A stretch of DNA of 64,000 nucleotides from assembly GCF_002804245.1 (NCBI RefSeq), contig NZ_CP024968.1, positions 186,001-250,000 on the forward strand, read 5' to 3'. This document shows, piece after piece, positions 1 to 64,000 of the stretch. The notes under the pieces were generated by a model that did not search any database, was not told where the DNA came from, and saw only the letters and a program-made list of their open reading frames with translations. The stretch comes from Mesoplasma coleopterae (GTDB lineage: Bacteria; Bacillota_I; Bacilli_A; Mycoplasmatales; Mycoplasmataceae). Each line of letters starts with the position of its first letter. Positions within the stretch are counted from its first letter, which is position 1. The translations under genes and the position numbers were made by a program.

Positions 1-2233
1 AAATGTCATTTATCGCTGACATTATTCCAGTAATCAAATTACCAGTTTCATCGTTTCACAATGTTCCAATAGAATAAAGTATTGTCCCTGGTCTAAATTG
101 ATTATAGTCAATTACACCATTATCAAGCTCTACTCCAAGACCCATTATTCATTTAAGACCATCTTTATTTGTAAAAGTTTTTGTAGTTTTTAAACCAAAC
201 TTATTACCACCTGGTATTGTAATGCTAATACCAGTATTATCTTTAGTAGAAAGTGCTGTAGCTAATGCTAAGATGTAAGTATATTCCTTACCATCTTCAT
301 TTGTAAAAATTAGTTCTGGTGATATTTTGATTTCACCTAAAGTTTGAACAGTGCTTTGACTATTTACAATTTTAAATTCAGAATCTAAGAAAAGAGAAGT
401 ATCATTGAAAGCATCTGCAATATTAACTATTTTCGGAGCAACACCTTTACCTAATAATGCAATTAAATAACTTGCCCCTTTTGCACCTAGTCTTAATAAA
501 TCACTAAGTTTTAAAGTTTTAGTTAATTGAATATCTATTATTTGTTTTAATGAAATTTTTGGTAATTGAACAGGTAAACTATTTTCTAATCCAAAAATTT
601 CCATTAATTTTCTTATGTCAGTATTAATTAAATATCCTAAAAATTTATTTGTAAAAGGAGCTTCAGAATTTAATAAGTTATCAATTATTGGTTTAACTTT
701 AGTTTTAATAGATGATTGAATAGATTTTATTTGTTCTTCTAAAGATTTACCCTTTATGAAAGTTCAATTTAATAAGTTTTTTAATGAGTCATCTATTTGT
801 TTTATAAATGTTTCAAAGAAATGATCCATATCAATACCAGTTAAAATAGAACTAATTAAACCTGAAACTACTCCACCTATTTGTTCAGAACCCATCCCAA
901 TAGAATTTAAGAAATCCATTATTCCACCATCAGGATCAAAAGAAGCAGTATATCCTTTCACTAAACCATCTAGTGAAGAACTTAAAAATGTATTTAATGC
1001 TCCATTTTCTGATTTACCATTTGAACCTCATTCACCAATTTTAAAATCTAATGTTTTCTTTTCAAATTTAATTATTTTAGTATCAAAGTCAAGTTTTTGA
1101 TTTTTAACAGTTATATCATCATCAACTTGGAAAAGTATTTTAAAAGTTCTAAGCAATTTAAAAGATTCTTTATCTTTTTCACCAGAAAATAAATCATAAA
1201 TAAATTGCATTAAACCATCTACATTAGTTGAATTAATAATTTCTTTATCAATTTTTGAAGAGTTTACTTCATGAATTACTTCTAAGTTAGTTTTATCAAT
1301 AGAAAATATGTGATTATCATCTAGCATTTCATCAGAATGCAAATTATATTCATCAGTTGTAAAATTTTGAATATATCAGTTTATTCCGAATAAGGCATTC
1401 ATAAGTAGTGATAAGCTTTCACTTGTAAAATTAATTTCAGGTTTCTCAGCATCTTTGTTATTCATTTTTTCAATTATTAATTTTCAAACACTAGAATTAT
1501 GTGCATAATATTTTTCGTTTATATTATCTTTATTTTCGCTAATAACAAAAGGTTTTTTTATTTCAACGCTAAACAAGTTAGCAACAAAAGAAGTTAATTC
1601 ATTTGAGAAATAAATCTTTAAGTCTAAATTAGTTTTAACACCTAGTTTAATCAATTCATTGTAATTAGGAACTTTAACGTCTTTCATTATTTGTAAACTA
1701 CTTGAAATTTTAGGCATAACTTTTTGAATTGAAGAAATATTATCAGCTTTTAATGAATCTAATAATAAAGGCAATGCAGTATTTCATAAAGTTGGATCAA
1801 AATTTACACCAATTAATTTATAAATCTCATTATAAGCTTTTTGGATAGTACTTATTAATTCACTATCACCATTTCCAGTAGTTGGTCTATCAAATTCTTC
1901 TTTGCTATAAACTTCATTTTTCATATATTCACTAGATTGTTTTGTATCTAAGAAAGTGTCAAATATTTTAGCCATAGATGTTGTATCTTTTGAATTACTT
2001 GTTAAATCCCCAACTTTTAACTTAGAAATATATTTATCAACTGATTGACCATTGTAATTCTCAGAATTGGCTAAAATAGCACCTTTAAAATAATTAGACG
2101 TTGAAGAAATTACTTCTGCTAATTTATTATCTATACTTTTTTGAATTGTATCTATATATTTACAAGACACTACCGCCATTGCTGGTGTTGTTGCTAATGA
2201 AGCTGCACCAAGCAAAGAAATTAATTTTTTCAT
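1..2233 (-). CDS. Large mollicute lipoprotein (3' end outside window)
   Basis: The reading frame runs from an ATG at 2233 to the left edge, at least 744 codons, broken only by TGA codons read as Trp. The N-terminus is a classic mollicute lipoprotein signal: MKKLIS, a hydrophobic stretch, then the lipobox VVSC with the lipidated Cys at residue 24. Cleavage before that Cys by signal peptidase II would leave the protein anchored to the outer face of the membrane. An upstream in-frame ATG (2242) is possible, but MKK is the usual start of this family. The rest is hydrophilic and rich in Lys, Asn, Ser, Ile and Leu, with no enzymatic motif that I recognise. It is divergent from a giant FtsX-type permease, as is common in this group, so a partner role in surface or export functions is possible but unproven. 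Confidence 0.8.
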
Positions 2234-2343
2234 TCCTATCATAATAAAATAATTTTACACTTTTTGAAGCTTTTTTACACTAAACATAGATGATTAATAT
2301 AGAATATTAATATGTGAAAACACTTATAGTTGGGGAAAATGCT

Positions 2344-5300
2344 ATGAAAATAACATGACTTTTATTTAAACAAGGAATAAGAAGTATGTTCAAATTTAAG
2401 ATTCAATTCATTGTGGTTGTACTGCTTTCTTTTTTTGCGTCTTTTTATCTGGCTTCAACAACAAGCTTAAATTCTAGAATGAACAAGTCATATGATGACA
2501 TTGTAAGAAATTATGAAAAATTTGATTATTCATATTCTACTAAAGCTAGTGAATCAAATTTATCAACATCAAATAAAACATTATTACCAATCCTAGATTT
2601 GATGCCGACTTCAACAAATTATTTTGTTCAAGATAATAAAACAATTCATGATTCTTTTAATGTTGTTTTAAATAACCACGGAATTAAAACAGAAGGTTAT
2701 GAAGAAAATTTAATAACAAAAACATTTTTTGATCAAAACACTGGAAAACCAACACAAGCTATGAAAAATGTTTGAAACGGTATTCCGTGATATAATTCTT
2801 GAAAATTTTTCTCTCTTCTAAAATCTGATCCTAATAAAGGTGAGTTTTTATACTACCCACAAAGTTTTAAAACAAATTTTGGTTCTAATCTAGAAAATTT
2901 TGGTGGTGGTGACTATTTTAATGCGTATGCTTCAATGACTTATTTAATAGTTAAAGAAATTTCAGATACTCTTTATAATGAATTATTACTTGATGAACCT
3001 AATGAATCTTTTACTCAATCTTTAATTTATAAATATTGAAAAGCAAATGATTTAAAAGTGGAAAAAGATTTTAAAAAAATTGATGCTCCAATTAACCTTA
3101 ATCAAACAAATAATTTTGATTGAATTTCAGAATATAAAAAACAAGTATCTAGTTTAGGAGAATTCCAACTTTATATTTATAATGCCCTAGAATCAATAGG
3201 TTATTTTATAACATATCAAATTAATCAATTTTTAAGTAATTCTTATGCAAGAACTGCTAAATCAATTAATTTTGATTGAAATATTGCTGGAAGTGATGTA
3301 GAAAAATCAATACTATATGTAACAAAATTTAATGAAATGGCAGAACAAACACATGAAATGAAAATATTCATGGAATTACATACATCTTCTGGTACTAGTG
3401 AAATTACTGGTAAATCTGGTGAAACTGTTGAATCAATTTCAAATTATAATAATGAACTAACTTTTGAATATATTTTTGGAACAAACTTGGCTGATGAGGC
3501 TTTAAATACTAATTTTATTGTTAAATATGGGAATGCAGAAAACACTTATCAAATAAAAGGTACGGATAATCAAATAATTGGGAATAATTTAGACGCCAAA
3601 AAAGATGGATTAAGAGGTTTAGCAAACCCAACAACAATTAAAAAAGATGAGGAATATAATGAATATTCTATTTCTACAATGAATCTACTAAATCCTTGAG
3701 AAAAAAATGATTTAAGTCAAAAATGAGAAAATCAAAATACAGGTAAAAAATATGACTATGAGTATGATGAATCAAAATACGCAACAATGTATGATTGATC
3801 AAATATTTATTCAAATAATATTTTTCATCAAAAAATGGCTGCTGAAATAAATGATTTGGACTTATATTTAAGAGAAGAAGCATTTATGTATGACAGAAAT
3901 ACAAAAACTAATTTTAGATTTGTTGTAACAGACGATAATTACGATTATAACTTCAAAGTTACTGCTGGTTTACCGGTTATGCATTCAAGTGAAATTGTAA
4001 TTTCACAGCAATATGCATTTAAAAATGGATATTCTGTTGGAGACAAAATAAAAATAGGAAATTCAAACTTTATTATTTCTGGTTTTGGTAGTGACGCACT
4101 TACATACTATCCACTTGTTGATCCTGAAGTTCCTTTAAGTGACGTTGCAAACTCAGTTATTATTTATGCACCAAAATATGTTATTAATGAAATAATGAAA
4201 AATGGTAATGAAAAAGATGTAACATTTACAACTTACTACTTCATTAGAGATAATTTAAAAGATAAAAAAACTATCGGCAAAAGAATGTCTAATTTTGATT
4301 CATCTCTTTTATCAAATAAATCAAAATTGTCTGAAAGTTTTATAGACTCAAGGAATGAAAATTTAAATTTTGGAGATAAAAAATCAGCAAATCAAATCAA
4401 ATTATTTGAAAAAACATACTTTAATTTAAATTGAACACTACAACCCAAAATGTTAGAAATTGTAACAATCATTTCAATTATTACTTCCATTCTTGTATTA
4501 ATCATGTCTTTTGTTTCAATTGTTTTTGGAATTAAAAAAACAATTGATCATAATTCAAGCCAAATTGGTTTCTTAAAAGCTAAAGGTGTAGATTCATACA
4601 GATTATCATTGTCATACATTGGGTATTCAATAATTTTATTATTTATAATAGTTCCGCTAGCATGATTGGCAGCAGGGTTTTTTCAAGAAATAATTACCAA
4701 ACTTTTTGCTACGTATTTTTCAACAACACTATATGAATTTGTATTTGATTATAAAATCCTATTAATTTTATTAATTGTTTTTGGAATTGGATCATTAATA
4801 TTGAGTTATTTCATTGCGTTCTTATTAGTTTCAAAAGATGTTATGCAAATTATCAATAAAGAAAGCCAGCAAAGAAAAGTTAGAAATTGACTGCCAAGAA
4901 AATTAAATGTTATTAATATAATGGATTTCAAATTTAGATTCCCACTTAAAATATCATTAAGAGGTTCTAAACAAATAGTTATGATAAGTTTTACAGCTTT
5001 AATTACAACATTTGTTATAACTTTCTCAGTGCTTACACCTTCAATGCTTAACGTGTATATAAGAGATGCTGGAAAATACTATCAATACAATAATCAATAT
5101 GTGATGCAAGATCAGTTGACTGGATTACCAACAGCTAAAGCTTCATTAACAGCTTCAAGAGGTTTGCCTACAACAGAAGAACTTTATCAAGAACCAAAAA
5201 CTCTTTTAGGAAATTCAACAAAAGATCAAATATCTGATATTTATTTTGATAACAATAAGTATTACACTGATTCAAGCTGAGATAGTAGTATATTCCCTCC

Positions 5301-7788
5301 TATTTTATTAGGTGAAGGATGAACAAATGGGCAATGAACAAAAGATGATTTAAATTGAACTGAAAAATGAATTTTCGATGAAAAATCTTCAACAAGAGAT
5401 GACACATCAAAATTATTAAAAATGGCAATGCCTGTAATTGGTCAATTAGGTAACTTAAATGGAATAACAATTTCAGCAGGAGAATTTGAAAAAATATCAA
5501 GTTATATCTGAAATGCTGAAATAAATCCAAATACAGGAAAATCATATTTTGATGGTCAACAAATAACTCCAAACACATTACAAAATATTTGAGAAATGAA
5601 GAAGAACTCTGCAAAAGGAAGTATTGAATTTATTCAAATGGCTTTACAAGTAGCTATGGAAGCTTTAGCAAATTCAAATGATCAAGGTCTGCCTACTATT
5701 GAAAGACCAACAGACACAACTTGAAAAGAAGATTTAATTTTATTAGCGTTAGCATTTTTACCAAATGTAGGACAACAATACTTAAAAGATTCTCCTAATA
5801 AAGCTTCTCAATTTGGTATTTCTATTAATGCAGAAAATTATACTCCTGGAATTGAAACATTATCTACAGATGTATATACACAAATGAATAATAATTTTGT
5901 AAATGTAAATGGATTGAAAGATAATCAAACTGTTTATAATTTAGATTCAATTGATGATAATAAAGTGTTTATTAAAGACCAAGAAACAATTGATAAATTA
6001 AATCTATTATTTAATGACAAAGAAAATTATACAGGTGGAGATATTTATTTAAATGATGATTTTAAAATATATGATTCAGATACAAAAGTATTAAATATAC
6101 CTGTTGTAACAAATCTAAAAAGTTATAAACAACAAAACTTAAACAAATCAGTTCCAATTCAAGGAATGAGTTATAAAACTCTTTCAATTGGAGGAAAAGA
6201 AGTTCCTAAAAATGCTTGAATATATGATAATAGAGAAATAACAAATAATCAAAACTTATTTAGTAGTGATTTAAATATGAAAAATGAAGAAGACTGAATT
6301 AATCCTTCAAAAATAGATCCAAATAAACTAACATATACTAAGCAATTTAGATACGACGACAATGGAAACATAACATCACTAAATGACCAATCAAAATGAT
6401 TTATTAATAGTATTGTTAATGATCAATATAATATTGATGGTCTTGATTTTGAAATAAGACCATATTATCACTACAATAACTTAAAATTATTTGTGCCTAG
6501 AAACTTAACTGATATAGATTCTCTTTTAAATGGAAAAAACGCTAACACAAGTAAAACATCAAAAAATAGTTCTAGTGATTGAAGATCTAATATTGATATT
6601 TGACATGGTTCTGTGTCAAGTGTTGATGTTCCAGAAGAAGTAAAAAAAGCTTGAGGTTCTGAATATGCAAATCAAACTGAATGAGAATGAATTTCACCAT
6701 TTAGTTTAAATTACAGTAGAAAAATTACTGATCCTAACAGAAAAGGTTGAATTCAAAATATTGATACTGATTTACAACAAATATATACTTGAGCAAGTGA
6801 CAAAATTGTTGCTAGTGGATCAAGTTCAGATGCAGTTGTTACTGTTTCAAACAAACTTCCATCATTTTTAAGTGATGTTAGAATGCAATCTGTTGATACT
6901 ATTCAAACATACAACGGAAATATTATTATTGCTGATCAAGATATTCTAAATTTATTAACAAATAAATCTACAGAAAAATACTTACCAGTAGATTATGATT
7001 TTTATGGTGATCCAGTTAAACAAATACCAAATGGGAAAATCACAAGTGGTGATCATACAATAACAGTTAATTCAATGAGAAATCCAATAGAACAATTGAA
7101 CATGATGAGAGAAAATAAAACTTTCTTCATGAAAGATGATTTAATGAATAAATATGAAATCACTGACCAACAAGCTTATAGGAAAGTTCTACAAAACAGA
7201 GATTTCAATTCAAAATTCTCTTCATTTGATGAAGCTTATGGAATAACTGGTGGAGTTAAAGGGATTATGGTTGATTCTCCAGGTGTATTTGCTCTTCAAG
7301 GAAGCACAGATAGAATTGAAGAAACTTTAGGTATGACTTACAATAAAATTGATTTAGTAAGTACTCAATTGGGTATGATAATAAGCATTAGTGAATCTAT
7401 CTTACTTGTAGCATTGTTCTTAATTACAGGAATTATAATAATTTCAGTGTTAATCATAACAATTATTTCTGATGTCTACATTATGAAATATCACCGATTC
7501 ATGGTAACAATGAAAGCGTTAGGATACTCAAATAAAGAAACAATTTTAAATACCATACTTATACCAGCTGTTATATCAACAATATTTGTATTGATTGGTT
7601 ATCTTGTTGGTAAATGATTATTAGGTTCAATGATGATTCAAGCTCAAAAATTTGGAATATTTATTCCATTGATAACTAATTGATGAGCAACACCATTAAT
7701 CTTATTAGGTATTATAATTATGTTTGTACTAGCCTTTACTTTCTCTTTAAGAAAACCAATTAAAGATGAGTTAAAAACATTAACTTAG
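2344..7788 (+). CDS. Giant FtsX-family ABC transporter permease
   Basis: One open frame of 1814 residues when TGA is Trp, starting MKITWLLFKQGIRS with a hydrophobic helix at about residues 15-35. A very long hydrophilic region follows, then a four-helix FtsX/MacB-like membrane domain at about 703-845 containing a typical 'GFLKAKGVDSYRL' cytosolic loop. A second single helix lies near 866-895, followed by a second long outer domain and a final FtsX domain at about 1675-1814 (loop 'TMKALGYSNKETIL'). Duplicated FtsX domains with huge extracellular inserts are typical of mollicute efflux permeases. No ATP-binding subunit is adjacent, so the ATPase must be encoded elsewhere. An ATG at 2339 is ruled out because it hits TAA after a few codons. 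The substrate is unknown; it may be lipid, lipoprotein or peptide. Confidence 0.85.
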
Positions 7789-7803
7789 TTAATAAAAAAT
7801 TTT

Positions 7804-7831
7804 AAAACAGACTTTGTTCTGTTTTTTTGTT
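7804..7831 (+). terminator. Rho-independent terminator after the permease
   Basis: AAACAGA pairs with TCTGTTT around a short loop and is followed by a run of T. It lies 16 bases after the permease stop and before ligA. Confidence 0.8.
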
Positions 7832-7902
7832 GTTTAACTCTTGAAACCATAAAACAAAAACATGTAAAAAAGTTTATAATATTATAGATATAAAGGAGCA
7901 TC

Positions 7903-9903
<2,001 letters not shown>

Positions 9904-9904
9904 A

Positions 9905-10192
9905 ATGAAAGATAAAAAGTATTACGAAGAATTAGCTCAAGATTCAATGTTGAAATTCACTGAAAAAGAAATTGATGAAATTGTAGCTAAACAAGAAGAC
10001 TTAAGAAAAGAATTTGAAAAAGTATTAAAAATTGACACAACAAATGTAAAACCATTATTCTACCCTTATGATGATATACACACATATTTAAGAGATGATA
10101 ATGAAACAACAACTATTGATCAAAAAAAAATATTAGCAAATGCTCCAACTTGTGAAGGTGATTTTGTGACAATTAAAAAGGTGGTAAAATAA
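9905..10192 (+). CDS. gatC: Asp/Glu-tRNA amidotransferase subunit C
   Basis: A 95-residue protein between ligA and gatA. GatC is a small helical belt that stabilises GatA-GatB in the enzyme converting Glu-tRNA(Gln) (or Asp-tRNA(Asn)) to the amidated form, the usual route in bacteria lacking the cognate synthetase. The sequence is acidic and helical at the start (LAQDSMLKFTEKEIDEI), with a C-terminal 'LANAPTCEGDFVTIKKVV' that matches the GatC pattern of a short tail after 'R.D'. Identification rests largely on position: it overlaps the gatA start by one base (TAATG). The ribosome-binding site AAAAGGAG lies in the end of ligA. Confidence 0.9.
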   Translation: MKDKKYYEELAQDSMLKFTEKEIDEIVAKQEDLRKEFEKVLKIDTTNVKPLFYPYDDIHTYLRDDNETTTIDQKKILANAPTCEGDFVTIKKVVK

Positions 10193-11640
10193 TGGACTAT
10201 AAAAAATTATCAATTTTAGAATTGCATGAAAAATTAATTAATAAAGAAATTAATGTATTGGAATTAACTAAAAACGTTTTAGCAGAAGCAAATAAAATTA
10301 AATCATCAAATGCTATTAATAAATTAATTGATGAGAAAGCAATTAACTTTGCAAAAGAAGTAGAAACAAACTCAAATATAAATTCTTTGTTATACGGAAT
10401 ACCATATTTTGCAAAAGATAATTTTGCAACTAAAGATATTGAAACAACATCGTCGTCAAATATTTTAAAAGGCTACATTCCGCCTTTTAATGCAACATCA
10501 ATTTCTAAATTAGAAAAACAAGGTGCAATTTTAGTGGGAAAAGCTGCTCTTGATGAATTAGGAATGGGTGGAGTTGGTCTTTACTCATGTAATGGAATAA
10601 TAACTAATCCGGCTGATGATAAAAGAATTGTTGGTGGAAGCAGCAGTGGTAGTGCTTATCTAGTAGCAAAAGGTATTGTTCCATTTGCAACAGGTAGTGA
10701 TACTGGTGACTCAATCAGAAAACCAGCATCATTTAATAACATTGTTGGTTTCAAACCATCATATGGGGCAATTAGTAGATATGGTTTATTACCATATTCG
10801 CCAAGTTTAGATACTGTTGGATTCTTTACAAGAAATGTAACTGACATGGCAATTGTTTGTGATGCAACTTTTGGTTATGATACTAAAGATGCAACTAGTC
10901 ATGAAAATAATTCAAAAAATATGTTTGAAAAAATTGAAGGTTTAAGCAAAGCGGTTAAATTTGGATATATCAAAAAAGTTATTGATGATTTAAATGAAGA
11001 CGTTAAAAACGCTTATTACAATTTATTTGAAACTTTAAAATTAAATGGATTTGAAGTTAAAGAAGTTGAATTTAAACAAGAATTATTAGATTCATTATCA
11101 GCTATTTATAAAATGATTTCATTTAGTGAATCTGTTTCAACTAATGCAAACTTAGATGGAATTAAATTTGGTCGAAGAGCAACTGGTGCTGATTATGTTG
11201 AAATAATAACAAATTCAAGAACTGAAGGATTTGGTGAAGAAGTTAAACAAAGATTCCTTGTAGGAGCATTAAATTTAAATAAAGAAAATCAAACAATTTA
11301 TTTGAACAAAGCAAAACAAGTTAGAAGACTAATTGTTGAAGAATTGAATAAAGTCTTTAAAGAGATAGACATTCTGATAATTCCCCCAACAGATAAAATA
11401 GCGCCATTGATTGAAGAAACAAAAATTAAATCAACACCAGAAAAAGAATATTTAAGCGACATTCTTACTTTAGCTAATTTTAATGGTTCACCATCAATTA
11501 CTATTCCCTTTTTAAAGGAAGGAAAACTTGGAATTGGTATTAATATAAATGCAAAACCAAAAGAAGATCTTTTATGTTTACAAGCTGCAAAAATGCTTGA
11601 AGATATAATTGGTATTAAAAATGAAATAGTGGAGGACTAA
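10192..11640 (+). CDS. gatA: Asp/Glu-tRNA amidotransferase subunit A
   Basis: GatA, an amidase-signature protein of 482 residues, hydrolyses glutamine and passes ammonia to GatB. The Ser-cisSer-Lys machinery is visible: Lys75 in 'YFAKDNFAT', the Gly/Ser-rich stretch GGSSSGSAY, and the nucleophile Ser174 in 'GSDTGDSIRKPAS'. The usual family sequence at this last site is DTGGSIR, so the second Gly is replaced by Asp here. I cannot say whether that is lineage-wide. The start overlaps gatC by one base and gatB follows after a single base, so the three subunits are translationally linked. Confidence 0.96.
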   Translation: MDYKKLSILELHEKLINKEINVLELTKNVLAEANKIKSSNAINKLIDEKAINFAKEVETNSNINSLLYGIPYFAKDNFATKDIETTSSSNILKGYIPPFNATSISKLEKQGAILVGKAALDELGMGGVGLYSCNGIITNPADDKRIVGGSSSGSAYLVAKGIVPFATGSDTGDSIRKPASFNNIVGFKPSYGAISRYGLLPYSPSLDTVGFFTRNVTDMAIVCDATFGYDTKDATSHENNSKNMFEKIEGLSKAVKFGYIKKVIDDLNEDVKNAYYNLFETLKLNGFEVKEVEFKQELLDSLSAIYKMISFSESVSTNANLDGIKFGRRATGADYVEIITNSRTEGFGEEVKQRFLVGALNLNKENQTIYLNKAKQVRRLIVEELNKVFKEIDILIIPPTDKIAPLIEETKIKSTPEKEYLSDILTLANFNGSPSITIPFLKEGKLGIGININAKPKEDLLCLQAAKMLEDIIGIKNEIVED

Positions 11641-11641
11641 G

Positions 11642-13081
11642 ATGAAAAATTTTGAAATAATTATCGGGATTGAAAATCATGTTGAATTAAAAACCAAAAC
11701 TAAGATGTTTTCATCAGCTCCAGTAAGTTATGGCGAAACTCCGAATACTAATGTAAATGAAACTGACATGGCTTATCCTGGAAGTTTACCAACAATTAAC
11801 AAAAAAGGAATTGAATTAGCAATTAGAGCATGTAGTGCTTTAAAAATGGAAATAGATACTTTAGTAAAATTTGATCGTAAAAATTACTTTTACCCAGATT
11901 TAACTAAAGGTTATCAAATTACCCAACAATATAATCCAATTGGGAAAAATGGTAAATTAATTATAAATATTAATGGTGAAGCAAAGGAAGTTGATATTGA
12001 GAGACTTCATATGGAAGAAGATACAGCAAAACAAATTCATAAAGACGATTTAACATATATTGACTATAATAGAGCTGGAACAGGTTTAGTTGAAATTGTA
12101 ACAAGACCAGTTTTACGAAGTGCTGATGAAGCTTGTGCTTATGTTGAAAAATTAAGAGAAGTATTATTATTCCTAAAAGTTAGTGATGTCAAAATGAATG
12201 AAGGAAGTTTAAGAACTGATGTTAATATATCTATTAGACCATATGGGACTAATGAATTTTCAAACAAAGTAGAAATTAAAAACTTAAATTCAATTTCAAA
12301 TATTAAAAAAGCTATTGAATTTGAAGTTGAACGCCAAACTAAACTGATGTTAAATAATGAAGTAATTATTCAAGAAACACGTAGATTTGATGATACAACA
12401 AACTCAACAGTTTCAATGCGTAGTAAATCTGATGCATTAGATTATAAATATTTTAGAGAACCAAACATTATGCCAATTCAACTAGACCAAAATTGAGTAA
12501 ATGAATGTATTAAAAATTCTCCTGAATTAGCTGATATTAAAAGAGTTAAATATACTAATGAGTATAAGTTGTCTAACAATGATGCAAACATTATATTAAC
12601 AAGTATTGAAATGTCTGAGTTTTTTGAAGAAGCAATTAAACATACTAAAAACTATACTAAAGTAGCAAATATTTTAATTAGTGATATTCAAGCGCAATTG
12701 AATAGTGAAAATATATCAATTGATAAATTGGCATTATCACCAATTCATTTAGCCGAAATGATTAACTTAGTTGATGATTCGGTTATTTCATCAAAACATA
12801 CAAAAACAATATTACCTATCATTATGAAAGATTCTTCAAAATCTGTAATTGAAATTGTTGAAGAACTAAATATTAAAATGATTAGTGATGAAAATGAAAT
12901 AACAAATTTAGTAAATCCTATTATTGAAAGTAATATTGAATTGCTTGAACAATATAATGAAAGACCAGAAAGAGTTACAAAAACTATTATGGGTCAATTA
13001 ATGAAAGTAACTGGTGGGAATGTTAACCCAGAAGCAGGAATGAATATAATTATTAAATTAGTTGAATCAAAATTAAAGTAA
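11642..13081 (+). CDS. gatB: Asp/Glu-tRNA amidotransferase subunit B
   Basis: A 479-residue product, the usual GatB length. GatB binds the misacylated tRNA, phosphorylates the Glu/Asp side chain with ATP and accepts ammonia from GatA. The N-terminal catalytic fold is clear: 'IIGIENHVELKTKTKMFSSA', 'YPGSLPTINKKGIELAIRA', 'FDRKNYFYPDLTKGYQITQ', 'HMEEDTAKQIH' and 'DYNRAGTGLVEIVT'. The C-terminal YqeY-like helical tail ends with 'QLMKVTGGNVNPEAGMNII'. The frame crosses a TGA at about 12494-12496 read as Trp. It is the last gene of the ligA-gatCAB run and is followed by a strong terminator. Confidence 0.96.
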
Positions 13082-13084
13082 AAA

Positions 13085-13112
13085 AAATGAAGCTCGAGCT
13101 TCATTTTTTTAT
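13085..13112. terminator. Terminator between convergent gatB and a membrane-protein gene
   Basis: The near-perfect palindrome AATGAAGCTCGAGCTTCATT is flanked by A and T runs, so it can end transcription from both sides. Confidence 0.85.
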
Positions 13113-13117
13113 AAGAA

Positions 13118-13567
13118 TTATTTTCTAACAATAGGCCCAGTTAACACTAAGAAACCTAAAATAATAACGACATAGAATCCTATTATTGATCCAACTGCAA
13201 CTTTAACTCCATCCGCACTTAATAATGTAATGTTACCAGTAATTAATAAGATAACTGAAATTAAAGCAAGTCCAATTGATGCTGAGTTAAATAATCTAGC
13301 AAAAGCATCGATTCCTAAGATTCCTAAGATTAATCTAATTACTACAGGAACAATAGCAATACATGCTAATGCTAAAGCAGCTGAAATCATACTGTTTACA
13401 CTTTTATGTAATTCTTCTAATCCAACATTTCCATATTTAATAACTGATCCACCTTGCTTAGCTCCTAAACCAATTCCAAAAATTGTTACAATAACTAAAA
13501 GTGCAAAAGCAGTTGCAGCAATAACTGAAATTAAAGATCATAAATTCTTTTTAGCTCATTCTTTCAT
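13118..13567 (-). CDS. Small multi-spanning membrane protein, function unknown
   Basis: A 149-residue hydrophobic protein starting MKEWAKKNLWSLISVIAA, with TGA codons read as Trp near the N-terminus. The start at 13567 is fixed by a strong AAGGAGG ribosome-binding site. Four hydrophobic segments are visible: about residues 10-33, 58-85, 90-112 and 120-143. The loop after the first helix is Gly-rich (FGIGLGAKQGGSVIKYG). I recognise no family. It lies next to, and on the same strand as, the potassium-channel regulatory gene, but there is a gap of about 80 bases between them, so functional linkage is only a guess. It could be a small channel-like or stress-type membrane protein. Confidence 0.75.
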
Positions 13568-13648
13568 AATTTTTCCTCCTTGCATAAAATTATAAATGAT
13601 AAATTTAAATATGTGTATAAAAAAAGATAGTAAATAACTATCTTATTA

Positions 13649-14563
13649 TTATTTTTTTAATTCTTTTTTATTTTTTTCTGATTTTAAAACATCAATGGTT
13701 TCATTAACATTATCATCAAATATAATTGAATCAAACAGATCGTCTGCAGCAGTTGAATCAAATAGGTCATCATCTTTCTTTTTATCATCAATGGACTTAT
13801 TCATATTTTTATTATTATCGTTTTCAAGTTCTTCAAAAATAACTAATTCATCATTAACATCTTTTTTGTCTTTGGCTCCACCTTGAATTTTTTCTGCCAA
13901 TTCATTTATAACAGTTGTTCTTGCAAAAACAACAACTTCATCATTTTCCTTTAACTCAGTGTAATCATCAGGTAATAAAATTTTACCTTTACGTCTTATT
14001 TGAATTATATTAAAATCTTTTGTTGTTGAAAGACCGGTAGCTAAAATTGTTTTATTGAAGATATTATGATTGTTTACACTTAATGTTGTCGAAACAAAGT
14101 CTTCATCAATTGATTGAACATCTACATCCAAATCAATATTAAACATTGATCTAGCTGCAACTATGTTACCAGCTAATGCATCTGGAAGAATAATTTGATT
14201 TTCACTCAATCCTAATGCTGTAAGAATCCTTTTATGTTTTTCATCTCTTGCTCTGGCAATAATATTTTCACATTCTAAGTCAATTAAATTTAGAACTGTC
14301 ATTAATCCTGATTCGATGTTTGTTCCAACTCCAACAATAACAACATCATACGCTTTAATCCCATTTTTAGCTAATGCCATTTTATTAGTTGAATCTAATA
14401 CAATAACATCAACTCCATATTCGTATTCTGATAAATGCAAGTTTAATTTATCTTCATCATAATCGAAAACTGTAACTTGTTGTTTTTTGTCAACAAGTGT
14501 TTTTATTACAGATAAACTGAAATTTGAAACTCCAATAATTGCAATACTTTTTTTCTTTGCCAT
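13649..14563 (-). CDS. K+ uptake regulatory subunit, TrkA/KtrA-like RCK protein
   Basis: A 304-residue cytosolic subunit that gates the divergently encoded KtrB channel. Residues 5-120 form an RCK/Rossmann nucleotide-binding domain: 'IAIIGVSNFSLSVIKTL', acidic residues at the end of strand 2 (VFDYDEDK), and 'DVVIVGVGTNIESGLMTV'. A TrkA_C-type domain follows at about 140-220 ('GKILLPDDYTELKENDEVVVFA'). The tail after about residue 225 is unusual: very acidic and Lys-rich, with a repeated DDLFDS element, so it looks disordered. The ATG at 14563 has AGAAGG at the right distance. The GTG nine bases upstream lies against the ribosome-binding site and is less likely. Confidence 0.88.
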   Translation of the reverse strand: MAKKKSIAIIGVSNFSLSVIKTLVDKKQQVTVFDYDEDKLNLHLSEYEYGVDVIVLDSTNKMALAKNGIKAYDVVIVGVGTNIESGLMTVLNLIDLECENIIARARDEKHKRILTALGLSENQIILPDALAGNIVAARSMFNIDLDVDVQSIDEDFVSTTLSVNNHNIFNKTILATGLSTTKDFNIIQIRRKGKILLPDDYTELKENDEVVVFARTTVINELAEKIQGGAKDKKDVNDELVIFEELENDNNKNMNKSIDDKKKDDDLFDSTAADDLFDSIIFDDNVNETIDVLKSEKNKKELKK

Positions 14564-14618
14564 AATATACACCTTCTCTTGATACTTTAATAATTATACA
14601 TTTGTAATAATTAAATTG

Positions 14619-14624
14619 TATAAT
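14619..14624 (+). promoter_or_regulatory. Extended -10 element for ktrB
   Basis: TGTATAAT lies about 26 bases before the ktrB start, in the short divergent region shared with the trkA-like gene. I see no convincing -35. Confidence 0.45.
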
Positions 14625-14649
14625 AATTACTATGAATGGGGGTAATCAA

Positions 14650-16356
14650 ATGACTAGTGAAAGAAATAGGTCAGATAAACCTAATTGATTTAAAATGACA
14701 AAAGACAAACAGCAAAAAAACAAATTTGATCCCCAAAAAGCTTTTTTAAAACTTAAAACTTGATGACCATTATCCAAAGTTTCAGGAAGAATATTTTTAA
14801 TTTATTTATTTATAGTTTTATTTGGTGGATTTTTGTTATGTATTCCTGGAGTAGTTGTTAATAATGACTTAAACGGTTATGACTTTAGATGAGATTATTT
14901 AACCGGAATATTTACAGCTTCAAGTGCGTTTAGTGATACTGGGATTAACATTATTGATCCTTCACATGATTACACATTTTGAGGTCAATTAATTTTACTT
15001 ATCTTAATTGAAATGGGTGGGATTGGAGTTTTAACATTAAAAATTATTTTATTTATTGCCATCAATAAAAAAATTTCACTTAGTGATACTGTGGTTGCTC
15101 AATCAGAACGTGGAAATGATGTTAAGTCATCAACTATTGAGTTAATAAAAGATGGATTTATATTTTTAACATTTGTGCAATTAATTGCTGCAGGAGTTTT
15201 ATTTTTCTTATTTTTCTTTTCAGAACCAGCAAGTGAATCATTAAATCAGGTTATTGGTGCTAATGGTACTCATTCAAACCCAAATTTAAATGTTGTTTCA
15301 CCTTATCACAATTTTATGAAATCAATTTGATTTGCTATTTTTCACTCAACTAGTGCAATTAATAATGCTGGATATGATTTATTATCAACAAATTCACTTC
15401 AACCTTATAATATTGAAGGTCATCAAGCGTATGCTATCCAAATAGTTTTTTTATTGGAATGAGTAATTGGTGGATTAGGTTATCCAACATTCCATGATAT
15501 TAAAAGAAAATTAAAAGCTAGAAGAGTTGGACAAAAAGTTAGATTTAGTTTATTTACTAAGCTTAACTTCTGGGTTTATTCAATTTTATTTGTTGTAGGG
15601 CCTTTATTGGTTTTTGCAAGTGAATATTCAAATCAAGCGAACTCATTGATTTTTAATTACTATACATATGAAACAGATCCATTAACTCAAATGCCAATTA
15701 ATGTTATTGTAACTCAAGCTAAACCAGGATATGCTGTAGCAATGGATATTATATTTAATACTACTGCTTGTAGAAACGCTGGATTTTCAACTGTTCCTAT
15801 TAATGATTTTAATGCCTCATCAAAAACAATATTATCTTCATTAATGTTTATAGGTTCAGCGCCATCTTCAACAGCAGGAGGGATTCGAACTACAACATTT
15901 GCAATTATTATTCTTTCAACATGAGCAGTTATTAGAAATAAAAGCTACACAAGTGCATTTAAAAAAGTCATTCCTGCTGAAACCGTAAGAAGAAGTTTTT
16001 CAGTATTCTTTATTTCTGTACTTATATTAACTATTGTAATTATATTAATTTACTTTGATTCAAACGCTTATTTAACACCCGGTGTTGAAAATGGAGTAGC
16101 AGGAGAACTTGTGCAAAATCAAGGTGATGCAAGCATAATTCAAATATTAACTTTGATAACTAGTGCTTATGGAACCGTCGGAATGAATCCTTTCACTCAA
16201 CATCAAATGTATAACTTTGGTGTATTAACTAAGCTATTGATTATTTTATGTATGTTCTTAGGACAATTAGGAATTTCAAATACATTATTAGCATTTATTA
16301 AACCATCAAGAAAAACAAACTTTAAATATTTAGAAGAAGACGTAACAATAGGATAG
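14650..16356 (+). CDS. ktrB: KtrB/TrkH-type potassium transporter
   Basis: A 568-residue integral membrane protein of the Trk/Ktr/HKT superfamily, with four membrane-pore-membrane repeats. The pore signatures are visible in order: 'TASSAFSDTGINI', 'HSTSAINNAGYD', 'NTTACRNAGFST' and 'TSAYGTVGMNP', each with the selectivity Gly. It imports K+ (probably Na+-coupled) and is gated by the RCK subunit encoded divergently. The ATG at 14650 follows a GGGGGT ribosome-binding site; an in-frame ATG at 14632 would add six residues. The N-terminal 45 residues are charged and cytosolic. The folD start follows after eight bases, so the two are probably co-transcribed. Confidence 0.92.
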
Positions 16357-16364
16357 GAGATATT

Positions 16365-17219
16365 ATGATTATTTTAGATGGAAAAAAAATAGCTTTAAAA
16401 AGAAAAAAAGAATTAGCATTAAGAATTTCAAAATATCAAAATCAAGGATTAAGAAAACCTAAATTAGTTGTTATTATGGTTGGCAATGATCCTGCTAGTG
16501 AAGTTTATGTTTCTCATAAAATTAAAGTTGCTAATGAAGTAGGAATTGATTCTCAACTTTTAAGGTTTGAAAATAATATTAAAAAAGAAGATTTATATAA
16601 CAAAATCAATGAACTAAATAAAGATGCAAGTATTGATGGAATATTGCTGCAATTACCGCTACCAATTGATTTTGTTGAAGAAGATTATTTACAAGCAATA
16701 ACTCCATTAAAAGATGTTGATGGTTTTCATTATATAAATCAAGGAAAAATGTTACAAGGATATGACACTATTTATCCATGTACTCCCTTAGGAATCATTA
16801 ATTTATTGGAAGAATACAATATTAATATTAATAATAAAGATATTACTTTAATTGGAACAAGCAATATTGTAGGAAAACCTTTAGGAATGATGTTATTAAA
16901 TAAACAAGCAACTGTAACAATGTGCAACAAAAATACAAAAGATATTAAAAAACACACAATTGGTGCTGATATTATTATTAGCGCCACTGGAAAACAATTT
17001 ATTATTACTGAAGATATGATCAAAAATGATGCTGTCGTTATAGACGTAGGAATCATAAGAGATCCAATAACTAATAAGCTTGTTGGGGATGTTGATTTTG
17101 AAAAAGTTAAATTAAAAGCTAGTTACATAACTCCAGTTCCAGGTGGGGTTGGTCCAATGACGGTCATAACGTTAATGGAAAATACATTTGTTTTATATGA
17201 AAAACATATAAGTAAATAG
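16365..17219 (+). CDS. folD: Methylenetetrahydrofolate dehydrogenase/cyclohydrolase
   Basis: FolD interconverts 5,10-methylene-THF and 10-formyl-THF, supplying one-carbon units for formyl-Met-tRNA and nucleotides. The 284-residue product has the family length and signatures: 'GNDPASEVYVSHKIKVANE' with the catalytic Tyr/Lys, 'GILLQLPLP', 'PLKDVDGFH', the NAD(P)-binding 'IGTSNIVGKPLG' and the C-terminal 'TPVPGGVGPMTVITLMENT'. A good ribosome-binding site (AGGAGA) lies just after the ktrB stop. Confidence 0.97.
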   Translation: MIILDGKKIALKRKKELALRISKYQNQGLRKPKLVVIMVGNDPASEVYVSHKIKVANEVGIDSQLLRFENNIKKEDLYNKINELNKDASIDGILLQLPLPIDFVEEDYLQAITPLKDVDGFHYINQGKMLQGYDTIYPCTPLGIINLLEEYNININNKDITLIGTSNIVGKPLGMMLLNKQATVTMCNKNTKDIKKHTIGADIIISATGKQFIITEDMIKNDAVVIDVGIIRDPITNKLVGDVDFEKVKLKASYITPVPGGVGPMTVITLMENTFVLYEKHISK

Positions 17220-17221
17220 AC

Positions 17222-17250
17222 TAAACACTCAAAAAAAGAGTGTTTTTTTG
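17222..17250 (+). terminator. Terminator after folD
   Basis: AAACACTC pairs with GAGTGTTT across an A-rich loop and runs into T residues. Confidence 0.85.
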
Positions 17251-17288
17251 ACATAAAATTAAAAAAAAATAAAAATTACAAAATTTTA

Positions 17289-17317
17289 TTTACAACTTAT
17301 TTTTTATATGATAATAT
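17289..17317 (+). promoter_or_regulatory. Promoter of the first tRNA group
   Basis: TTTACA (17289-17294), a 17-base spacer and TAATAT (17312-17317). The segment TGATAATATTTTTATTGTCC recurs before tRNA-Lys, which strengthens the call. Confidence 0.7.
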
Positions 17318-17371
17318 TTTTATTGTCCCAAGGGATAACAAAATTAAATAATTAACCAATAATTTGTATTT

Positions 17372-17447
17372 GGCTTTTTAGCTCAGTTGGTAGAGCAACC
17401 GGCTGTTAACCGGTTTGTCACAGGTTCAAGTCCTGTAAAAGCCGCCA
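17372..17447 (+). tRNA. tRNA-Asn (GTT)
   Basis: A 76-base cloverleaf including an encoded CCA. The acceptor GGCTTTT pairs with AAAAGCC. The anticodon loop CTGTTAAC gives GTT, and the T-loop GGTTCAAGTCC is standard. Confidence 0.97.
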
Positions 17448-17455
17448 TTACATTT

Positions 17456-17531
17456 GGCCTGTTGGTGAAGCGGTTAACACACACGGTTTTCATCCGTGGA
17501 CACACGGGTTCGAACCCCGTACAGGCTACCA
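17456..17531 (+). tRNA. tRNA-Glu (TTC)
   Basis: A 76-base cloverleaf with encoded CCA. The anticodon loop TTTTCAT gives TTC. In this group GatCAB would also use misacylated tRNA(Gln), which is not in this cluster. Confidence 0.95.
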
Positions 17532-17540
17532 TTTATTATT

Positions 17541-17616
17541 GGAGTGCTAGCTCAGTTGGGAGAGCTCCTGCCTTACAAGCAGGCGGTCAGCGGTTCGAGC
17601 CCGTTGCACTCCACCA
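17541..17616 (+). tRNA. tRNA-Val (TAC)
   Basis: A 76-base cloverleaf with encoded CCA. GGAGTGC pairs with GCACTCC, and the anticodon loop CTTACAA gives TAC. Confidence 0.97.
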
Positions 17617-17626
17617 TTTTTTTTGT

Positions 17627-17702
<76 letters not shown>

Positions 17703-17718
17703 TTGTCAATTTTGAATT

Positions 17719-17741
17719 AGCACCATTGGTGCTTTTATTTT
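17719..17741 (+). terminator. Terminator of the first tRNA group
   Basis: AGCACC-att-GGTGCT followed by TTTATTTTA, 16 bases after tRNA-Thr. Confidence 0.85.
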
Positions 17742-17768
17742 ATTAAAATTTTATTTTTATATTTAACA

Positions 17769-17797
17769 TTGATTATTTAAAAAAATAATGATAATAT
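17769..17797 (+). promoter_or_regulatory. Promoter of the second tRNA group
   Basis: TTGATT (17769-17774), a 17-base spacer and TAATAT (17792-17797), embedded in the same TGATAATATTTTTATTGTCC block seen before tRNA-Asn. Confidence 0.7.
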
Positions 17798-17817
17798 TTT
17801 TATTGTCCAAAGTTAAT

Positions 17818-17893
<76 letters not shown>

Positions 17894-17897
17894 TCCT

Positions 17898-17981
17898 GCG
17901 GGATTGGCGGAATTGGCAGACGCACTAGACTTAGGATCTAGCGTCTTTGACGTAAGGGTTCGAGTCCCTTATCCCGCACCA
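17898..17981 (+). tRNA. tRNA-Leu (TAG)
   Basis: An 84-base class II tRNA with a long variable arm and encoded CCA. GCGGGAT pairs with ATCCCGC, and the anticodon loop CTTAGGA gives TAG. Confidence 0.97.
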
Positions 17982-17990
17982 TAAGAAAAC

Positions 17991-18022
17991 AAAACTAGTA
18001 TACAAATATTGCTAGTTTTTTT
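17991..18022 (+). terminator. Terminator after tRNA-Leu
   Basis: AAACTAG pairs with CTAGTTT, followed by a T run. It separates the tRNAs from the rRNA operon promoter. Confidence 0.8.
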
Positions 18023-18081
18023 ATTTGAAAATATAGCTAAATTAACTTTTAAAAAATATTTTAATTAATTTAAAAAAAATA

Positions 18082-18110
18082 TTGCATGCAAAATAAAATT
18101 AGTGTATATT
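18082..18110 (+). promoter_or_regulatory. rRNA operon promoter
   Basis: TTGCAT (18082-18087), a 17-base spacer and TATATT (18105-18110), about 140 bases before the 16S gene. A small hairpin (GTGCCCTTT/AAAGGCAC) follows at about 18118-18136 in the leader. Confidence 0.65.
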
Positions 18111-18148
18111 TATTATTGTGCCCTTTAAAAGGCACGGAAATGATCTTT

Positions 18149-18164
18149 GAAAACTAAATAGAAC
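18149..18164 (+). other. Left arm of 16S rRNA processing stem
   Basis: GAAAACTAAATAGAAC is exactly complementary to 19812-19827. Base pairing loops out the 16S precursor for RNase III cleavage. Confidence 0.8.
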
Positions 18165-18248
18165 AACAATTGTACAATCCTGTAACAATTTCAAATTGAG
18201 TACAGAATAATATACAAAAAATATAATAGTCAGAATCAAAACAATAAT

Positions 18249-19776
<1,528 letters not shown>

Positions 19777-19811
19777 ATGGAGATAAAAACAAAACAGATT
19801 GACTATTATAT

Positions 19812-19827
19812 GTTCTATTTAGTTTTC
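19812..19827 (+). other. Right arm of 16S rRNA processing stem
   Basis: GTTCTATTTAGTTTTC is the reverse complement of 18149-18164. No tRNA lies in the 16S-23S spacer. Confidence 0.8.
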
Positions 19828-19869
19828 AGGGATTATTTAAATATAATCTCTGAAAGAGAATTGTTCTTT

Positions 19870-19889
19870 GAAAACTGAATATTAGATGA
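19870..19889 (+). other. Left arm of 23S rRNA processing stem
   Basis: GAAAACTGAATATTAGATGA is almost perfectly complementary to 22920-22939, enclosing the 23S gene. Confidence 0.8.
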
Positions 19890-19982
19890 AAAGCATTGTA
19901 AAAGATTAAAATAAATCAACAATTTTTAACAAATAAAAATAAATTTTTACTGAATCAATTATCAATTGCTTTAAGATTTTTT

Positions 19983-22896
<2,914 letters not shown>

Positions 22897-22919
22897 AAAA
22901 GAAGCAATTGAGTATGTAA

Positions 22920-22939
22920 TCATCTAATATCCAGTTTTC
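22920..22939 (+). other. Right arm of 23S rRNA processing stem
   Basis: TCATCTAATATCCAGTTTTC pairs with 19870-19889, with one mismatch or bulge near the centre. Confidence 0.78.
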
Positions 22940-22960
22940 AGAGAACAATTTAAAAAAAGA

Positions 22961-23067
22961 TCTGGTGGTCATAGCGTAGAGGTCACACCTGTTCCCATAC
23001 CGAACACAGAAGTTAAGCTCTACAGCGTCGACGATATTGCATTGTGAGAAAATAGAACGCTGCCAGT
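22961..23067 (+). rRNA. 5S ribosomal RNA
   Basis: About 107 bases from CTGGTGGTCATAGCG to CGCTGCCAG, with the conserved CCGAACACAGAAGTTAAGC. It is the third gene of the operon. Confidence 0.96.
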
Positions 23068-23072
23068 TTGTG

Positions 23073-23099
23073 AAAGAATCCGTAAGGATTCTTTTTTTA
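23073..23099 (+). terminator. rRNA operon terminator
   Basis: AAAGAATCC-gtaa-GGATTCTTT plus a T run directly after 5S. It separates rRNA transcription from the lanthipeptide locus that begins 60 bases on. Confidence 0.9.
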
Positions 23100-23157
23100 T
23101 TTAATTATTGATTTATAAGAGTAATATCTTTCATAAATAGAAAGGAAGGCGAAATTC

Positions 23158-23262
23158 ATGACAATTAATGAAATTCTAGATTTACAAATAAATACAGAAA
23201 AAGAAACACCTGTTTTTGCGAGTGAGGCGATAATTCAAATAACAATTATTTGTAAAGCATAA
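23158..23262 (+). CDS. Putative class III lanthipeptide precursor peptide
   Basis: A 34-residue peptide starting MTINEILDLQINTEK. It is preceded by one of the strongest ribosome-binding sites in the window, AAAGGAAGG at 23141-23149. Residues 6-10 read ILDLQ, matching the (I/L)-x-x-L-Q amphipathic leader motif by which class III LanKC enzymes bind their substrates. The C-terminal part has Ser22, Thr29 and a single Cys32 near the end (TIICKA). This would allow a methyllanthionine ring Thr29-Cys32 and possibly a further Ser22 dehydration or labionin-like bridge, although the Ser-Thr spacing is longer than in labyrinthopeptins. A terminator hairpin follows at once, then the LanKC gene. The leader-core boundary is unknown, and the assignment is inferred from motif plus context. 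Confidence 0.85.
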   Translation: MTINEILDLQINTEKETPVFASEAIIQITIICKA

Positions 23263-23277
23263 AAATTTTTATTTCTT

Positions 23278-23309
23278 GACTAATGTTTTTAGGCATTAGT
23301 CTTTTTATT
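23278..23309 (+). terminator. Terminator/attenuator between precursor and synthetase genes
   Basis: GACTAATG (23278-23285) pairs perfectly with CATTAGTC (23294-23301) and is followed by TTTTTATT. It lies 15 bases after the precursor stop. Partial read-through would give much precursor and little enzyme, as is usual in RiPP clusters. Confidence 0.85.
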
Positions 23310-23327
23310 CATGAATTTAACTTAAAA

Positions 23328-25574
23328 ATGTATAGAAAAAAACGTGATTTAAATTATATTTATTATTTAAACCATAAAACTTTTAATAAAATACCGAAAT
23401 TAGGATGAAAGATACACTTATCAGCAAATTTAAAAAATTACAAAAAATTATTAAATATTACAAAAAAAATTTGTTTTAAATTTAATTTAAATTTTAAATA
23501 TCAAACAAGTTATAAAAAAATTATTGAAGATTCGCAAAAACATACAAATAAATTTTCAACAGGAAAATTTATAACTATTTATTGCTTAAATCAAAAGCAA
23601 TTTATAAATATTATAAATATTTTATATTCAAAAACAAAAGAAATAGAAGGCCCTTTCATTTTTTCTGATAGAAGATTTAAAGATTCAAAATGTATTTACT
23701 ACAGATATGGGATTTTAAAAGGTGAAAACTGTTATGTTTTCGGTGAAGAAAGATTAATAGAAATGAAAAAAAATCAATATTATTCTGAAAATCTAACAAA
23801 ACCTTTTTATTTAAACAAAAAAGATCCACTAGAAAGAGAGTACAAAAAATATAATTTTTACAAATTAAAAAAACTTAATAAGGAATATTTTATTAAAAAT
23901 ATCATTAAAGAAAATAATTCAGGTAATGTTTATATGGGTTATTTAGAAAATAAGAAAAAAATAATAATTAGAGAATTTAGACCAAATACACTTTTGGTGA
24001 AAAAAAATATAGATTCATTATATTTTGCTAAAAATCTTGAAAAAGTTCAATATAAATGTAATTTACTTAACAAAAGCATATCACCAAAATTAATTGATTC
24101 ATTTTATGAATGAGAAAATTATTATATTATAGAGGAGTTTATTGAAGGTATAAATTTAAATCAATGAGTGATGACCAATAACCCATTTATATGTAACCAA
24201 AATAACCCATCAAATAAGGAAATTAAAAATTATGTTAGTAAATCTCTTGAAATATTTCAAAAAATAGTCAATAAGATTAAAATACTAAAAGATAATAAAA
24301 TTATTCATGGAGATTTAAAATTAGATAATATAATGATAAAAAATGATGAACCAATATTAATTGATTTTGAATCATCAAATTTTTTGTATGATTTTAAGCC
24401 ATATTTGAGAAATTCAGAACATAACTATTTTTATAAAAAACAAAGCTGCGATGAAATAAGTTTGCTTTTTATTTTATTGGACTTATTTGCCCCTTTTTCT
24501 TTTTTACTTCCTATGCAAAAAGAGATAAAAATTAATGAAAGATTATCTTATGTATGTAATCTTTTTAATATTGATATTCAAATCTTTGAGAAACTTATAA
24601 ATAAATTAAATAAAAGAACATTAAAAATTACTGACTTTAATTTTTCGACTTTATTTTTATTAAAAAATAACAATAATATTCAAAAAAATAAAATAACACT
24701 AAAATATGAAACGAAAACAATGTGAACAAAAAAAACCAAGAAATTATTTTACCCTAAAAATGTATATAATATTCAATTAAATAATTATCAAACAAAATTT
24801 TGCAATTTATTTTTATTAAAAAATAATTTTTCAGAAAACACATTTAAAAGTAAATTTAATAATAAAATGCTTAAAGATTATAAAAAAGAAATAATGAAAA
24901 AAATAGATTTTCTATTATTTATTAAAGATTTTTCTTTTAAAAATGGATTATCTGGAATAGGTTTTTTTCTTTTAAAAATTTATAATAATGAAGATTTTCA
25001 ATTAAATAAAATTGTAGAAAAAATTTATTACAGCGCTATTGCTGAAATTGAAAATATTTCAAATTCTTTTAATTTAACTTTCGATTTGGGCATTTCAGGA
25101 ATTCTCTTTTTTATTTATCATTATGAAAAACAAAATAAATTAAAAAATAATTTTGATTTTTTAGAAATTATAAAAAAAATTGAAAATGAGTTAGTTAATA
25201 ATTTAAAAAATGGATGTTATGTTACCAAAAATATAGCATCTCCTTATTTTGGTAATGGCACATCAGGAATTCTCTATATTTTGTCACTTTTTAATAAAAA
25301 CAAAAAAAAGTTTTATTGTAATAAAATATTAGAAATTAATTTGCAGCTTTGCTCAAAAACAGATTTTTTATATGGATTACCAGGCATTTTATTTGTATTG
25401 TATAAATTAAGTGAAAGTCAAACATCCTTATTAAAAATAAACGAAATAAAAAAAATTTTAAATACTTTAAAAGACAAAAATGGTTTTTTTAGAGCACAAG
25501 TTGAAAATGATCATAGTAACTATTTTTTAAATACACTAATTGGTCCTTACGTTCTTGAAATTATTTTAAAATAA
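23328..25574 (+). CDS. Class III lanthipeptide synthetase (LanKC)
   Basis: A 748-residue trifunctional enzyme that would phosphorylate precursor Ser/Thr, eliminate phosphate and cyclise onto Cys. N-terminal lyase region: 'GWKIHLSA' (Lys28, His30), 'STGKFITIY' (Lys80) and 'GPFIFSDRRF' followed by YYRYG (Arg126), all hallmarks of LanKC/LanL. Kinase domain about 190-470: catalytic HGDLKLDN (Asp329, Asn334) and metal-binding DFE (Asp346). The expected 'K-E-x-R-P' ATP-Lys reads IIIREFRP, with Arg215 in place of Lys. LanC-like region from about 535: four Gly-containing helix repeats (NGLSGIGFFLL, DLGISGILFF, GNGTSGILYIL, YGLPGILFVL), but no WCYG or CHG zinc ligands, which points to class III rather than IV. 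It is somewhat short for the family. An in-frame ATG at 23283 lies inside the terminator hairpin and is unlikely. The gene is extremely AT-rich. Confidence 0.92.
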
Positions 25575-25645
25575 ATTTTTAATTGTTATTTTATATTAAA
25601 AAGAGTATGATTTCCTTAATATAGAAAAATAAAAGGGATGAATAT

Positions 25646-27235
25646 ATGAAAAATGTCTATGCAAAAAATAAAATGGGTATTCTATGGTTTTCTATTCTTG
25701 CTTTTATAGCTGCAGCAGCATTAGTATTTTCTGGATACGTTATTAGTTATTTAATAAATACAGCTGTTGATGTAGTCAATGGAGCATCAGAAAAAATGAA
25801 TTTGCTTTTTATAGAAATTGGTGTTTGTGCTTTATCTTTTGGAATATGCTTATTATTTTCATACTTGCAAACTCAGCAAAAAAATAAAATAATTAAAGAA
25901 TTTAATTTATATTTAAGAAATAAAGTCTCTAATAAAATTATAAATTTGGATTTAAAAGATTTGGATTCTAAAAATAAAGGAGATCTTATAAGTTGATTAA
26001 CAAACGATATAAATCAAATAGAAAGTAAAAATTTTGAAAATATGTTTTTATTTATTGAAACATTTTTAACAGCATTTTTAGCAATAATAGCAATATTTTT
26101 ATTAAATTGAATAACGGGATTAGTAACAATTTTATGTTTTATTATTTTATTAATTGTTCCTTCGCTTTTACAAAAATCCATGGTTAAAATAGTAAACAAA
26201 GTTTCGTTAAAACAAGAAGAATTTTCTTCAAAAGTTGAAGATGTAATTTCGGGATATAGAGAATTTTTATATAATGATAAAACAGAAATCTTTAGTGAAA
26301 TAATCAGTCAAAAGAGTTTTGAACTAGAAACTTATAAACAAAAAAATAAAAATATTGAAAATTTACAGATAACTGGAATTAATTCAATTGGTGCTATTTG
26401 TCAAATTGGTCTTGTTATAATGACTGTTATATTAGCTTCATATAAAATAGCACCAATAGGATTAGTTTTTGCTGTTCCTCAATTGGCTGGAAATTTTTTA
26501 GGTAATGCGCAAAGATCGCTAGGAGCTTTTTTTGGCTTATTAGGAAGCAAAGAATTGTTTAAAAAATTCATTTTTAAAAATACAGAACTTAAGATCAATG
26601 AAATTGAGCCTTTTAACTCAATTAAAATTAAAAACTTAAATTTAAGTATTAATGAAAATAATTTATATAATAGTTTAAATTTTGAAATTAAAAAGGGTAA
26701 GAAATATTTAATTTCAGGTAGAAGTGGTGTGGGTAAAAGCACACTTATGAAAATTTTATTTGGCCTAATATCTGAATATGATGGTGAAATTCTTTGAAAT
26801 AATGATTTAAATTTATTAAAAATTAGTAGCAAACAAATTTGAAATCAAATTTATTATGTTCAACAGGAAACAATTATTTTTGATGCAAGTTTTAAAGAAA
26901 ATATTACTTTATTCGATTCGTCAATTAGTGATAAAGAAATTTTTAATATTGTTAAACTAGTTAATTTACAAGAGTTAGTATCAAAAAACAACAATATTTT
27001 ATCATTTAAATGCAAAGATATTTCTAAAGGTGAAGCTCAAAGAATCGCAATAGGTAGAGCACTGTTATCAAATAAAAAAGTTATTTATTTAGATGAACCT
27101 ACAGCTAGTTTAGATAAAAGTAATACTGAATTAATAGAGAATTTAATTCTAAAAAACTCTGATTTAACAGTTTTATTTATTTCACATACTTCTGATATTC
27201 AAAATCAAATGTTTGACAAGGTTATAAAGTTGTAA
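25646..27235 (+). CDS. ABC exporter (TMD-NBD fusion), probable lanthipeptide transporter
   Basis: A 529-residue ABCB-type half-transporter. Residues about 1-300 hold the membrane domain with roughly six helices. The ATPase follows: Walker A GRSGVGKST (Lys364), degenerate signature ISKGE at 459-463 instead of LSGGQ, Walker B VIYLDEPT, and switch His in FISHTSD. It starts 71 bases after the LanKC stop with an AAAGGGATG ribosome-binding site, so it is likely the export (and perhaps self-protection) gene of the locus. There is no N-terminal C39 peptidase domain, so the leader is not removed by this protein. Cargo assignment rests on context; a lipid or drug exporter is the main alternative. Confidence 0.88.
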
Positions 27236-27289
27236 TAGTGAAATGAAAGATCTTAAAAACAATTTTAAAAATACGAATTAAAAATGTAA

Positions 27290-28100
27290 CTGCAACACTT
27301 ATCAAAAAATAATCTGATAGAAATTTCAGTTTCTTTGATACAAAAAAGCAACTTGCGACTGATTAAAGCCCAAAAAAGTTAGGATCAATAATTATAAAAA
27401 CAATTTTAAATGAAAAACTATCTATAAAGTGTTAAAAAAGTTTGTTTCTTTTATAGCTAAAAAATTGAATAAAAATTGATCAACAATTTTCTGAGGAAAT
27501 AAAAGAAATAGACCGCAATTATTTAGAAACCAAAGATGTGCAGTTTTCTTATAGACATTAACAATATTTGTTCATTAAAATGAAAGAAACAAATTAAAAT
27601 AAAATCTAAAAGACTTACTTTTACCTAGATTTTGATGAAAAAAATTCAATAAATATGAGCATTGTCTATAAGAAATTTCAAAAATGAATTTAATTCCTAT
27701 TACTTATAAACCTAAAAATATTAATCAAAGAAAAAATATTAGTCATTTTAATTGATTTAGTTATTAGCTGTAATGTAGTTTGAAAATCATAATCATACTA
27801 TTTTAAAAGAGTTACCATAGAAGGGTTTGCAATTAAAATGGGAAATAAAACCATGAAGCATGCAAATAAAAAAATATGAATTAATTGCAAAAGAAAATTT
27901 AAATATTAAATCAATTACAAAAAACAATAGAAAAGAATTTAGTCTTCTGCATGAAGTTGTGCAAGAACTTAACCTATGACGTTATACATGTAGTACATAT
28001 ACCTCTTATGAAAAAGATACTGATGAAAACGTTAATAAATTAATCAGATGATATTTACATAAGAAAACTAATTTTAAAAGATCCTAATATAATTTAAATA
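27290..28100 (+). pseudogene. Decayed IS30-family transposase
   Basis: No intact frame, but protein fragments of an IS30-type DDE transposase can be read across stops and frameshifts. The N-terminal part has '..YLETKDVQFSYRH' near 27510-27560. The C-terminal part has 'KYELIAKENLNIKSITKNN' near 27870 and then the strongest signature, YEKDTDENVNKLIRWYLHKK at about 28008-28067. That last matches the family's 'WERGTNENxNGLIRQYxPK', containing the catalytic Glu region. The start shares 'tttgatacaaaa' with the relic at 45757. The element is clearly dead, and its inverted repeats could not be delimited. It fills most of the 1-kb gap after the exporter gene. Confidence 0.75.
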
Positions 28101-28272
28101 TTAAATGAAATAAATAAATTTTTTCATTTGCAAAATTCTGAACTACAAATCAGCTTATGAATTTTAGAAACATTCGCTTAGAAGCTCTGCACTTCCAATT
28201 TTAATATGTATTTGAAAATTATTTTAATGTTTATTTGATAAAATAATTAAATAGAAAAAGGAAAAGCATGAA

Positions 28273-29112
28273 ATGAAAAAAATTATAGCATTTAGTGATT
28301 GTGATGGAACTTTATTATTTGATGATTACAAGTTTTCTGATTATACAATTAACACAGTTAAAAATATTTATGAAAATGGAAGTTACTTAATTCCAGTTAC
28401 AGCCAGAACTTTAAAAAACTTAAAAAATATAGCAAAACAATTAAAAATTGATGAGCTTGGGGGTATTATTGCTGGTAATAATGGAGCTCAAATTTTTGAT
28501 TTTAAAACTGGAAAATATATACTAAATAAAACAGTAGACAAAAACATTATTAATGAAGTATTTGATTTATATTACACAGAAGCTGATGAAGAAAAAGAAT
28601 GCAAAGTTAATTTTGCTTCTGAAGAAATTGTATATTCATTTGGTGAATCAGAAAACACCAAAAAATGAGCAGAAATTATGGAACAACAATTTAAAGTTAT
28701 TTCAAAATCAAATGAAATTGTAGAAGATATCGTAAGTATTTCTATAATAACTAAAAAAGGAACAGATTTAGATACTTATTTACATCATTTTAATAAAATA
28801 AAATCAAAATATGGAAATGACTACAGAATTGATAATTACCATAACAGAGTAATAAGTATTGCTCCAAAAGATATTGATAAAGGATATGCTGTTGAAATAA
28901 TTAATAAATATTTAAACAATACAGGTCAATATGAAACTTATGGTTTTGGAGATAGTTACAATGATTTTCCTTTAATAGCAGCAGTTGATTATGGAATAGC
29001 TATGAAAAATGGATTAGATGAATTAAAAGAAACAGCTTATGATATTACTGAATACCCAAATTATCAAGACGGTGTAGCAAGATACATTAATGACAAAATT
29101 TTTAAAAAATAA
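28273..29112 (+). CDS. Cof-type HAD-family sugar/nucleotide phosphatase
   Basis: A 279-residue haloacid-dehalogenase hydrolase of the Cof/YidA class. It has the nucleophile motif DCDGTLL at residues 9-15, 'VTARTLKN' as motif II, a cap domain in the middle, and the C-terminal acidic motif 'GFGDSYNDFPLI' followed by 'GIAMKNG'. Such enzymes dephosphorylate sugar phosphates or nucleotides, with broad specificity, so no substrate is assigned. The frame spans one TGA read as Trp (28669-28671). The start is the second ATG after an AAAGGAAAAG ribosome-binding site; the ATG five bases upstream is in another frame. Confidence 0.9.
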
Positions 29113-29203
29113 AAATTTAAACAATATTTTAATCATAGTAAAAAAGAAAAAGAATAGTGAATTTTAATGGCTGAAATTATAATACTTAGCTCTTTATTCT
29201 TTA

Positions 29204-29284
29204 TCCCGCTTTTTTTAAATAGCGGATGAATCATATATATTAGAAATACTTATTTTGTAAAAAATAGGTATTTTTATTTATAAT
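29204..29284 (+). promoter_or_regulatory. Structured leader and terminator hairpin before guaC
   Basis: A small hairpin CCGCT/AGCGG (29206-29225) is followed by a strong 13-bp stem, AAATACTTATTTT with AAAATAGGTATTT (29244-29256 with 29261-29273). A T-rich tract and a -10-like TATAAT at 29279-29284 come next, before the guaC start at 29315. A second TATAAT lies upstream near 29178. This may be a terminator for the upstream gene plus a separate guaC promoter, or a transcription-attenuation leader. It does not match the purine riboswitch consensus. Confidence 0.5.
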
Positions 29285-29314
29285 AGAACTATAGAGAATT
29301 TAAGAGGAAAAAAT

Positions 29315-30277
29315 ATGTACGCTTTTGATTATGAAGATATTCAACTTATACCAAACATGTGTGTTGTAAATTCGAGGAGTGAATGTAACACTTCTGTAAC
29401 ACTAGGGAAACATACTTTTAAAATGCCTGTTGTTCCAGCAAATATGGCAACAGTTATTAATGAAGAATTATCTGTTATGTTAGCAGAAAAAAACTATTTT
29501 TATGTAATGCATAGATTTGATTTTGATGCTGTTTCATTTATAAAAAAAATGAAAGAAAAGAAATTAATATCATCAATTAGTGTTGGTGTTAAAGAACAAG
29601 ATTTTAAAATGATTAATGAATTAACTAAATTAAATTTAATACCTGATTATATAACTATTGATATTGCTCATGGACACGCAAATAGCGTAAAAGAAATGAT
29701 CCAACATATTAGAACTAAAATGGGAGATCAGACTTTTATTATTGCAGGTAATGTTGCAACCCCACAAGCAGTAAGAGATTTAGAACACTGAGGAGCAGAT
29801 GCAACAAAAGTTGGTGTAGGTCCAGGAAAAGTTTGTATCACTAAATTAAAAACAGGTTTTGGAACAGGTGGATGACAACTTGGAGCAATTAAATGATGTA
29901 GTAAAGCTGCAACAAAACCAATCATTGCAGATGGAGGTTTAAGAGTTAATGGTGATATTGCTAAATCAATTAGATTTGGAGCTACAATGTGTATGATAGG
30001 AAGTTTATTTGCAGCTCATGAAGAATCACCAGGAAAAAATGTAACAGTTGATGGTGTTTTATTTAAAGAGTACTATGGAAGTGCAAGTGAATATAACAAA
30101 GGTGAAAAAAGATACGTAGAAGGGAAAAAGGAACTTATTAAAGTACGTGGGAAATTAATGGACACTTACAAAGAAATGGAAGAAGATTTACAATCATCTA
30201 TTTCATATGCAGGTGGTAAAACATTAAAAGCTATTAAAAAAGTAGACTACGTAATTTTAAAGACAAGTAACTTTTAA
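29315..30277 (+). CDS. guaC: GMP reductase
   Basis: A 320-residue TIM-barrel enzyme of the IMPDH/GMPR family that reduces GMP to IMP with NADPH, allowing guanine to feed the adenine pool in a purine auxotroph. The N-terminus ([13 protein letters not shown]), the active-site loop '[11 protein letters not shown]' with the catalytic Cys, '[21 protein letters not shown]', and '[15 protein letters not shown]' fit GuaC. There is no CBS pair, which argues against IMP dehydrogenase. One TGA is read as Trp within the barrel, and others near the active site. AGAGGAAAAA is the ribosome-binding site. Confidence 0.94.
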
Positions 30278-30285
30278 TTTTAAAA

Positions 30286-30765
30286 ATGAATAATTTAAAA
30301 AATAGTGAAAGATTAAATGAAAATATAAAAGTTATAACAAAACAAAAGTTAGGTATTAAAGAAATAGCAACTATATTTGATGTTTCTGAGCAAACAATAA
30401 GATTTTATGATTCAAAAGGTTTGCTGCCATTTTTTGAAAGAGAAGATAATAATTACAGATATACAACAGTTGAAAATTTGCAATGATTTAAAATGGTTTT
30501 CTTGCTAAGATCTGCCGGAATGGAAATAAAAAACATAAGAGAATATATAAATTTATGTATGGAAGGTGATTCAACTGTTCCTCAAAGACTAAAAATCATT
30601 CAAAACCAAAAAAAAGATTTAATTTCAAAAATCAAAGGCTTACAATCTGAGCTTGAATTGTTAGCAAGCAAAGAAGAACATTATAAAAAAATTCTTGAAG
30701 AAAACATATTGGATGAATGAAATCCAGTTAATTTCGAAGAAATAATACAAAAAAAATTAAAATAA
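30286..30765 (+). CDS. MerR-family transcriptional regulator
   Basis: A 159-residue regulator with a winged-helix N-terminus (KLGIKEIATIFDVSEQTIRF, then 'YDSKGLLPFF' and 'YRYTTVENL') and a long C-terminal dimerisation helix (IKGLQSELELLASKEEHYKK). There are no conserved metal-binding Cys, so it resembles the aldehyde/redox-type (AdhR-like) subgroup. It begins nine bases after guaC. The next genes, two SDR oxidoreductases, sit behind a promoter with the long 19-bp spacer and internal dyad typical of MerR targets, so they are the probable regulon. The start is somewhat uncertain, because residues before about 20 are not conserved and no good ribosome-binding site is visible. Confidence 0.88.
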
Positions 30766-30775
30766 CATTTTTTGC

Positions 30776-30806
30776 TTGCACTATAGTTACTATAATGTTT
30801 TAGAAT
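30776..30806 (+). promoter_or_regulatory. MerR-type operator-promoter of the SDR genes
   Basis: TTGCAC (30776-30781), a 19-base spacer and TAGAAT (30801-30806). The spacer contains the exact palindrome TATAGT-t-ACTATA (30782-30794). A 19-bp spacer with a central dyad is the hallmark of promoters untwisted by MerR activators. Confidence 0.65.
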
Positions 30807-30837
30807 CAATTTATAATCATATAAAGGAGATTTTGAA

Positions 30838-31677
30838 ATGAAAAATAAAGTATGATTCGTAACAGGAGCTGGGCAAGGAATTGGTTTAGTAGTTACAAAA
30901 GAATTATTAAAAAAAGGACATAAAGTTATTGCGACAAGTCGTAATAAAGATAAAATTGAACAAGCTATTGGAGCTAACGAAAATTTATTAGCTTTATCAG
31001 TAGATATCAAAGATTTAAAAGCAGTTGAAAAAGCAGTTGCTTCAGGAGTAGAAAAATTTGGTGGGATTGACATCTTATTAAATAATGCTGGTTACTCACA
31101 AATGTGAACTTTTGAAGAAACAGATATGGAAGATGTAAAAGGAAACATTGAAACTAACTTAATTGGTACTTTAAATGTTACTCATGCAGTTTTACCAGTA
31201 ATGCGTAAACAAAAACATGGACACATTTACATAACTTCATCAGCTTGAGGATATGGTACTGTTCCTTACAACAGTGTTTATGCTGTAGTTAAATTTGGTT
31301 TAGATGGATTTGCAGAATCAATTAGCCATGAATTAAAAACTGTAGGAATTAGTATTTCAAGTATTAAACCTGGAGGAGTAAGAACAAACTTCTTAACTTC
31401 AGACTCTTTACAAACAGGAAAATCAACAATTGAAGAATATGCAGCAGGTAGAGATGAATGAGTTAACACAGTTAAATCATGAAACGGTTACCAAGACGGA
31501 AATCCACAAAAATATGCAGAATTTATTATTGGATTAACAGAAAATGAATCTGTACCACCAATGCATATATTTGCAGGAAGAGATGCTTATGAAATTGCTA
31601 AAAATAAAATTTCAGCAGTTCAAAAAGATATGGATGAATTAGAAGCACAAGCAACTAACTTACATTTTGAAAATTAA
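30838..31677 (+). CDS. Short-chain dehydrogenase/reductase (copy 1)
   Basis: A 279-residue classical SDR with the cofactor motif TGAGQGIG, 'DILLNNAGYS' (NNAG motif), the catalytic Ser in 'ITSSAWGYG' and YAVVK as the Tyr-x-x-x-Lys pair. The product is an NAD(P)H-dependent oxidoreductase; the substrate cannot be read from sequence. AAAGGAG is its ribosome-binding site. It is followed after 17 bases by a close paralogue, and both lie behind the MerR-type promoter, so a role in aldehyde or redox stress is a reasonable inference. Confidence 0.92.
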
Positions 31678-31694
31678 TTAAGGATATATAAAAA

Positions 31695-32531
31695 ATGAAA
31701 AACAATGTATGATTTATAACTGGAGCAAGTCAAGGATTTGGTCTAGGGATAACAAAAAAACTTTTAGAGCAAGGACATAAAGTTGCTGCTACAACTAGAA
31801 ATCCCCAAAAACTAATTGATGAACTAGGAGCAAATAAAAACTTACTAGCTTTAAAAGTAGATCTTTCAAACCAAAAAGAAATAGACGATGCTGTTGCAAA
31901 AACTGTATCAGAATTTGGATCAATTGACATCTTATTAAATAATGCTGGTTATGGTCAATTATGAACATTTGAAGAATCAACAGACAAACAAATTAGAGAA
32001 TGTTTTGAAGTAAATTTCTTTGGAACAATCAATGTAACTCGTTCAGTTTTACCAGTGATGCGTAAACAAAAGTATGGACATATATTTACAACTTCATCAA
32101 TTTGAGGATATGTAGGTGTTCCATATAATAGTACTTATGCAGCTGTTAAGTTTGCGACTGATGGTTGAACTGAATCAATCAGTCACGAATTAAAACCATT
32201 AGGTATAACTGTGTCATGTATAAAACCAGGTGGATTCAGAACAAATTTCTTAAGTTCAGGATCATTAATTACTGGAGAAGAAACAATTTCAGATTATAAA
32301 GAGGGAAGAGACACATGATTCAATAATCTAGCTTCTTTTGATAAACAACAGGATGGAGATCCTGAAAGATATTGTGACTTTGTAATTGATATTACTAAAG
32401 GTGACAAAGTCCCTCCAGTTCATATTTTTACAGGTAGAGATTCATATGAATACGCTGAAAATAAAATAAAACAAATAAAAGAAGATATGGAAATTCTTAA
32501 AACTGAAGCAACTGATTTACACGTAAGATAA
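31695..32531 (+). CDS. Short-chain dehydrogenase/reductase (copy 2)
   Basis: A 278-residue paralogue of the preceding gene along its full length. It has TGASQGFG for the cofactor, 'DILLNNAGYG', Ser in 'TTSSIWGYVG', and the catalytic YAAVK. Both end with the same 'VPP.HIF.GRD.YE' region and a C-terminal helix, so the pair arose by tandem duplication. Divergence between copies is substantial, which suggests different substrates rather than a recent dosage duplication. The ribosome-binding site is weak (TAAGGATAT). A strong terminator follows. Confidence 0.92.
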
Positions 32532-32534
32532 AAG

Positions 32535-32557
32535 AAACCAACTATGTTGGTTTTTTT
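32535..32557 (+). terminator. Terminator after the SDR pair
   Basis: AAACCAAC-tat-GTTGGTTT followed by a T run. Confidence 0.9.
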
Positions 32558-32613
32558 ATTATTTATTTCATTTTTTCTCCTTAAAACATAGAGCATAAAA
32601 ACAAGATGTTTAG

Positions 32614-32619
32614 TATAAT
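32614..32619 (+). promoter_or_regulatory. -10 element for pfkA-pyk
   Basis: TATAAT about 36 bases before the pfkA start; no clear -35. Confidence 0.45.
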
Positions 32620-32622
32620 TAG

Positions 32623-33627
<1,005 letters not shown>

Positions 33628-33679
33628 GAAAAAATAATTTAAAATATATATTGAAAAAGTACATAGGAGAAAAAAATAA

Positions 33680-35116
33680 ATGAACAAGAAAGAATTACAA
33701 GCACGTGTAAAACGTACTAAAATTATTACTACAACTGGTCCTTCAACAAATGAACCAGAACAAATAAAAGAATTATTTGAAAATGGAATGACAACAATCC
33801 GTTTGAATTTTTCACATGGTGATTATGAAGAACAAGGATACAGAATTGCTGGAGCAAAAAAAGTTAGAGAAGAATTAGGAAAACCTATTTCAATCTTATT
33901 AGATACAAAGGGACCAGAAATTCGTGTTGGTAAATTTGTAGACGGAAAACAAGAAGTAGTTGCAAACCAAGCAATTACAATTTACACAGATGCTGAATCA
34001 TTCAAAAACAAAGAATGTTTATCAGGAGAAATGACAGTTGCATACGATATGTCAGTTGACCTAAAAATTGGAGATACAATTTTAATTGATGATGGTAAAT
34101 TGGAAATGACTGTTGAAGAAGTTAAACCAGGTGTAGTTAAAGCTGTTGCTTTCAATAATCACTTAGTTAAAACTAACAAACGTGTTAATTTACCAGGTGT
34201 TGATTTCTCAATGCCATTCTTAGCACAAAAAGATATCAACGATATTAAATATGGAGTAGAACAAGGTGTTGACTACATTGCTGCATCATTTGTTAACTCT
34301 GCTGAAAATGTAAAAGAAATCCGTGATATTTTAGCAGAAGCTAATGGATCAGATATTCAAATTATTTCAAAAATTGAATCACAAGTTGGAATTGATAACA
34401 TTGATGCAATTATTGAAGCATCAGATGGAATTATGATAGCTCGTGGAGACTTAGGATTAGAAATTCCTTACTACGATGTACCATACTGAGAAAAAATTAT
34501 TATCAGAAAATGTCGTGAAGCAGGTAAAGTTGTTATTGTTGCTACTCAAATGTTAGAAACTATGACAGAAAACCCAGCACCTACAAGAGCTGAAGTTACT
34601 GACGTTTACTTTGCTACTGAATTAGGAGCAGATGCTACAATGTTATCAGGAGAATCAGCAGCTGGAGATTATCCATTCATTACTGTAAATACAATGGCTA
34701 CAATTAACAAACGTGCTGAAATTGAATTCTACAAAAAAGCCTACTACCAAACTCAATTAGAAAACGCTAAAAATTCAACTAGTGGACCACGTGCTGATAT
34801 AGCAATGGACTTAGCTGAAAGAACTCGTGATGGACAATATGAATTTGCTGTTGTTTTATCAAGAACTGGAGCTTTATTAAAAACTATTTCAAAATTCAGA
34901 CCAAACGTAACTATTTTAGGGGTAAGTGAATCAGAAAGATTATGAACTGCATTTGGTGTATGACACTCAATCTTCATGAATAAAACTGCTAACTTATTAG
35001 AATTAGAAGAAAATATTGCTCAAATCTCAGAAATTGCAAAATTATGAGGTGCAAAATCAGGATCAAAAATCTTAGTTGTAAGAAACAAAGATATTCGTGA
35101 AATAACAGTAGTTTAA
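33680..35116 (+). CDS. pyk: Pyruvate kinase
   Basis: A 478-residue enzyme converting phosphoenolpyruvate and ADP to pyruvate and ATP; in mollicutes it also phosphorylates other NDPs. Signatures are 'TTGPSTNEPEQIKELFENG', 'IRLNFSHGDYEE', 'ILLDTKGPEIRVGKF', the substrate-binding 'IISKIESQVGIDNID', 'GIMIARGDLGLEIP' and 'TQMLETMTENPAPTRAEVTD'. It is read through several TGA codons as Trp. A terminator follows. Confidence 0.97.
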
Positions 35117-35137
35117 TTCAAATTAAATAATAAAAAA

Positions 35138-35160
35138 ACTACCGAAAGGTAGATTTTTTT
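35138..35160 (+). terminator. Terminator after pyk
   Basis: CTACC-gaaa-GGTAG with a GNRA-type loop, followed by a T run. Confidence 0.85.
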
Positions 35161-35166
35161 TACTTG

Positions 35167-35616
35167 TTAAACTATTTTTTCAAGAGCAGCTTTTGAAACT
35201 TTGTTTTTAAATCACTTTTGATTACCAAAAATATAAGCAGGTCCACCAATTGACTGTTTTGCTCATTTTTTAAAGTTAAATGAATCTGTATGTTTAACTA
35301 TTTTTCCATTTACGACTTCCATTTTTGAATCTACAACATTAGTTACTTTTCTTTTTTTAGGGCCAAATAAATATGTCGCTGTTCATCTAACAAAAATATC
35401 TTCATTTTCTTTTATAATTTCATATGAAACTTCAAATTTTGATTCTTTTTTATTTGAAAGCAATGACTTTCACATATTAGTTACTTGTTTATTATTAAGA
35501 TCTTTAAAAATGGGGTCATTAAAAATAATTGATTGATCATATAAACTATTCATTTTTTTAGAATTGCCTTTAGTAAATGCCTCATAAAATTCTTTTAAAA
35601 CTAATTCTTTTTCCAT
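35167..35616 (-). CDS. NTF2/SnoaL-like small protein
   Basis: A 149-residue protein beginning [18 protein letters not shown]. It is read through several TGA codons, so it looks broken under the standard code. The opening helix with '[17 protein letters not shown]', then '[11 protein letters not shown]' and a series of alternating beta strands ([18 protein letters not shown]) resemble the NTF2-like/SnoaL fold. Its function is unassigned: members range from isomerases to binding proteins. It is convergent with pyk and divergent from thrS. The start is supported by AGGGAG about ten bases upstream. Confidence 0.75.
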
Positions 35617-35684
35617 TTTAATTCTCCCTTTAGTTTTTTTGCACAAATAAAGTATATAACTTTTATAATCAAAAGAAAATATTG

Positions 35685-35690
35685 TATAAT
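35685..35690 (+). promoter_or_regulatory. Extended -10 of the thrS leader
   Basis: TGTATAAT about 30 bases before the start of the T-box leader. Confidence 0.5.
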
Positions 35691-35711
35691 TATTTTTGTA
35701 AAGTGAATATT

Positions 35712-35925
35712 AATTAACATTTTGGACACGATACTATTGATTCTTTTAAAGAGAGTTGTTGGTGCTGAAAAACAATAAAGATAGATAGTCATTACTACCA
35801 AATAAATAATGTTACGTTGGGTGCGATAAACCTTGAATTAAGGTATTAAATTTTTTAATTTAGTACGAATTAGGATGGTACCGCGTTTAAAACGCTCCTA
35901 AATAAATAGGGGCGTTTTTGTTTTT
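35712..35925 (+). promoter_or_regulatory. T-box riboswitch of thrS
   Basis: The diagnostic T-box sequence AGGATGGTACCGCG is at 35872-35885. The stem I apical part, AGAGAGTTGTTGGTGCTGAA, lies near 35751-35770. The intrinsic terminator AACGCTCCTA/TAGGGGCGTT plus T run is at 35891-35919. A Thr specifier is plausible at ACT/ACC, 35794-35799. Binding of uncharged tRNA-Thr should favour the antiterminator and switch thrS on. Confidence 0.93.
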
Positions 35926-35941
35926 TTAAGGAGGAAAAAGT

Positions 35942-37876
35942 ATGAAAATAAAATTATTAGACGGATCAATTAAAGAATTTGATCAAGCAATGAACGTTAA
36001 ATCAATAGCTGAAGCTATTGCAATAAGTCTGAAAAAAGCAACAACAGCTGCAAAAGTTAATGGAAGATATGTTTCAGTTGATTATATTGTTGGAAAAGAT
36101 TCAACTTTAGAATTAATAACAACTAAACATGAAGATTTTTATAAAACTTTAAACTACACTGCCGCTTTTGTAACAGGAGTAGCTATTTCAGAATTATTTA
36201 AAGATGTTAAATTGGCAAAAGTATTGTATAAAGAAGACGAATTAGAATATGGTATCACTTTTGAAGTTGAACCACGAATTGGTTTAGAAGAAATGCAAAA
36301 CATTCAAAATAAAGTTAACCAAATTATTAAAAACGATTCTATTATTTCTAGAGAAATGGAATTAAAGGAAGCAGAAGAATTATTTAATGATAATGAATAC
36401 CAAAAACATTTAGCAAAAGAAATGTTTAAAACTTATGGAGAAGTTAGTGTCTACACTTTAAATGGTGTATCAATAGTTTCAAAACATCCAATAGCTTTAA
36501 ATTTAAAAAATATTAAAGTTGTTGAAGTTCAACAATTAACTGGTGAATACTGATTAAATCATTCAGATAACATTATGCTGCAAAAAATTCATGGTATGGC
36601 TGCTGAAAGCATTGAAACATTAACTGCTAAAAAAGATATTTTAGAAGACAGAAGAAGCAGGGACCACAGAATTATTAATAAGACTTTGAAAATATTTGGT
36701 TTTGATCATTTAGTTGGACCAGGATTACCCTTATGAATGCCAAATGGAACAATTATTAAAGAACAAATTAAAAATTTCATTAAGGAAAAAGAATGAGAAT
36801 ATGACTATATAAATGTGACTACACCAGTTATTGGTACAGTTGAATTGTATAAAAAATCTGGGCACTGAGATCACTATGGTGAAGACATGTTTCAACCATT
36901 TAATGGTGGTAGTGGAAGCGATGAACAATTTATTCTAAGACCAATGAACTGTCCACACCACGTTGCTGTTTATAAACAAGAGCAAAGAAGTTATAGAGAC
37001 TTACCTTTAAGAATTGCAGAACATGCTTTACAACATAGATATGAATCAAGTGGTAGTCTAACAGGTTTAGAACGTGTAAGGGCTATGGAATTAACAGATA
37101 GTCATATTTTTGTAAGACCAGATCAAGTTGAAGCTGAATTTAAATCAATTTACAAAATGATTAATGAAGTGTTACAAACATTTAATATTCAAATTGATTA
37201 CTTAAGTTTAAGTTTAAGAGATCCTGAAGATAAAGTTAAATATTATCAAGATGATAAAATGTGAGATGAAGCAGAAGCGGCTTTAGAAAAAGTGCTACAA
37301 GACTTAAAAATTGATTATAAAAAATGCATCGGAGAAGCAGCATTCTATGGTCCTAAATTAGATATTCAAATTAAAACTGCTCAAAATCATGAAATTACAG
37401 TTTCAACAATTCAATTAGACTTCTTATTACCCAAAAAGTTTGATGTAACATATGTTGATCAAAATCAAGAATTTAAAGCACCGATTATGATTCATAGAGG
37501 TGTTATTGGAACTTATGAACGTTTTATAGCAACATTATTAGAACAAACTAAAGGTGTATTACCTTTATGATTAGCACCAAACCAAGTTGAAATTATACCT
37601 GTTGGTAGCGAAGAAAATATTGCATATGCGCAAGAAGTAAGAAAATATTTGAAAAAGGACTTTGTTAGAACACATGTTGATTTAAGGGATGAACGCTTAA
37701 GCTATAAAATACGTGATGCTCAAACAAGTAAAATACCATATCAGTTAGTTATTGGAGATCAGGAAAGAAAAGATAATTTAGTAACTTATCGCCAATATGG
37801 TAGTGAGCAACAAACTACAGTCAAACTAGAAGAATTTAAAAATATGATATTAGATTTAATTTGTAATAAGAAATAG
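35942..37876 (+). CDS. thrS: Threonyl-tRNA synthetase
   Basis: A 644-residue class II synthetase with the full bacterial layout. It has an N-terminal TGS domain ([20 protein letters not shown]), then an editing-domain region, the catalytic core with '[11 protein letters not shown]' and '[20 protein letters not shown]', and motif 3 '[20 protein letters not shown]'. A C-terminal anticodon-binding domain follows ('[14 protein letters not shown]'). It attaches Thr to tRNA-Thr. The editing region may be shortened, as the usual HxxxH zinc/editing motif is not obvious to me. Expression is controlled by the T-box immediately upstream. GGAGG is the ribosome-binding site. Confidence 0.97.
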
Positions 37877-37921
37877 TTTGATATAAACTATAAATACAAA
37901 GAAACAAAGGAGAATATAATT

Positions 37922-38230
37922 ATGGCAGAAATGATTAAAGTTTCATCAAAAGAAGAGTTCGATAAAATTATTAGTGAAGGGAAAACATTTGTTGATTTTA
38001 ATGCAACATGATGTGGGCCTTGTAAAATGCAAATGCCTTTAGTGCATATGCTAGCTCAAAAAACAGAAGGTATTAAATTTATTGATTTGGACGTAGATTT
38101 AGTTCCTGAGGTTGCACAACAATACCAAGTTATGTCAATTCCAACTTTAATGTTATTTGAAGAAGGAAAAGAAGCAAAGAAAAATGTAGGATTTATGGAT
38201 CCAACAAAATTAGAAAACTTTATTAAATAA
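37922..38230 (+). CDS. trxA: Thioredoxin
   Basis: A 102-residue thioredoxin with the active site WCGPC (Trp30, Cys31, Cys34), where Trp30 is encoded by TGA. The cis-Pro is in 'VMSIPTLMLF'. It keeps cytosolic protein thiols reduced together with thioredoxin reductase. It lies 45 bases after thrS, with its own AAAGGAG ribosome-binding site, and is followed by a terminator. Confidence 0.97.
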
Positions 38231-38235
38231 TTTCA

Positions 38236-38258
38236 AAAAGACCTAGGTCTTTTTTATT
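38236..38258 (+). terminator. Terminator after trxA
   Basis: The palindrome AAAGACCTAGGTCTTT runs into T residues. Confidence 0.85.
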
Positions 38259-38282
38259 TGGAAAAAAATCCATTTTTTACTA

Positions 38283-38288
38283 TATAAT
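38283..38288 (+). promoter_or_regulatory. -10 element of the fructose operon
   Basis: TATAAT at 38283-38288, upstream of the TTGGTTTTTT repeat and fruR. Confidence 0.45.
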
Positions 38289-38320
38289 TAAATAAAAATA
38301 AAGAAAATTAAATCCAAATT

Positions 38321-38344
38321 TTGGTTTTTTTTGGTTTTTTTTGG
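38321..38344 (+). repeat. Tandem TTGGTTTTTT repeat in the fruR leader
   Basis: Two full copies of TTGGTTTTTT plus a third TTGG lie between the -10 and the ribosome-binding site of fruR. The 10-base period is one helical turn. It may be an operator for the DeoR-type regulator or a slippage-prone tract. Confidence 0.6.
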
Positions 38345-38368
38345 TAATATGAAGTTAGAAAGGGATAT

Positions 38369-39061
38369 ATGATTAAAAAACAAAGACAAACAATAATTTT
38401 AAATTTTTTAAAGGGTAAGAAAATTGTTGCTGTTGAAACCCTTTCAAATGAATTAAAAATTCCACTTACAACTTTAAGAAGAGACTTAACTGAACTTGAA
38501 GAATTAAATAAAATAGTTAAGTTGCATGGTGGAGTTGAGTACAAGGAACCAGCATTTATCTATGAAGATTTTTTTGAAAAGAAAATTAAAGATAATGTTA
38601 AAGAAAAAGAAACAATTGCCAATAAAGCAATAAAAAAAATTAACAAGAATGATTCAATATTTATTGATTCAGGATCTAATGGTTATTTTATTGCTAAGAA
38701 CTTAAAAGCTGACCTCAATTTACAAATAGTAACCAATTCTATTTATAATGTTTTGGAACTAGTAAAAAACGGTCACGAGAATGTTTACTTACTTGGTGGT
38801 AAGTTTACAAATGTAACAGGAGCTATTTTAGGATTTGAAGCTCTTGAGGCCTTAAAAAACTATATTTTTGACAAAGCATTTTTAGGAGTAAATGCTGTAG
38901 ATGAAGAAGGATTCATTTACACAACAAGTCCAGAACATGCTCAAATAAAAATTGAGGTAATAAAAAATTCAAGAGAAAGCTATGGATTAGCTGATTCAAG
39001 CAAAATGGATCGAAAATCCTTTTATAAATTTGCTGACAAAGAATCAATTAAATTAATATAA
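38369..39061 (+). CDS. fruR: DeoR-family fructose operon regulator
   Basis: A 230-residue DeoR-type repressor with an N-terminal helix-turn-helix at residues 5-55 ('QRQTIILNFLKGKKIVAVET', then 'LKIPLTTLRRDLTELE' and 'VKLHGGV'). The sugar-phosphate-sensing domain has the typical 'IFIDSGSNGYFIAKNL', 'VTNSIYNVLELV', 'LLGGKFTNVTGAILG' and 'AFLGVNAVD'. It is the first gene of an operon with fruK and fruA, so fructose 1-phosphate is the likely inducer. AGAAAGG is the ribosome-binding site. Confidence 0.92.
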   Translation: MIKKQRQTIILNFLKGKKIVAVETLSNELKIPLTTLRRDLTELEELNKIVKLHGGVEYKEPAFIYEDFFEKKIKDNVKEKETIANKAIKKINKNDSIFIDSGSNGYFIAKNLKADLNLQIVTNSIYNVLELVKNGHENVYLLGGKFTNVTGAILGFEALEALKNYIFDKAFLGVNAVDEEGFIYTTSPEHAQIKIEVIKNSRESYGLADSSKMDRKSFYKFADKESIKLI

Positions 39062-39074
39062 AAAGAGGAAAAAA

Positions 39075-40010
39075 ATGATATATACAGTTACATTAAATCC
39101 TGCTTTAGATCATATAATTGAAACTGATGGATTTAATATCGGAGAAACAAATTATTACAAAAATGAATATGTAGTAATTGGTGGTAAAGGTATTAATGTT
39201 TCTATAGTTTTAAATAATTTAGAAGCAGAAGTTTTATCAACTGGTATCTTGGGTTCAAACAATAAAAGTTCATTTTTAGAAAAGTTTCAAGAAAACAAAC
39301 TGAACAATGAATTCTTTATAAACAAAGGTGCCACAAGAACAAATTTGAAAATAAAAAATTTAGCTAAATTTGAAGAAACTGAATTAAATGGTTTAGGATC
39401 AACAGTTAGCTTAGAAATAATAAATAAATTAAAAGATTTTTTAAGAAAAAACTTAAAAAACGGTGATATTCTAGTAGCAGCTGGAAGTATACCAGCTGGT
39501 GTTGAAAATAATATTTATGAAGAAATAGGAAATATTGCAAATGAGAAGAGTGCAATATTCATCTTAGATACTTCAAAAGAAAGTATGCTAAATGGATTAA
39601 AAGCAAAACCCTACTTAATAAAACCTAATGTTGAAGAAATTTGTGAAATATTAAGTTTACCATTCAAAGAATACTCATTTGAAGAAGTGACAGAAATGGT
39701 TCAAAAATTAAAATCATTAGGTGCTAAAAACGTTTTATTAAGCAGAGGAAGCAAAGGAAGTTATTTTTTTGCAGAAGATAACTCGATTTATGAAACAGGA
39801 ATTGCTAAAGGTAAATTAGTTAATTCAGTTGGATCAGGTGATAGTATGATTGCGGGATTCACATATGGATTATATAAAAATTTATCAGTTGAAGAGTGTT
39901 TACAATTTGGTGCAGCAGCAGGTGGAGCAACAGCTTTTACTGAATGACTTGGATTAAAAGACGACATTTTAAGACTAAAAGAAGAAATTAAAGTTAACAA
40001 AATAAAATAG
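39075..40010 (+). CDS. fruK: 1-phosphofructokinase
   Basis: A 311-residue PfkB/ribokinase-fold enzyme that converts fructose 1-phosphate from the PTS into fructose 1,6-bisphosphate. It begins with the typical 'MIYTVTLNPALDHIIE' and has 'VIGGKGINVS', 'LVAAGSIPAGV', 'PYLIKPNVEEI', and the anion-hole/catalytic motif 'NSVGSGDSMIAGF' with the catalytic Asp. It lies 13 bases after fruR and nine before fruA, in one operon. A TGA near the C-terminus (39948-39950) is Trp, so the protein extends 20 residues past it. Confidence 0.95.
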
Positions 40011-40019
40011 GAGACAATT

Positions 40020-42185
40020 ATGGAATTAAAAGATTTATTTAAATCTAAAGTTTCAGTCTTTCAAGCAGATTTAAAATCAAAAAAAGAAGTTATTGATTTT
40101 TTAGTTGATAAATTATCATCACAAAAAATGATAGCTAACAAAAAAACTTTTAAAGATGCGATTTTAAAAAGAGAAGGAGAAGCATCAACAGGTATGGGTG
40201 ATGGAATTGGTATTCCTCACGCAATTAACAATACAGTTAAAGAACCTTGTATTGCTTTCTTAAGTTTAAAATCACCGATAGACTGACAAAGTTTAGATAA
40301 CAAACCAGTAGACCTAATCTTTATGATTGCTACAAATGATGAAAAAGGTGAAGCACACTTGGGTGCATTGGCTGATTTATCAAAATTCTTAATGAAACCT
40401 GAATTTCAAGAGGCATTAAGAAGTGCAAAAACTTTTAAAGATCTTTCAAAAGCTTTTGACATAGATTCACAAACTAAAAAAATTGAAGCACAAGATGGGA
40501 AATATGATGTTATTGGTATAACAGCATGTCCAACAGGGATTGCTCATACATATTTAGCAGAAGAAAAATTAATTGAGTATGCTACAGAATTAGGTTTAAG
40601 TGTAAAAATTGAAACTCAAGGACGTAGAGGAACTGAAAATAAATTAACTCAAGAAGATGTTGATAATGCTAAGGTGATTATTTTAGCTCACGACAAAAAC
40701 TTACAAGGTATGGGTAGATTTAGTGGTAAACAAGTAATTGATACAACTACTAAAGATGCAATTTTTAATGGAAAACAATTAATTGAGGAATTTGGAAAAA
40801 CAGATAAAACTACTACAGCAAAAGCTGTATCTTCAAAAGATGATGAAGTAAGTGATGATTTTTCATTAAAAAAATTCGCGCAAGTTAAAGGAAACTTACT
40901 AGCCGGAGTTTCAAGAATGTTACCATTTGTTGTTGCTGGAGGGATAATATTAGGAATTGGATTCTTAATTGACTTCGCAGCAGGTAATGGAAATGTTCCA
41001 GGAATGACTGGTGCAACATTTGATTATTGATATAACAATATATATGATAAATCTAAAGTTGATATGTTAACAGAATGAACTAATTATTGAATGGGTAATT
41101 TTGGAACTCATAGTCAAGTTGCTGGCTGATTCTCAGCCATTGGAAAAACAGGTATGATGATGATGGTTCCTGTTTTAGCGGCGTATATTTCATATACAAT
41201 TGTTGGTCCGCAAGGATTAATGCCAGGTTTCATTGCAGGTATACTTGCAGATGGAACAGGTGGATTTGCATATGCAAATAAACCGGGTGGTTGATCAGGA
41301 TTATGATCAGTATTATTTCCTTTAAATGAAAAAGGAGAAACTATAATTCCTATGCAATCAGGATTTATTGGGGGTATGGTTGGTGCATATGTGGCAGCCC
41401 TTATAGTTTTTGGATTAACATTGGGATTCAAAAAATTCAAAAAATCTTTCCATGGAGTAAGAGATATAGTTCTAATTCCTGTATTATCACTTTTAGGTAT
41501 TTCTTTAGCGATGTTTGCTTTAAATATTCCTTTAGGTTATACAATGTATGGTCTACAACAATTCTTAAAATTACTAGCTGATCATAATTTATTAATATTA
41601 TTAGGAGCTATCCTAGGATTAATGATGTGTATTGATATGGGGGGACCAATCAATAAAATAGCTTATGTAACTGGAACTTTATCAGTTTCTGGTGGTTTAG
41701 GTAACGATCCTTTAATAACTGTTACAATGGCAGCTGCTATGGCTGGTGGAATGGTTCCACCTCTAGGAATTGCATTGTGTACTTTATTATTTAGAAATGC
41801 ATGAACAACAAAAGAAAAAGATTCAGCAAAAGCTAACTGACTAATGGGAGCATTCTTTATTTCAGAAGGAGCTATACCATTCATGGTAACTGATCCAAAA
41901 AGAATTTCAGTTTCTGCAATGGCTGGTGGAACAATCACTGGTTTAATTGTTGGTGGATGTAAAATTACTTTAGGAGCACCTCATGGTGGAATAGCAGTAT
42001 TCCCGTTATTAAAATCTGGATTACTTGGAACAAACCCAGAACAAATGAATTCAGGTGGAGCAATTGGTTTAGGTGTAGGTTTATACATCTTAGCAATCGT
42101 TGTTGGTACAGTAGTTATGGCAACAATCTTAGGATTTTGAAAAACATATGATATTAAAAAAGGTAAATTAGTTATTACCAATTAA
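40020..42185 (+). CDS. fruA: PTS fructose-specific enzyme IIABC
   Basis: A 721-residue fused permease that imports fructose and phosphorylates it at C1. Domain order is IIA (about 1-150, phospho-His67 in 'GDGIGIPHAI'), IIB (about 155-260, phospho-Cys170 in 'GITACPTGIAHTYLAEE') and IIC (about 290-720, about nine or ten helices with 'GGIILGIGFLIDFAAG' and 'APHGGIAVFPL'). HPr phosphorylates IIA, and phosphate passes via IIB to sugar bound in IIC. It ends the fruRKA operon and is followed by a terminator. Confidence 0.97.
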
Positions 42186-42193
42186 TATTTAAA

Positions 42194-42223
42194 TAAAAAC
42201 CTTATTTATTTAAGGTTTTTTTC
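42194..42223 (+). terminator. Terminator of the fructose operon
   Basis: AAACCTT-atttatt-AAGGTTT followed by a T run. Confidence 0.85.
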
Positions 42224-42314
42224 TTTCCAAAAAACTCTATATTTTTTTTCAAGGAGTAAAATAATTTATAAATGAGAAAAAATACATAAAATGGAAAGAG
42301 AAAGGTACTTATTA

Positions 42315-43604
42315 ATGGATTTAAAAACTCCTATAGTAGAATTATCAAATGTATCAAAAATATATAATAAACAAATTTGAGCATTAAAGAAAATTGACTT
42401 AAAATTATATCGCGGTGAATGTATTTCACTTTTAGGTTCTAATGGTAGTGGTAAAACAACTTTACTAAGAATTATTGCAAATAATTTAAAAAACACAACA
42501 GGAACTATTAATTATAATTTAGAAGAAGAAAATATTTTAAGGGCCATTGGGTTGCAAAAAAGAGAACAAGCATGGCCAAACGGATTTAAAGTAAAAGATA
42601 TAAATGACTTATGAATTAGAATATATGACATAAATGATCTAGAATGAATTAATAAATTAAAAGATGTTTTTGGTGTCAACGAAATTGAAGAAAAATATCT
42701 TAATAAACTATCAATTGTAAGATTACAAATATACGCAATTTTCTTAGCTTTTATCTCAAAACCTGAGTTAGTTTTAATTGATGAATTATCATCAGATATA
42801 GACTTTAGATATGAAGAAAAAATCACTAATTTTTTAAAAGAATACTTAGTTGAAGGCAATACAGTTGTTTTAAATAGTCCAAGTTATTATTTTTTAGAAA
42901 ACTTAACAGATAGAGTAGTTTATTTAAATGATGGTGAAATCTTTGAAGATCTATCGATTAAAGAAGTGAAAAAAGAATATAAATCTGTAATGGAATATAC
43001 TAAGTCTATATTTAAAGAAGAACTTATAGCAGAAAAGAAAATCAAAAACAAAAGTAAATTTTTCTCTACAATGAATAGTAAGACAGAAACATATTCAAAC
43101 AACTTACAATCAATAATTGAACAGCTTGAAGTTCAAGAAAATCATAACGAAAAAGTTTTAAATAGACTAAAAGAAGTTTACTTTAGCATTTTAGATTTAA
43201 AGACTAGTATTGATAACTTGTCTGTTTCATATATTAATGCAAATGCTATAAAAATTATTTCTAAAAAAATCAAGATAACTATTAAATTAATAAATAAATT
43301 AACTATTAATTATAGATATAAAAAATACCATAAAACTTTAAATGCCATTGAAAAATTCTTAAGCAAAGAGTTAAAAAGAACTTTTGCAAATGATAAAGTT
43401 ATTGTAAATGGAGATGTTTTAAGCATCACTATGTCTGATTCAGAAAAAAAACAGTTAGATAAACTTAAAGAAAAATACATTAAAGAAGAACAAAAAATAA
43501 TTAGAAGAAAAATTTTAAAACAACAGTTTAAAAAAGAAAAGAAATTAAAAGATAAACTAGTTCAGAATTCTTTAAAAGAGGACACAACTGATGAAATCAA
43601 ATAA
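42315..43604 (+). CDS. ABC transporter ATP-binding protein with helical C-terminal extension
   Basis: A 429-residue protein. The first about 215 residues are an ABC ATPase: Walker A GSNGSGKTT (Lys47), Walker B LVLIDE, and a strongly degenerate signature (KLSIVRLQIYA instead of LSGGQ). The C-terminal half is Lys/Glu-rich, helical and probably coiled-coil; I cannot match it to a family. The ATG at 42315 has AGAAAGG at a proper distance; an in-frame ATG at 42291 lacks a ribosome-binding site. It overlaps the next gene by 14 bases, and two membrane proteins follow, so this is the ATPase of an ABC-2-type exporter of unknown cargo. Confidence 0.85.
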
Positions 43605-44625
43605 GAATTTCAGAATTTTTTTAAGACTAATGAAGGCTCAAACTTTCAACTATATTACAGATCCTATAAATATCATTTTAGGGGTTGTTTTGACAACAGT
43701 AACAATGTTGTGTTGAGTAGCTTTTAAGCCACATGATGCAGAATCAGGTCTTTTAGCTGATAGTTTTGTTTTAGCATCAGCAATTGGGATTTCTTCTATT
43801 AGAAACTCACAATATAATTTAAACTTAACATTAGCTGATTGAAGAGAAACAAGATTCATCAGAAACTTATTAACAACACCAGTTTCTAAAAGAATTTTAT
43901 ATTCTTCAATCTTATGTTTTAACTGAATAGTTAATATTTTAGTTACATTACTTTTAATTTCTTTAGCAATGTTATTTAGTTCACAAAGACAAGTGATTTC
44001 TGATGTTGAATGAGGGCCATTTTTATTAGGTTTTGTTTTAAATATTTTACTTTCAAATGTGATAGCTTTATTTTTATCAACAACATTTAAAAACAAAGAA
44101 TATGTATTTATTATTTCTTTATTATCATACTTCGGACCAATGTATTTATTAGGTTTAGGTATTCCCTGAAACGTAGTTGGTCAAATACCGGTAATTAATA
44201 TTTTAACTTACATTGCTCCGCATAGATACACATTGCACTTAATGCAAGCAGCGTGAGTTGGAAATGCATCAAATATGGCTTTCCCAGGTGTAGAAGCAAG
44301 TTCATGATTAGGGCAACATGGTTTTGGTTATGGAGGAAACGGATGATGACTACCAGCAGTTATTTCAATTAGTTTTATTATTTTATTTGCTCTAGCTTTC
44401 TATATGCGTTTAAAAAATAATTACCAATTTGGAATAAGAAAATATTCAAAATTTAAAGGTATCAAAAAACATACAAATAATATTGAGTTAATTAAAAAAA
44501 CAAGTTCAATTGATGAGTTAAAAGCATTAGTAGAAATAGCTGGTTTAAATTATAAAGAAGAAAAAACTAAAAAACGCAATAAGATTAAAACAATTAAACC
44601 TAGCAAAAAGCGAGGTGGTAAATAA
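43591..44625 (+). CDS. ABC-2-type membrane permease (subunit 1)
   Basis: A 344-residue protein with about six hydrophobic helices, several containing TGA-encoded Trp (for example 'TVTMLCWVAFKPHDAES'). The layout and the cytosolic Lys/Arg-rich tail after residue 270 are like ABC-2-type exporters, but no strict signature is visible, so the family call leans on the adjacent ATPase and on similarity to the next gene. It overlaps the ATPase gene by 14 bases and the following permease by one base (TAATG). The two permeases share 'T.LCWLAFK', a charged 'NDWR' motif and 'YFGP/YFLGLG' segments, suggesting an ancient duplication and a heterodimeric channel. Confidence 0.8.
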
Positions 44626-45566
44626 TGAAATCAGCAAAATTTAAAAAAGAATATAAAGTTTTTAGTATGTTATTTGTTATTCAAACTAAACATTGATTTA
44701 AAAATCCACTAAATATATTTTTGGGTGTTTTTATTTCTTTTTACACAATGTTATGCTGATTAGCATTCAAAAATAATGATCCATTTTTATTAGTCTCAGG
44801 TATTTGTGTAGCTATGGTTAGAAACTCAATGTACATTTATTTAAGAACAATAAATGATTGAAGAGGAAAAAACTTTGTTGATAAAATGAGTATGAGTGAT
44901 ATTAACAATAAAACAAAACATGCTTCGCTGTTGGCGTTTAACTTTGTATCAACATTTATTATTTGTTTAGTATTATTTTTATTATCAATGATACTATTTC
45001 CAGCTCAGTGAACCTATATAGAGAACATGAATGCATTGATGGTGATTTTTGGCTTACTAATTTGTTGAATTACATGTTATGTAATTGCATTATTTTTATA
45101 CACTTTCATTAAGAACACAAAGTGAACAGTAATGATTGGTTTATTAATTTATTTTTCAACCATGTATTTTTTAGGTTTAGGATTTCCATTTCAAACTATT
45201 GTTGAACAACAATGACTAAATTACATATTATATTTACATCCAATGAGATATTCAATTAATATAGTTCAAGCAGGATTTGTTAACCAACCAAATTTCCACT
45301 ATATAAATGAAGCATTGAGAATCAATGTTGACTTCGGATATGCAGAAAAAAAATGATTGCCTTATTTTTTAGCACTAATAACAATTAGTGGGTATATAAT
45401 TTGTTTAGTGTCAAAAAGAATAGTTGATTCAAACTATAAATTTAGATCAAAAAATAAAATAAAGAGATTGAGGGCAGAATCAAAACTTTATATTAAAAAG
45501 ATTAATGAAACAAATGATATAGAGTTTTTAAAAAGATTAAGAGAAGATAGAAGACAAAGGGATTAA
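44625..45566 (+). CDS. ABC-2-type membrane permease (subunit 2)
   Basis: A 313-residue paralogue of the preceding permease. About six helices; it shares the first loop (FLGVFISFYTMLCWLAFK), 'INDWRG' and 'MYFLGLGFPFQTI' with its neighbour, then a short charged tail (LRREDRRQRD-like). It starts inside the stop of subunit 1 (TAATG), so the pair is translationally coupled. With the ATPase it would form a complete exporter. The cargo cannot be inferred. Confidence 0.8.
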
Positions 45567-45570
45567 AAAA

Positions 45571-45756
45571 ATGAAATGTTACAACACAAATTGTAAAAAT
45601 GATGCAAGTGCATCATTTGCAGAAAAAATACTAGATGTTAACTCAACACAAAACAAGTGATTAACAACTGAACCAGTTTACAAAAGAATCACGTTATATT
45701 ACTGTCATGATTGCATGCAAACAGTATTAAACAACTTAAGAGGACAAAAAAAATAA
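45571..45756 (+). CDS. Small zinc-ribbon-like protein
   Basis: A 61-residue peptide starting MKCYNTNCKNDASASFAEKI, four bases after the second permease gene. Two Cys pairs, CYNTNC at residues 3-8 and CHDC near residues 46-49, could bind one zinc. A central hydrophilic segment separates them, with one TGA-encoded Trp. It ends 'TVLNNLRGQKK'. It is easily missed because it is short and contains TGA. The tight spacing suggests it belongs to the ABC operon, perhaps as a regulator or accessory, but I know of no such family. There is no good ribosome-binding site, only translational coupling distance. Confidence 0.7.
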
Positions 45757-46075
45757 TCTCATAGGTATTGCATTGCAGTTTTTTTTGATACAAAAAAAAG
45801 TAAATCTGAATGACTAAAACATAAAGAAGTCACTGTGAATAATTATAAACAAATATCTTTAAAAGAAAGAGCATTAATTGAATATCTATTAAATGTTCAA
45901 AATAAATCTTTTTTAATGTATAAAGAATTAAATAGGAATAGATCAACTATTTACAATGGAGTTTAAAAAATTAAGTAGCTCAGATTTACGAAACTAACAA
46001 TGCACAATTTACTTATAGACACTAATATTGCTTATTTGATTAAAATGAAATAATTAAAAATGTTAAAATAAATTC
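45757..46075 (+). pseudogene. IS30-type transposase remnant (N-terminal part)
   Basis: Fragments include 'NNYKQISLKERALIEYLL', then 'MYKELNRNRSTIYNGV' and, after a stop, 'YETNNAQFTYRH'. Their order matches the helix-turn-helix start of IS30 transposases (the 'YKQLTxxERxxIxxLL...AxxLgRsxSTIxREI' pattern). Downstream catalytic parts are gone. It begins with the shared 'tttttttgatacaaaa' found at the other two relics. It fills the gap before the alcohol dehydrogenase gene. Confidence 0.7.
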
Positions 46076-46107
46076 ATATAAGATAAAATGAAGAAAAGAG
46101 GAAAAAA

Positions 46108-47145
46108 ATGAAGGCATTATTAATAAGTGATGATAGAGAAAAAATTGTGGAATACAAAGATATAGAAGATATTCAAGAATTACCACTAGCACCTGGAGAA
46201 GTTCTAACAAAAGTTTTATTTTCTAGTTTATGTCATAGTGATTTACATGTTGCTGAAAATGGTAATCAAAGCAATTTTGGTCTAAGTGTAGGTCATGAAT
46301 CAATACATAAAATTATACGTGTTGGGGACCATGTTACAAACTTAGAAGTTGGTGACTATGTTGCGTTCCCTGCTGGTTTACATGATGCTTGTGGAACTTG
46401 TAAATTTTGTTTAAAGGGTGAAGAGGTATTTTGTGAAAATGCAGTTTTCACAACTAGTCCTAAAAGAGGTGGAACTATGCAAGAATATACAATAGAATCA
46501 GCTGATTTCTGCACAAAAGTTTCTGCAAATGTAGATTTAGGAAAAGCATGTATAATTACTTGTGCTGGAATTACTGTTTATAAAGGTCTAAAAATTGCAA
46601 ATTTAAAACCTGGAGAATTTGTAGCTATTTACGGAATTGGTGGTTTAGGGAATGTTGCAATTGAATATGCTAAAAATGTTTTTAATGCAAAAGTAATAGC
46701 AGTTGGTTCTAACCCTGAAAGTTTGAAAATAGCTAAATCAAAAGGTGCAGATTATGTTATTAATTGAAAAGAAACTAATTTAGTAGAAGAAATAAATAAA
46801 ATTACAGATAACCAAGGTGTCGATGTTGCTTTGGTAACTTCATCAACAGCTACTTTATATAAGCAATTATTTAACACAGTTTCTAGATTAGGAAGAATTA
46901 TACCTATAGGTATTTCTAATGAAACTATTGAAATGGGGTTACCAGATCTTGTTTTAAATGGAAAACAAATACTGGGTTCACTAATAGGTACTAGAAAAGA
47001 TTTAGAAGAGTCATTACAAGCCTTGTATGACGGCAAAGTAAATCCAGAGTTTGAGTATAAACCATTATCTCATGCGCCAAAATATTTTAAATTGATGCAA
47101 GAATTTAAACTGCACAAGAGAATTGTGTTTGATTGCAGTAAATAG
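46108..47145 (+). CDS. Zinc-dependent alcohol dehydrogenase
   Basis: A 345-residue medium-chain dehydrogenase that interconverts alcohols and aldehydes with NAD(H). Catalytic zinc ligands are Cys42 (in SLCHSDLHV) and His63-Glu64 (in VGHES). The structural zinc is held by Cys95, Cys98, Cys101 and Cys109 (ACGTCKFCLKGEEVFC). The Rossmann motif is 'YGIGGLGNVAIEYAK'. One TGA-encoded Trp lies near 46765. It is bracketed by IS30 relics on both sides, suggesting it was mobilised or acquired. AGAGGAAA is the ribosome-binding site. Confidence 0.93.
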
Positions 47146-47370
47146 TTATAAAATTTTAGAATTCTAGATATAGTTATTTTTTATTAAAATAAAAGAGATT
47201 TTTAACTTTATAAAAAAGACATTTATACTAAAATATAAGTTTCAAAATCAATATAACGCTTATTAAAATTTTACTAATACACCAGATAAATAAAAAACAT
47301 CAAGAAAATCATTAGAAATAATACCGTGTTTATGATTGGGTGCTTTTTTGTTATTTATATTTAAATTTGA

Positions 47371-47420
47371 ACAGTAATTCCTGTGAGAAAATAATCTCCT
47401 AGTAATTACTGTTTTTTTTG
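47371..47420 (+). terminator. Nested hairpin with T run downstream of the dehydrogenase gene
   Basis: ACAGTAATT pairs with AATTACTGT around an inner GAGA/TCTC hairpin, followed by eight T. It is about 225 bases after the dehydrogenase gene, at the start of the third IS30 relic. It may be that gene's terminator or a transposon-end structure. Confidence 0.6.
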
Positions 47421-47780
47421 ATATAAAATAACTATTTAATTGTTACAGAGATCAAATTATGTGTAAACCAAAAATATAAGCAAAAAGATATTGAATATTT
47501 TTGAATTGATTTAATTGGTAGTTTTTTAATATTTCAAAATCTATAATTAAACTAATTAAAAAAGTTAGAAGGAAATGTTTTGTAATTAGAAAAAAAATAA
47601 ACATACAAATAAAAAGTTTAAAGAATTAATTGCAAAAGATAACTTCAGAACTAAATTTATTCTAAAGACAAGGGTAAGAAATTTAACATTTTTGCAAATT
47701 TACATCATAAATAAACAGTGACTTTATGGATTTAATAAATATTTTTCTTGTGAAAAAAGGTGCTATTTAAAAGACACTTA
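47400..47780 (+). pseudogene. Third IS30-like relic, heavily eroded
   Basis: Begins with 'tttttttgatataaaa' as in the relics at 27330 and 45780. It then has KYKQKDIEYFW, an internally deleted version of the 'YKQISLKERALIEYLL' start, and later 'FKELIAKDNF', similar to 'YELIAKENL' in the 27290-28100 relic. No frame is intact. The remainder of 47146-47400 is AT-rich and holds nothing else I can identify. Confidence 0.5.
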
Positions 47781-47803
47781 TTTAAAAAAAGAAAATTTAA
47801 ATT

Positions 47804-47931
47804 AAGACCATATAATTTAGAAGTTAATGAAATCAAAAAAAACCTAATAAAATTCTTAACTACGAAATTAGTTCAAGAATTTTATGAGGCATTCTGTTAT
47901 AAGTGATGTACTTCAATTATATGGTCTTCGT
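47804..47931. repeat. Inverted repeat pair, MITE-like or large hairpin
   Basis: AAGACCATATAATTTAGAAG near 47806 is matched in inverted orientation by CTTCAATTATATGGTCTTCG near 47911-47930, about 20 bp with one or two differences. A weaker CTTAACT/AGTTCAAG hairpin lies inside. The unit abuts the stop of the formate/nitrite-type gene. Confidence 0.5.
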
Positions 47932-48986
47932 TATTTTTTTATTTTCATTTTTTTGTTTTCAATTCTTTCAATTTCTTCTGCTAGAAATTTCATTCTAGCT
48001 TCCTGAACCAATAATGTATCAAATTCTTTGTTAAATAGGCCCATAAATGTTCCAATTATTAACGCACCAACAAAGTTACCTAATAATGCAGGAATAATAT
48101 TGAAAACAACGAATGCTCAAGCCATGTTTGCATGTTGAGTTGTTGGATCAGATATTGCTCTTAATATTAACATTCAAGCCCCAAATCAGTTAGCTACACA
48201 GTGTTGGTAACCACCAATTGCAAAATAGAATAATACTAAAAAGTACATGATCATTGCTGCAACTGTATTTCCTTTTGCTGATTTAGAACCTTGAGTTGCT
48301 AAACAGATTAAGAAGTTACATAATACAGCACTTGCAAATACATAACCAATTGTTTTAAATATTTCACCAGCTTTTAAAGCATCTTTAGCTTCTATTGCTG
48401 AACCTACTTCATAAAGTTTAGCTTTGCCAAAAGCATTGTATATATGTTGGGCCAATGCTGGGCTGTGGTTTAAAGCTCCACTTAATTGAAAAATACAAGT
48501 AAATATCATAATTCCAATTATGTTACCAGCATAAACAAGTCCGCAAGCTTTTAAGAAAATTGATCATCTTTCAACTTTCTTGAACATTGTTCTGTTGTAT
48601 CACATGTGTGCTGTAACAAAACCTCCTCCAAGAAATGATATAAGTAATATAACACTACCAAATATTAATCCGGTTAATATTTTTACTAGTGATTCAAGTA
48701 CAGCTTTATCAGCACCTACAAATGAATAAGTAGCCATAGCAACTGCAACATAAACTAATCCAATTCAAATACCAGCTAAAATACCAGCCATAAATTGTTT
48801 CATGTTTGCTAGTCTTAACCCATCAGATATAACTCTAAAAGTATGAATGTATCCATAGTTATGATAAGCAACATCTTGACTATAAAGTGGAGAATAATCA
48901 ACTTGCTCTAAAGTTATTATTTCCTTTTTGTAATTTTCTATTTTTTGTTCGTCAGTTAAATGGACTCTTTTTTTCCACTTTATCAT
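47931..48986 (-). CDS. Formate/nitrite transporter family channel
   Basis: A 351-residue membrane protein of the FNT (FocA/NirC) class. It has a cytosolic N-terminus (MIKWKKRVHLTDEQK), six helices, and the family features 'GGGFVTAHMWYNRTM', 'VYAGNIIGIMIF', 'LCNFLICLATQGSKSAKGN' (pore loop after helix 3) and 'NIIPALLGNFVGALII'. The usual pore His is probably the one in 'IGGYQHCVANWF'. It likely passes formate, lactate or another small anion out with protons; specificity is not certain. Most Trp are TGA, so the frame looks broken under the standard code. The start has AGAAGGAAAA upstream. Confidence 0.88.
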
Positions 48987-49165
48987 TTTTTTATTTTTCC
49001 TTCTCTAAAATTATTTTCTATTTTAATAATACATTATTGGAATTATATTTTTCAAAATTATTTTATTTTTTATACATTTTTACTTATTGGACTTTATCAT
49101 CTATATAATTAAGTGATATAATTTTATTAGCCTAATTAGTTTAAAAAAAGAGGAGAAATATAAAC

Positions 49166-49639
49166 ATGGGATTATTTAGCAAAAAAAGCAAACTTGTTGA
49201 AATATTTGCACCAGTTGATGGTGAAGTAGTTGGATTAGACAAAGTTGAAGATGAAGTTTTTAGTGGAAAAATGATGGGTGATGGTTTAGCTATCGTTCCT
49301 GCAAATGGTGATTTTGTTTCACCAATGAATGGTGAATTAGCTAGTGTTTTCCCAACAAAACACGCATACGGATTTAAAGAAAAATCAGGAGTTGAAGTTT
49401 TAGTTCATATTGGACTAGATACAGTTAACCTTGATGGAGAAGGATTTGAATCATTTGTTAAACAAGGAGACAAAGTTAGCCATGGTGACCCAATGGTTAA
49501 AGTTGACTTAAAATTTGTTAAACCAAAAGTTCCTTCAATTACAACACCTATTATCGTAACTAACCAAAATGGTAAAGAAATTACTATTGTAAAAATGGGA
49601 AAAGTTAAAAAAGGTGAATTAATTGCAACTGTTGGTTAA
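49166..49639 (+). CDS. crr: PTS glucose-type enzyme IIA
   Basis: A 157-residue soluble IIA-Glc domain with the phospho-accepting His81 in 'VLVHIGLDTVNL' and the partner His66 in 'PTKHAYG'. The fold pattern 'IFAPVDGEVVGLD' and 'GDGLAIVPANGDFVSPMNGE' is typical. It carries phosphate from HPr to glucose-type IICB permeases encoded elsewhere. It is a free-standing gene, with AGAGGAG as ribosome-binding site. Confidence 0.96.
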   Translation: MGLFSKKSKLVEIFAPVDGEVVGLDKVEDEVFSGKMMGDGLAIVPANGDFVSPMNGELASVFPTKHAYGFKEKSGVEVLVHIGLDTVNLDGEGFESFVKQGDKVSHGDPMVKVDLKFVKPKVPSITTPIIVTNQNGKEITIVKMGKVKKGELIATVG

Positions 49640-49643
49640 TATA

Positions 49644-49673
49644 TTTACAAATCATTAATTTATTTGTTATAAT
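49644..49673 (+). promoter_or_regulatory. Promoter of infC-rpmI-rplT
   Basis: TTTACA (49644-49649), an 18-base spacer and TATAAT (49668-49673). Confidence 0.65.
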
Positions 49674-49680
49674 TTAAATG

Positions 49681-49792
49681 TTAAAGAAAAAGAAGCACAG
49701 GCTCGCCACAAACTTAATGTGAAGTGGTTGAATTAGTAATATAAAAAATATTATAATGTGTGCTATCTAATTTTTTGACGGCACACATTTTA
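49681..49792 (+). promoter_or_regulatory. Structured infC leader with terminator-like hairpin
   Basis: An imperfect hairpin region lies at about 49695-49730 (CACAAACTTAATGTG is a clear stem). It is followed by AATGTGTGC (49755-49763) pairing with GCACACATT (49781-49789) and a T-rich tail. infC-rpmI-rplT leaders in Firmicutes are repressed by ribosomal protein L20, and this is likely the mollicute counterpart. Confidence 0.65.
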
Positions 49793-49812
49793 TTTATCCA
49801 AAGGAGTATTAG

Positions 49813-50355
49813 ATGGATCAAAGAAGAAACAATTCAAAACCTATTAAAAATCAAGACCCAATAAACACTTTTATTAGAGCTAGAGAAGTTTTAATCATTG
49901 GAGACAATGGTGAAAAACTAGGACCTTTAAAAAGAAATGAAGCTATTCAATTAGCTGAAGAAAAAGGTTTAGATTTAATGCAAGTAGGTCAACAACCTGA
50001 TGGTTTAGCAATTTGTAAAATTTTAGATTATGGTAAATTTAAATACCAACAACAAAAGAAAAATAAAGAAGCTAAGAAAAATCAAGTTAAGGTTGAAAAT
50101 AAAGAAATTAGATTGACTGTTAATATCGGTCAGCATGACTTAGTTACAAAAGCTAAAAAAGCTAGAGAGTTTTTAGAAGCTGGTGATAGAGTTAAAATTT
50201 CTTTGAAATTTAAAGGTAGAGAAATTGCATACATGGATTTAGGAAAAGAAACATTAGACAGATTCTACAAGGAAATTGAAGATGTAGCTAAAATTGAAAA
50301 AGAAGCTAAATTAACTTCAAGATTCTTAGATATGTACGTTGTGCCAAAGAAATAA
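49813..50355 (+). CDS. infC: Translation initiation factor IF-3
   Basis: A 180-residue IF-3 that binds the 30S subunit, prevents premature 50S joining and checks start-codon/initiator pairing. Both domains are visible: the N-domain (REVLIIGDNGEKLGPLKRNE, then 'AIQLAEEKGLDLMQVG' and 'CKILDYGKFKYQQQKK') and the C-domain ('KEIRLTVNIGQHDLVTKAK', 'VKISLKFKGREIAYM'). It begins ATG with AAAGGAG. No AUU-type start, so the autoregulation known from enteric bacteria is not expected. Confidence 0.97.
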   Translation: MDQRRNNSKPIKNQDPINTFIRAREVLIIGDNGEKLGPLKRNEAIQLAEEKGLDLMQVGQQPDGLAICKILDYGKFKYQQQKKNKEAKKNQVKVENKEIRLTVNIGQHDLVTKAKKAREFLEAGDRVKISLKFKGREIAYMDLGKETLDRFYKEIEDVAKIEKEAKLTSRFLDMYVVPKK

Positions 50356-50386
50356 TTAGAAAAGTATTGAAAGGAAATTAAGTATT

Positions 50387-50581
50387 ATGCCAAAAATGAA
50401 ATCAAAAAAATCATTAGCAAAAAGAGTTATTGCTAAGAAAAACGGTACTTTAAAAAGAGGTAAAGCTTACAGATCTCACCGTGCTACAGGAAAAACTACA
50501 AAACAAAAACGTCACTTAGAAAAAGCTACAATCGTTCATGTAACAGACATGAAACGTATTAAAGGTTTATTACAAAAATAA
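50387..50581 (+). CDS. rpmI: 50S ribosomal protein L35
   Basis: A 64-residue, very basic protein with the L35 pattern '[13 protein letters not shown]', '[12 protein letters not shown]' and '[12 protein letters not shown]'. It is the middle gene of the conserved infC-rpmI-rplT operon, 31 bases after infC, with AAAGGAAA as ribosome-binding site. Confidence 0.96.
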
Positions 50582-50604
50582 GAAAGGTAAAAGGAAAATA
50601 AGTT

Positions 50605-50967
50605 ATGGCAAGAGTTAAATTTGGAAAAGTAACTAGAGCAAGAAGAAAACGTTGAATTAAACGTGCAAAAGGTTACTATGGAACTAAACATTCTTCATAT
50701 AAAAAAGCGCACGAACAAGTAGTTCGTTCTATGGCTTACGCTTTTATCGGGCGTAAACAAAAGAAACGTGATTTTAGAAAATTATGAATTGTACGTATCA
50801 ACGCAGCTGTTAGACCTTATGGTTTATCATACTCAAGATTTATGAATGGATTAAAATTAGCAAATATTGATGTTAACCGTAAAATGTTATCAGAATTAGC
50901 TATTTCAAACCCAGAACAATTTAAATTATTAGTTGATGCATCAAATAAAGCATTAGCTTCAAAATAA
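50605..50967 (+). CDS. rplT: 50S ribosomal protein L20
   Basis: A 120-residue L20 starting [17 protein letters not shown], with '[19 protein letters not shown]' and '[17 protein letters not shown]'-type segments; the Trp are TGA-encoded. It organises 23S domain II early in assembly and in related bacteria represses its own operon by binding the leader. This is the last ribosomal gene of the operon. Confidence 0.97.
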
Positions 50968-50974
50968 TAAAATT

Positions 50975-51307
50975 ATGGCTAAAATAGATCAAAAATCAAA
51001 TAAAGTAATCTTCACTAATGCTGAATATGCTAAAGCTTGAGAAAATTGTCCTATTATTCAAAATAGAGACCGAAAAGACTTTAGACTTTGTTATATATGT
51101 AAATATCCAATGGAATTTAAAATTAATGAAAACATGAGTGATGATGAAACTGCTTGAGTAATTGATTTAATAAATATTAAAAAACCAGTTCTTGAAATTG
51201 AAAACTATATTGGTGTACATGCTAATTGTGTTGAAAACAGAACTAAAAAGAATGCTACTAAACTAATTAAAAGAATTAAAATGGTTGGTTGAATGGCACC
51301 TGAATAA
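50975..51307 (+). CDS. Conserved hypothetical with CxxC motif
   Basis: A 110-residue protein starting MAKIDQKSNKVIFTNAEY, seven bases after rplT and so probably in the same transcript. It has 'FRLCYICKYPMEF', a CxxC resembling half a zinc site, then another Cys in 'GVHANCVENRTKK' preceded by His, which could complete a CCHC-like site. It ends 'MVGWMAPE'. I recognise no family; it is read through several TGA codons. The AT-rich intergenic gap gives no strong ribosome-binding site, consistent with coupling to rplT. Confidence 0.7.
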
Positions 51308-51310
51308 TGA

Positions 51311-51339
51311 ACAAAGATGCATAAGCATCTTTTTTTATA
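51311..51339 (+). terminator. Terminator of the infC operon
   Basis: AAAGATGC-ataa-GCATCTTT followed by a T run. Confidence 0.88.
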
Positions 51340-51342
51340 TAA

Positions 51343-51371
51343 AAAAATAAACCTTTAAAGGTTTATTTTCT
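51343..51371. terminator. Terminator of trpS (minus strand)
   Basis: AAATAAACCTTTAAAGGTTTATTT is palindromic and overlaps the last codons and stop of trpS, so it could end trpS transcription on the minus strand. Confidence 0.6.
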
Positions 51372-52373
51372 ATATCAATTAATTCCCAATTTATTTTGTA
51401 CTTTATTAACTTTTTTAATAGCAACTTTTTTAGCTTTTAAAGCACCTTCTTCAAGTACTTCTTTTAAGTAATCACCTTTAATAATTTCATTGTATTTTTC
51501 ATGAATCGGAATGATTAATTCTAATAATGCTTCAGTCACATCGTCTTTAAGATCTTTATAATTTTTCCCCTCTCATCTTTTATTGCACTCTTCAATTGAA
51601 ACATCTTTGATGATTGAATATATATTCATTAGGTTAGAAACGCCTGGTTTATTAACAGGATCATACTTAACTATGTTTTCACTATCTGTCACAGCGGCTT
51701 TAATTTTATTTGCTATTTCAGCTGGTGAATCTAACATTTTAATAACAGCTTTAGGGTTTTCACTAGATTTACTCATTTTTTTAGTAGGATCTTGCAAGTC
51801 CATAATTTTAATATTACCTTTAGTTAATATAGGTTCTGGAACAACATGCATTTCACCATATTTATTGTTCATTCTTGTTGCTATATCTCTAGCTAATTCT
51901 AAATGTTGTTTTTGATCAACACCAACAGGAACAAATTTTGGATCATAAAGTAAAATATCAGCAGCCATTAAACAAGGGTAAGTAAATAGACCAGTAGGAA
52001 TAGAAACATTATCGCCGTTGCTTTCTTTAGCTGATTTATCTTTGAATTGAGTCATTCTTGATAATTCACCCATTGTTGATTGAGTTGTAAGAATTCAACC
52101 TAATTGAGAATGTTCAACAACATCAGATTGTAGAAAAAGAGTCATTTTTTCAGGATCTAATCCACAAGCAATGTACAATGCTGTCATTTCCTTTGTTTTA
52201 AGTTTTAATTGAGTTGGATCTTTTGGTATTGTTATAGCATGTAAATTTGCAACAAAAACAAATAAATCATATTCATTCTGATACTCAATTAAATTTTTAA
52301 CAACTCCCAAATAGTTTCCCAAACTCATTGAATCACTTGGTGTAATACCAGTTATCATTCTTTCTTTTTGCAT
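51363..52373 (-). CDS. trpS: Tryptophanyl-tRNA synthetase
   Basis: A 336-residue class I synthetase charging tRNA-Trp. In this organism, tRNA-Trp species reading UGA must also be served. Signatures are MITGITPSDSMSLGNYLG at the N-terminus (the HIGH-equivalent) and 'KKMSKSSENPKAVI' (KMSKS). 'GVDQKQHLELARDIATR' is also typical. The ATG at 52373 has GAGGA upstream; in-frame codons further 5' are not part of the family. It is read through TGA codons; the C-terminus ends '..NKLGINWYRK'. Confidence 0.95.
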
Positions 52374-52465
52374 TCTTATATTCCTCGCTTTTATATATAA
52401 TATTATATCAAACATATATAACCTAATAATTGATATAATTATTTTACATTAACTTGAGGTGCAAA

Positions 52466-53245
52466 ATGAAATATAGTATTGTAAAAAATGATTATGACGA
52501 ATCAAAAAAAATTGCTGAGGAACTTTCAAATTTATTAATTAGTAAAAAATGAATTTTAGATAATAAAAATCCTAATTACATTTTTGTGATTGGCGGAGAT
52601 GGTACGTTTCTAAAAGCAGCAGAACTATTTAATAACATTTTAGAAGAGGTAATCTTTGTGCCAATCAAGTCAGGGGGCATTGGTTTTTACACAAACCATA
52701 ACAGAATCTCAGATATTAAAGACATATTAAATAATATAGAAAAACAAGAACCAATTGAAATTTCAGTTTTGGAGGCTAACGATTATAAAGTTATTAATGA
52801 AATTAAAATCATCAATAACTTAAGACCATTGGAAGTTGATGTTTTAATTGATGGTGAATTACTAGAAACTTTTAGAGGAACAGGTTTAGTATTCTCAACT
52901 TCTGGTGGGAGCACAGGATTTGCAAAATCTCACAATGGAGCTGTAATAATTGATGAAAATAATATTTTTCAGATGCTAGAAATAGCACCAGTCTCAAATA
53001 ATAATTTTAGAACATTAAACGCTCCAGTTATTTTTTCAAGAAAACATAAGGTGGAAGTAGTAATAACAAAACCAAATGATGTTGAAATTATTGTGGATAG
53101 TAGAAAATGTAAACTACCAGCACATAACTCAATCAAAATTCAATTGAGTGATAAAAATATAAAATTGATTTCAAAAAACAGTGAAAAATTAACAAAGACA
53201 AGAATATTGAATTATATTTTCACAACAAACAAATCTTATAATTAG
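52466..53245 (+). CDS. nadK: NAD kinase
   Basis: A 259-residue enzyme phosphorylating NAD+ to NADP+. It has the diagnostic 'VIGGDGTFLKAAELF' (GGDGT), 'VPIKSGGIGFYTNH' and 'FSTSGGSTGFAKSHNGAVI', as in the family's 'GSTAY' region. Length is normal for mollicutes. The TTGAGGTG ribosome-binding site places the start at 52466. A promoter-like AT-rich spacer separates it from divergent trpS. Confidence 0.93.
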
Positions 53246-53302
53246 CTCTTTAGTGCTTTTATAAGTGTTATGCTATATAATATTAAATTATCAAGGAGTT
53301 AA

Positions 53303-53872
53303 ATGAACGTAATATCAGGCAAATATAAAGGGTTAAAATTAAATACACTTGAAGGTATGAATACTAGACCTACTTTGACAAGAATTAAAGAAGACGCATT
53401 CAATATTATTGATAACTATTTTATCTTTGACGGTAAAAAAAGTTTAGATATTTTTGGTGGGAGCGGTGCTTTAACTATTGAAGGTTTAAGTAGAGGAATA
53501 CCATATGCTGTGGTTAATGATTTTTCAAAAGATGCTTTAAGAGTAATAAAATCAAACTTAGAAAAAACTAAATCTAAAAATTGAGAAATTCATAACAAAG
53601 ACTATTTAGAATTGCTTGACTATTTAGCTTTTAGAAATGAAAGATTTGATTTGGTTTATATGGACCCACCATTTGCAAAAGTTGAATCATATGATCAAGT
53701 ATTTAAAAAAATGCTTGATTCAAACTTATTAAATAACTGAGCAGTCATAATGATTGAATCAGAAATGCCATTAGATAAAAAAGTTATAGCAGAGTTTAAA
53801 TTATTAAAAAGCAAAGATTACAATAAAAAACATTTATACATTATAAGATTGGAGAACGAAGATGGAAAATAA
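53303..53872 (+). CDS. rsmD: 16S rRNA (guanine966-N2)-methyltransferase
   Basis: A 189-residue SAM-dependent methyltransferase. It has the RsmD start 'MNVISGKYKGLKLNTLEGMN', then 'TRPTLTRIKEDAFNIID', SAM-binding 'SLDIFGGSGALTIEGLSRG', and the catalytic 'LVYMDPPFAK' (DPPF). It modifies G966 near the P site of 30S. The gene ends 11 bases inside gmk, so the two are translationally coupled. Confidence 0.92.
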
Positions 53873-54755
53873 GGGAAAAGTAATTATTATATCAGGACCA
53901 AGCGGTGTTGGTAAAGGTAGTGTTAATGGTGAACTGTTAAGAAATAAAGAATTGAAATTAGAATATTCAGTTTCAATGACAACAAGATCACCACGTGAAG
54001 GTGAAGTTAATGGAGTTAACTATTTCTTCGTATCAAAAGAAGAATTTGCAAATGCTATTGTCAACAATGAACTTATTGAATATGCAAATTTTGTTGGTAA
54101 TTCATATGGAACACCAAGAAAATATGTTGAAGAAAAATTAAATCAAGGTAAAAACGTTATTTTAGAAATTGAAGTTGATGGAGCTACTCAAGTTTTAAGA
54201 AATGAAGAAAATGTTTTATCAATATTTTTAATGCCACCAACTTTAAATGAGTTAGAAGCAAGAATTAAAGGTAGAGCAACAGAATCAGATGAAAAAATTA
54301 AAGCTCGCTTAGATAAGGCATTATTAGAAATACCATTAAAACATAATTATGATTATGTTGTTGAAAATGATTCTGTTGAAAACGCTGTGTCAAAAATTAC
54401 TGATATATTAATTAGAGAAAAATGTGCAGAAGGAAACAAAGAATCGAAGTTCAAAAATCTTGTTAAAATAGTTGAAAACATTGTTGATGAAAAATATACT
54501 TACTTTATTAACAACTGAGAAGCTAATGTTAAAATATTAGCGCATAATACTGAAGCGAAAGAAGAAGCACAAAACTTCGATGCTAGAGAAGAATTAATTA
54601 AAATACTTTCTTCTGAAGTTTATAGAAAAACTTTGGCTCATGGAGATTTCTCAAAAATTAATGATGTAGAATTTGTAGATTTTAAAATTCAAAAATTAAT
54701 GTTCAAAATTAACTTTTTTAGTATAAAACAAAGAAGTGATTTCAGTGGAGATTAA
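53862..54755 (+). CDS. gmk: Guanylate kinase with C-terminal extension
   Basis: A 297-residue protein. The first about 205 residues are a standard guanylate kinase converting GMP to GDP: P-loop 'IISGPSGVGKGSVNGELL', 'SMTTRSPREGEVNGVNYFFV', 'EYANFVGNSYGTPRKYV' and 'EIEVDGATQVL'. The remaining about 92 residues (from the TGA-encoded Trp at 54519) are extra: a mixed helical tail ending 'FSIKQRSDFSGD'. Usual Gmk length is about 205, so this extension is unusual and unassigned. The start lies within rsmD and the end overlaps rsmB by 20 bases. Confidence 0.93.
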
Positions 54756-56013
54756 TAACTCAAGAAGAATTGCATTTGATATTCTAAAAAAAGTTTTTAA
54801 GAATAAATCTTTTTCAAATATTCTTTTAAACGATGTATCTAAAATGCAAATTTCAGATAAATTTAAGAACTTAATTTTTGCTATAGTACATGGTACTATT
54901 ACAAATCAAATATTACTTGATCAAGTTTCAAGAAAATTAATAGATGTTAGGAAAACAAATATTGATATTCAAATATTGTTATGAATGAGTATTTATCAAA
55001 TTCGTTTTTTAAAAACAATTCCGCAATATGCTATTGTCAATGAATCTGTAATTATTGCTAAATCTATAAATCATAAATTTTCAGGTCTATTAAATGCTTG
55101 TTTAAAAAAAGTTATTCTTAATGAAGAAGAGCTATTTGATTTTTCAAATAAAGATGAAACTGAGAGAATTTGCATTGAAAATTCATTTCCTAAAAATTTG
55201 TTTAATTTAATTAAAAAAGGTTATGGAAATGAAATTGCAAAAAAAGTAGCTGCAGATTGTAATCAAAAACCAGTCATCAGTTTCAGAGTTAATACATTAA
55301 AAATAAGTGAGGATGATTTTTTTAATAAAAATAAAGAAGAGTATGGACTAGAAAAAACTCATGTTGAAAACTGCTTAGTTTCTAAAAAAGCTATTGTTAA
55401 AAGTGATAGTTATGCAAACGGAGAAATAACTATTCAAGACCCCGCTTCTATTTTAGTCGGAAATGTTTTAAAACCAACTAAAGAATCAAAAGTTTTAGAC
55501 ATGTGCAGTGCTCCAGGTGGTAAATTAACTCATTTAAGTATGCTAATGGAAAATACAGGCCATATTATAGGGTATGAAATAAGCCAAAATAAAATAAAAC
55601 TAATAGAAGAAAACATTGAAAGATTAGGTTGTAAAAATATTGAACTTAAATGTGGCGATGCGACTTTAATTGCTGAAAAAGAAAGTTTTGATTTTATATT
55701 ATTAGATGCGCCTTGTTCAGGTTTTGGTGTACTAAAAAGAAAACCTGAAATAAAAATTAATAATATTGAAATGAAAAGTATTAATAATATTGTAGAGCTT
55801 CAAAAAAAATTATTAGATACTGCTTATTATAATCTTAAAAGCAAGGGTGTCATGGTTTATTCTACTTGCACAATAAATCCTTTTGAAAATGAGAATCAAA
55901 TTAAAGAATTTACGAAAAAATATAAAGATATCGAGATAATTGAAGAAAAGCAATTATTTGGTTATGAAATGAACACAGATGGTTTTTATATTTGTAAAAT
56001 GATGAAAAAATAG
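54736..56013 (+). CDS. rsmB: 16S rRNA (cytosine967-C5)-methyltransferase
   Basis: A 425-residue Sun/RsmB family enzyme. The N-terminal NusB-like RNA-binding domain (residues 1-140, 'RRIAFDILKKVFKNKSFSNI') is followed by the methyltransferase: 'LDMCSAPGGKLTHL' SAM motif, catalytic Cys in 'LLDAPCSGFGVLKRKPE', and 'VYSTCTINPFENE' with the second Cys. It methylates C967 of 16S rRNA. The start is a GTG at 54736, inside gmk; a second in-frame GTG at 54745 is an alternative. One TGA near 54982 is Trp. Confidence 0.92.
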
Positions 56014-56040
56014 AAGGTTTAACCTTTTGTTTTTTGTTGT
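56013..56040 (+). terminator. Terminator after rsmB
   Basis: AAGGTTTAACCTT palindrome followed by TTGTTTTTTG, overlapping the stop region. Confidence 0.75.
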
Positions 56041-56091
56041 GCAAGATTAAAGCTAGTATTTGTTATAAAATATATAAAAGGAGGAATTAAC

Positions 56092-56787
56092 ATGGATAAG
56101 CAATTATCAAGAAGTGAATTACATAAAGACCAAATAAAAGAAATAAATAAGAAGTCTGTTGAAAATAGAGATATTTTAGCTATGAATTCACTAGTTAGTT
56201 CTTCTTTGGAGACCTTGAAAAACATTGATCATGATTTTTTCACAAGAGTTGAAAAAGTTTTAAATCAAGAGATTGATAATGTTAAGTTTCATTTAGAACA
56301 TGATCCTGAAATAAAGCATTTCAATTATGAAATCATTAGTCAGTTAAATGATTCACTCGATGAGTTGAAGAAAATTCAAAGTTATGAGTCAAGCAGCAAT
56401 GGTAATAATAAAAGTGAAATTATGTTTCAAGAAAAAGAATTCTATAAAAAAGAATTGGAAGATTTGCTGAATTCATTAAATGAAAAAAATAGAGAATTTT
56501 TAGATAGAGTAAATAACAGTGAAGCATATAGAACAAACTATGCAGGGGATAAAAATCAAACTCTAGCTAAAAGTTTTTTAAGTAATCAAGAAAAAATAAT
56601 AATTGCTCAAAAAATTGAGGGAAATAAATCATTAATTCATGATATTAGAAATAATCAAAGAGAAAAAATGCACAATTTAACTCAGAGCAAAAAAAGATTT
56701 AAAATAAACACAAAAGTATTTGCTTTTGTTTTTGCTGGATTTACTCTAGTTGGTTTAATAGGAATAATAATCATTTTTTCTATTTAG
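56092..56787 (+). CDS. Coiled-coil protein with C-terminal membrane anchor
   Basis: A 231-residue protein: highly charged, helical and probably coiled coil over about residues 1-195 ('SRSELHKDQIKEINKKSVEN', 'EKEFYKKELEDLLNSLNEKN'), then a single hydrophobic helix at about 205-231 ('FAFVFAGFTLVGLIGIIIIF') right at the C-terminus. This looks tail-anchored, with the coiled coil in the cytosol. I recognise no family. It sits between rsmB and cmk; AAAGGAGG gives a strong start at 56092 and the cmk ribosome-binding site follows closely. It could be an envelope-cytoskeleton linker or a division-type protein, but that is a guess. Confidence 0.75.
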   Translation: MDKQLSRSELHKDQIKEINKKSVENRDILAMNSLVSSSLETLKNIDHDFFTRVEKVLNQEIDNVKFHLEHDPEIKHFNYEIISQLNDSLDELKKIQSYESSSNGNNKSEIMFQEKEFYKKELEDLLNSLNEKNREFLDRVNNSEAYRTNYAGDKNQTLAKSFLSNQEKIIIAQKIEGNKSLIHDIRNNQREKMHNLTQSKKRFKINTKVFAFVFAGFTLVGLIGIIIIFSI

Positions 56788-56799
56788 AAGGAGGTTAAT

Positions 56800-57459
56800 A
56801 TGAATAAGAAAATTATTGTAGCTGTTGATGGGACTGCTGGTAGTGGAAAAACGGCTACTTTTAATGCAGTCGCTAAAAAAATAGGTTATGAATTTATTGA
56901 TACAGGATTAATGTATAGAGCATTTACTTTGCTTTGTATAGAATTAAAAATTGATTTTACAAATAAAGAACAAATTATTGACGCATTAAATATTTTCGAC
57001 TTTTCAGTTAAAAATAGTAAGCCTCATTTAAATGGAAAAGAAGTAGAAAAAAGAATTCAAGAAAATGACATAGTCGAATTTATTAATTATGTAACTCCAA
57101 TACCAGAAGTAAGAAAGTTTATGATAAAAGCTCAGAGAGCTATGGTAACTGGTGGTGGATACATTGAAATAGGTAGAGATATAACAACTGTTGTATTACC
57201 TGATGCAGATTTAAAAATTTATTTAGATTCAAGTGTTGAAGCTAGAGCTAAAAGAAGATTTAATCAGAATGAAAGATTAGGTATTAAAAATAATAATTTT
57301 GAAGAAATAAAAAATTCGATAATTAACAGAGATGAACAAGACTTTAAAAATGGATTAAAAAAAGCAGATGATGCTTGATTAATTGATAATTCAAATATTC
57401 CAATCCAAGACGTTGTTAATATGGTTATTGATAAAATAAAAGAATTGGAAGGTAAATAA
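56800..57459 (+). CDS. cmk: Cytidylate kinase
   Basis: A 219-residue CMP/dCMP kinase with the P-loop '[19 protein letters not shown]', '[14 protein letters not shown]', '[18 protein letters not shown]', and '[20 protein letters not shown]'. It converts CMP to CDP. One TGA at 57376-57378 is Trp, so the true end is 81 bases further than a standard-code reading. AGGAGG is its ribosome-binding site, and der starts one base after its stop: a coupled pair, as in many Firmicutes. Confidence 0.95.
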
Positions 57460-57460
57460 A

Positions 57461-58768
57461 ATGAAAAAGGGAATTGTAGCAATAGTAGGAAGGCCAAATG
57501 TTGGTAAATCATCGCTATTTAACAGAATAATTAGAGAAAAAAAATCAATTGTTGAAGATACACCAGGTGTAACTAGAGATAGAATCTATGGTACAGCAGA
57601 ATGATTAACAAGAGAATTTATTGTTATTGATACTGGTGGTATAACACTTGAAGATCAACCATTTGCTAAAGAGATTAAAGTTCAAGCTGAAATAGCGATG
57701 GAAGAAGCTGATGTAATTGTTTTTTTATTGAACCATCAAGAAGGTTTATCAGATGAAGACAAAATGATTGCAAAAATTTTATACAAGACAAAAAAGCCAA
57801 TTGTTTTAGCGGTAAACAAATATGATAAAAAAACTAGTGATTTTGATCAATATGAGTACATGAGTCTAGGATTTGGCGAACCAATTCTTATAAGTGCAAC
57901 TCATGGTATTGGAACTGGAGATTTATTAGATGATATAATTCATCAAATGCCTTCAAATGAAGAAATGAATAAAGATAATAGAACAAGAGTTTCAATTATA
58001 GGTAGACCAAATGTTGGAAAATCTTCATTAGTTAACTCATTAATTGGTGAAGAAAGAATGATTGTTAGTGATATACCTGGTACAACCTTGGATGCAGTTG
58101 ACTCAGTTGTTAAAGTAAACAATATTGAATATACACTTATTGATACTGCAGGTATTAGAAAGAAATCTAAGATCTTTCAAAACGTTGAAAAGTACAGTTA
58201 CTTGAGATCATTAACAACAATTAATGGGAGTGATGTTGTTTTACTTATGTTAGATGCATCAGTACCAATTAGTGATTTAGATACAAATATTGGTGGATTA
58301 GCTTTTGAAGAAAGAAAACCGATTATAATAATTGCTAATAAATGAGATTTAGTAGAAAATAAAGAAAAAGAGATATTAAAAAAGGAAGATGAAATAAGAG
58401 CTTACTTTAAATATTTAGCCTATGCCAAAATTTTATTTGTGTCAGCACATGATAAAACTAGAATAACTAAAATATTTACTGCAGTTGAAGACATTAGAAC
58501 AGCCCTTGATAAAAAAATTAAAACATCAGTATTCAATGAAGTTTTAAATAAAGCACAATTAATTAATCCTGCACCAAACTTTAATGGTGGAAGATTAAAG
58601 ATTTATTATGGTGCACAAGTTGAAGCATATTTACCTACATTTGTTTTATTTGTTAACAATCCGGATTATGTTCATTTCTCATACAAAAGGTTTTTAGAGA
58701 ATCAAATAAGACTTCAATTTGGGTTTGAAGGTGTGCCAATGTCAATTATTTTCAGAGAAAGGAAATAA
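57461..58768 (+). CDS. der: Ribosome-assembly GTPase Der (EngA)
   Basis: A 435-residue protein with two tandem GTPase domains, the hallmark of Der: G1 motifs at residues about 9 ('[14 protein letters not shown]') and 181 ('[14 protein letters not shown]'), G3 'DTGG' and 'DTAG', G4 NKYD and NKWD (the second with TGA-encoded Trp). A C-terminal KH-like domain contains '[20 protein letters not shown]'. It helps mature the 50S subunit. It is coupled to cmk and followed five bases later by gpsA. Confidence 0.97.
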
Positions 58769-58773
58769 AAACT

Positions 58774-59778
58774 ATGAGTAAAAAAAATATAACAATTATC
58801 GGAACAGGAGCTTATGGGACTGCATTAGCAAATGTACTAGCTGATAATGATAATAATGTTATTATGTATGGAATTGTTGAACAACAAGTTGACGATATTA
58901 ATATTTATCATCAAAACTCAGTTTTCTTTGATAACAAAAAAATAAACAAAAAAATTAGAGCTACTAATTCAATGGCAGCAGCATTAGAGAATACTGATAT
59001 TTTAATTTTGGGAGTTCCTACAACAGCAATCAAACATGTAGTTAATGATATTATTAAATATGCGAAAAAACCAATGGATATAATTAATACAGCAAAAGGT
59101 CTTGATGAAGAGAATTTAGGTTTACTTTCAGATAAAATTAAAAAATACTTTGAAGAATCAAACGTTTTAGGATCATATTCAGCCTTGTATGGTCCTTCAA
59201 TTGCTATTGAAGTTGTTGATCGTCAACCTACCGCTATAATGATTGCGTCAGAAACAATTGAAAAAGCTAAAGAACTATGTGATGTATTTTCAAATGAGTA
59301 CTTTTACATGTATCCAACAACTGATATTGCCGGTTGTGAAATATCAGCGGCATTAAAAAATTCAATTGCAATTGGTGGCGGAATTCTTAAAGCATATAAT
59401 GCAGGGGATAATGCTCATGCTACATTATTGACGTTAGGATTAAATGAAATGTATGAGTTTGGAAAACATTTTGGAGCTAAGCTAGAAACATTTTTAAACT
59501 TTGCTGGATTAGGTGATTTAATATTAACTGCATCAAGTAAAAAATCTAGAAATTTTAGATTAGGTGAAACAATTGTTGAATTAAATGATGCTAAAAAAGC
59601 TTTAGAATCGTTTAAATTAACTGTTGAAGGGGTAGAAACAGCCAGAATAGCCCATGAAATAGGTATAAAATATGAAATTAACATGAATTTTTTTGAAATA
59701 ATATATAATATTTTATATAATAATGTTAAGCCTATTTCACTTTTAAATAATGTCTTTAGAGACGTGAAATTAGTTTAA
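58774..59778 (+). CDS. gpsA: NAD(P)-dependent glycerol-3-phosphate dehydrogenase
   Basis: A 334-residue enzyme that interconverts dihydroxyacetone phosphate and sn-glycerol 3-phosphate for phospholipid synthesis. It has 'IIGTGAYGTALANVLADN' at the N-terminus, 'ILGVPTTAIKHVV', 'NTAKGL', 'ALYGPSIAIEVV', catalytic Lys in 'SAALKNSIAIGGG', 'GLGDLILTASSKKSRNF' and 'VEGVETARI'. It lies directly after der with a short gap, the AGAAAGGAAA ribosome-binding site being in the der end. Confidence 0.96.
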   Translation: MSKKNITIIGTGAYGTALANVLADNDNNVIMYGIVEQQVDDINIYHQNSVFFDNKKINKKIRATNSMAAALENTDILILGVPTTAIKHVVNDIIKYAKKPMDIINTAKGLDEENLGLLSDKIKKYFEESNVLGSYSALYGPSIAIEVVDRQPTAIMIASETIEKAKELCDVFSNEYFYMYPTTDIAGCEISAALKNSIAIGGGILKAYNAGDNAHATLLTLGLNEMYEFGKHFGAKLETFLNFAGLGDLILTASSKKSRNFRLGETIVELNDAKKALESFKLTVEGVETARIAHEIGIKYEINMNFFEIIYNILYNNVKPISLLNNVFRDVKLV

Positions 59779-59796
59779 AAAATTAAAGGAGAAAAT

Positions 59797-60069
59797 ATGA
59801 CAAAAAAAGACTTAATTAATGAAATCATCGCTAATGAAAACATTTCAAAAGTTGAATGTGAATCAGTAGTAAACTCATTATTCAATTTAATCATCGAAGA
59901 ATTATCTTCAGGAAATGAAGTTTCAATCGCGGGTTTTGGTAAATTTGCAATTAGTGAAAGAGCAGCAAGAGAAGGTATTAACCCTTCAACAGGTGAAAAA
60001 ATTTCAATTGCTTCTTCAAAATCAGCTAAATTTAAAGCAGCTAAACAATTAAAAGAAAAATTAAACTAA
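59797..60069 (+). CDS. hup: HU-family DNA-binding protein
   Basis: A 90-residue HU/IHF-type protein that bends and packs DNA. It starts MTKKDLINEIIANENISK and has 'SIAGFGKFAISERAAREGIN' (the DNA-arm), then 'PSTGEKISIASSKSAKFKA'. Length is canonical. AAAGGAG ribosome-binding site; followed by a terminator, ending the rsmD-to-hup run. Confidence 0.96.
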   Translation: MTKKDLINEIIANENISKVECESVVNSLFNLIIEELSSGNEVSIAGFGKFAISERAAREGINPSTGEKISIASSKSAKFKAAKQLKEKLN

Positions 60070-60097
60070 AAGTAAGTATATGCTTACTTTTTTTAAT
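60070..60097 (+). terminator. Terminator after hup
   Basis: AAAGTAAG-tatat-GCTTACTTT followed by a T run. Confidence 0.85.
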
Positions 60098-60143
60098 TTT
60101 TAAATTAAAATAAAATACATATACGAAAAAAGGATGTGTAATT

Positions 60144-60683
60144 ATGCTTATAGAATTACTAGCAAAAGGATTAATTTCAAAACATAAATTATTATTAGAA
60201 AACTATAAAAAGATTTCAATGAATGAAAATCAGGTGATGATAGTTTTATTAACAATGCAGTTTAGTGATGAAAATAAAAAAATGATTACACCTTTAAAAT
60301 TATCTAAATTTATGAATATTTCTATTGATACAATTGAGGTTGAGTTACAAGATTTAGTTGATAAAAGACTTGTTAAGATCAAACCTAAAGAAATAGACTT
60401 TAGTCAGTTATTTTTAAAAATAGTTTTATTAATTGAAAATGAATCAATTAAAAAAGGAGAAACATATTTTATTCAAACAATCGAAAAAGAAATTGGCTGA
60501 AAATTTACTATTCCTCAAGTTGAAGAATTGAAAGATATTTTACAAACTTCGATATCACGACAACAAGTGTTAGACATTTTATATAAACATAAAATAAGCG
60601 ATTATGAGACTTTCCTTAAACTAATCGGAAAATATTCAAACAAAATTGAGAAATCGCTGAAATTTAATTGATTAGAAAATTAA
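60144..60683 (+). CDS. DnaD-like replication initiation protein
   Basis: A 179-residue protein. The N-terminal winged-helix region (about 1-100: 'MNENQVMIVLLTMQFSDENK', 'TPLKLSKFMNISIDTIEVEL') matches the DnaD N-domain, and the C-terminal part contains 'FTIPQVEELKDIL...SRQQVLDILYKHK', like the DnaD/DnaB_2 domain but short. DnaD helps load the helicase at replication forks. The frame continues past TGA at 60501-60503 (Trp). Its end overlaps the convergent recU gene by 20 bases. Confidence 0.82.
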
Positions 60684-61164
60684 GTTTGGGCAAGTAATTT
60701 AATTTAAACTCACTATCTAAGTAAATTTGATATGCATTATCCAAAAATCATTCATATGGAATGGTTTTTTTGTTTTTATTAACTCATGCAATCAAAGTTA
60801 AATAGTTAACTAAAAAGAACTCTTCATAATTACCAAAGTAAATTATTAAAAAAGCTATGCCTTTATTACTTGTAACTAATTTCATTTTTTCATTTTGATT
60901 TTTTCGTATCAGATGAAAATCAAAGTAATCTTTATAAGTTTCTTTAGCTTCAAACTCAAAGTAAATGCCTTTATAAACGCCAATGTAATCACAATTAATA
61001 CTATTTTTAAATTTTGCATTTGTTATTTGATTATTTTTTGTACTAATTGGAAGTATATTAGTTGGTATTTTTGAAACAACACAATCATTATTATCAATAT
61101 ATTTTTGATGTGTAATATTTAAAAGTGTTTCAAGGAACATTCCTTGATTTTTAATTGGATTCAT
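60664..61164 (-). CDS. recU: Holliday junction resolvase RecU
   Basis: A 166-residue resolvase. It starts 'MNPIKNQGMFLETLLNITHQ' (family 'NRGMxLE.xIN'), then 'INCDYIGVYKGIYFEFEAKE' carrying the acidic/Lys active-site cluster (D, E, E-x-K), 'FHLIRKNQNEKMKLV' and 'GIAFLIIYFGNYEEFFLV'. It cuts four-way junctions in recombination. It reads through TGA codons, so the C-terminal 40 residues are missed under the standard code. It is convergent and overlapping with the DnaD-like gene; both are DNA-metabolism genes near recA. Confidence 0.88.
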
Positions 61165-61244
61165 TTAATCACCTCATATTAGTATTAATAGATTTTTTAT
61201 TTTAAATTACATGATAAAATAAATAATAAATATTGGAGGTACTT

Positions 61245-61601
61245 ATGAAAAAACAAATTATATTAGCAGATGAGATTTTACACGAAAAAATTCCTAGTGA
61301 ATTTCCAGGGTATAAAGTTGAAAGTGTTGATAATTTACTAGATAAAATTATTGTTCAAATGAAATTCTATGAAGAAGAATTAGTACGACTAAATAAAGTT
61401 ATAGAAGAAAAAAATAGCAATATTGCTAATCTAGAAGAAAAGTCATCTGCTTATCATGCAATGTTCATTTCTAAAAGTGCTGAAATTGATAAATTAACAA
61501 AAGAACGTTTTTCAAATTCTGACTTTGTTAAACAAGCAAAGCAAATTGATACATTAGAAAAAACAATGAAGCAAATTTTAGAAAAATTGGAAAATAAATA
61601 A
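61245..61601 (+). CDS. gpsB: DivIVA/GpsB-family protein
   Basis: A 118-residue protein with the DivIVA-type N-terminal domain ('LADEILHEKIPSEFPGYKV', 'ESVDNLLDKIIVQMKFYEEE') and a coiled coil after it ('LNKVIEEKNSNIANLEEKS'). In walled Firmicutes it links division and wall synthesis; here, without a wall, only a division or scaffold role remains. The GGAGGT ribosome-binding site fixes the ATG at 61245; the upstream TTG would overlap it. Confidence 0.85.
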   Translation: MKKQIILADEILHEKIPSEFPGYKVESVDNLLDKIIVQMKFYEEELVRLNKVIEEKNSNIANLEEKSSAYHAMFISKSAEIDKLTKERFSNSDFVKQAKQIDTLEKTMKQILEKLENK

Positions 61602-61642
61602 TTAAATATTATAAGTTAATAGATTATAAGATAAAATAATAT

Positions 61643-61995
61643 ATGAGATTTTATGGTCAATCGCTGCATTTAAAAAAATGTAGAGGAAACTCCACGCTTG
61701 CACAATCTGAGATGGTTGTAGTGATTATGCTAGACGAAAAAATAAGTCTAGGCAATACACAGGTATTGACGGCATAACTAACCTAAGGCTTTGTTGCTAT
61801 GGTGATGTTATGAAGTGCCACAGAGACGAGTATAGGGAAACCTTGAAATGGAACGCGGTAAACCCCATAAGTAAGAAACTTAAATTTTGGTAAAGGAACT
61901 TGGAGAGCAGAAATGAATGTGAACCAGGAGGATTATATCCTAGATAGATGATTGACACCGAAAGGTACAAAACGTGGGTTATAGTAAAATCTCAT
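61643..61995 (+). ncRNA. rnpB: RNase P RNA (type B-like)
   Basis: About 353 bases. The closing stem ATGAGATTTTA pairs with TAAAATCTCAT at the two ends. Conserved core elements are in order: GAGGAAACTCCACGCTTGC (CR-I), CACAGAGACGAG, GAAACC, AACGCGGTAAACCCC (CR-V). A T run follows. It is the catalytic RNA that matures tRNA 5' ends, lying between gpsB and the amidohydrolase gene as in other Firmicutes. Confidence 0.96.
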
Positions 61996-62020
61996 ATTTT
62001 TTAATAGTTTGTGGTGAATT

Positions 62021-62488
62021 ATGAAAACAATGGAAAAACTTGTAGATTATTTAAAAACAAATAATAAAACTATTTCAACTTGTGAATCTTTCACAGGAGG
62101 AATGTTTGCTAATGAGATAACAAATATTTCAGGAGCTAGTGAAGTTTATGTAGGTTCTTTTGTTAGCTACCAAAATTCATTTAAACAATATATAGTTGGT
62201 ATTAATGAACGAATTATTAAAAAATATGGTGTTGTGTCAGAAGAATGTGCGATTGAAATGGCACAAAAAACTTTAAAATTAACTAATTCAGATTTTTCAA
62301 TTAGTTTTACAGGTAATGCTGGACCTATTGCAATGGAAAAAAAAGAAGTTGGATTAGCTTATATTTGTGTTTGTTCTAAAACAAAATATAAAGTTATTAA
62401 AATTCAAGAAAATAATATGAGTAGAAAGCAATTTAAAGAAAATGGTTTAACTGTAGGATTAAATCTTTTTTTGAACTTTGTGAAATAA
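62021..62488 (+). CDS. CinA C-terminal-type nicotinamide-nucleotide amidohydrolase
   Basis: A 155-residue protein equal to the stand-alone CinA C-terminal domain (PncC). It starts MEKLVDYLKTNNKTISTCES-like and has 'STCESFTGGMFANEITNISG', 'GSFVSYQNSFK', 'YGVVSEECAIEMA', and 'SISFTGNAGPIAMEKKEVG'. PncC deamidates NMN in the pyridine nucleotide cycle. The N-terminal CinA domain is absent, as usual in mollicutes. It sits just before recA, the typical cinA-recA order. Confidence 0.88.
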   Translation: MKTMEKLVDYLKTNNKTISTCESFTGGMFANEITNISGASEVYVGSFVSYQNSFKQYIVGINERIIKKYGVVSEECAIEMAQKTLKLTNSDFSISFTGNAGPIAMEKKEVGLAYICVCSKTKYKVIKIQENNMSRKQFKENGLTVGLNLFLNFVK

Positions 62489-62528
62489 AAAGATAATTTA
62501 CCTTAATAATTTATTGGAGGTAAATAAC

Positions 62529-63569
62529 ATGAATAATACAAGAACATTAGAAGGAGCTTCAAAAGCAATGAGTAATAAAAACGATATTTGAAAAAATGAA
62601 GCTCTAGTATCAGCTTTAAAAACAATTGAAAAGAATTATGGGAAAGAAGCATTGGTAGTTTACAATGAGGGCGATGATATGGATCATGATGTTATTTCAT
62701 CAGGTTCATTTTTAATTGACCAAGCAATTGGAATTGGTGGTTATCCTAAAGGCAGAGTAGTTGAAATATTTGGTCCTGAATCATCTGGTAAAACCACACT
62801 TGCTTTACACGCAATTGCAGAAGCTCAAAAACAAGAGGGTGTTGCAGCATTTATAGATGCTGAACATTCACTTGATTTAAATTATGCTAAAAAAATAGGT
62901 GTAGATGTTAATAATCTACTTGTTAGTCAACCATCATATGGTGAAGAAGCATTGGATATATTAGAAACCCTAGTGAAATCAAATTCAGTAAGTCTAGTTG
63001 TTGTTGATTCAGTTGCTGCTTTAGTACCTAAAACTGAATTAGAAGGTGAAATGTCTGAACAATCAATAGGATTACAAGCTAGAATGATGTCAAAAGCATT
63101 GAGAAAACTAAACGGAGCAATTTCAAAATCAAAAACAACAGTTATTTTCATTAACCAATTAAGGGAAAAAATTGGAATAATGTTTGGTAACCCAGAAACA
63201 ACTACTGGTGGAAGAGCATTAAAATTCTTTTCAACTTTAAGAGTAGAAGTTAGAAAAGGTGAATCATTAATCGAAAATGGTGTAGTAGTTGCTAATAAGG
63301 TGAAAGTTAAAATTGTTAAAAATAAAGTAGCAGCACCATTTAAACAAACATTGATTACTATAGGATACGACAAAGGAATAGAACGCACTAATGAAATAAT
63401 TGAATTAGCAACTCTTTATAATATCTTAGACAAATCAGGCGTTTGATATTCTTATGAAAAAGAAAAAATAGGTCAAGGTAAGAATGCTGTTAAAGAATGA
63501 TTAAGCAAAAATCCAGAAAAAGCAATTAAAATTGAAACTGAATTAAAAGAGTACATTGAAAAAGCATAA
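62529..63569 (+). CDS. recA: Recombinase RecA
   Basis: A 346-residue RecA with Walker A '[18 protein letters not shown]', '[20 protein letters not shown]', Walker B '[20 protein letters not shown]', the L2 region '[20 protein letters not shown]' and C-terminal '[20 protein letters not shown]'. It catalyses strand exchange and repair. TGA codons near the start and end are Trp. GGAGGTAAATAAC gives a good start at 62529. Confidence 0.97.
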
Positions 63570-63615
63570 ATATATCTTATTTAAAAACTATAATTTTTTA
63601 GCGTTTATTTTAAAG

Positions 63616-63621
63616 TATAAT
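63616..63621 (+). promoter_or_regulatory. -10 element of rny
   Basis: TATAAT about 40 bases upstream of the rny start. Confidence 0.5.
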
Positions 63622-63661
63622 ATATATGTGTCTAATCAACACACTTAAATAAGGAGTAAAA

Positions 63662-64000
63662 ATGGGAACTATTATAGGACTGATAATTGTTTCAGTAGCC
63701 TTTGTAGTAACACTATGCTCATTGCTTTATATATTGACTTCTAAATCACAAAAAGTCTTAAATGCAAAAAAGATTAAAGAAGCTAAAAATGAAAGAAAAA
63801 AAATTCTCTCAGACACATATAGAGAAATAAATGAACAAAAAAAGTTATTTGAAGATAAACTTCAATTTGAAAAAAATAAATTAGAGATAGCTAAACAAAA
63901 TATTGAAAATGAAAGTAACTTATTAATCAAAGAAAGAACTATTATTAATAAGCAACAAGAAACTCTTGATCTTAAAAATATAGACTTAGATAAAAGAATA
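63662..64000 (+). CDS. rny: Ribonuclease Y, N-terminal part (runs off the right edge)
   Basis: The first 113 codons of a gene that continues beyond the window. A transmembrane helix at residues about 3-27 ('IIGLIIVSVAFVVTLCSLLY') is followed by a long charged coiled coil ('AKKIKEAKNERKKILSDTYR', 'EQKKLFEDKLQFEKNKLEIA'). This is the layout of RNase Y, a membrane-bound mRNA endonuclease, and the recA-rny order is conserved in Firmicutes. The KH and HD domains that would confirm it lie outside, so the name rests on topology and context. Confidence 0.82.
   Translation, partial: MGTIIGLIIVSVAFVVTLCSLLYILTSKSQKVLNAKKIKEAKNERKKILSDTYREINEQKKLFEDKLQFEKNKLEIAKQNIENESNLLIKERTIINKQQETLDLKNIDLDKRI

Follow-up and report, generated by a model that had tools for sequence, protein, structure and literature searches.

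A predicted class III lanthipeptide cassette in mycoplasmas

Class III lanthipeptides are known, including from Firmicutes (PMC10604976, PMC7268733), and the closest described systems to the locus analyzed here are ThurKC/andalusicin of Bacillus thuringiensis (PDB 8SAM, 8SAP, 8SAO; PMC10604976) and the PneKC and SalKC class III synthetases (PDB 8W7A, 8WGO, 9UGQ). In the complex of ThurKC with its leader peptide, five ThurA1 residues (M-22, V-19, L-18, L-16, and Q-15) contact the enzyme, and mutagenesis has addressed a set of ThurKC residues (PMC10604976). Mollicutes are minimal, wall-less, and not known as makers of modified peptides. The nearest report is one sentence of 2014 mentioning VenL-like lyase domains in mollicutes (PMC4159009), and we found no description of a lanthipeptide system in Mollicutes, Mycoplasma, Mycoplasmopsis, Spiroplasma, Tenericutes, or Mesoplasma in the openly licensed papers searched, subscription journals not being covered.

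We analyzed a 64,000-nucleotide stretch of the Mesoplasma coleopterae chromosome (NZ_CP024968.1, positions 186,001 to 250,000; hereafter the window), which lies in an 800,407-base single-contig genome (G000) whose relatives are small-genome Mollicutes. Immediately behind the rRNA operon, the window holds a precursor gene, a hairpin, a LanKC gene, and an ABC exporter gene on one strand (Table 1), in agreement with the initial annotation, which described a class III lanthipeptide-like locus in this region. The precursor MTINEILDLQINTEKETPVFASEAIIQITIICKA is preceded by a ribosome-binding site (GAAAGGAAGG). The hairpin behind it (GACTAATG..CATTAGTC followed by T5) is one of two terminator-like sites in 5.2 kb, where 0.3 are expected, and folds at -10.9 kcal/mol with z = -4.9. 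The LanKC gene contains four in-frame TGA codons read as Trp (genetic code 4); the same frame is open from an ATG at 23283 inside the hairpin, which is a less likely start. Recurrence of the precursor, LanKC, and ABC combination across the order rules out a chance arrangement.

Table 1. Coordinates of the features discussed in the text; positions without a locus name refer to the window.
Position	Strand	Feature	Remarks
23068		End of 5S rRNA	
23072..23095	+	Terminator-like hairpin of the upstream rRNA operon	Left edge of the variable slot
23100-23157 and 25600-25645		Similar AT-rich stretches (GAGTAATATCTTTC.TAAATAGAAA-like)	Before the precursor and before the exporter
23158..23262	+	Precursor peptide gene, 34 aa	Leader motif I3-x-x-I6-L7-x-L9-Q10; predicted ring T29-I-I-C32; further Ser at 22
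23278..23301	+	T-tailed 10-bp hairpin between precursor and enzyme gene	Probable partial terminator (role inferred)
23328..25574	+	LanKC-type synthetase, 748 aa	Lyase about residues 18-140, kinase about 187-390, LanC-like about 534-748
25646..27235	+	ABC exporter, 529 aa	Membrane and ATPase domains fused, no peptidase domain; presumably a homodimer
27236-28272		AT-rich sequence of about 1 kb without a clear gene, between exporter and HAD gene	98.7% identical in G008; may hold remnants of a coding element
30838-32531		Two tandem, similar short-chain dehydrogenase genes directly behind a MerR-like regulator gene	Named from sequence by eye
L065:4970-5028		AT-rich stretch similar to those of the window	Before the lone exporter in G010
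L066:5484-6726		RiPP-like cassette of G012	Short ORF, ThiF/E1-like protein, and exporter
L066:5484-5558		24-codon ORF of G012 (MKELKLNKIIKTAKEDVVVNWYFV)	Own ribosome-binding site; read by eye
L106:6893-10733, L107:6887-8191, L113:6854-8194		LanKC loci of Lactobacillus and Vagococcus	Lyase and kinase only

Profile searches of the 748-residue protein identified RamC_N (4e-30), Pkinase (5e-9), and LANC_like (3.7e-13) in the order expected for LanKC. Among NCBIfam models the class III LanKC family (NF038151) is by far the best hit (6e-79), although its 266 bits are below the full-length cut-off of 575, which is a length and divergence threshold rather than a mechanistic feature. The nearest solved sequence is ThurKC (1e-41), followed by other class III synthetases. 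An AlphaFold2 model built on a ten-row alignment is good for the lyase and kinase and poor for the cyclase, so that the fold of the latter is not confirmed; Foldseek ranks ThurKC, PneKC, and SalKC on top. Lyase residues corresponding to ThurKC K65, H67, K94, K117, D152, and R163 are identical in every mycoplasma sequence that covers them. The kinase catalytic Asp and Asn and the DFE motif are present, but the beta3 lysine (K257 of ThurKC) is replaced by arginine (R215) in this genome and its sister genome G008, whereas it is lysine in all other sequences covering it; this change inactivates many kinases. No zinc-ligand motif (CHG, WC, or CG) is present in the protein, as expected of class III. 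The exporter matches ABC_tran (1e-25) and ABC_membrane (7e-21).

The precursor residues I3, I6, L7, L9, and Q10 have the spacing of the ThurA1 leader residues that contact ThurKC (phi-x-x-phi-L-x-L-Q). The pocket residues equivalent to W302, Y243, and E258 of ThurKC are kept in this enzyme but are often lost in relatives with other leaders. The LDLQ motif, emphasized in the initial annotation as a leader element needed for LanKC binding, is not general among the mycoplasma relatives, which share instead a T-x-x-C motif at the C terminus. The core contains S-x6-T-x2-C and thus lacks the Sx2Sx2-5C motif of the labionin type, which is common but not universal in class III clusters; some relatives have T-x2-T-x2-C or S-x2-T-x2-C.

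To assess the distribution of the enzyme, we searched 320 genomes of the order Mycoplasmatales. As the NF038151 model responds to ordinary kinases (277 of 320 genomes), counts were taken from RamC_N, which occurs in 25 of 320 genomes, in three families and nine genera. A search of named genome contigs with patterns suited to near-identical relatives only found nothing, and a 14-row alignment was too divergent to yield a pattern; however, an alignment restricted to the lyase identified Mycoplasma leonicaptivi, Mycoplasmopsis felis, and Mycoplasmoides fastidiosum. A scan of viral contigs with the LanKC of another genome (G233) was negative. The phylogenetic tree places the mycoplasma LanKCs on one side, but with weak support (84/69), and does not distinguish common descent from repeated transfer.

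Besides the sister genome, 21 further loci were examined. An ABC exporter is in the examined stretch of 20 of the 21, mostly as an adjacent pair, and no other family recurs in more than three loci; in particular, no recurrent protease, methyltransferase, or immunity gene was found. Small ORFs within 700 bases upstream of LanKC carry [hydrophobic]-T-x-x-C near the C terminus in 11 of 95 cases against 2 of 488 elsewhere in the same loci (Fisher p = 8e-8), and one of these two is itself a plausible precursor at the head of an operon. By a rule that ignores the motif (an ATG with a ribosome-binding site on the same strand upstream), 14 of the 16 loci with any such ORF show [ST]xxC. An alignment of 13 such peptides has two invariant columns, that Thr and that Cys; these peptides had been chosen partly by motif, so the enrichment test, not the invariance, is the statistical evidence. 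Examples of C termini are WITIICKITTEKCSK, KITIICKS, YTIFCESTFTFICKV, KITLICITWKCQEN, and QITIFCRIVNN. Three pairs of near relatives show purifying selection on LanKC (p = 0.008, 2e-8, and 1e-17). Nevertheless, several copies are split or truncated, often with the precursor still intact (loci L049 and L102 of genome G164, L053 and L105 of G283, L006 of G003, L052 of G097, and L054 of G152), and remnants are present in G084 and G196, suggesting ongoing decay in several lineages, so the trait is dispensable.

Within the genus, the stretch between 5S rRNA and a HAD-hydrolase gene is a variable slot. G008 has the same cassette, its precursor differing by one synonymous base and no amino acid; G010 has the exporter alone (65% identical protein), G011 a broken exporter, and G007 nothing. 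In G012 the orthologous exporter (68%) lies behind a 366-aa ThiF/E1-like protein (ThiF, 1e-40) and the 24-codon ORF, forming a different RiPP-like cassette; a relative of the ThiF protein (46% identical) is in G005. Between G000 and G008 the cassette is 99.2-99.7% identical while the HAD gene is 97.7%, and between G000 and G010 the HAD region is about 96% but the exporter only 73% identical at the DNA level. GC content is 17-19% over most of LanKC against about 30% further downstream. The cassettes therefore seem to move or be exchanged independently of the neighborhood, and the similar AT-rich stretches before precursor and exporter listed in Table 1 may mark the edges of a clean gain or loss of precursor and LanKC. 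The company of the exporter with two different kinds of enzyme beside a short peptide gene supports a role in exporting modified peptides.

The above analysis makes it likely that the locus is a minimal and exchangeable class III lanthipeptide cassette, although every chemical step, including the production of a bridged peptide proposed in the initial annotation, is inferred from homology to ThurKC. In this scheme, the hairpin would let only part of the transcripts run on into the enzyme gene, and the leader helix would dock between the lyase and kinase domains. The kinase would phosphorylate S22 and T29, the lyase would eliminate phosphate to give Dha/Dhb, and C32 would add to Dhb29 to close a four-residue methyllanthionine ring (T-I-I-C), helped by the metal-free LanC-like domain or spontaneously. 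The ABC homodimer would export the product, and a protease encoded elsewhere would remove the leader; no leader protease is evident in any locus examined. The product would be a short, very hydrophobic bridged peptide, most likely a bacteriocin. More tentatively, Mycoplasmatales may hold their own subgroup of class III systems (precursor, compact metal-free LanKC, and ABC exporter) whose shared product element is the T-x-x-C methyllanthionine ring, spread as exchangeable cassettes and serving as bacteriocins; wall-less producers would be insensitive to any product that targets the cell wall, which could explain why no immunity gene is seen.

Other interpretations appear less likely. An orphan kinase was rejected because of the lyase domain and the precursors. 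The enzyme could be a dehydratase without true cyclase, its C-terminal region being a remnant or only a scaffold, so that any ring forms spontaneously or not at all. The C-terminal third is indeed the least conserved and a poorly modeled part, and lyase-kinase-only LanKCs exist in Lactobacillus and Vagococcus. However, LANC_like still matches, G and P residues of the LanC repeats are conserved, and the constant Thr-Cys pair of the precursors speaks for a bridge, making this reading doubtful. Still less probable is a decaying remnant in this strain, with a kinase inactivated by the Lys to Arg change in an otherwise functional family. Broken copies elsewhere in the family and the restriction of R215 to G000 and G008 are consistent with it, but all frames are intact, LanKC shows fewer amino-acid changes than neutral (p = 0.008), the exporter dN/dS is 0.06, and the precursor protein is unchanged.

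It also seems unlikely, though possible, that the product is not antimicrobial but a signal or surface-active peptide like SapB, alternatives raised in the initial annotation. Class III includes SapB-type morphogens (PMC13380574), and no dedicated immunity gene was seen in the loci examined. On the other hand, patchy presence, fast divergence, and swapping at one site resemble bacteriocin loci, and Mollicutes have no aerial growth.

A cassette of about 4 kb, recurring in type over three families including Mycoplasmopsis and Mycoplasmoides species, would be among the smallest complete lanthipeptide systems, would give competing mycoplasmas a chemical weapon or signal, and offers a short single-ring substrate to study how a metal-free LanC domain closes a ring.

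As the enzyme domain was already mentioned in mollicutes, novelty lies in the system: the host lineage, the compact divergent synthetase, and the T-x-x-C precursor family, without the Sx2Sx3C motif in this case, seem new. ThurKC shares with the mycoplasma enzyme the lyase-kinase-LanC order, the six lyase residues, the DFE motif, and the absence of a zinc-ligand motif, and its leader has hydrophobic residues and LxLQ at the same spacing. It is, however, about 120 aa longer, retains the beta3 Lys, and is accompanied by a methyltransferase and by several near-identical precursors with many Ser/Thr and a labionin, whereas the mycoplasma precursor has one Thr-Cys pair. PneKC and SalKC, the next best structural and sequence matches, belong to streptococcal clusters with Sx2Sx3C precursors, and family III 3 of S. 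pneumoniae also encodes a prolyl oligopeptidase (PMC7268733), absent here. Class IV synthetases (LanL, e.g., VenL) have the lyase-kinase-LanC order as well, but their score is half that of class III (132 against 266 bits) and they keep zinc ligands, which led us to reject this assignment. Finally, the LanKCs of Lactobacillus and Vagococcus are related in lyase and kinase, and an ABC pair also lies downstream in L106; they have no LanC-like match, and their upstream ORFs of about 75 aa end in GALSGAHS-type sequences with Cys, possibly representing a cyclase-free lanthipeptide type.

What the first reader, a model, noticed from the sequence alone, without database searches (positions are those of the whole stretch)
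23158..23262. Short precursor peptide hidden after the rRNA operon
The ORF is only 34 codons and easily missed, yet has the strong AAAGGAAGG site, ILDLQ at residues 6-10, and one Cys near the C-terminus. Possible ring: Thr29 to Cys32, since TIIC gives the two-residue spacing typical of lanthionine rings. Ser22 is seven residues before Thr29, longer than the usual Ser-x2-Ser labionin spacing, so a labionin seems unlikely and a single (methyl)lanthionine is more probable. Thr13 and Thr17 lie in the leader.
Basis: partly seen in the sequence, partly recalled or inferred. Interest (0 to 1): 0.8.

Follow-up and report, generated by a model that had tools for sequence, protein, structure and literature searches.

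The report
Class III lanthipeptide precursor in Mollicute
The tiny 34-codon gene is real: it sits beside the enzyme and pump expected to stitch its peptide into a ring and export it, and similar peptides with the same Thr-x-x-Cys pattern lie beside related enzymes in many wall-less bacteria.

Summary
The ORF is real and very probably a lanthipeptide precursor (lanA). It has the best ribosome-binding site of 22 short intergenic ORFs in the window. A terminator hairpin follows it, then a class III lanthionine synthetase (LanKC) and an ABC exporter. A sister genome keeps the peptide identical (one synonymous change). A mechanical test found a Thr-hydrophobic-hydrophobic-Cys ORF before 12 of 22 other LanKCs against 1 of 110 other genes, and that one is itself a lan-cluster precursor. 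32 of 33 cysteines carry Ser/Thr at -3; no peptide has the Ser-x2-Ser-x2-5-Cys labionin motif. Thirteen of 19 carry two (S/T)xxC motifs; the window peptide is a single-ring form. The leader ILDLQI matches the LELQL motif of a solved class III system. In sister genomes the same slot is empty, holds only the exporter (intact or broken), or holds a different probable RiPP pair (24-aa peptide plus ThiF-like enzyme). Chemistry, leader protease and activity are untested.

The parts
23072..23095 (+). intrinsic terminator of the rRNA operon, before lanA
   Evidence: scan; fold -12 kcal/mol, z -4.6
23141..23149 (+). Shine-Dalgarno AAAGGAAGG of lanA
23158..23262 (+). lanA: 34-aa precursor peptide
23173..23187 (+). 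leader motif ILDLQ (residues 6-10), LxLQ/LELQL type
   Evidence: compared with LELQL of ThurA (PMC10604976) and LxLQ (PMC7268733)
23242..23253 (+). T29-I-I-C32, predicted methyllanthionine ring
   Evidence: (S/T)xxC conserved across loci
23278..23301 (+). terminator/attenuator between lanA and lanKC
   Evidence: scan; fold -10.9 kcal/mol, z -3.7
23328..25574 (+). lanKC: class III lanthionine synthetase (lyase-kinase-cyclase), 748 aa, TGA = Trp; an in-frame ATG at 23283 lies inside the hairpin, so 23328 is the likelier start
25646..27235 (+). ABC exporter (membrane + ATPase, no peptidase domain)
   Evidence: orthologues in sister genomes

Best explanation
The ORF is lanA of a three-gene class III lanthipeptide cluster (lanA - terminator - lanKC - ABC exporter) in a Mollicute. 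LanKC binds the ILDLQI leader, its kinase phosphorylates Thr29 (and perhaps Ser22), its lyase eliminates phosphate to Dhb/Dha, and Cys32 adds to Dhb29 to give one four-residue methyllanthionine ring near the C-terminus. The exporter then releases the small hydrophobic peptide, most likely as a bacteriocin or signal towards related bacteria. Shown here: the gene, its neighbours, conservation of the lyase catalytic residues and of the (S/T)xxC spacing. Inferred: the chemistry, order of steps, leader removal by an unknown protease, and biological role.
For: LanKC hits RamC_N, kinase and LANC_like, the NCBIfam class III model far ahead of class IV (6e-79 against 3e-38), and solved LanKC structures (1e-41). 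Seven of eight lyase residues named for ThurKC map to identical residues (K28, H30, K57, K71, K80, D114, R126), the eighth is R191 to Lys148; the kinase has HGD and the class III DFE. The ILDLQI leader resembles ThurA's LELQL. Sister genome: peptide identical, lanKC dN 0.005 / dS 0.021. Short precursor candidates at 19 of 24 LanKC places. Thr-hydrophobic-hydrophobic-Cys ORF in 12 of 22 other loci against 1 of 110 control gene starts. 32 of 33 Cys, and 13 of 14 after setting aside one per peptide, have S/T at -3 where S/T make up 14-18% of residues. Outside LanKC genomes no convincing precursor match: all 13 genomes with E < 1e-4 are LanKC genomes.
Against: No chemistry or expression was tested. 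LanKC scores below the NCBIfam curated cut-off (266 against 575 bits). The cyclase domain is short and weakly matched, and keeps neither zinc ligands nor the Ser726/Phe770/Asp771 of ThurKC, so ring closure is the least supported step. Precursor candidates were partly picked with the (S/T)xxC pattern, so 32 of 33 is biased upward. 4 of 24 places gave no convincing candidate (L040, L050, L051, L054), and about 7 of 24 have a split or degenerate lanKC frame. No M16-type leader protease was found in the genome.
Confidence: 0.82

Rival explanations
1. The peptide is the LanKC substrate but ends as a dehydrated peptide without an enzymatic ring, or with a different crosslink, because the shortened cyclase is inactive.
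For: Cyclase keeps neither zinc ligands nor the ThurKC residues shown to matter; the best LANC_like stretch covers only profile positions 4-131 of 350; the 9 amino-acid changes against G008 lie mostly beyond the kinase core, in linker and cyclase.
Against: Cys is kept at +3 from Thr/Ser in nearly all relatives, which fits a Cys that reacts; class III cyclases are metal-independent and their residues vary.
Confidence: 0.12
2. The ORF is a short regulatory leader peptide or chance ORF of the lanKC transcript, and the true substrate lies elsewhere.
For: It precedes a terminator hairpin like an attenuator.
Against: Leader and ring motifs, identical protein in G008 with a synonymous change, and same-type ORFs at distant LanKC loci, some on the opposite strand or downstream, which an attenuator peptide would not explain.
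Confidence: 0.04
3. The cluster is decaying and not functional in this strain.
For: Absence or breakage in sister genomes and split lanKC frames in several relatives.
Against: All three genes are intact in the window and in G008; dN/dS of lanKC about 0.26, exporter 4 synonymous to 1 non-synonymous.
Confidence: 0.1

Closest known systems
Andalusicin/ThurA-ThurKC class III system of Bacillus thuringiensis (PMC10604976; passages and one section read)
   Same: Lyase-kinase-cyclase synthetase; conserved lyase residues and DFE; LELQL-type leader motif; leader protease not in the cluster
   Different: ThurA makes a labionin and 11 dehydrations; here one Thr-x-x-Cys, two Ser/Thr in the C-terminal 14 residues, shorter divergent cyclase, no M16 protease found in the genome
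Ser-x2-Ser-x2-5-Cys class III lanthipeptides such as the SapB family (PMC7268733, PMC8960859; passages read)
   Same: Class III enzyme and LxLQ leader motif
   Different: None of the 19 peptides counted here has Ser-x2-Ser-x2-5-Cys; hosts are Mollicutes
Firmicutes class III families III 3 and III 6 (PMC7268733; passages read)
   Same: Firmicute hosts; III 6 has an ABC transporter and no protease in the cluster
   Different: III 3 carries Sx2Sx3C and a prolyl oligopeptidase; the paper's main text does not name Mollicutes, Tenericutes, Mycoplasma or Spiroplasma

Membership tests
Class III lanthipeptide synthetase (LanKC) | N-terminal lyase + kinase + LanC-like cyclase in one protein | tested here: met
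   Pfam RamC_N, Pkinase, LANC_like all over cut-off; structures 8sam/8sap/8sao matched
Class III lanthipeptide synthetase (LanKC) | Class III rather than class IV by model, and zinc ligands absent from cyclase | tested here: met
   NF038151 6e-79 against NF038150 3e-38, though below the curated cut-off; no Cys/Cys-His in the cyclase motifs
Class III lanthipeptide synthetase (LanKC) | Catalytic lyase residues of characterised LanKCs | tested here: met
   7 of 8 identical, 1 Arg to Lys (mapped by hand with residues named)
Class III lanthipeptide precursor (LanA) | Short peptide beside LanKC with LxLQ-type leader motif | tested here: met
   ILDLQI at residues 6-11; gene ends 65 bp before the likely lanKC start
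Class III lanthipeptide precursor (LanA) | Match to a curated precursor family | tested here: not met
   No Pfam or NCBIfam family for the window peptide, and no informative one for the 18 scanned members of A3
Labionin-forming class III (labyrinthopeptin/andalusicin type) | Ser-x2-Ser-x2-5-Cys in the core | tested here: not met
   0 of 19 peptides; not filed as labionin-forming
Class III lanthipeptide | Thioether ring in the product | not testable with these tools
   needs MS of modified peptide

The most novel reading that the evidence does not exclude
Mollicutes carry their own widespread branch of class III lanthipeptides, built from one or two tandem (Ser/Thr)-x-x-Cys rings instead of labionins and closed by a shortened metal-free cyclase. 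In the window's genus the branch occupies an exchangeable RiPP slot behind the rRNA operon, where the maturation module (LanKC or a ThiF-like enzyme, each with its peptide) is swapped in front of a shared exporter.
Probability: 0.55. Interest if true: 0.72.

Novelty: new variant of a known kind. Interest (0 to 1): 0.62.

Why it matters
Wall-less bacteria with 0.8-Mb genomes did not turn up as lanthipeptide makers in the papers searched. A conserved (S/T)xxC family would show that class III enzymes make simple methyllanthionine rings there, give a very small substrate for studying metal-free ring closure, and point to competition or signalling peptides among mycoplasmas and their relatives. The exchangeable slot suggests how such clusters move between species.

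Tried and rejected
A genome-contig scan with the single LanKC found no relative; a 13-row alignment had no usable conserved stretch; a 4-row alignment found Mycoplasmoides fastidiosum 4822 and Lactobacillus kalixensis and one viral-collection contig. Small ORFs with a ribosome-binding site around the last two gave no (S/T)xxC precursor, and neither did the one RamC_N locus outside the order, L093. Plasmid records hold nothing like the region. The second weak hit of the peptide in its own genome (E 0.08) was taken as chance. Structure prediction of LanKC with a 5-row alignment was poor (mean pLDDT 46.5) and was neither used nor searched. M16 leader protease: none in the genome; S9 peptidase: two weak partial hits only. 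Precursor profile search of 298 genomes: 44 genomes at E <= 0.05, but matches weaker than 1e-4 look like chance; the strong ones are training rows or the G008 copy, so they add nothing new.

Dropped before counts: L007 (same peptide as the window), and the window itself from the 22; a second candidate at L038 (65 aa, with TYIC and a basic tail); its inclusion would make 33 of 34. The L047 core, split by an insertion, was counted (19 rows in all). Without demanding a Shine-Dalgarno the test gave 12 of 22 against 2 of 110.

Full report
Observation. The ORF 23158-23262 is as described: 34 codons, strong Shine-Dalgarno 8 nt upstream, ILDLQ at 6-10, Ser22, Thr29, Cys32. Of 22 intergenic ATG ORFs of 25-60 aa in the window it has the best Shine-Dalgarno match, 7 of 8 bases against 5 for the next. 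The 5S gene ends at 23068 and is followed by a terminator hairpin; a second hairpin of the same kind ends the lanA unit at 23278-23301.

Setting. The genome is 800 kb in one contig, and the neighbouring long frames open only with TGA = Trp, as in Mollicutes. The window's own species was not identified; a Mesoplasma-like organism is my guess from genome size and kinship, not a result. Downstream of the ORF lie LanKC (23328-25574) and an ABC exporter without a peptidase domain (25646-27235).

The enzyme. LanKC carries RamC_N, protein kinase and LANC_like domains over Pfam cut-offs. The class III NCBIfam model beats class IV by about forty orders of magnitude in E-value but stays below its curated cut-off. 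Solved LanKC structures are the best PDB matches (1e-41). Using the residue numbers given for ThurKC in PMC10604976 (passages) and the printed alignment, I mapped by hand: K65, H67, K94, K108, K117, D152 and R163 are K28, H30, K57, K71, K80, D114 and R126 here; R191 is Lys148. The kinase has HGD and DFE. The cyclase is the weak part: Ser726 falls on Gly, and Phe770/Asp771 fall on Leu-Tyr or Tyr-Gly depending on register; no zinc ligands are seen. The same paper reports that zinc ligands are absent from class III and that several replacing residues are not conserved among LanKCs (section 11 read).

Relatives. In the family sample LanKC occurs in 3 of 60 genomes: the window, G008 (98%) and G003 (30%, reading frame split). 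The RamC_N domain occurs in 23 of 298 genomes of the order, in three families and eight genera, and in 6 of 395 of a class sample, five of them in the order. I examined 24 places (window, L007, L008 and L036-L056). A short precursor candidate lies near 19 of 24, mostly upstream on the same strand, but on the opposite strand at L008, L053 and L056, and in front of the exporter genes at L036. At L047 the leader and the core are separated by a 402-aa ORF that looks like an IS30-type transposase by recalled motif, though Pfam gave no hit. L040, L050, L051 and L054 gave no convincing candidate. About 7 of 24 places have a split or degenerate lanKC frame by ORF length.

Is the ring pattern real? A rule taken from the window peptide alone (ATG ORF of 30-95 aa, Shine-Dalgarno of at least 4 bases, T followed by two of I, L, V, F, M and then C, within 700 bases upstream) is met at 12 of 22 other loci and at 1 of 110 control gene starts; that one control hit is L036's own precursor ahead of its exporters. 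In 19 peptides 32 of 33 cysteines have Ser or Thr at -3, against 0 to 10 of 33 at every other offset from -8 to +8. Setting aside one such Cys per peptide, to reduce the bias of having picked some candidates with this pattern, leaves 13 of 14. Thirteen of the 19 carry two (S/T)xxC motifs, for example TLIC-TWKC, TILC-TIIC, TLIC-TRIC; the window peptide carries one. None has Ser-x2-Ser-x2-5-Cys; three have the looser (S/T)-x2-(S/T)-x2-5-Cys (L038, L039, L049). Leaders vary: ILDLQ (window), VLDLN, SLDLN, and LYNYN-like motifs in another family. In a second close pair (G132, G150) the precursor shows 4 synonymous and 2 non-synonymous changes, with both ring motifs kept.

Sister genomes. G008 keeps lanA, lanKC, exporter and the HAD-type neighbour gene; lanA 1 synonymous and 0 non-synonymous, lanKC 8 and 9 (dN 0.005, dS 0.021), exporter 4 and 1. 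G010 has the exporter directly behind the rRNA operon, G011 a broken exporter, G007 nothing, and G009 gave no HAD match at the threshold used. G012 has, in the same slot before the same exporter, a 24-aa ORF with Shine-Dalgarno and a ThiF-family enzyme (PF00899 1e-40). A homologous pair (46% enzyme; peptides sharing MKEL at the start and NWYF plus V or I at the end) is found in G005 with other genes behind it. So the slot appears to exchange RiPP modules.

Mechanism. Best reading: transcription starts between the two hairpins; the second hairpin leaves lanA in excess over lanKC. LanKC binds the ILDLQI leader, phosphorylates and eliminates Thr29 (and perhaps Ser22), and Cys32 closes a four-residue methyllanthionine ring; the exporter releases the peptide. 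All of this paragraph is inference from the anatomy. The leader protease is unknown: the exporter has no peptidase domain and the genome has no M16_C match. The step with least support is enzymatic ring closure.

Known or new. In the library searched, Spiroplasma + lanthipeptide and Tenericutes + class III lanthipeptide gave no paper; Mollicutes + lanthipeptide gave 4 that are off topic by title and abstract; a two-of-three search with Mycoplasma, lanthipeptide and LanKC listed 20 of 78 papers, none on mycoplasma producers by title; mycoplasma + lanthionine synthetase gave 6, off topic by title; further listings showed no title on this. Two mining papers do not name Mollicutes in their main text; their supplements were not read. 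The library holds open-licence papers only, so absence is not proof. I rate it a new variant of a known kind.

Noticed in passing
L067:3983-5226 (G012) and L090 (G005), minus strand: A second probable RiPP pair: 24-aa MKEL...NWYFV peptide with a ThiF-family enzyme, in G012 exactly in the window's lan slot before the same exporter; homologous pair in G005.
   Followed up: partly
L047:4273-5900: A lan precursor whose leader and core are separated by a 402-aa transposase-like ORF, while its lanKC stays open.
   Followed up: partly
window 23072-23095 against L007: The rRNA-operon terminator loop reads GTAA in the window and TTAC in G008, as if the hairpin had been inverted.
   Followed up: no
window 27236-28272: About 1 kb between exporter and the HAD gene with no clear gene; possibly remnants of a lost gene or mobile element.
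   Followed up: no
L008, L042, L048, L052, L054, L055, L056: lanKC frames split or degenerate in several Mollicutes, most of them with a precursor candidate still beside them.
   Followed up: partly
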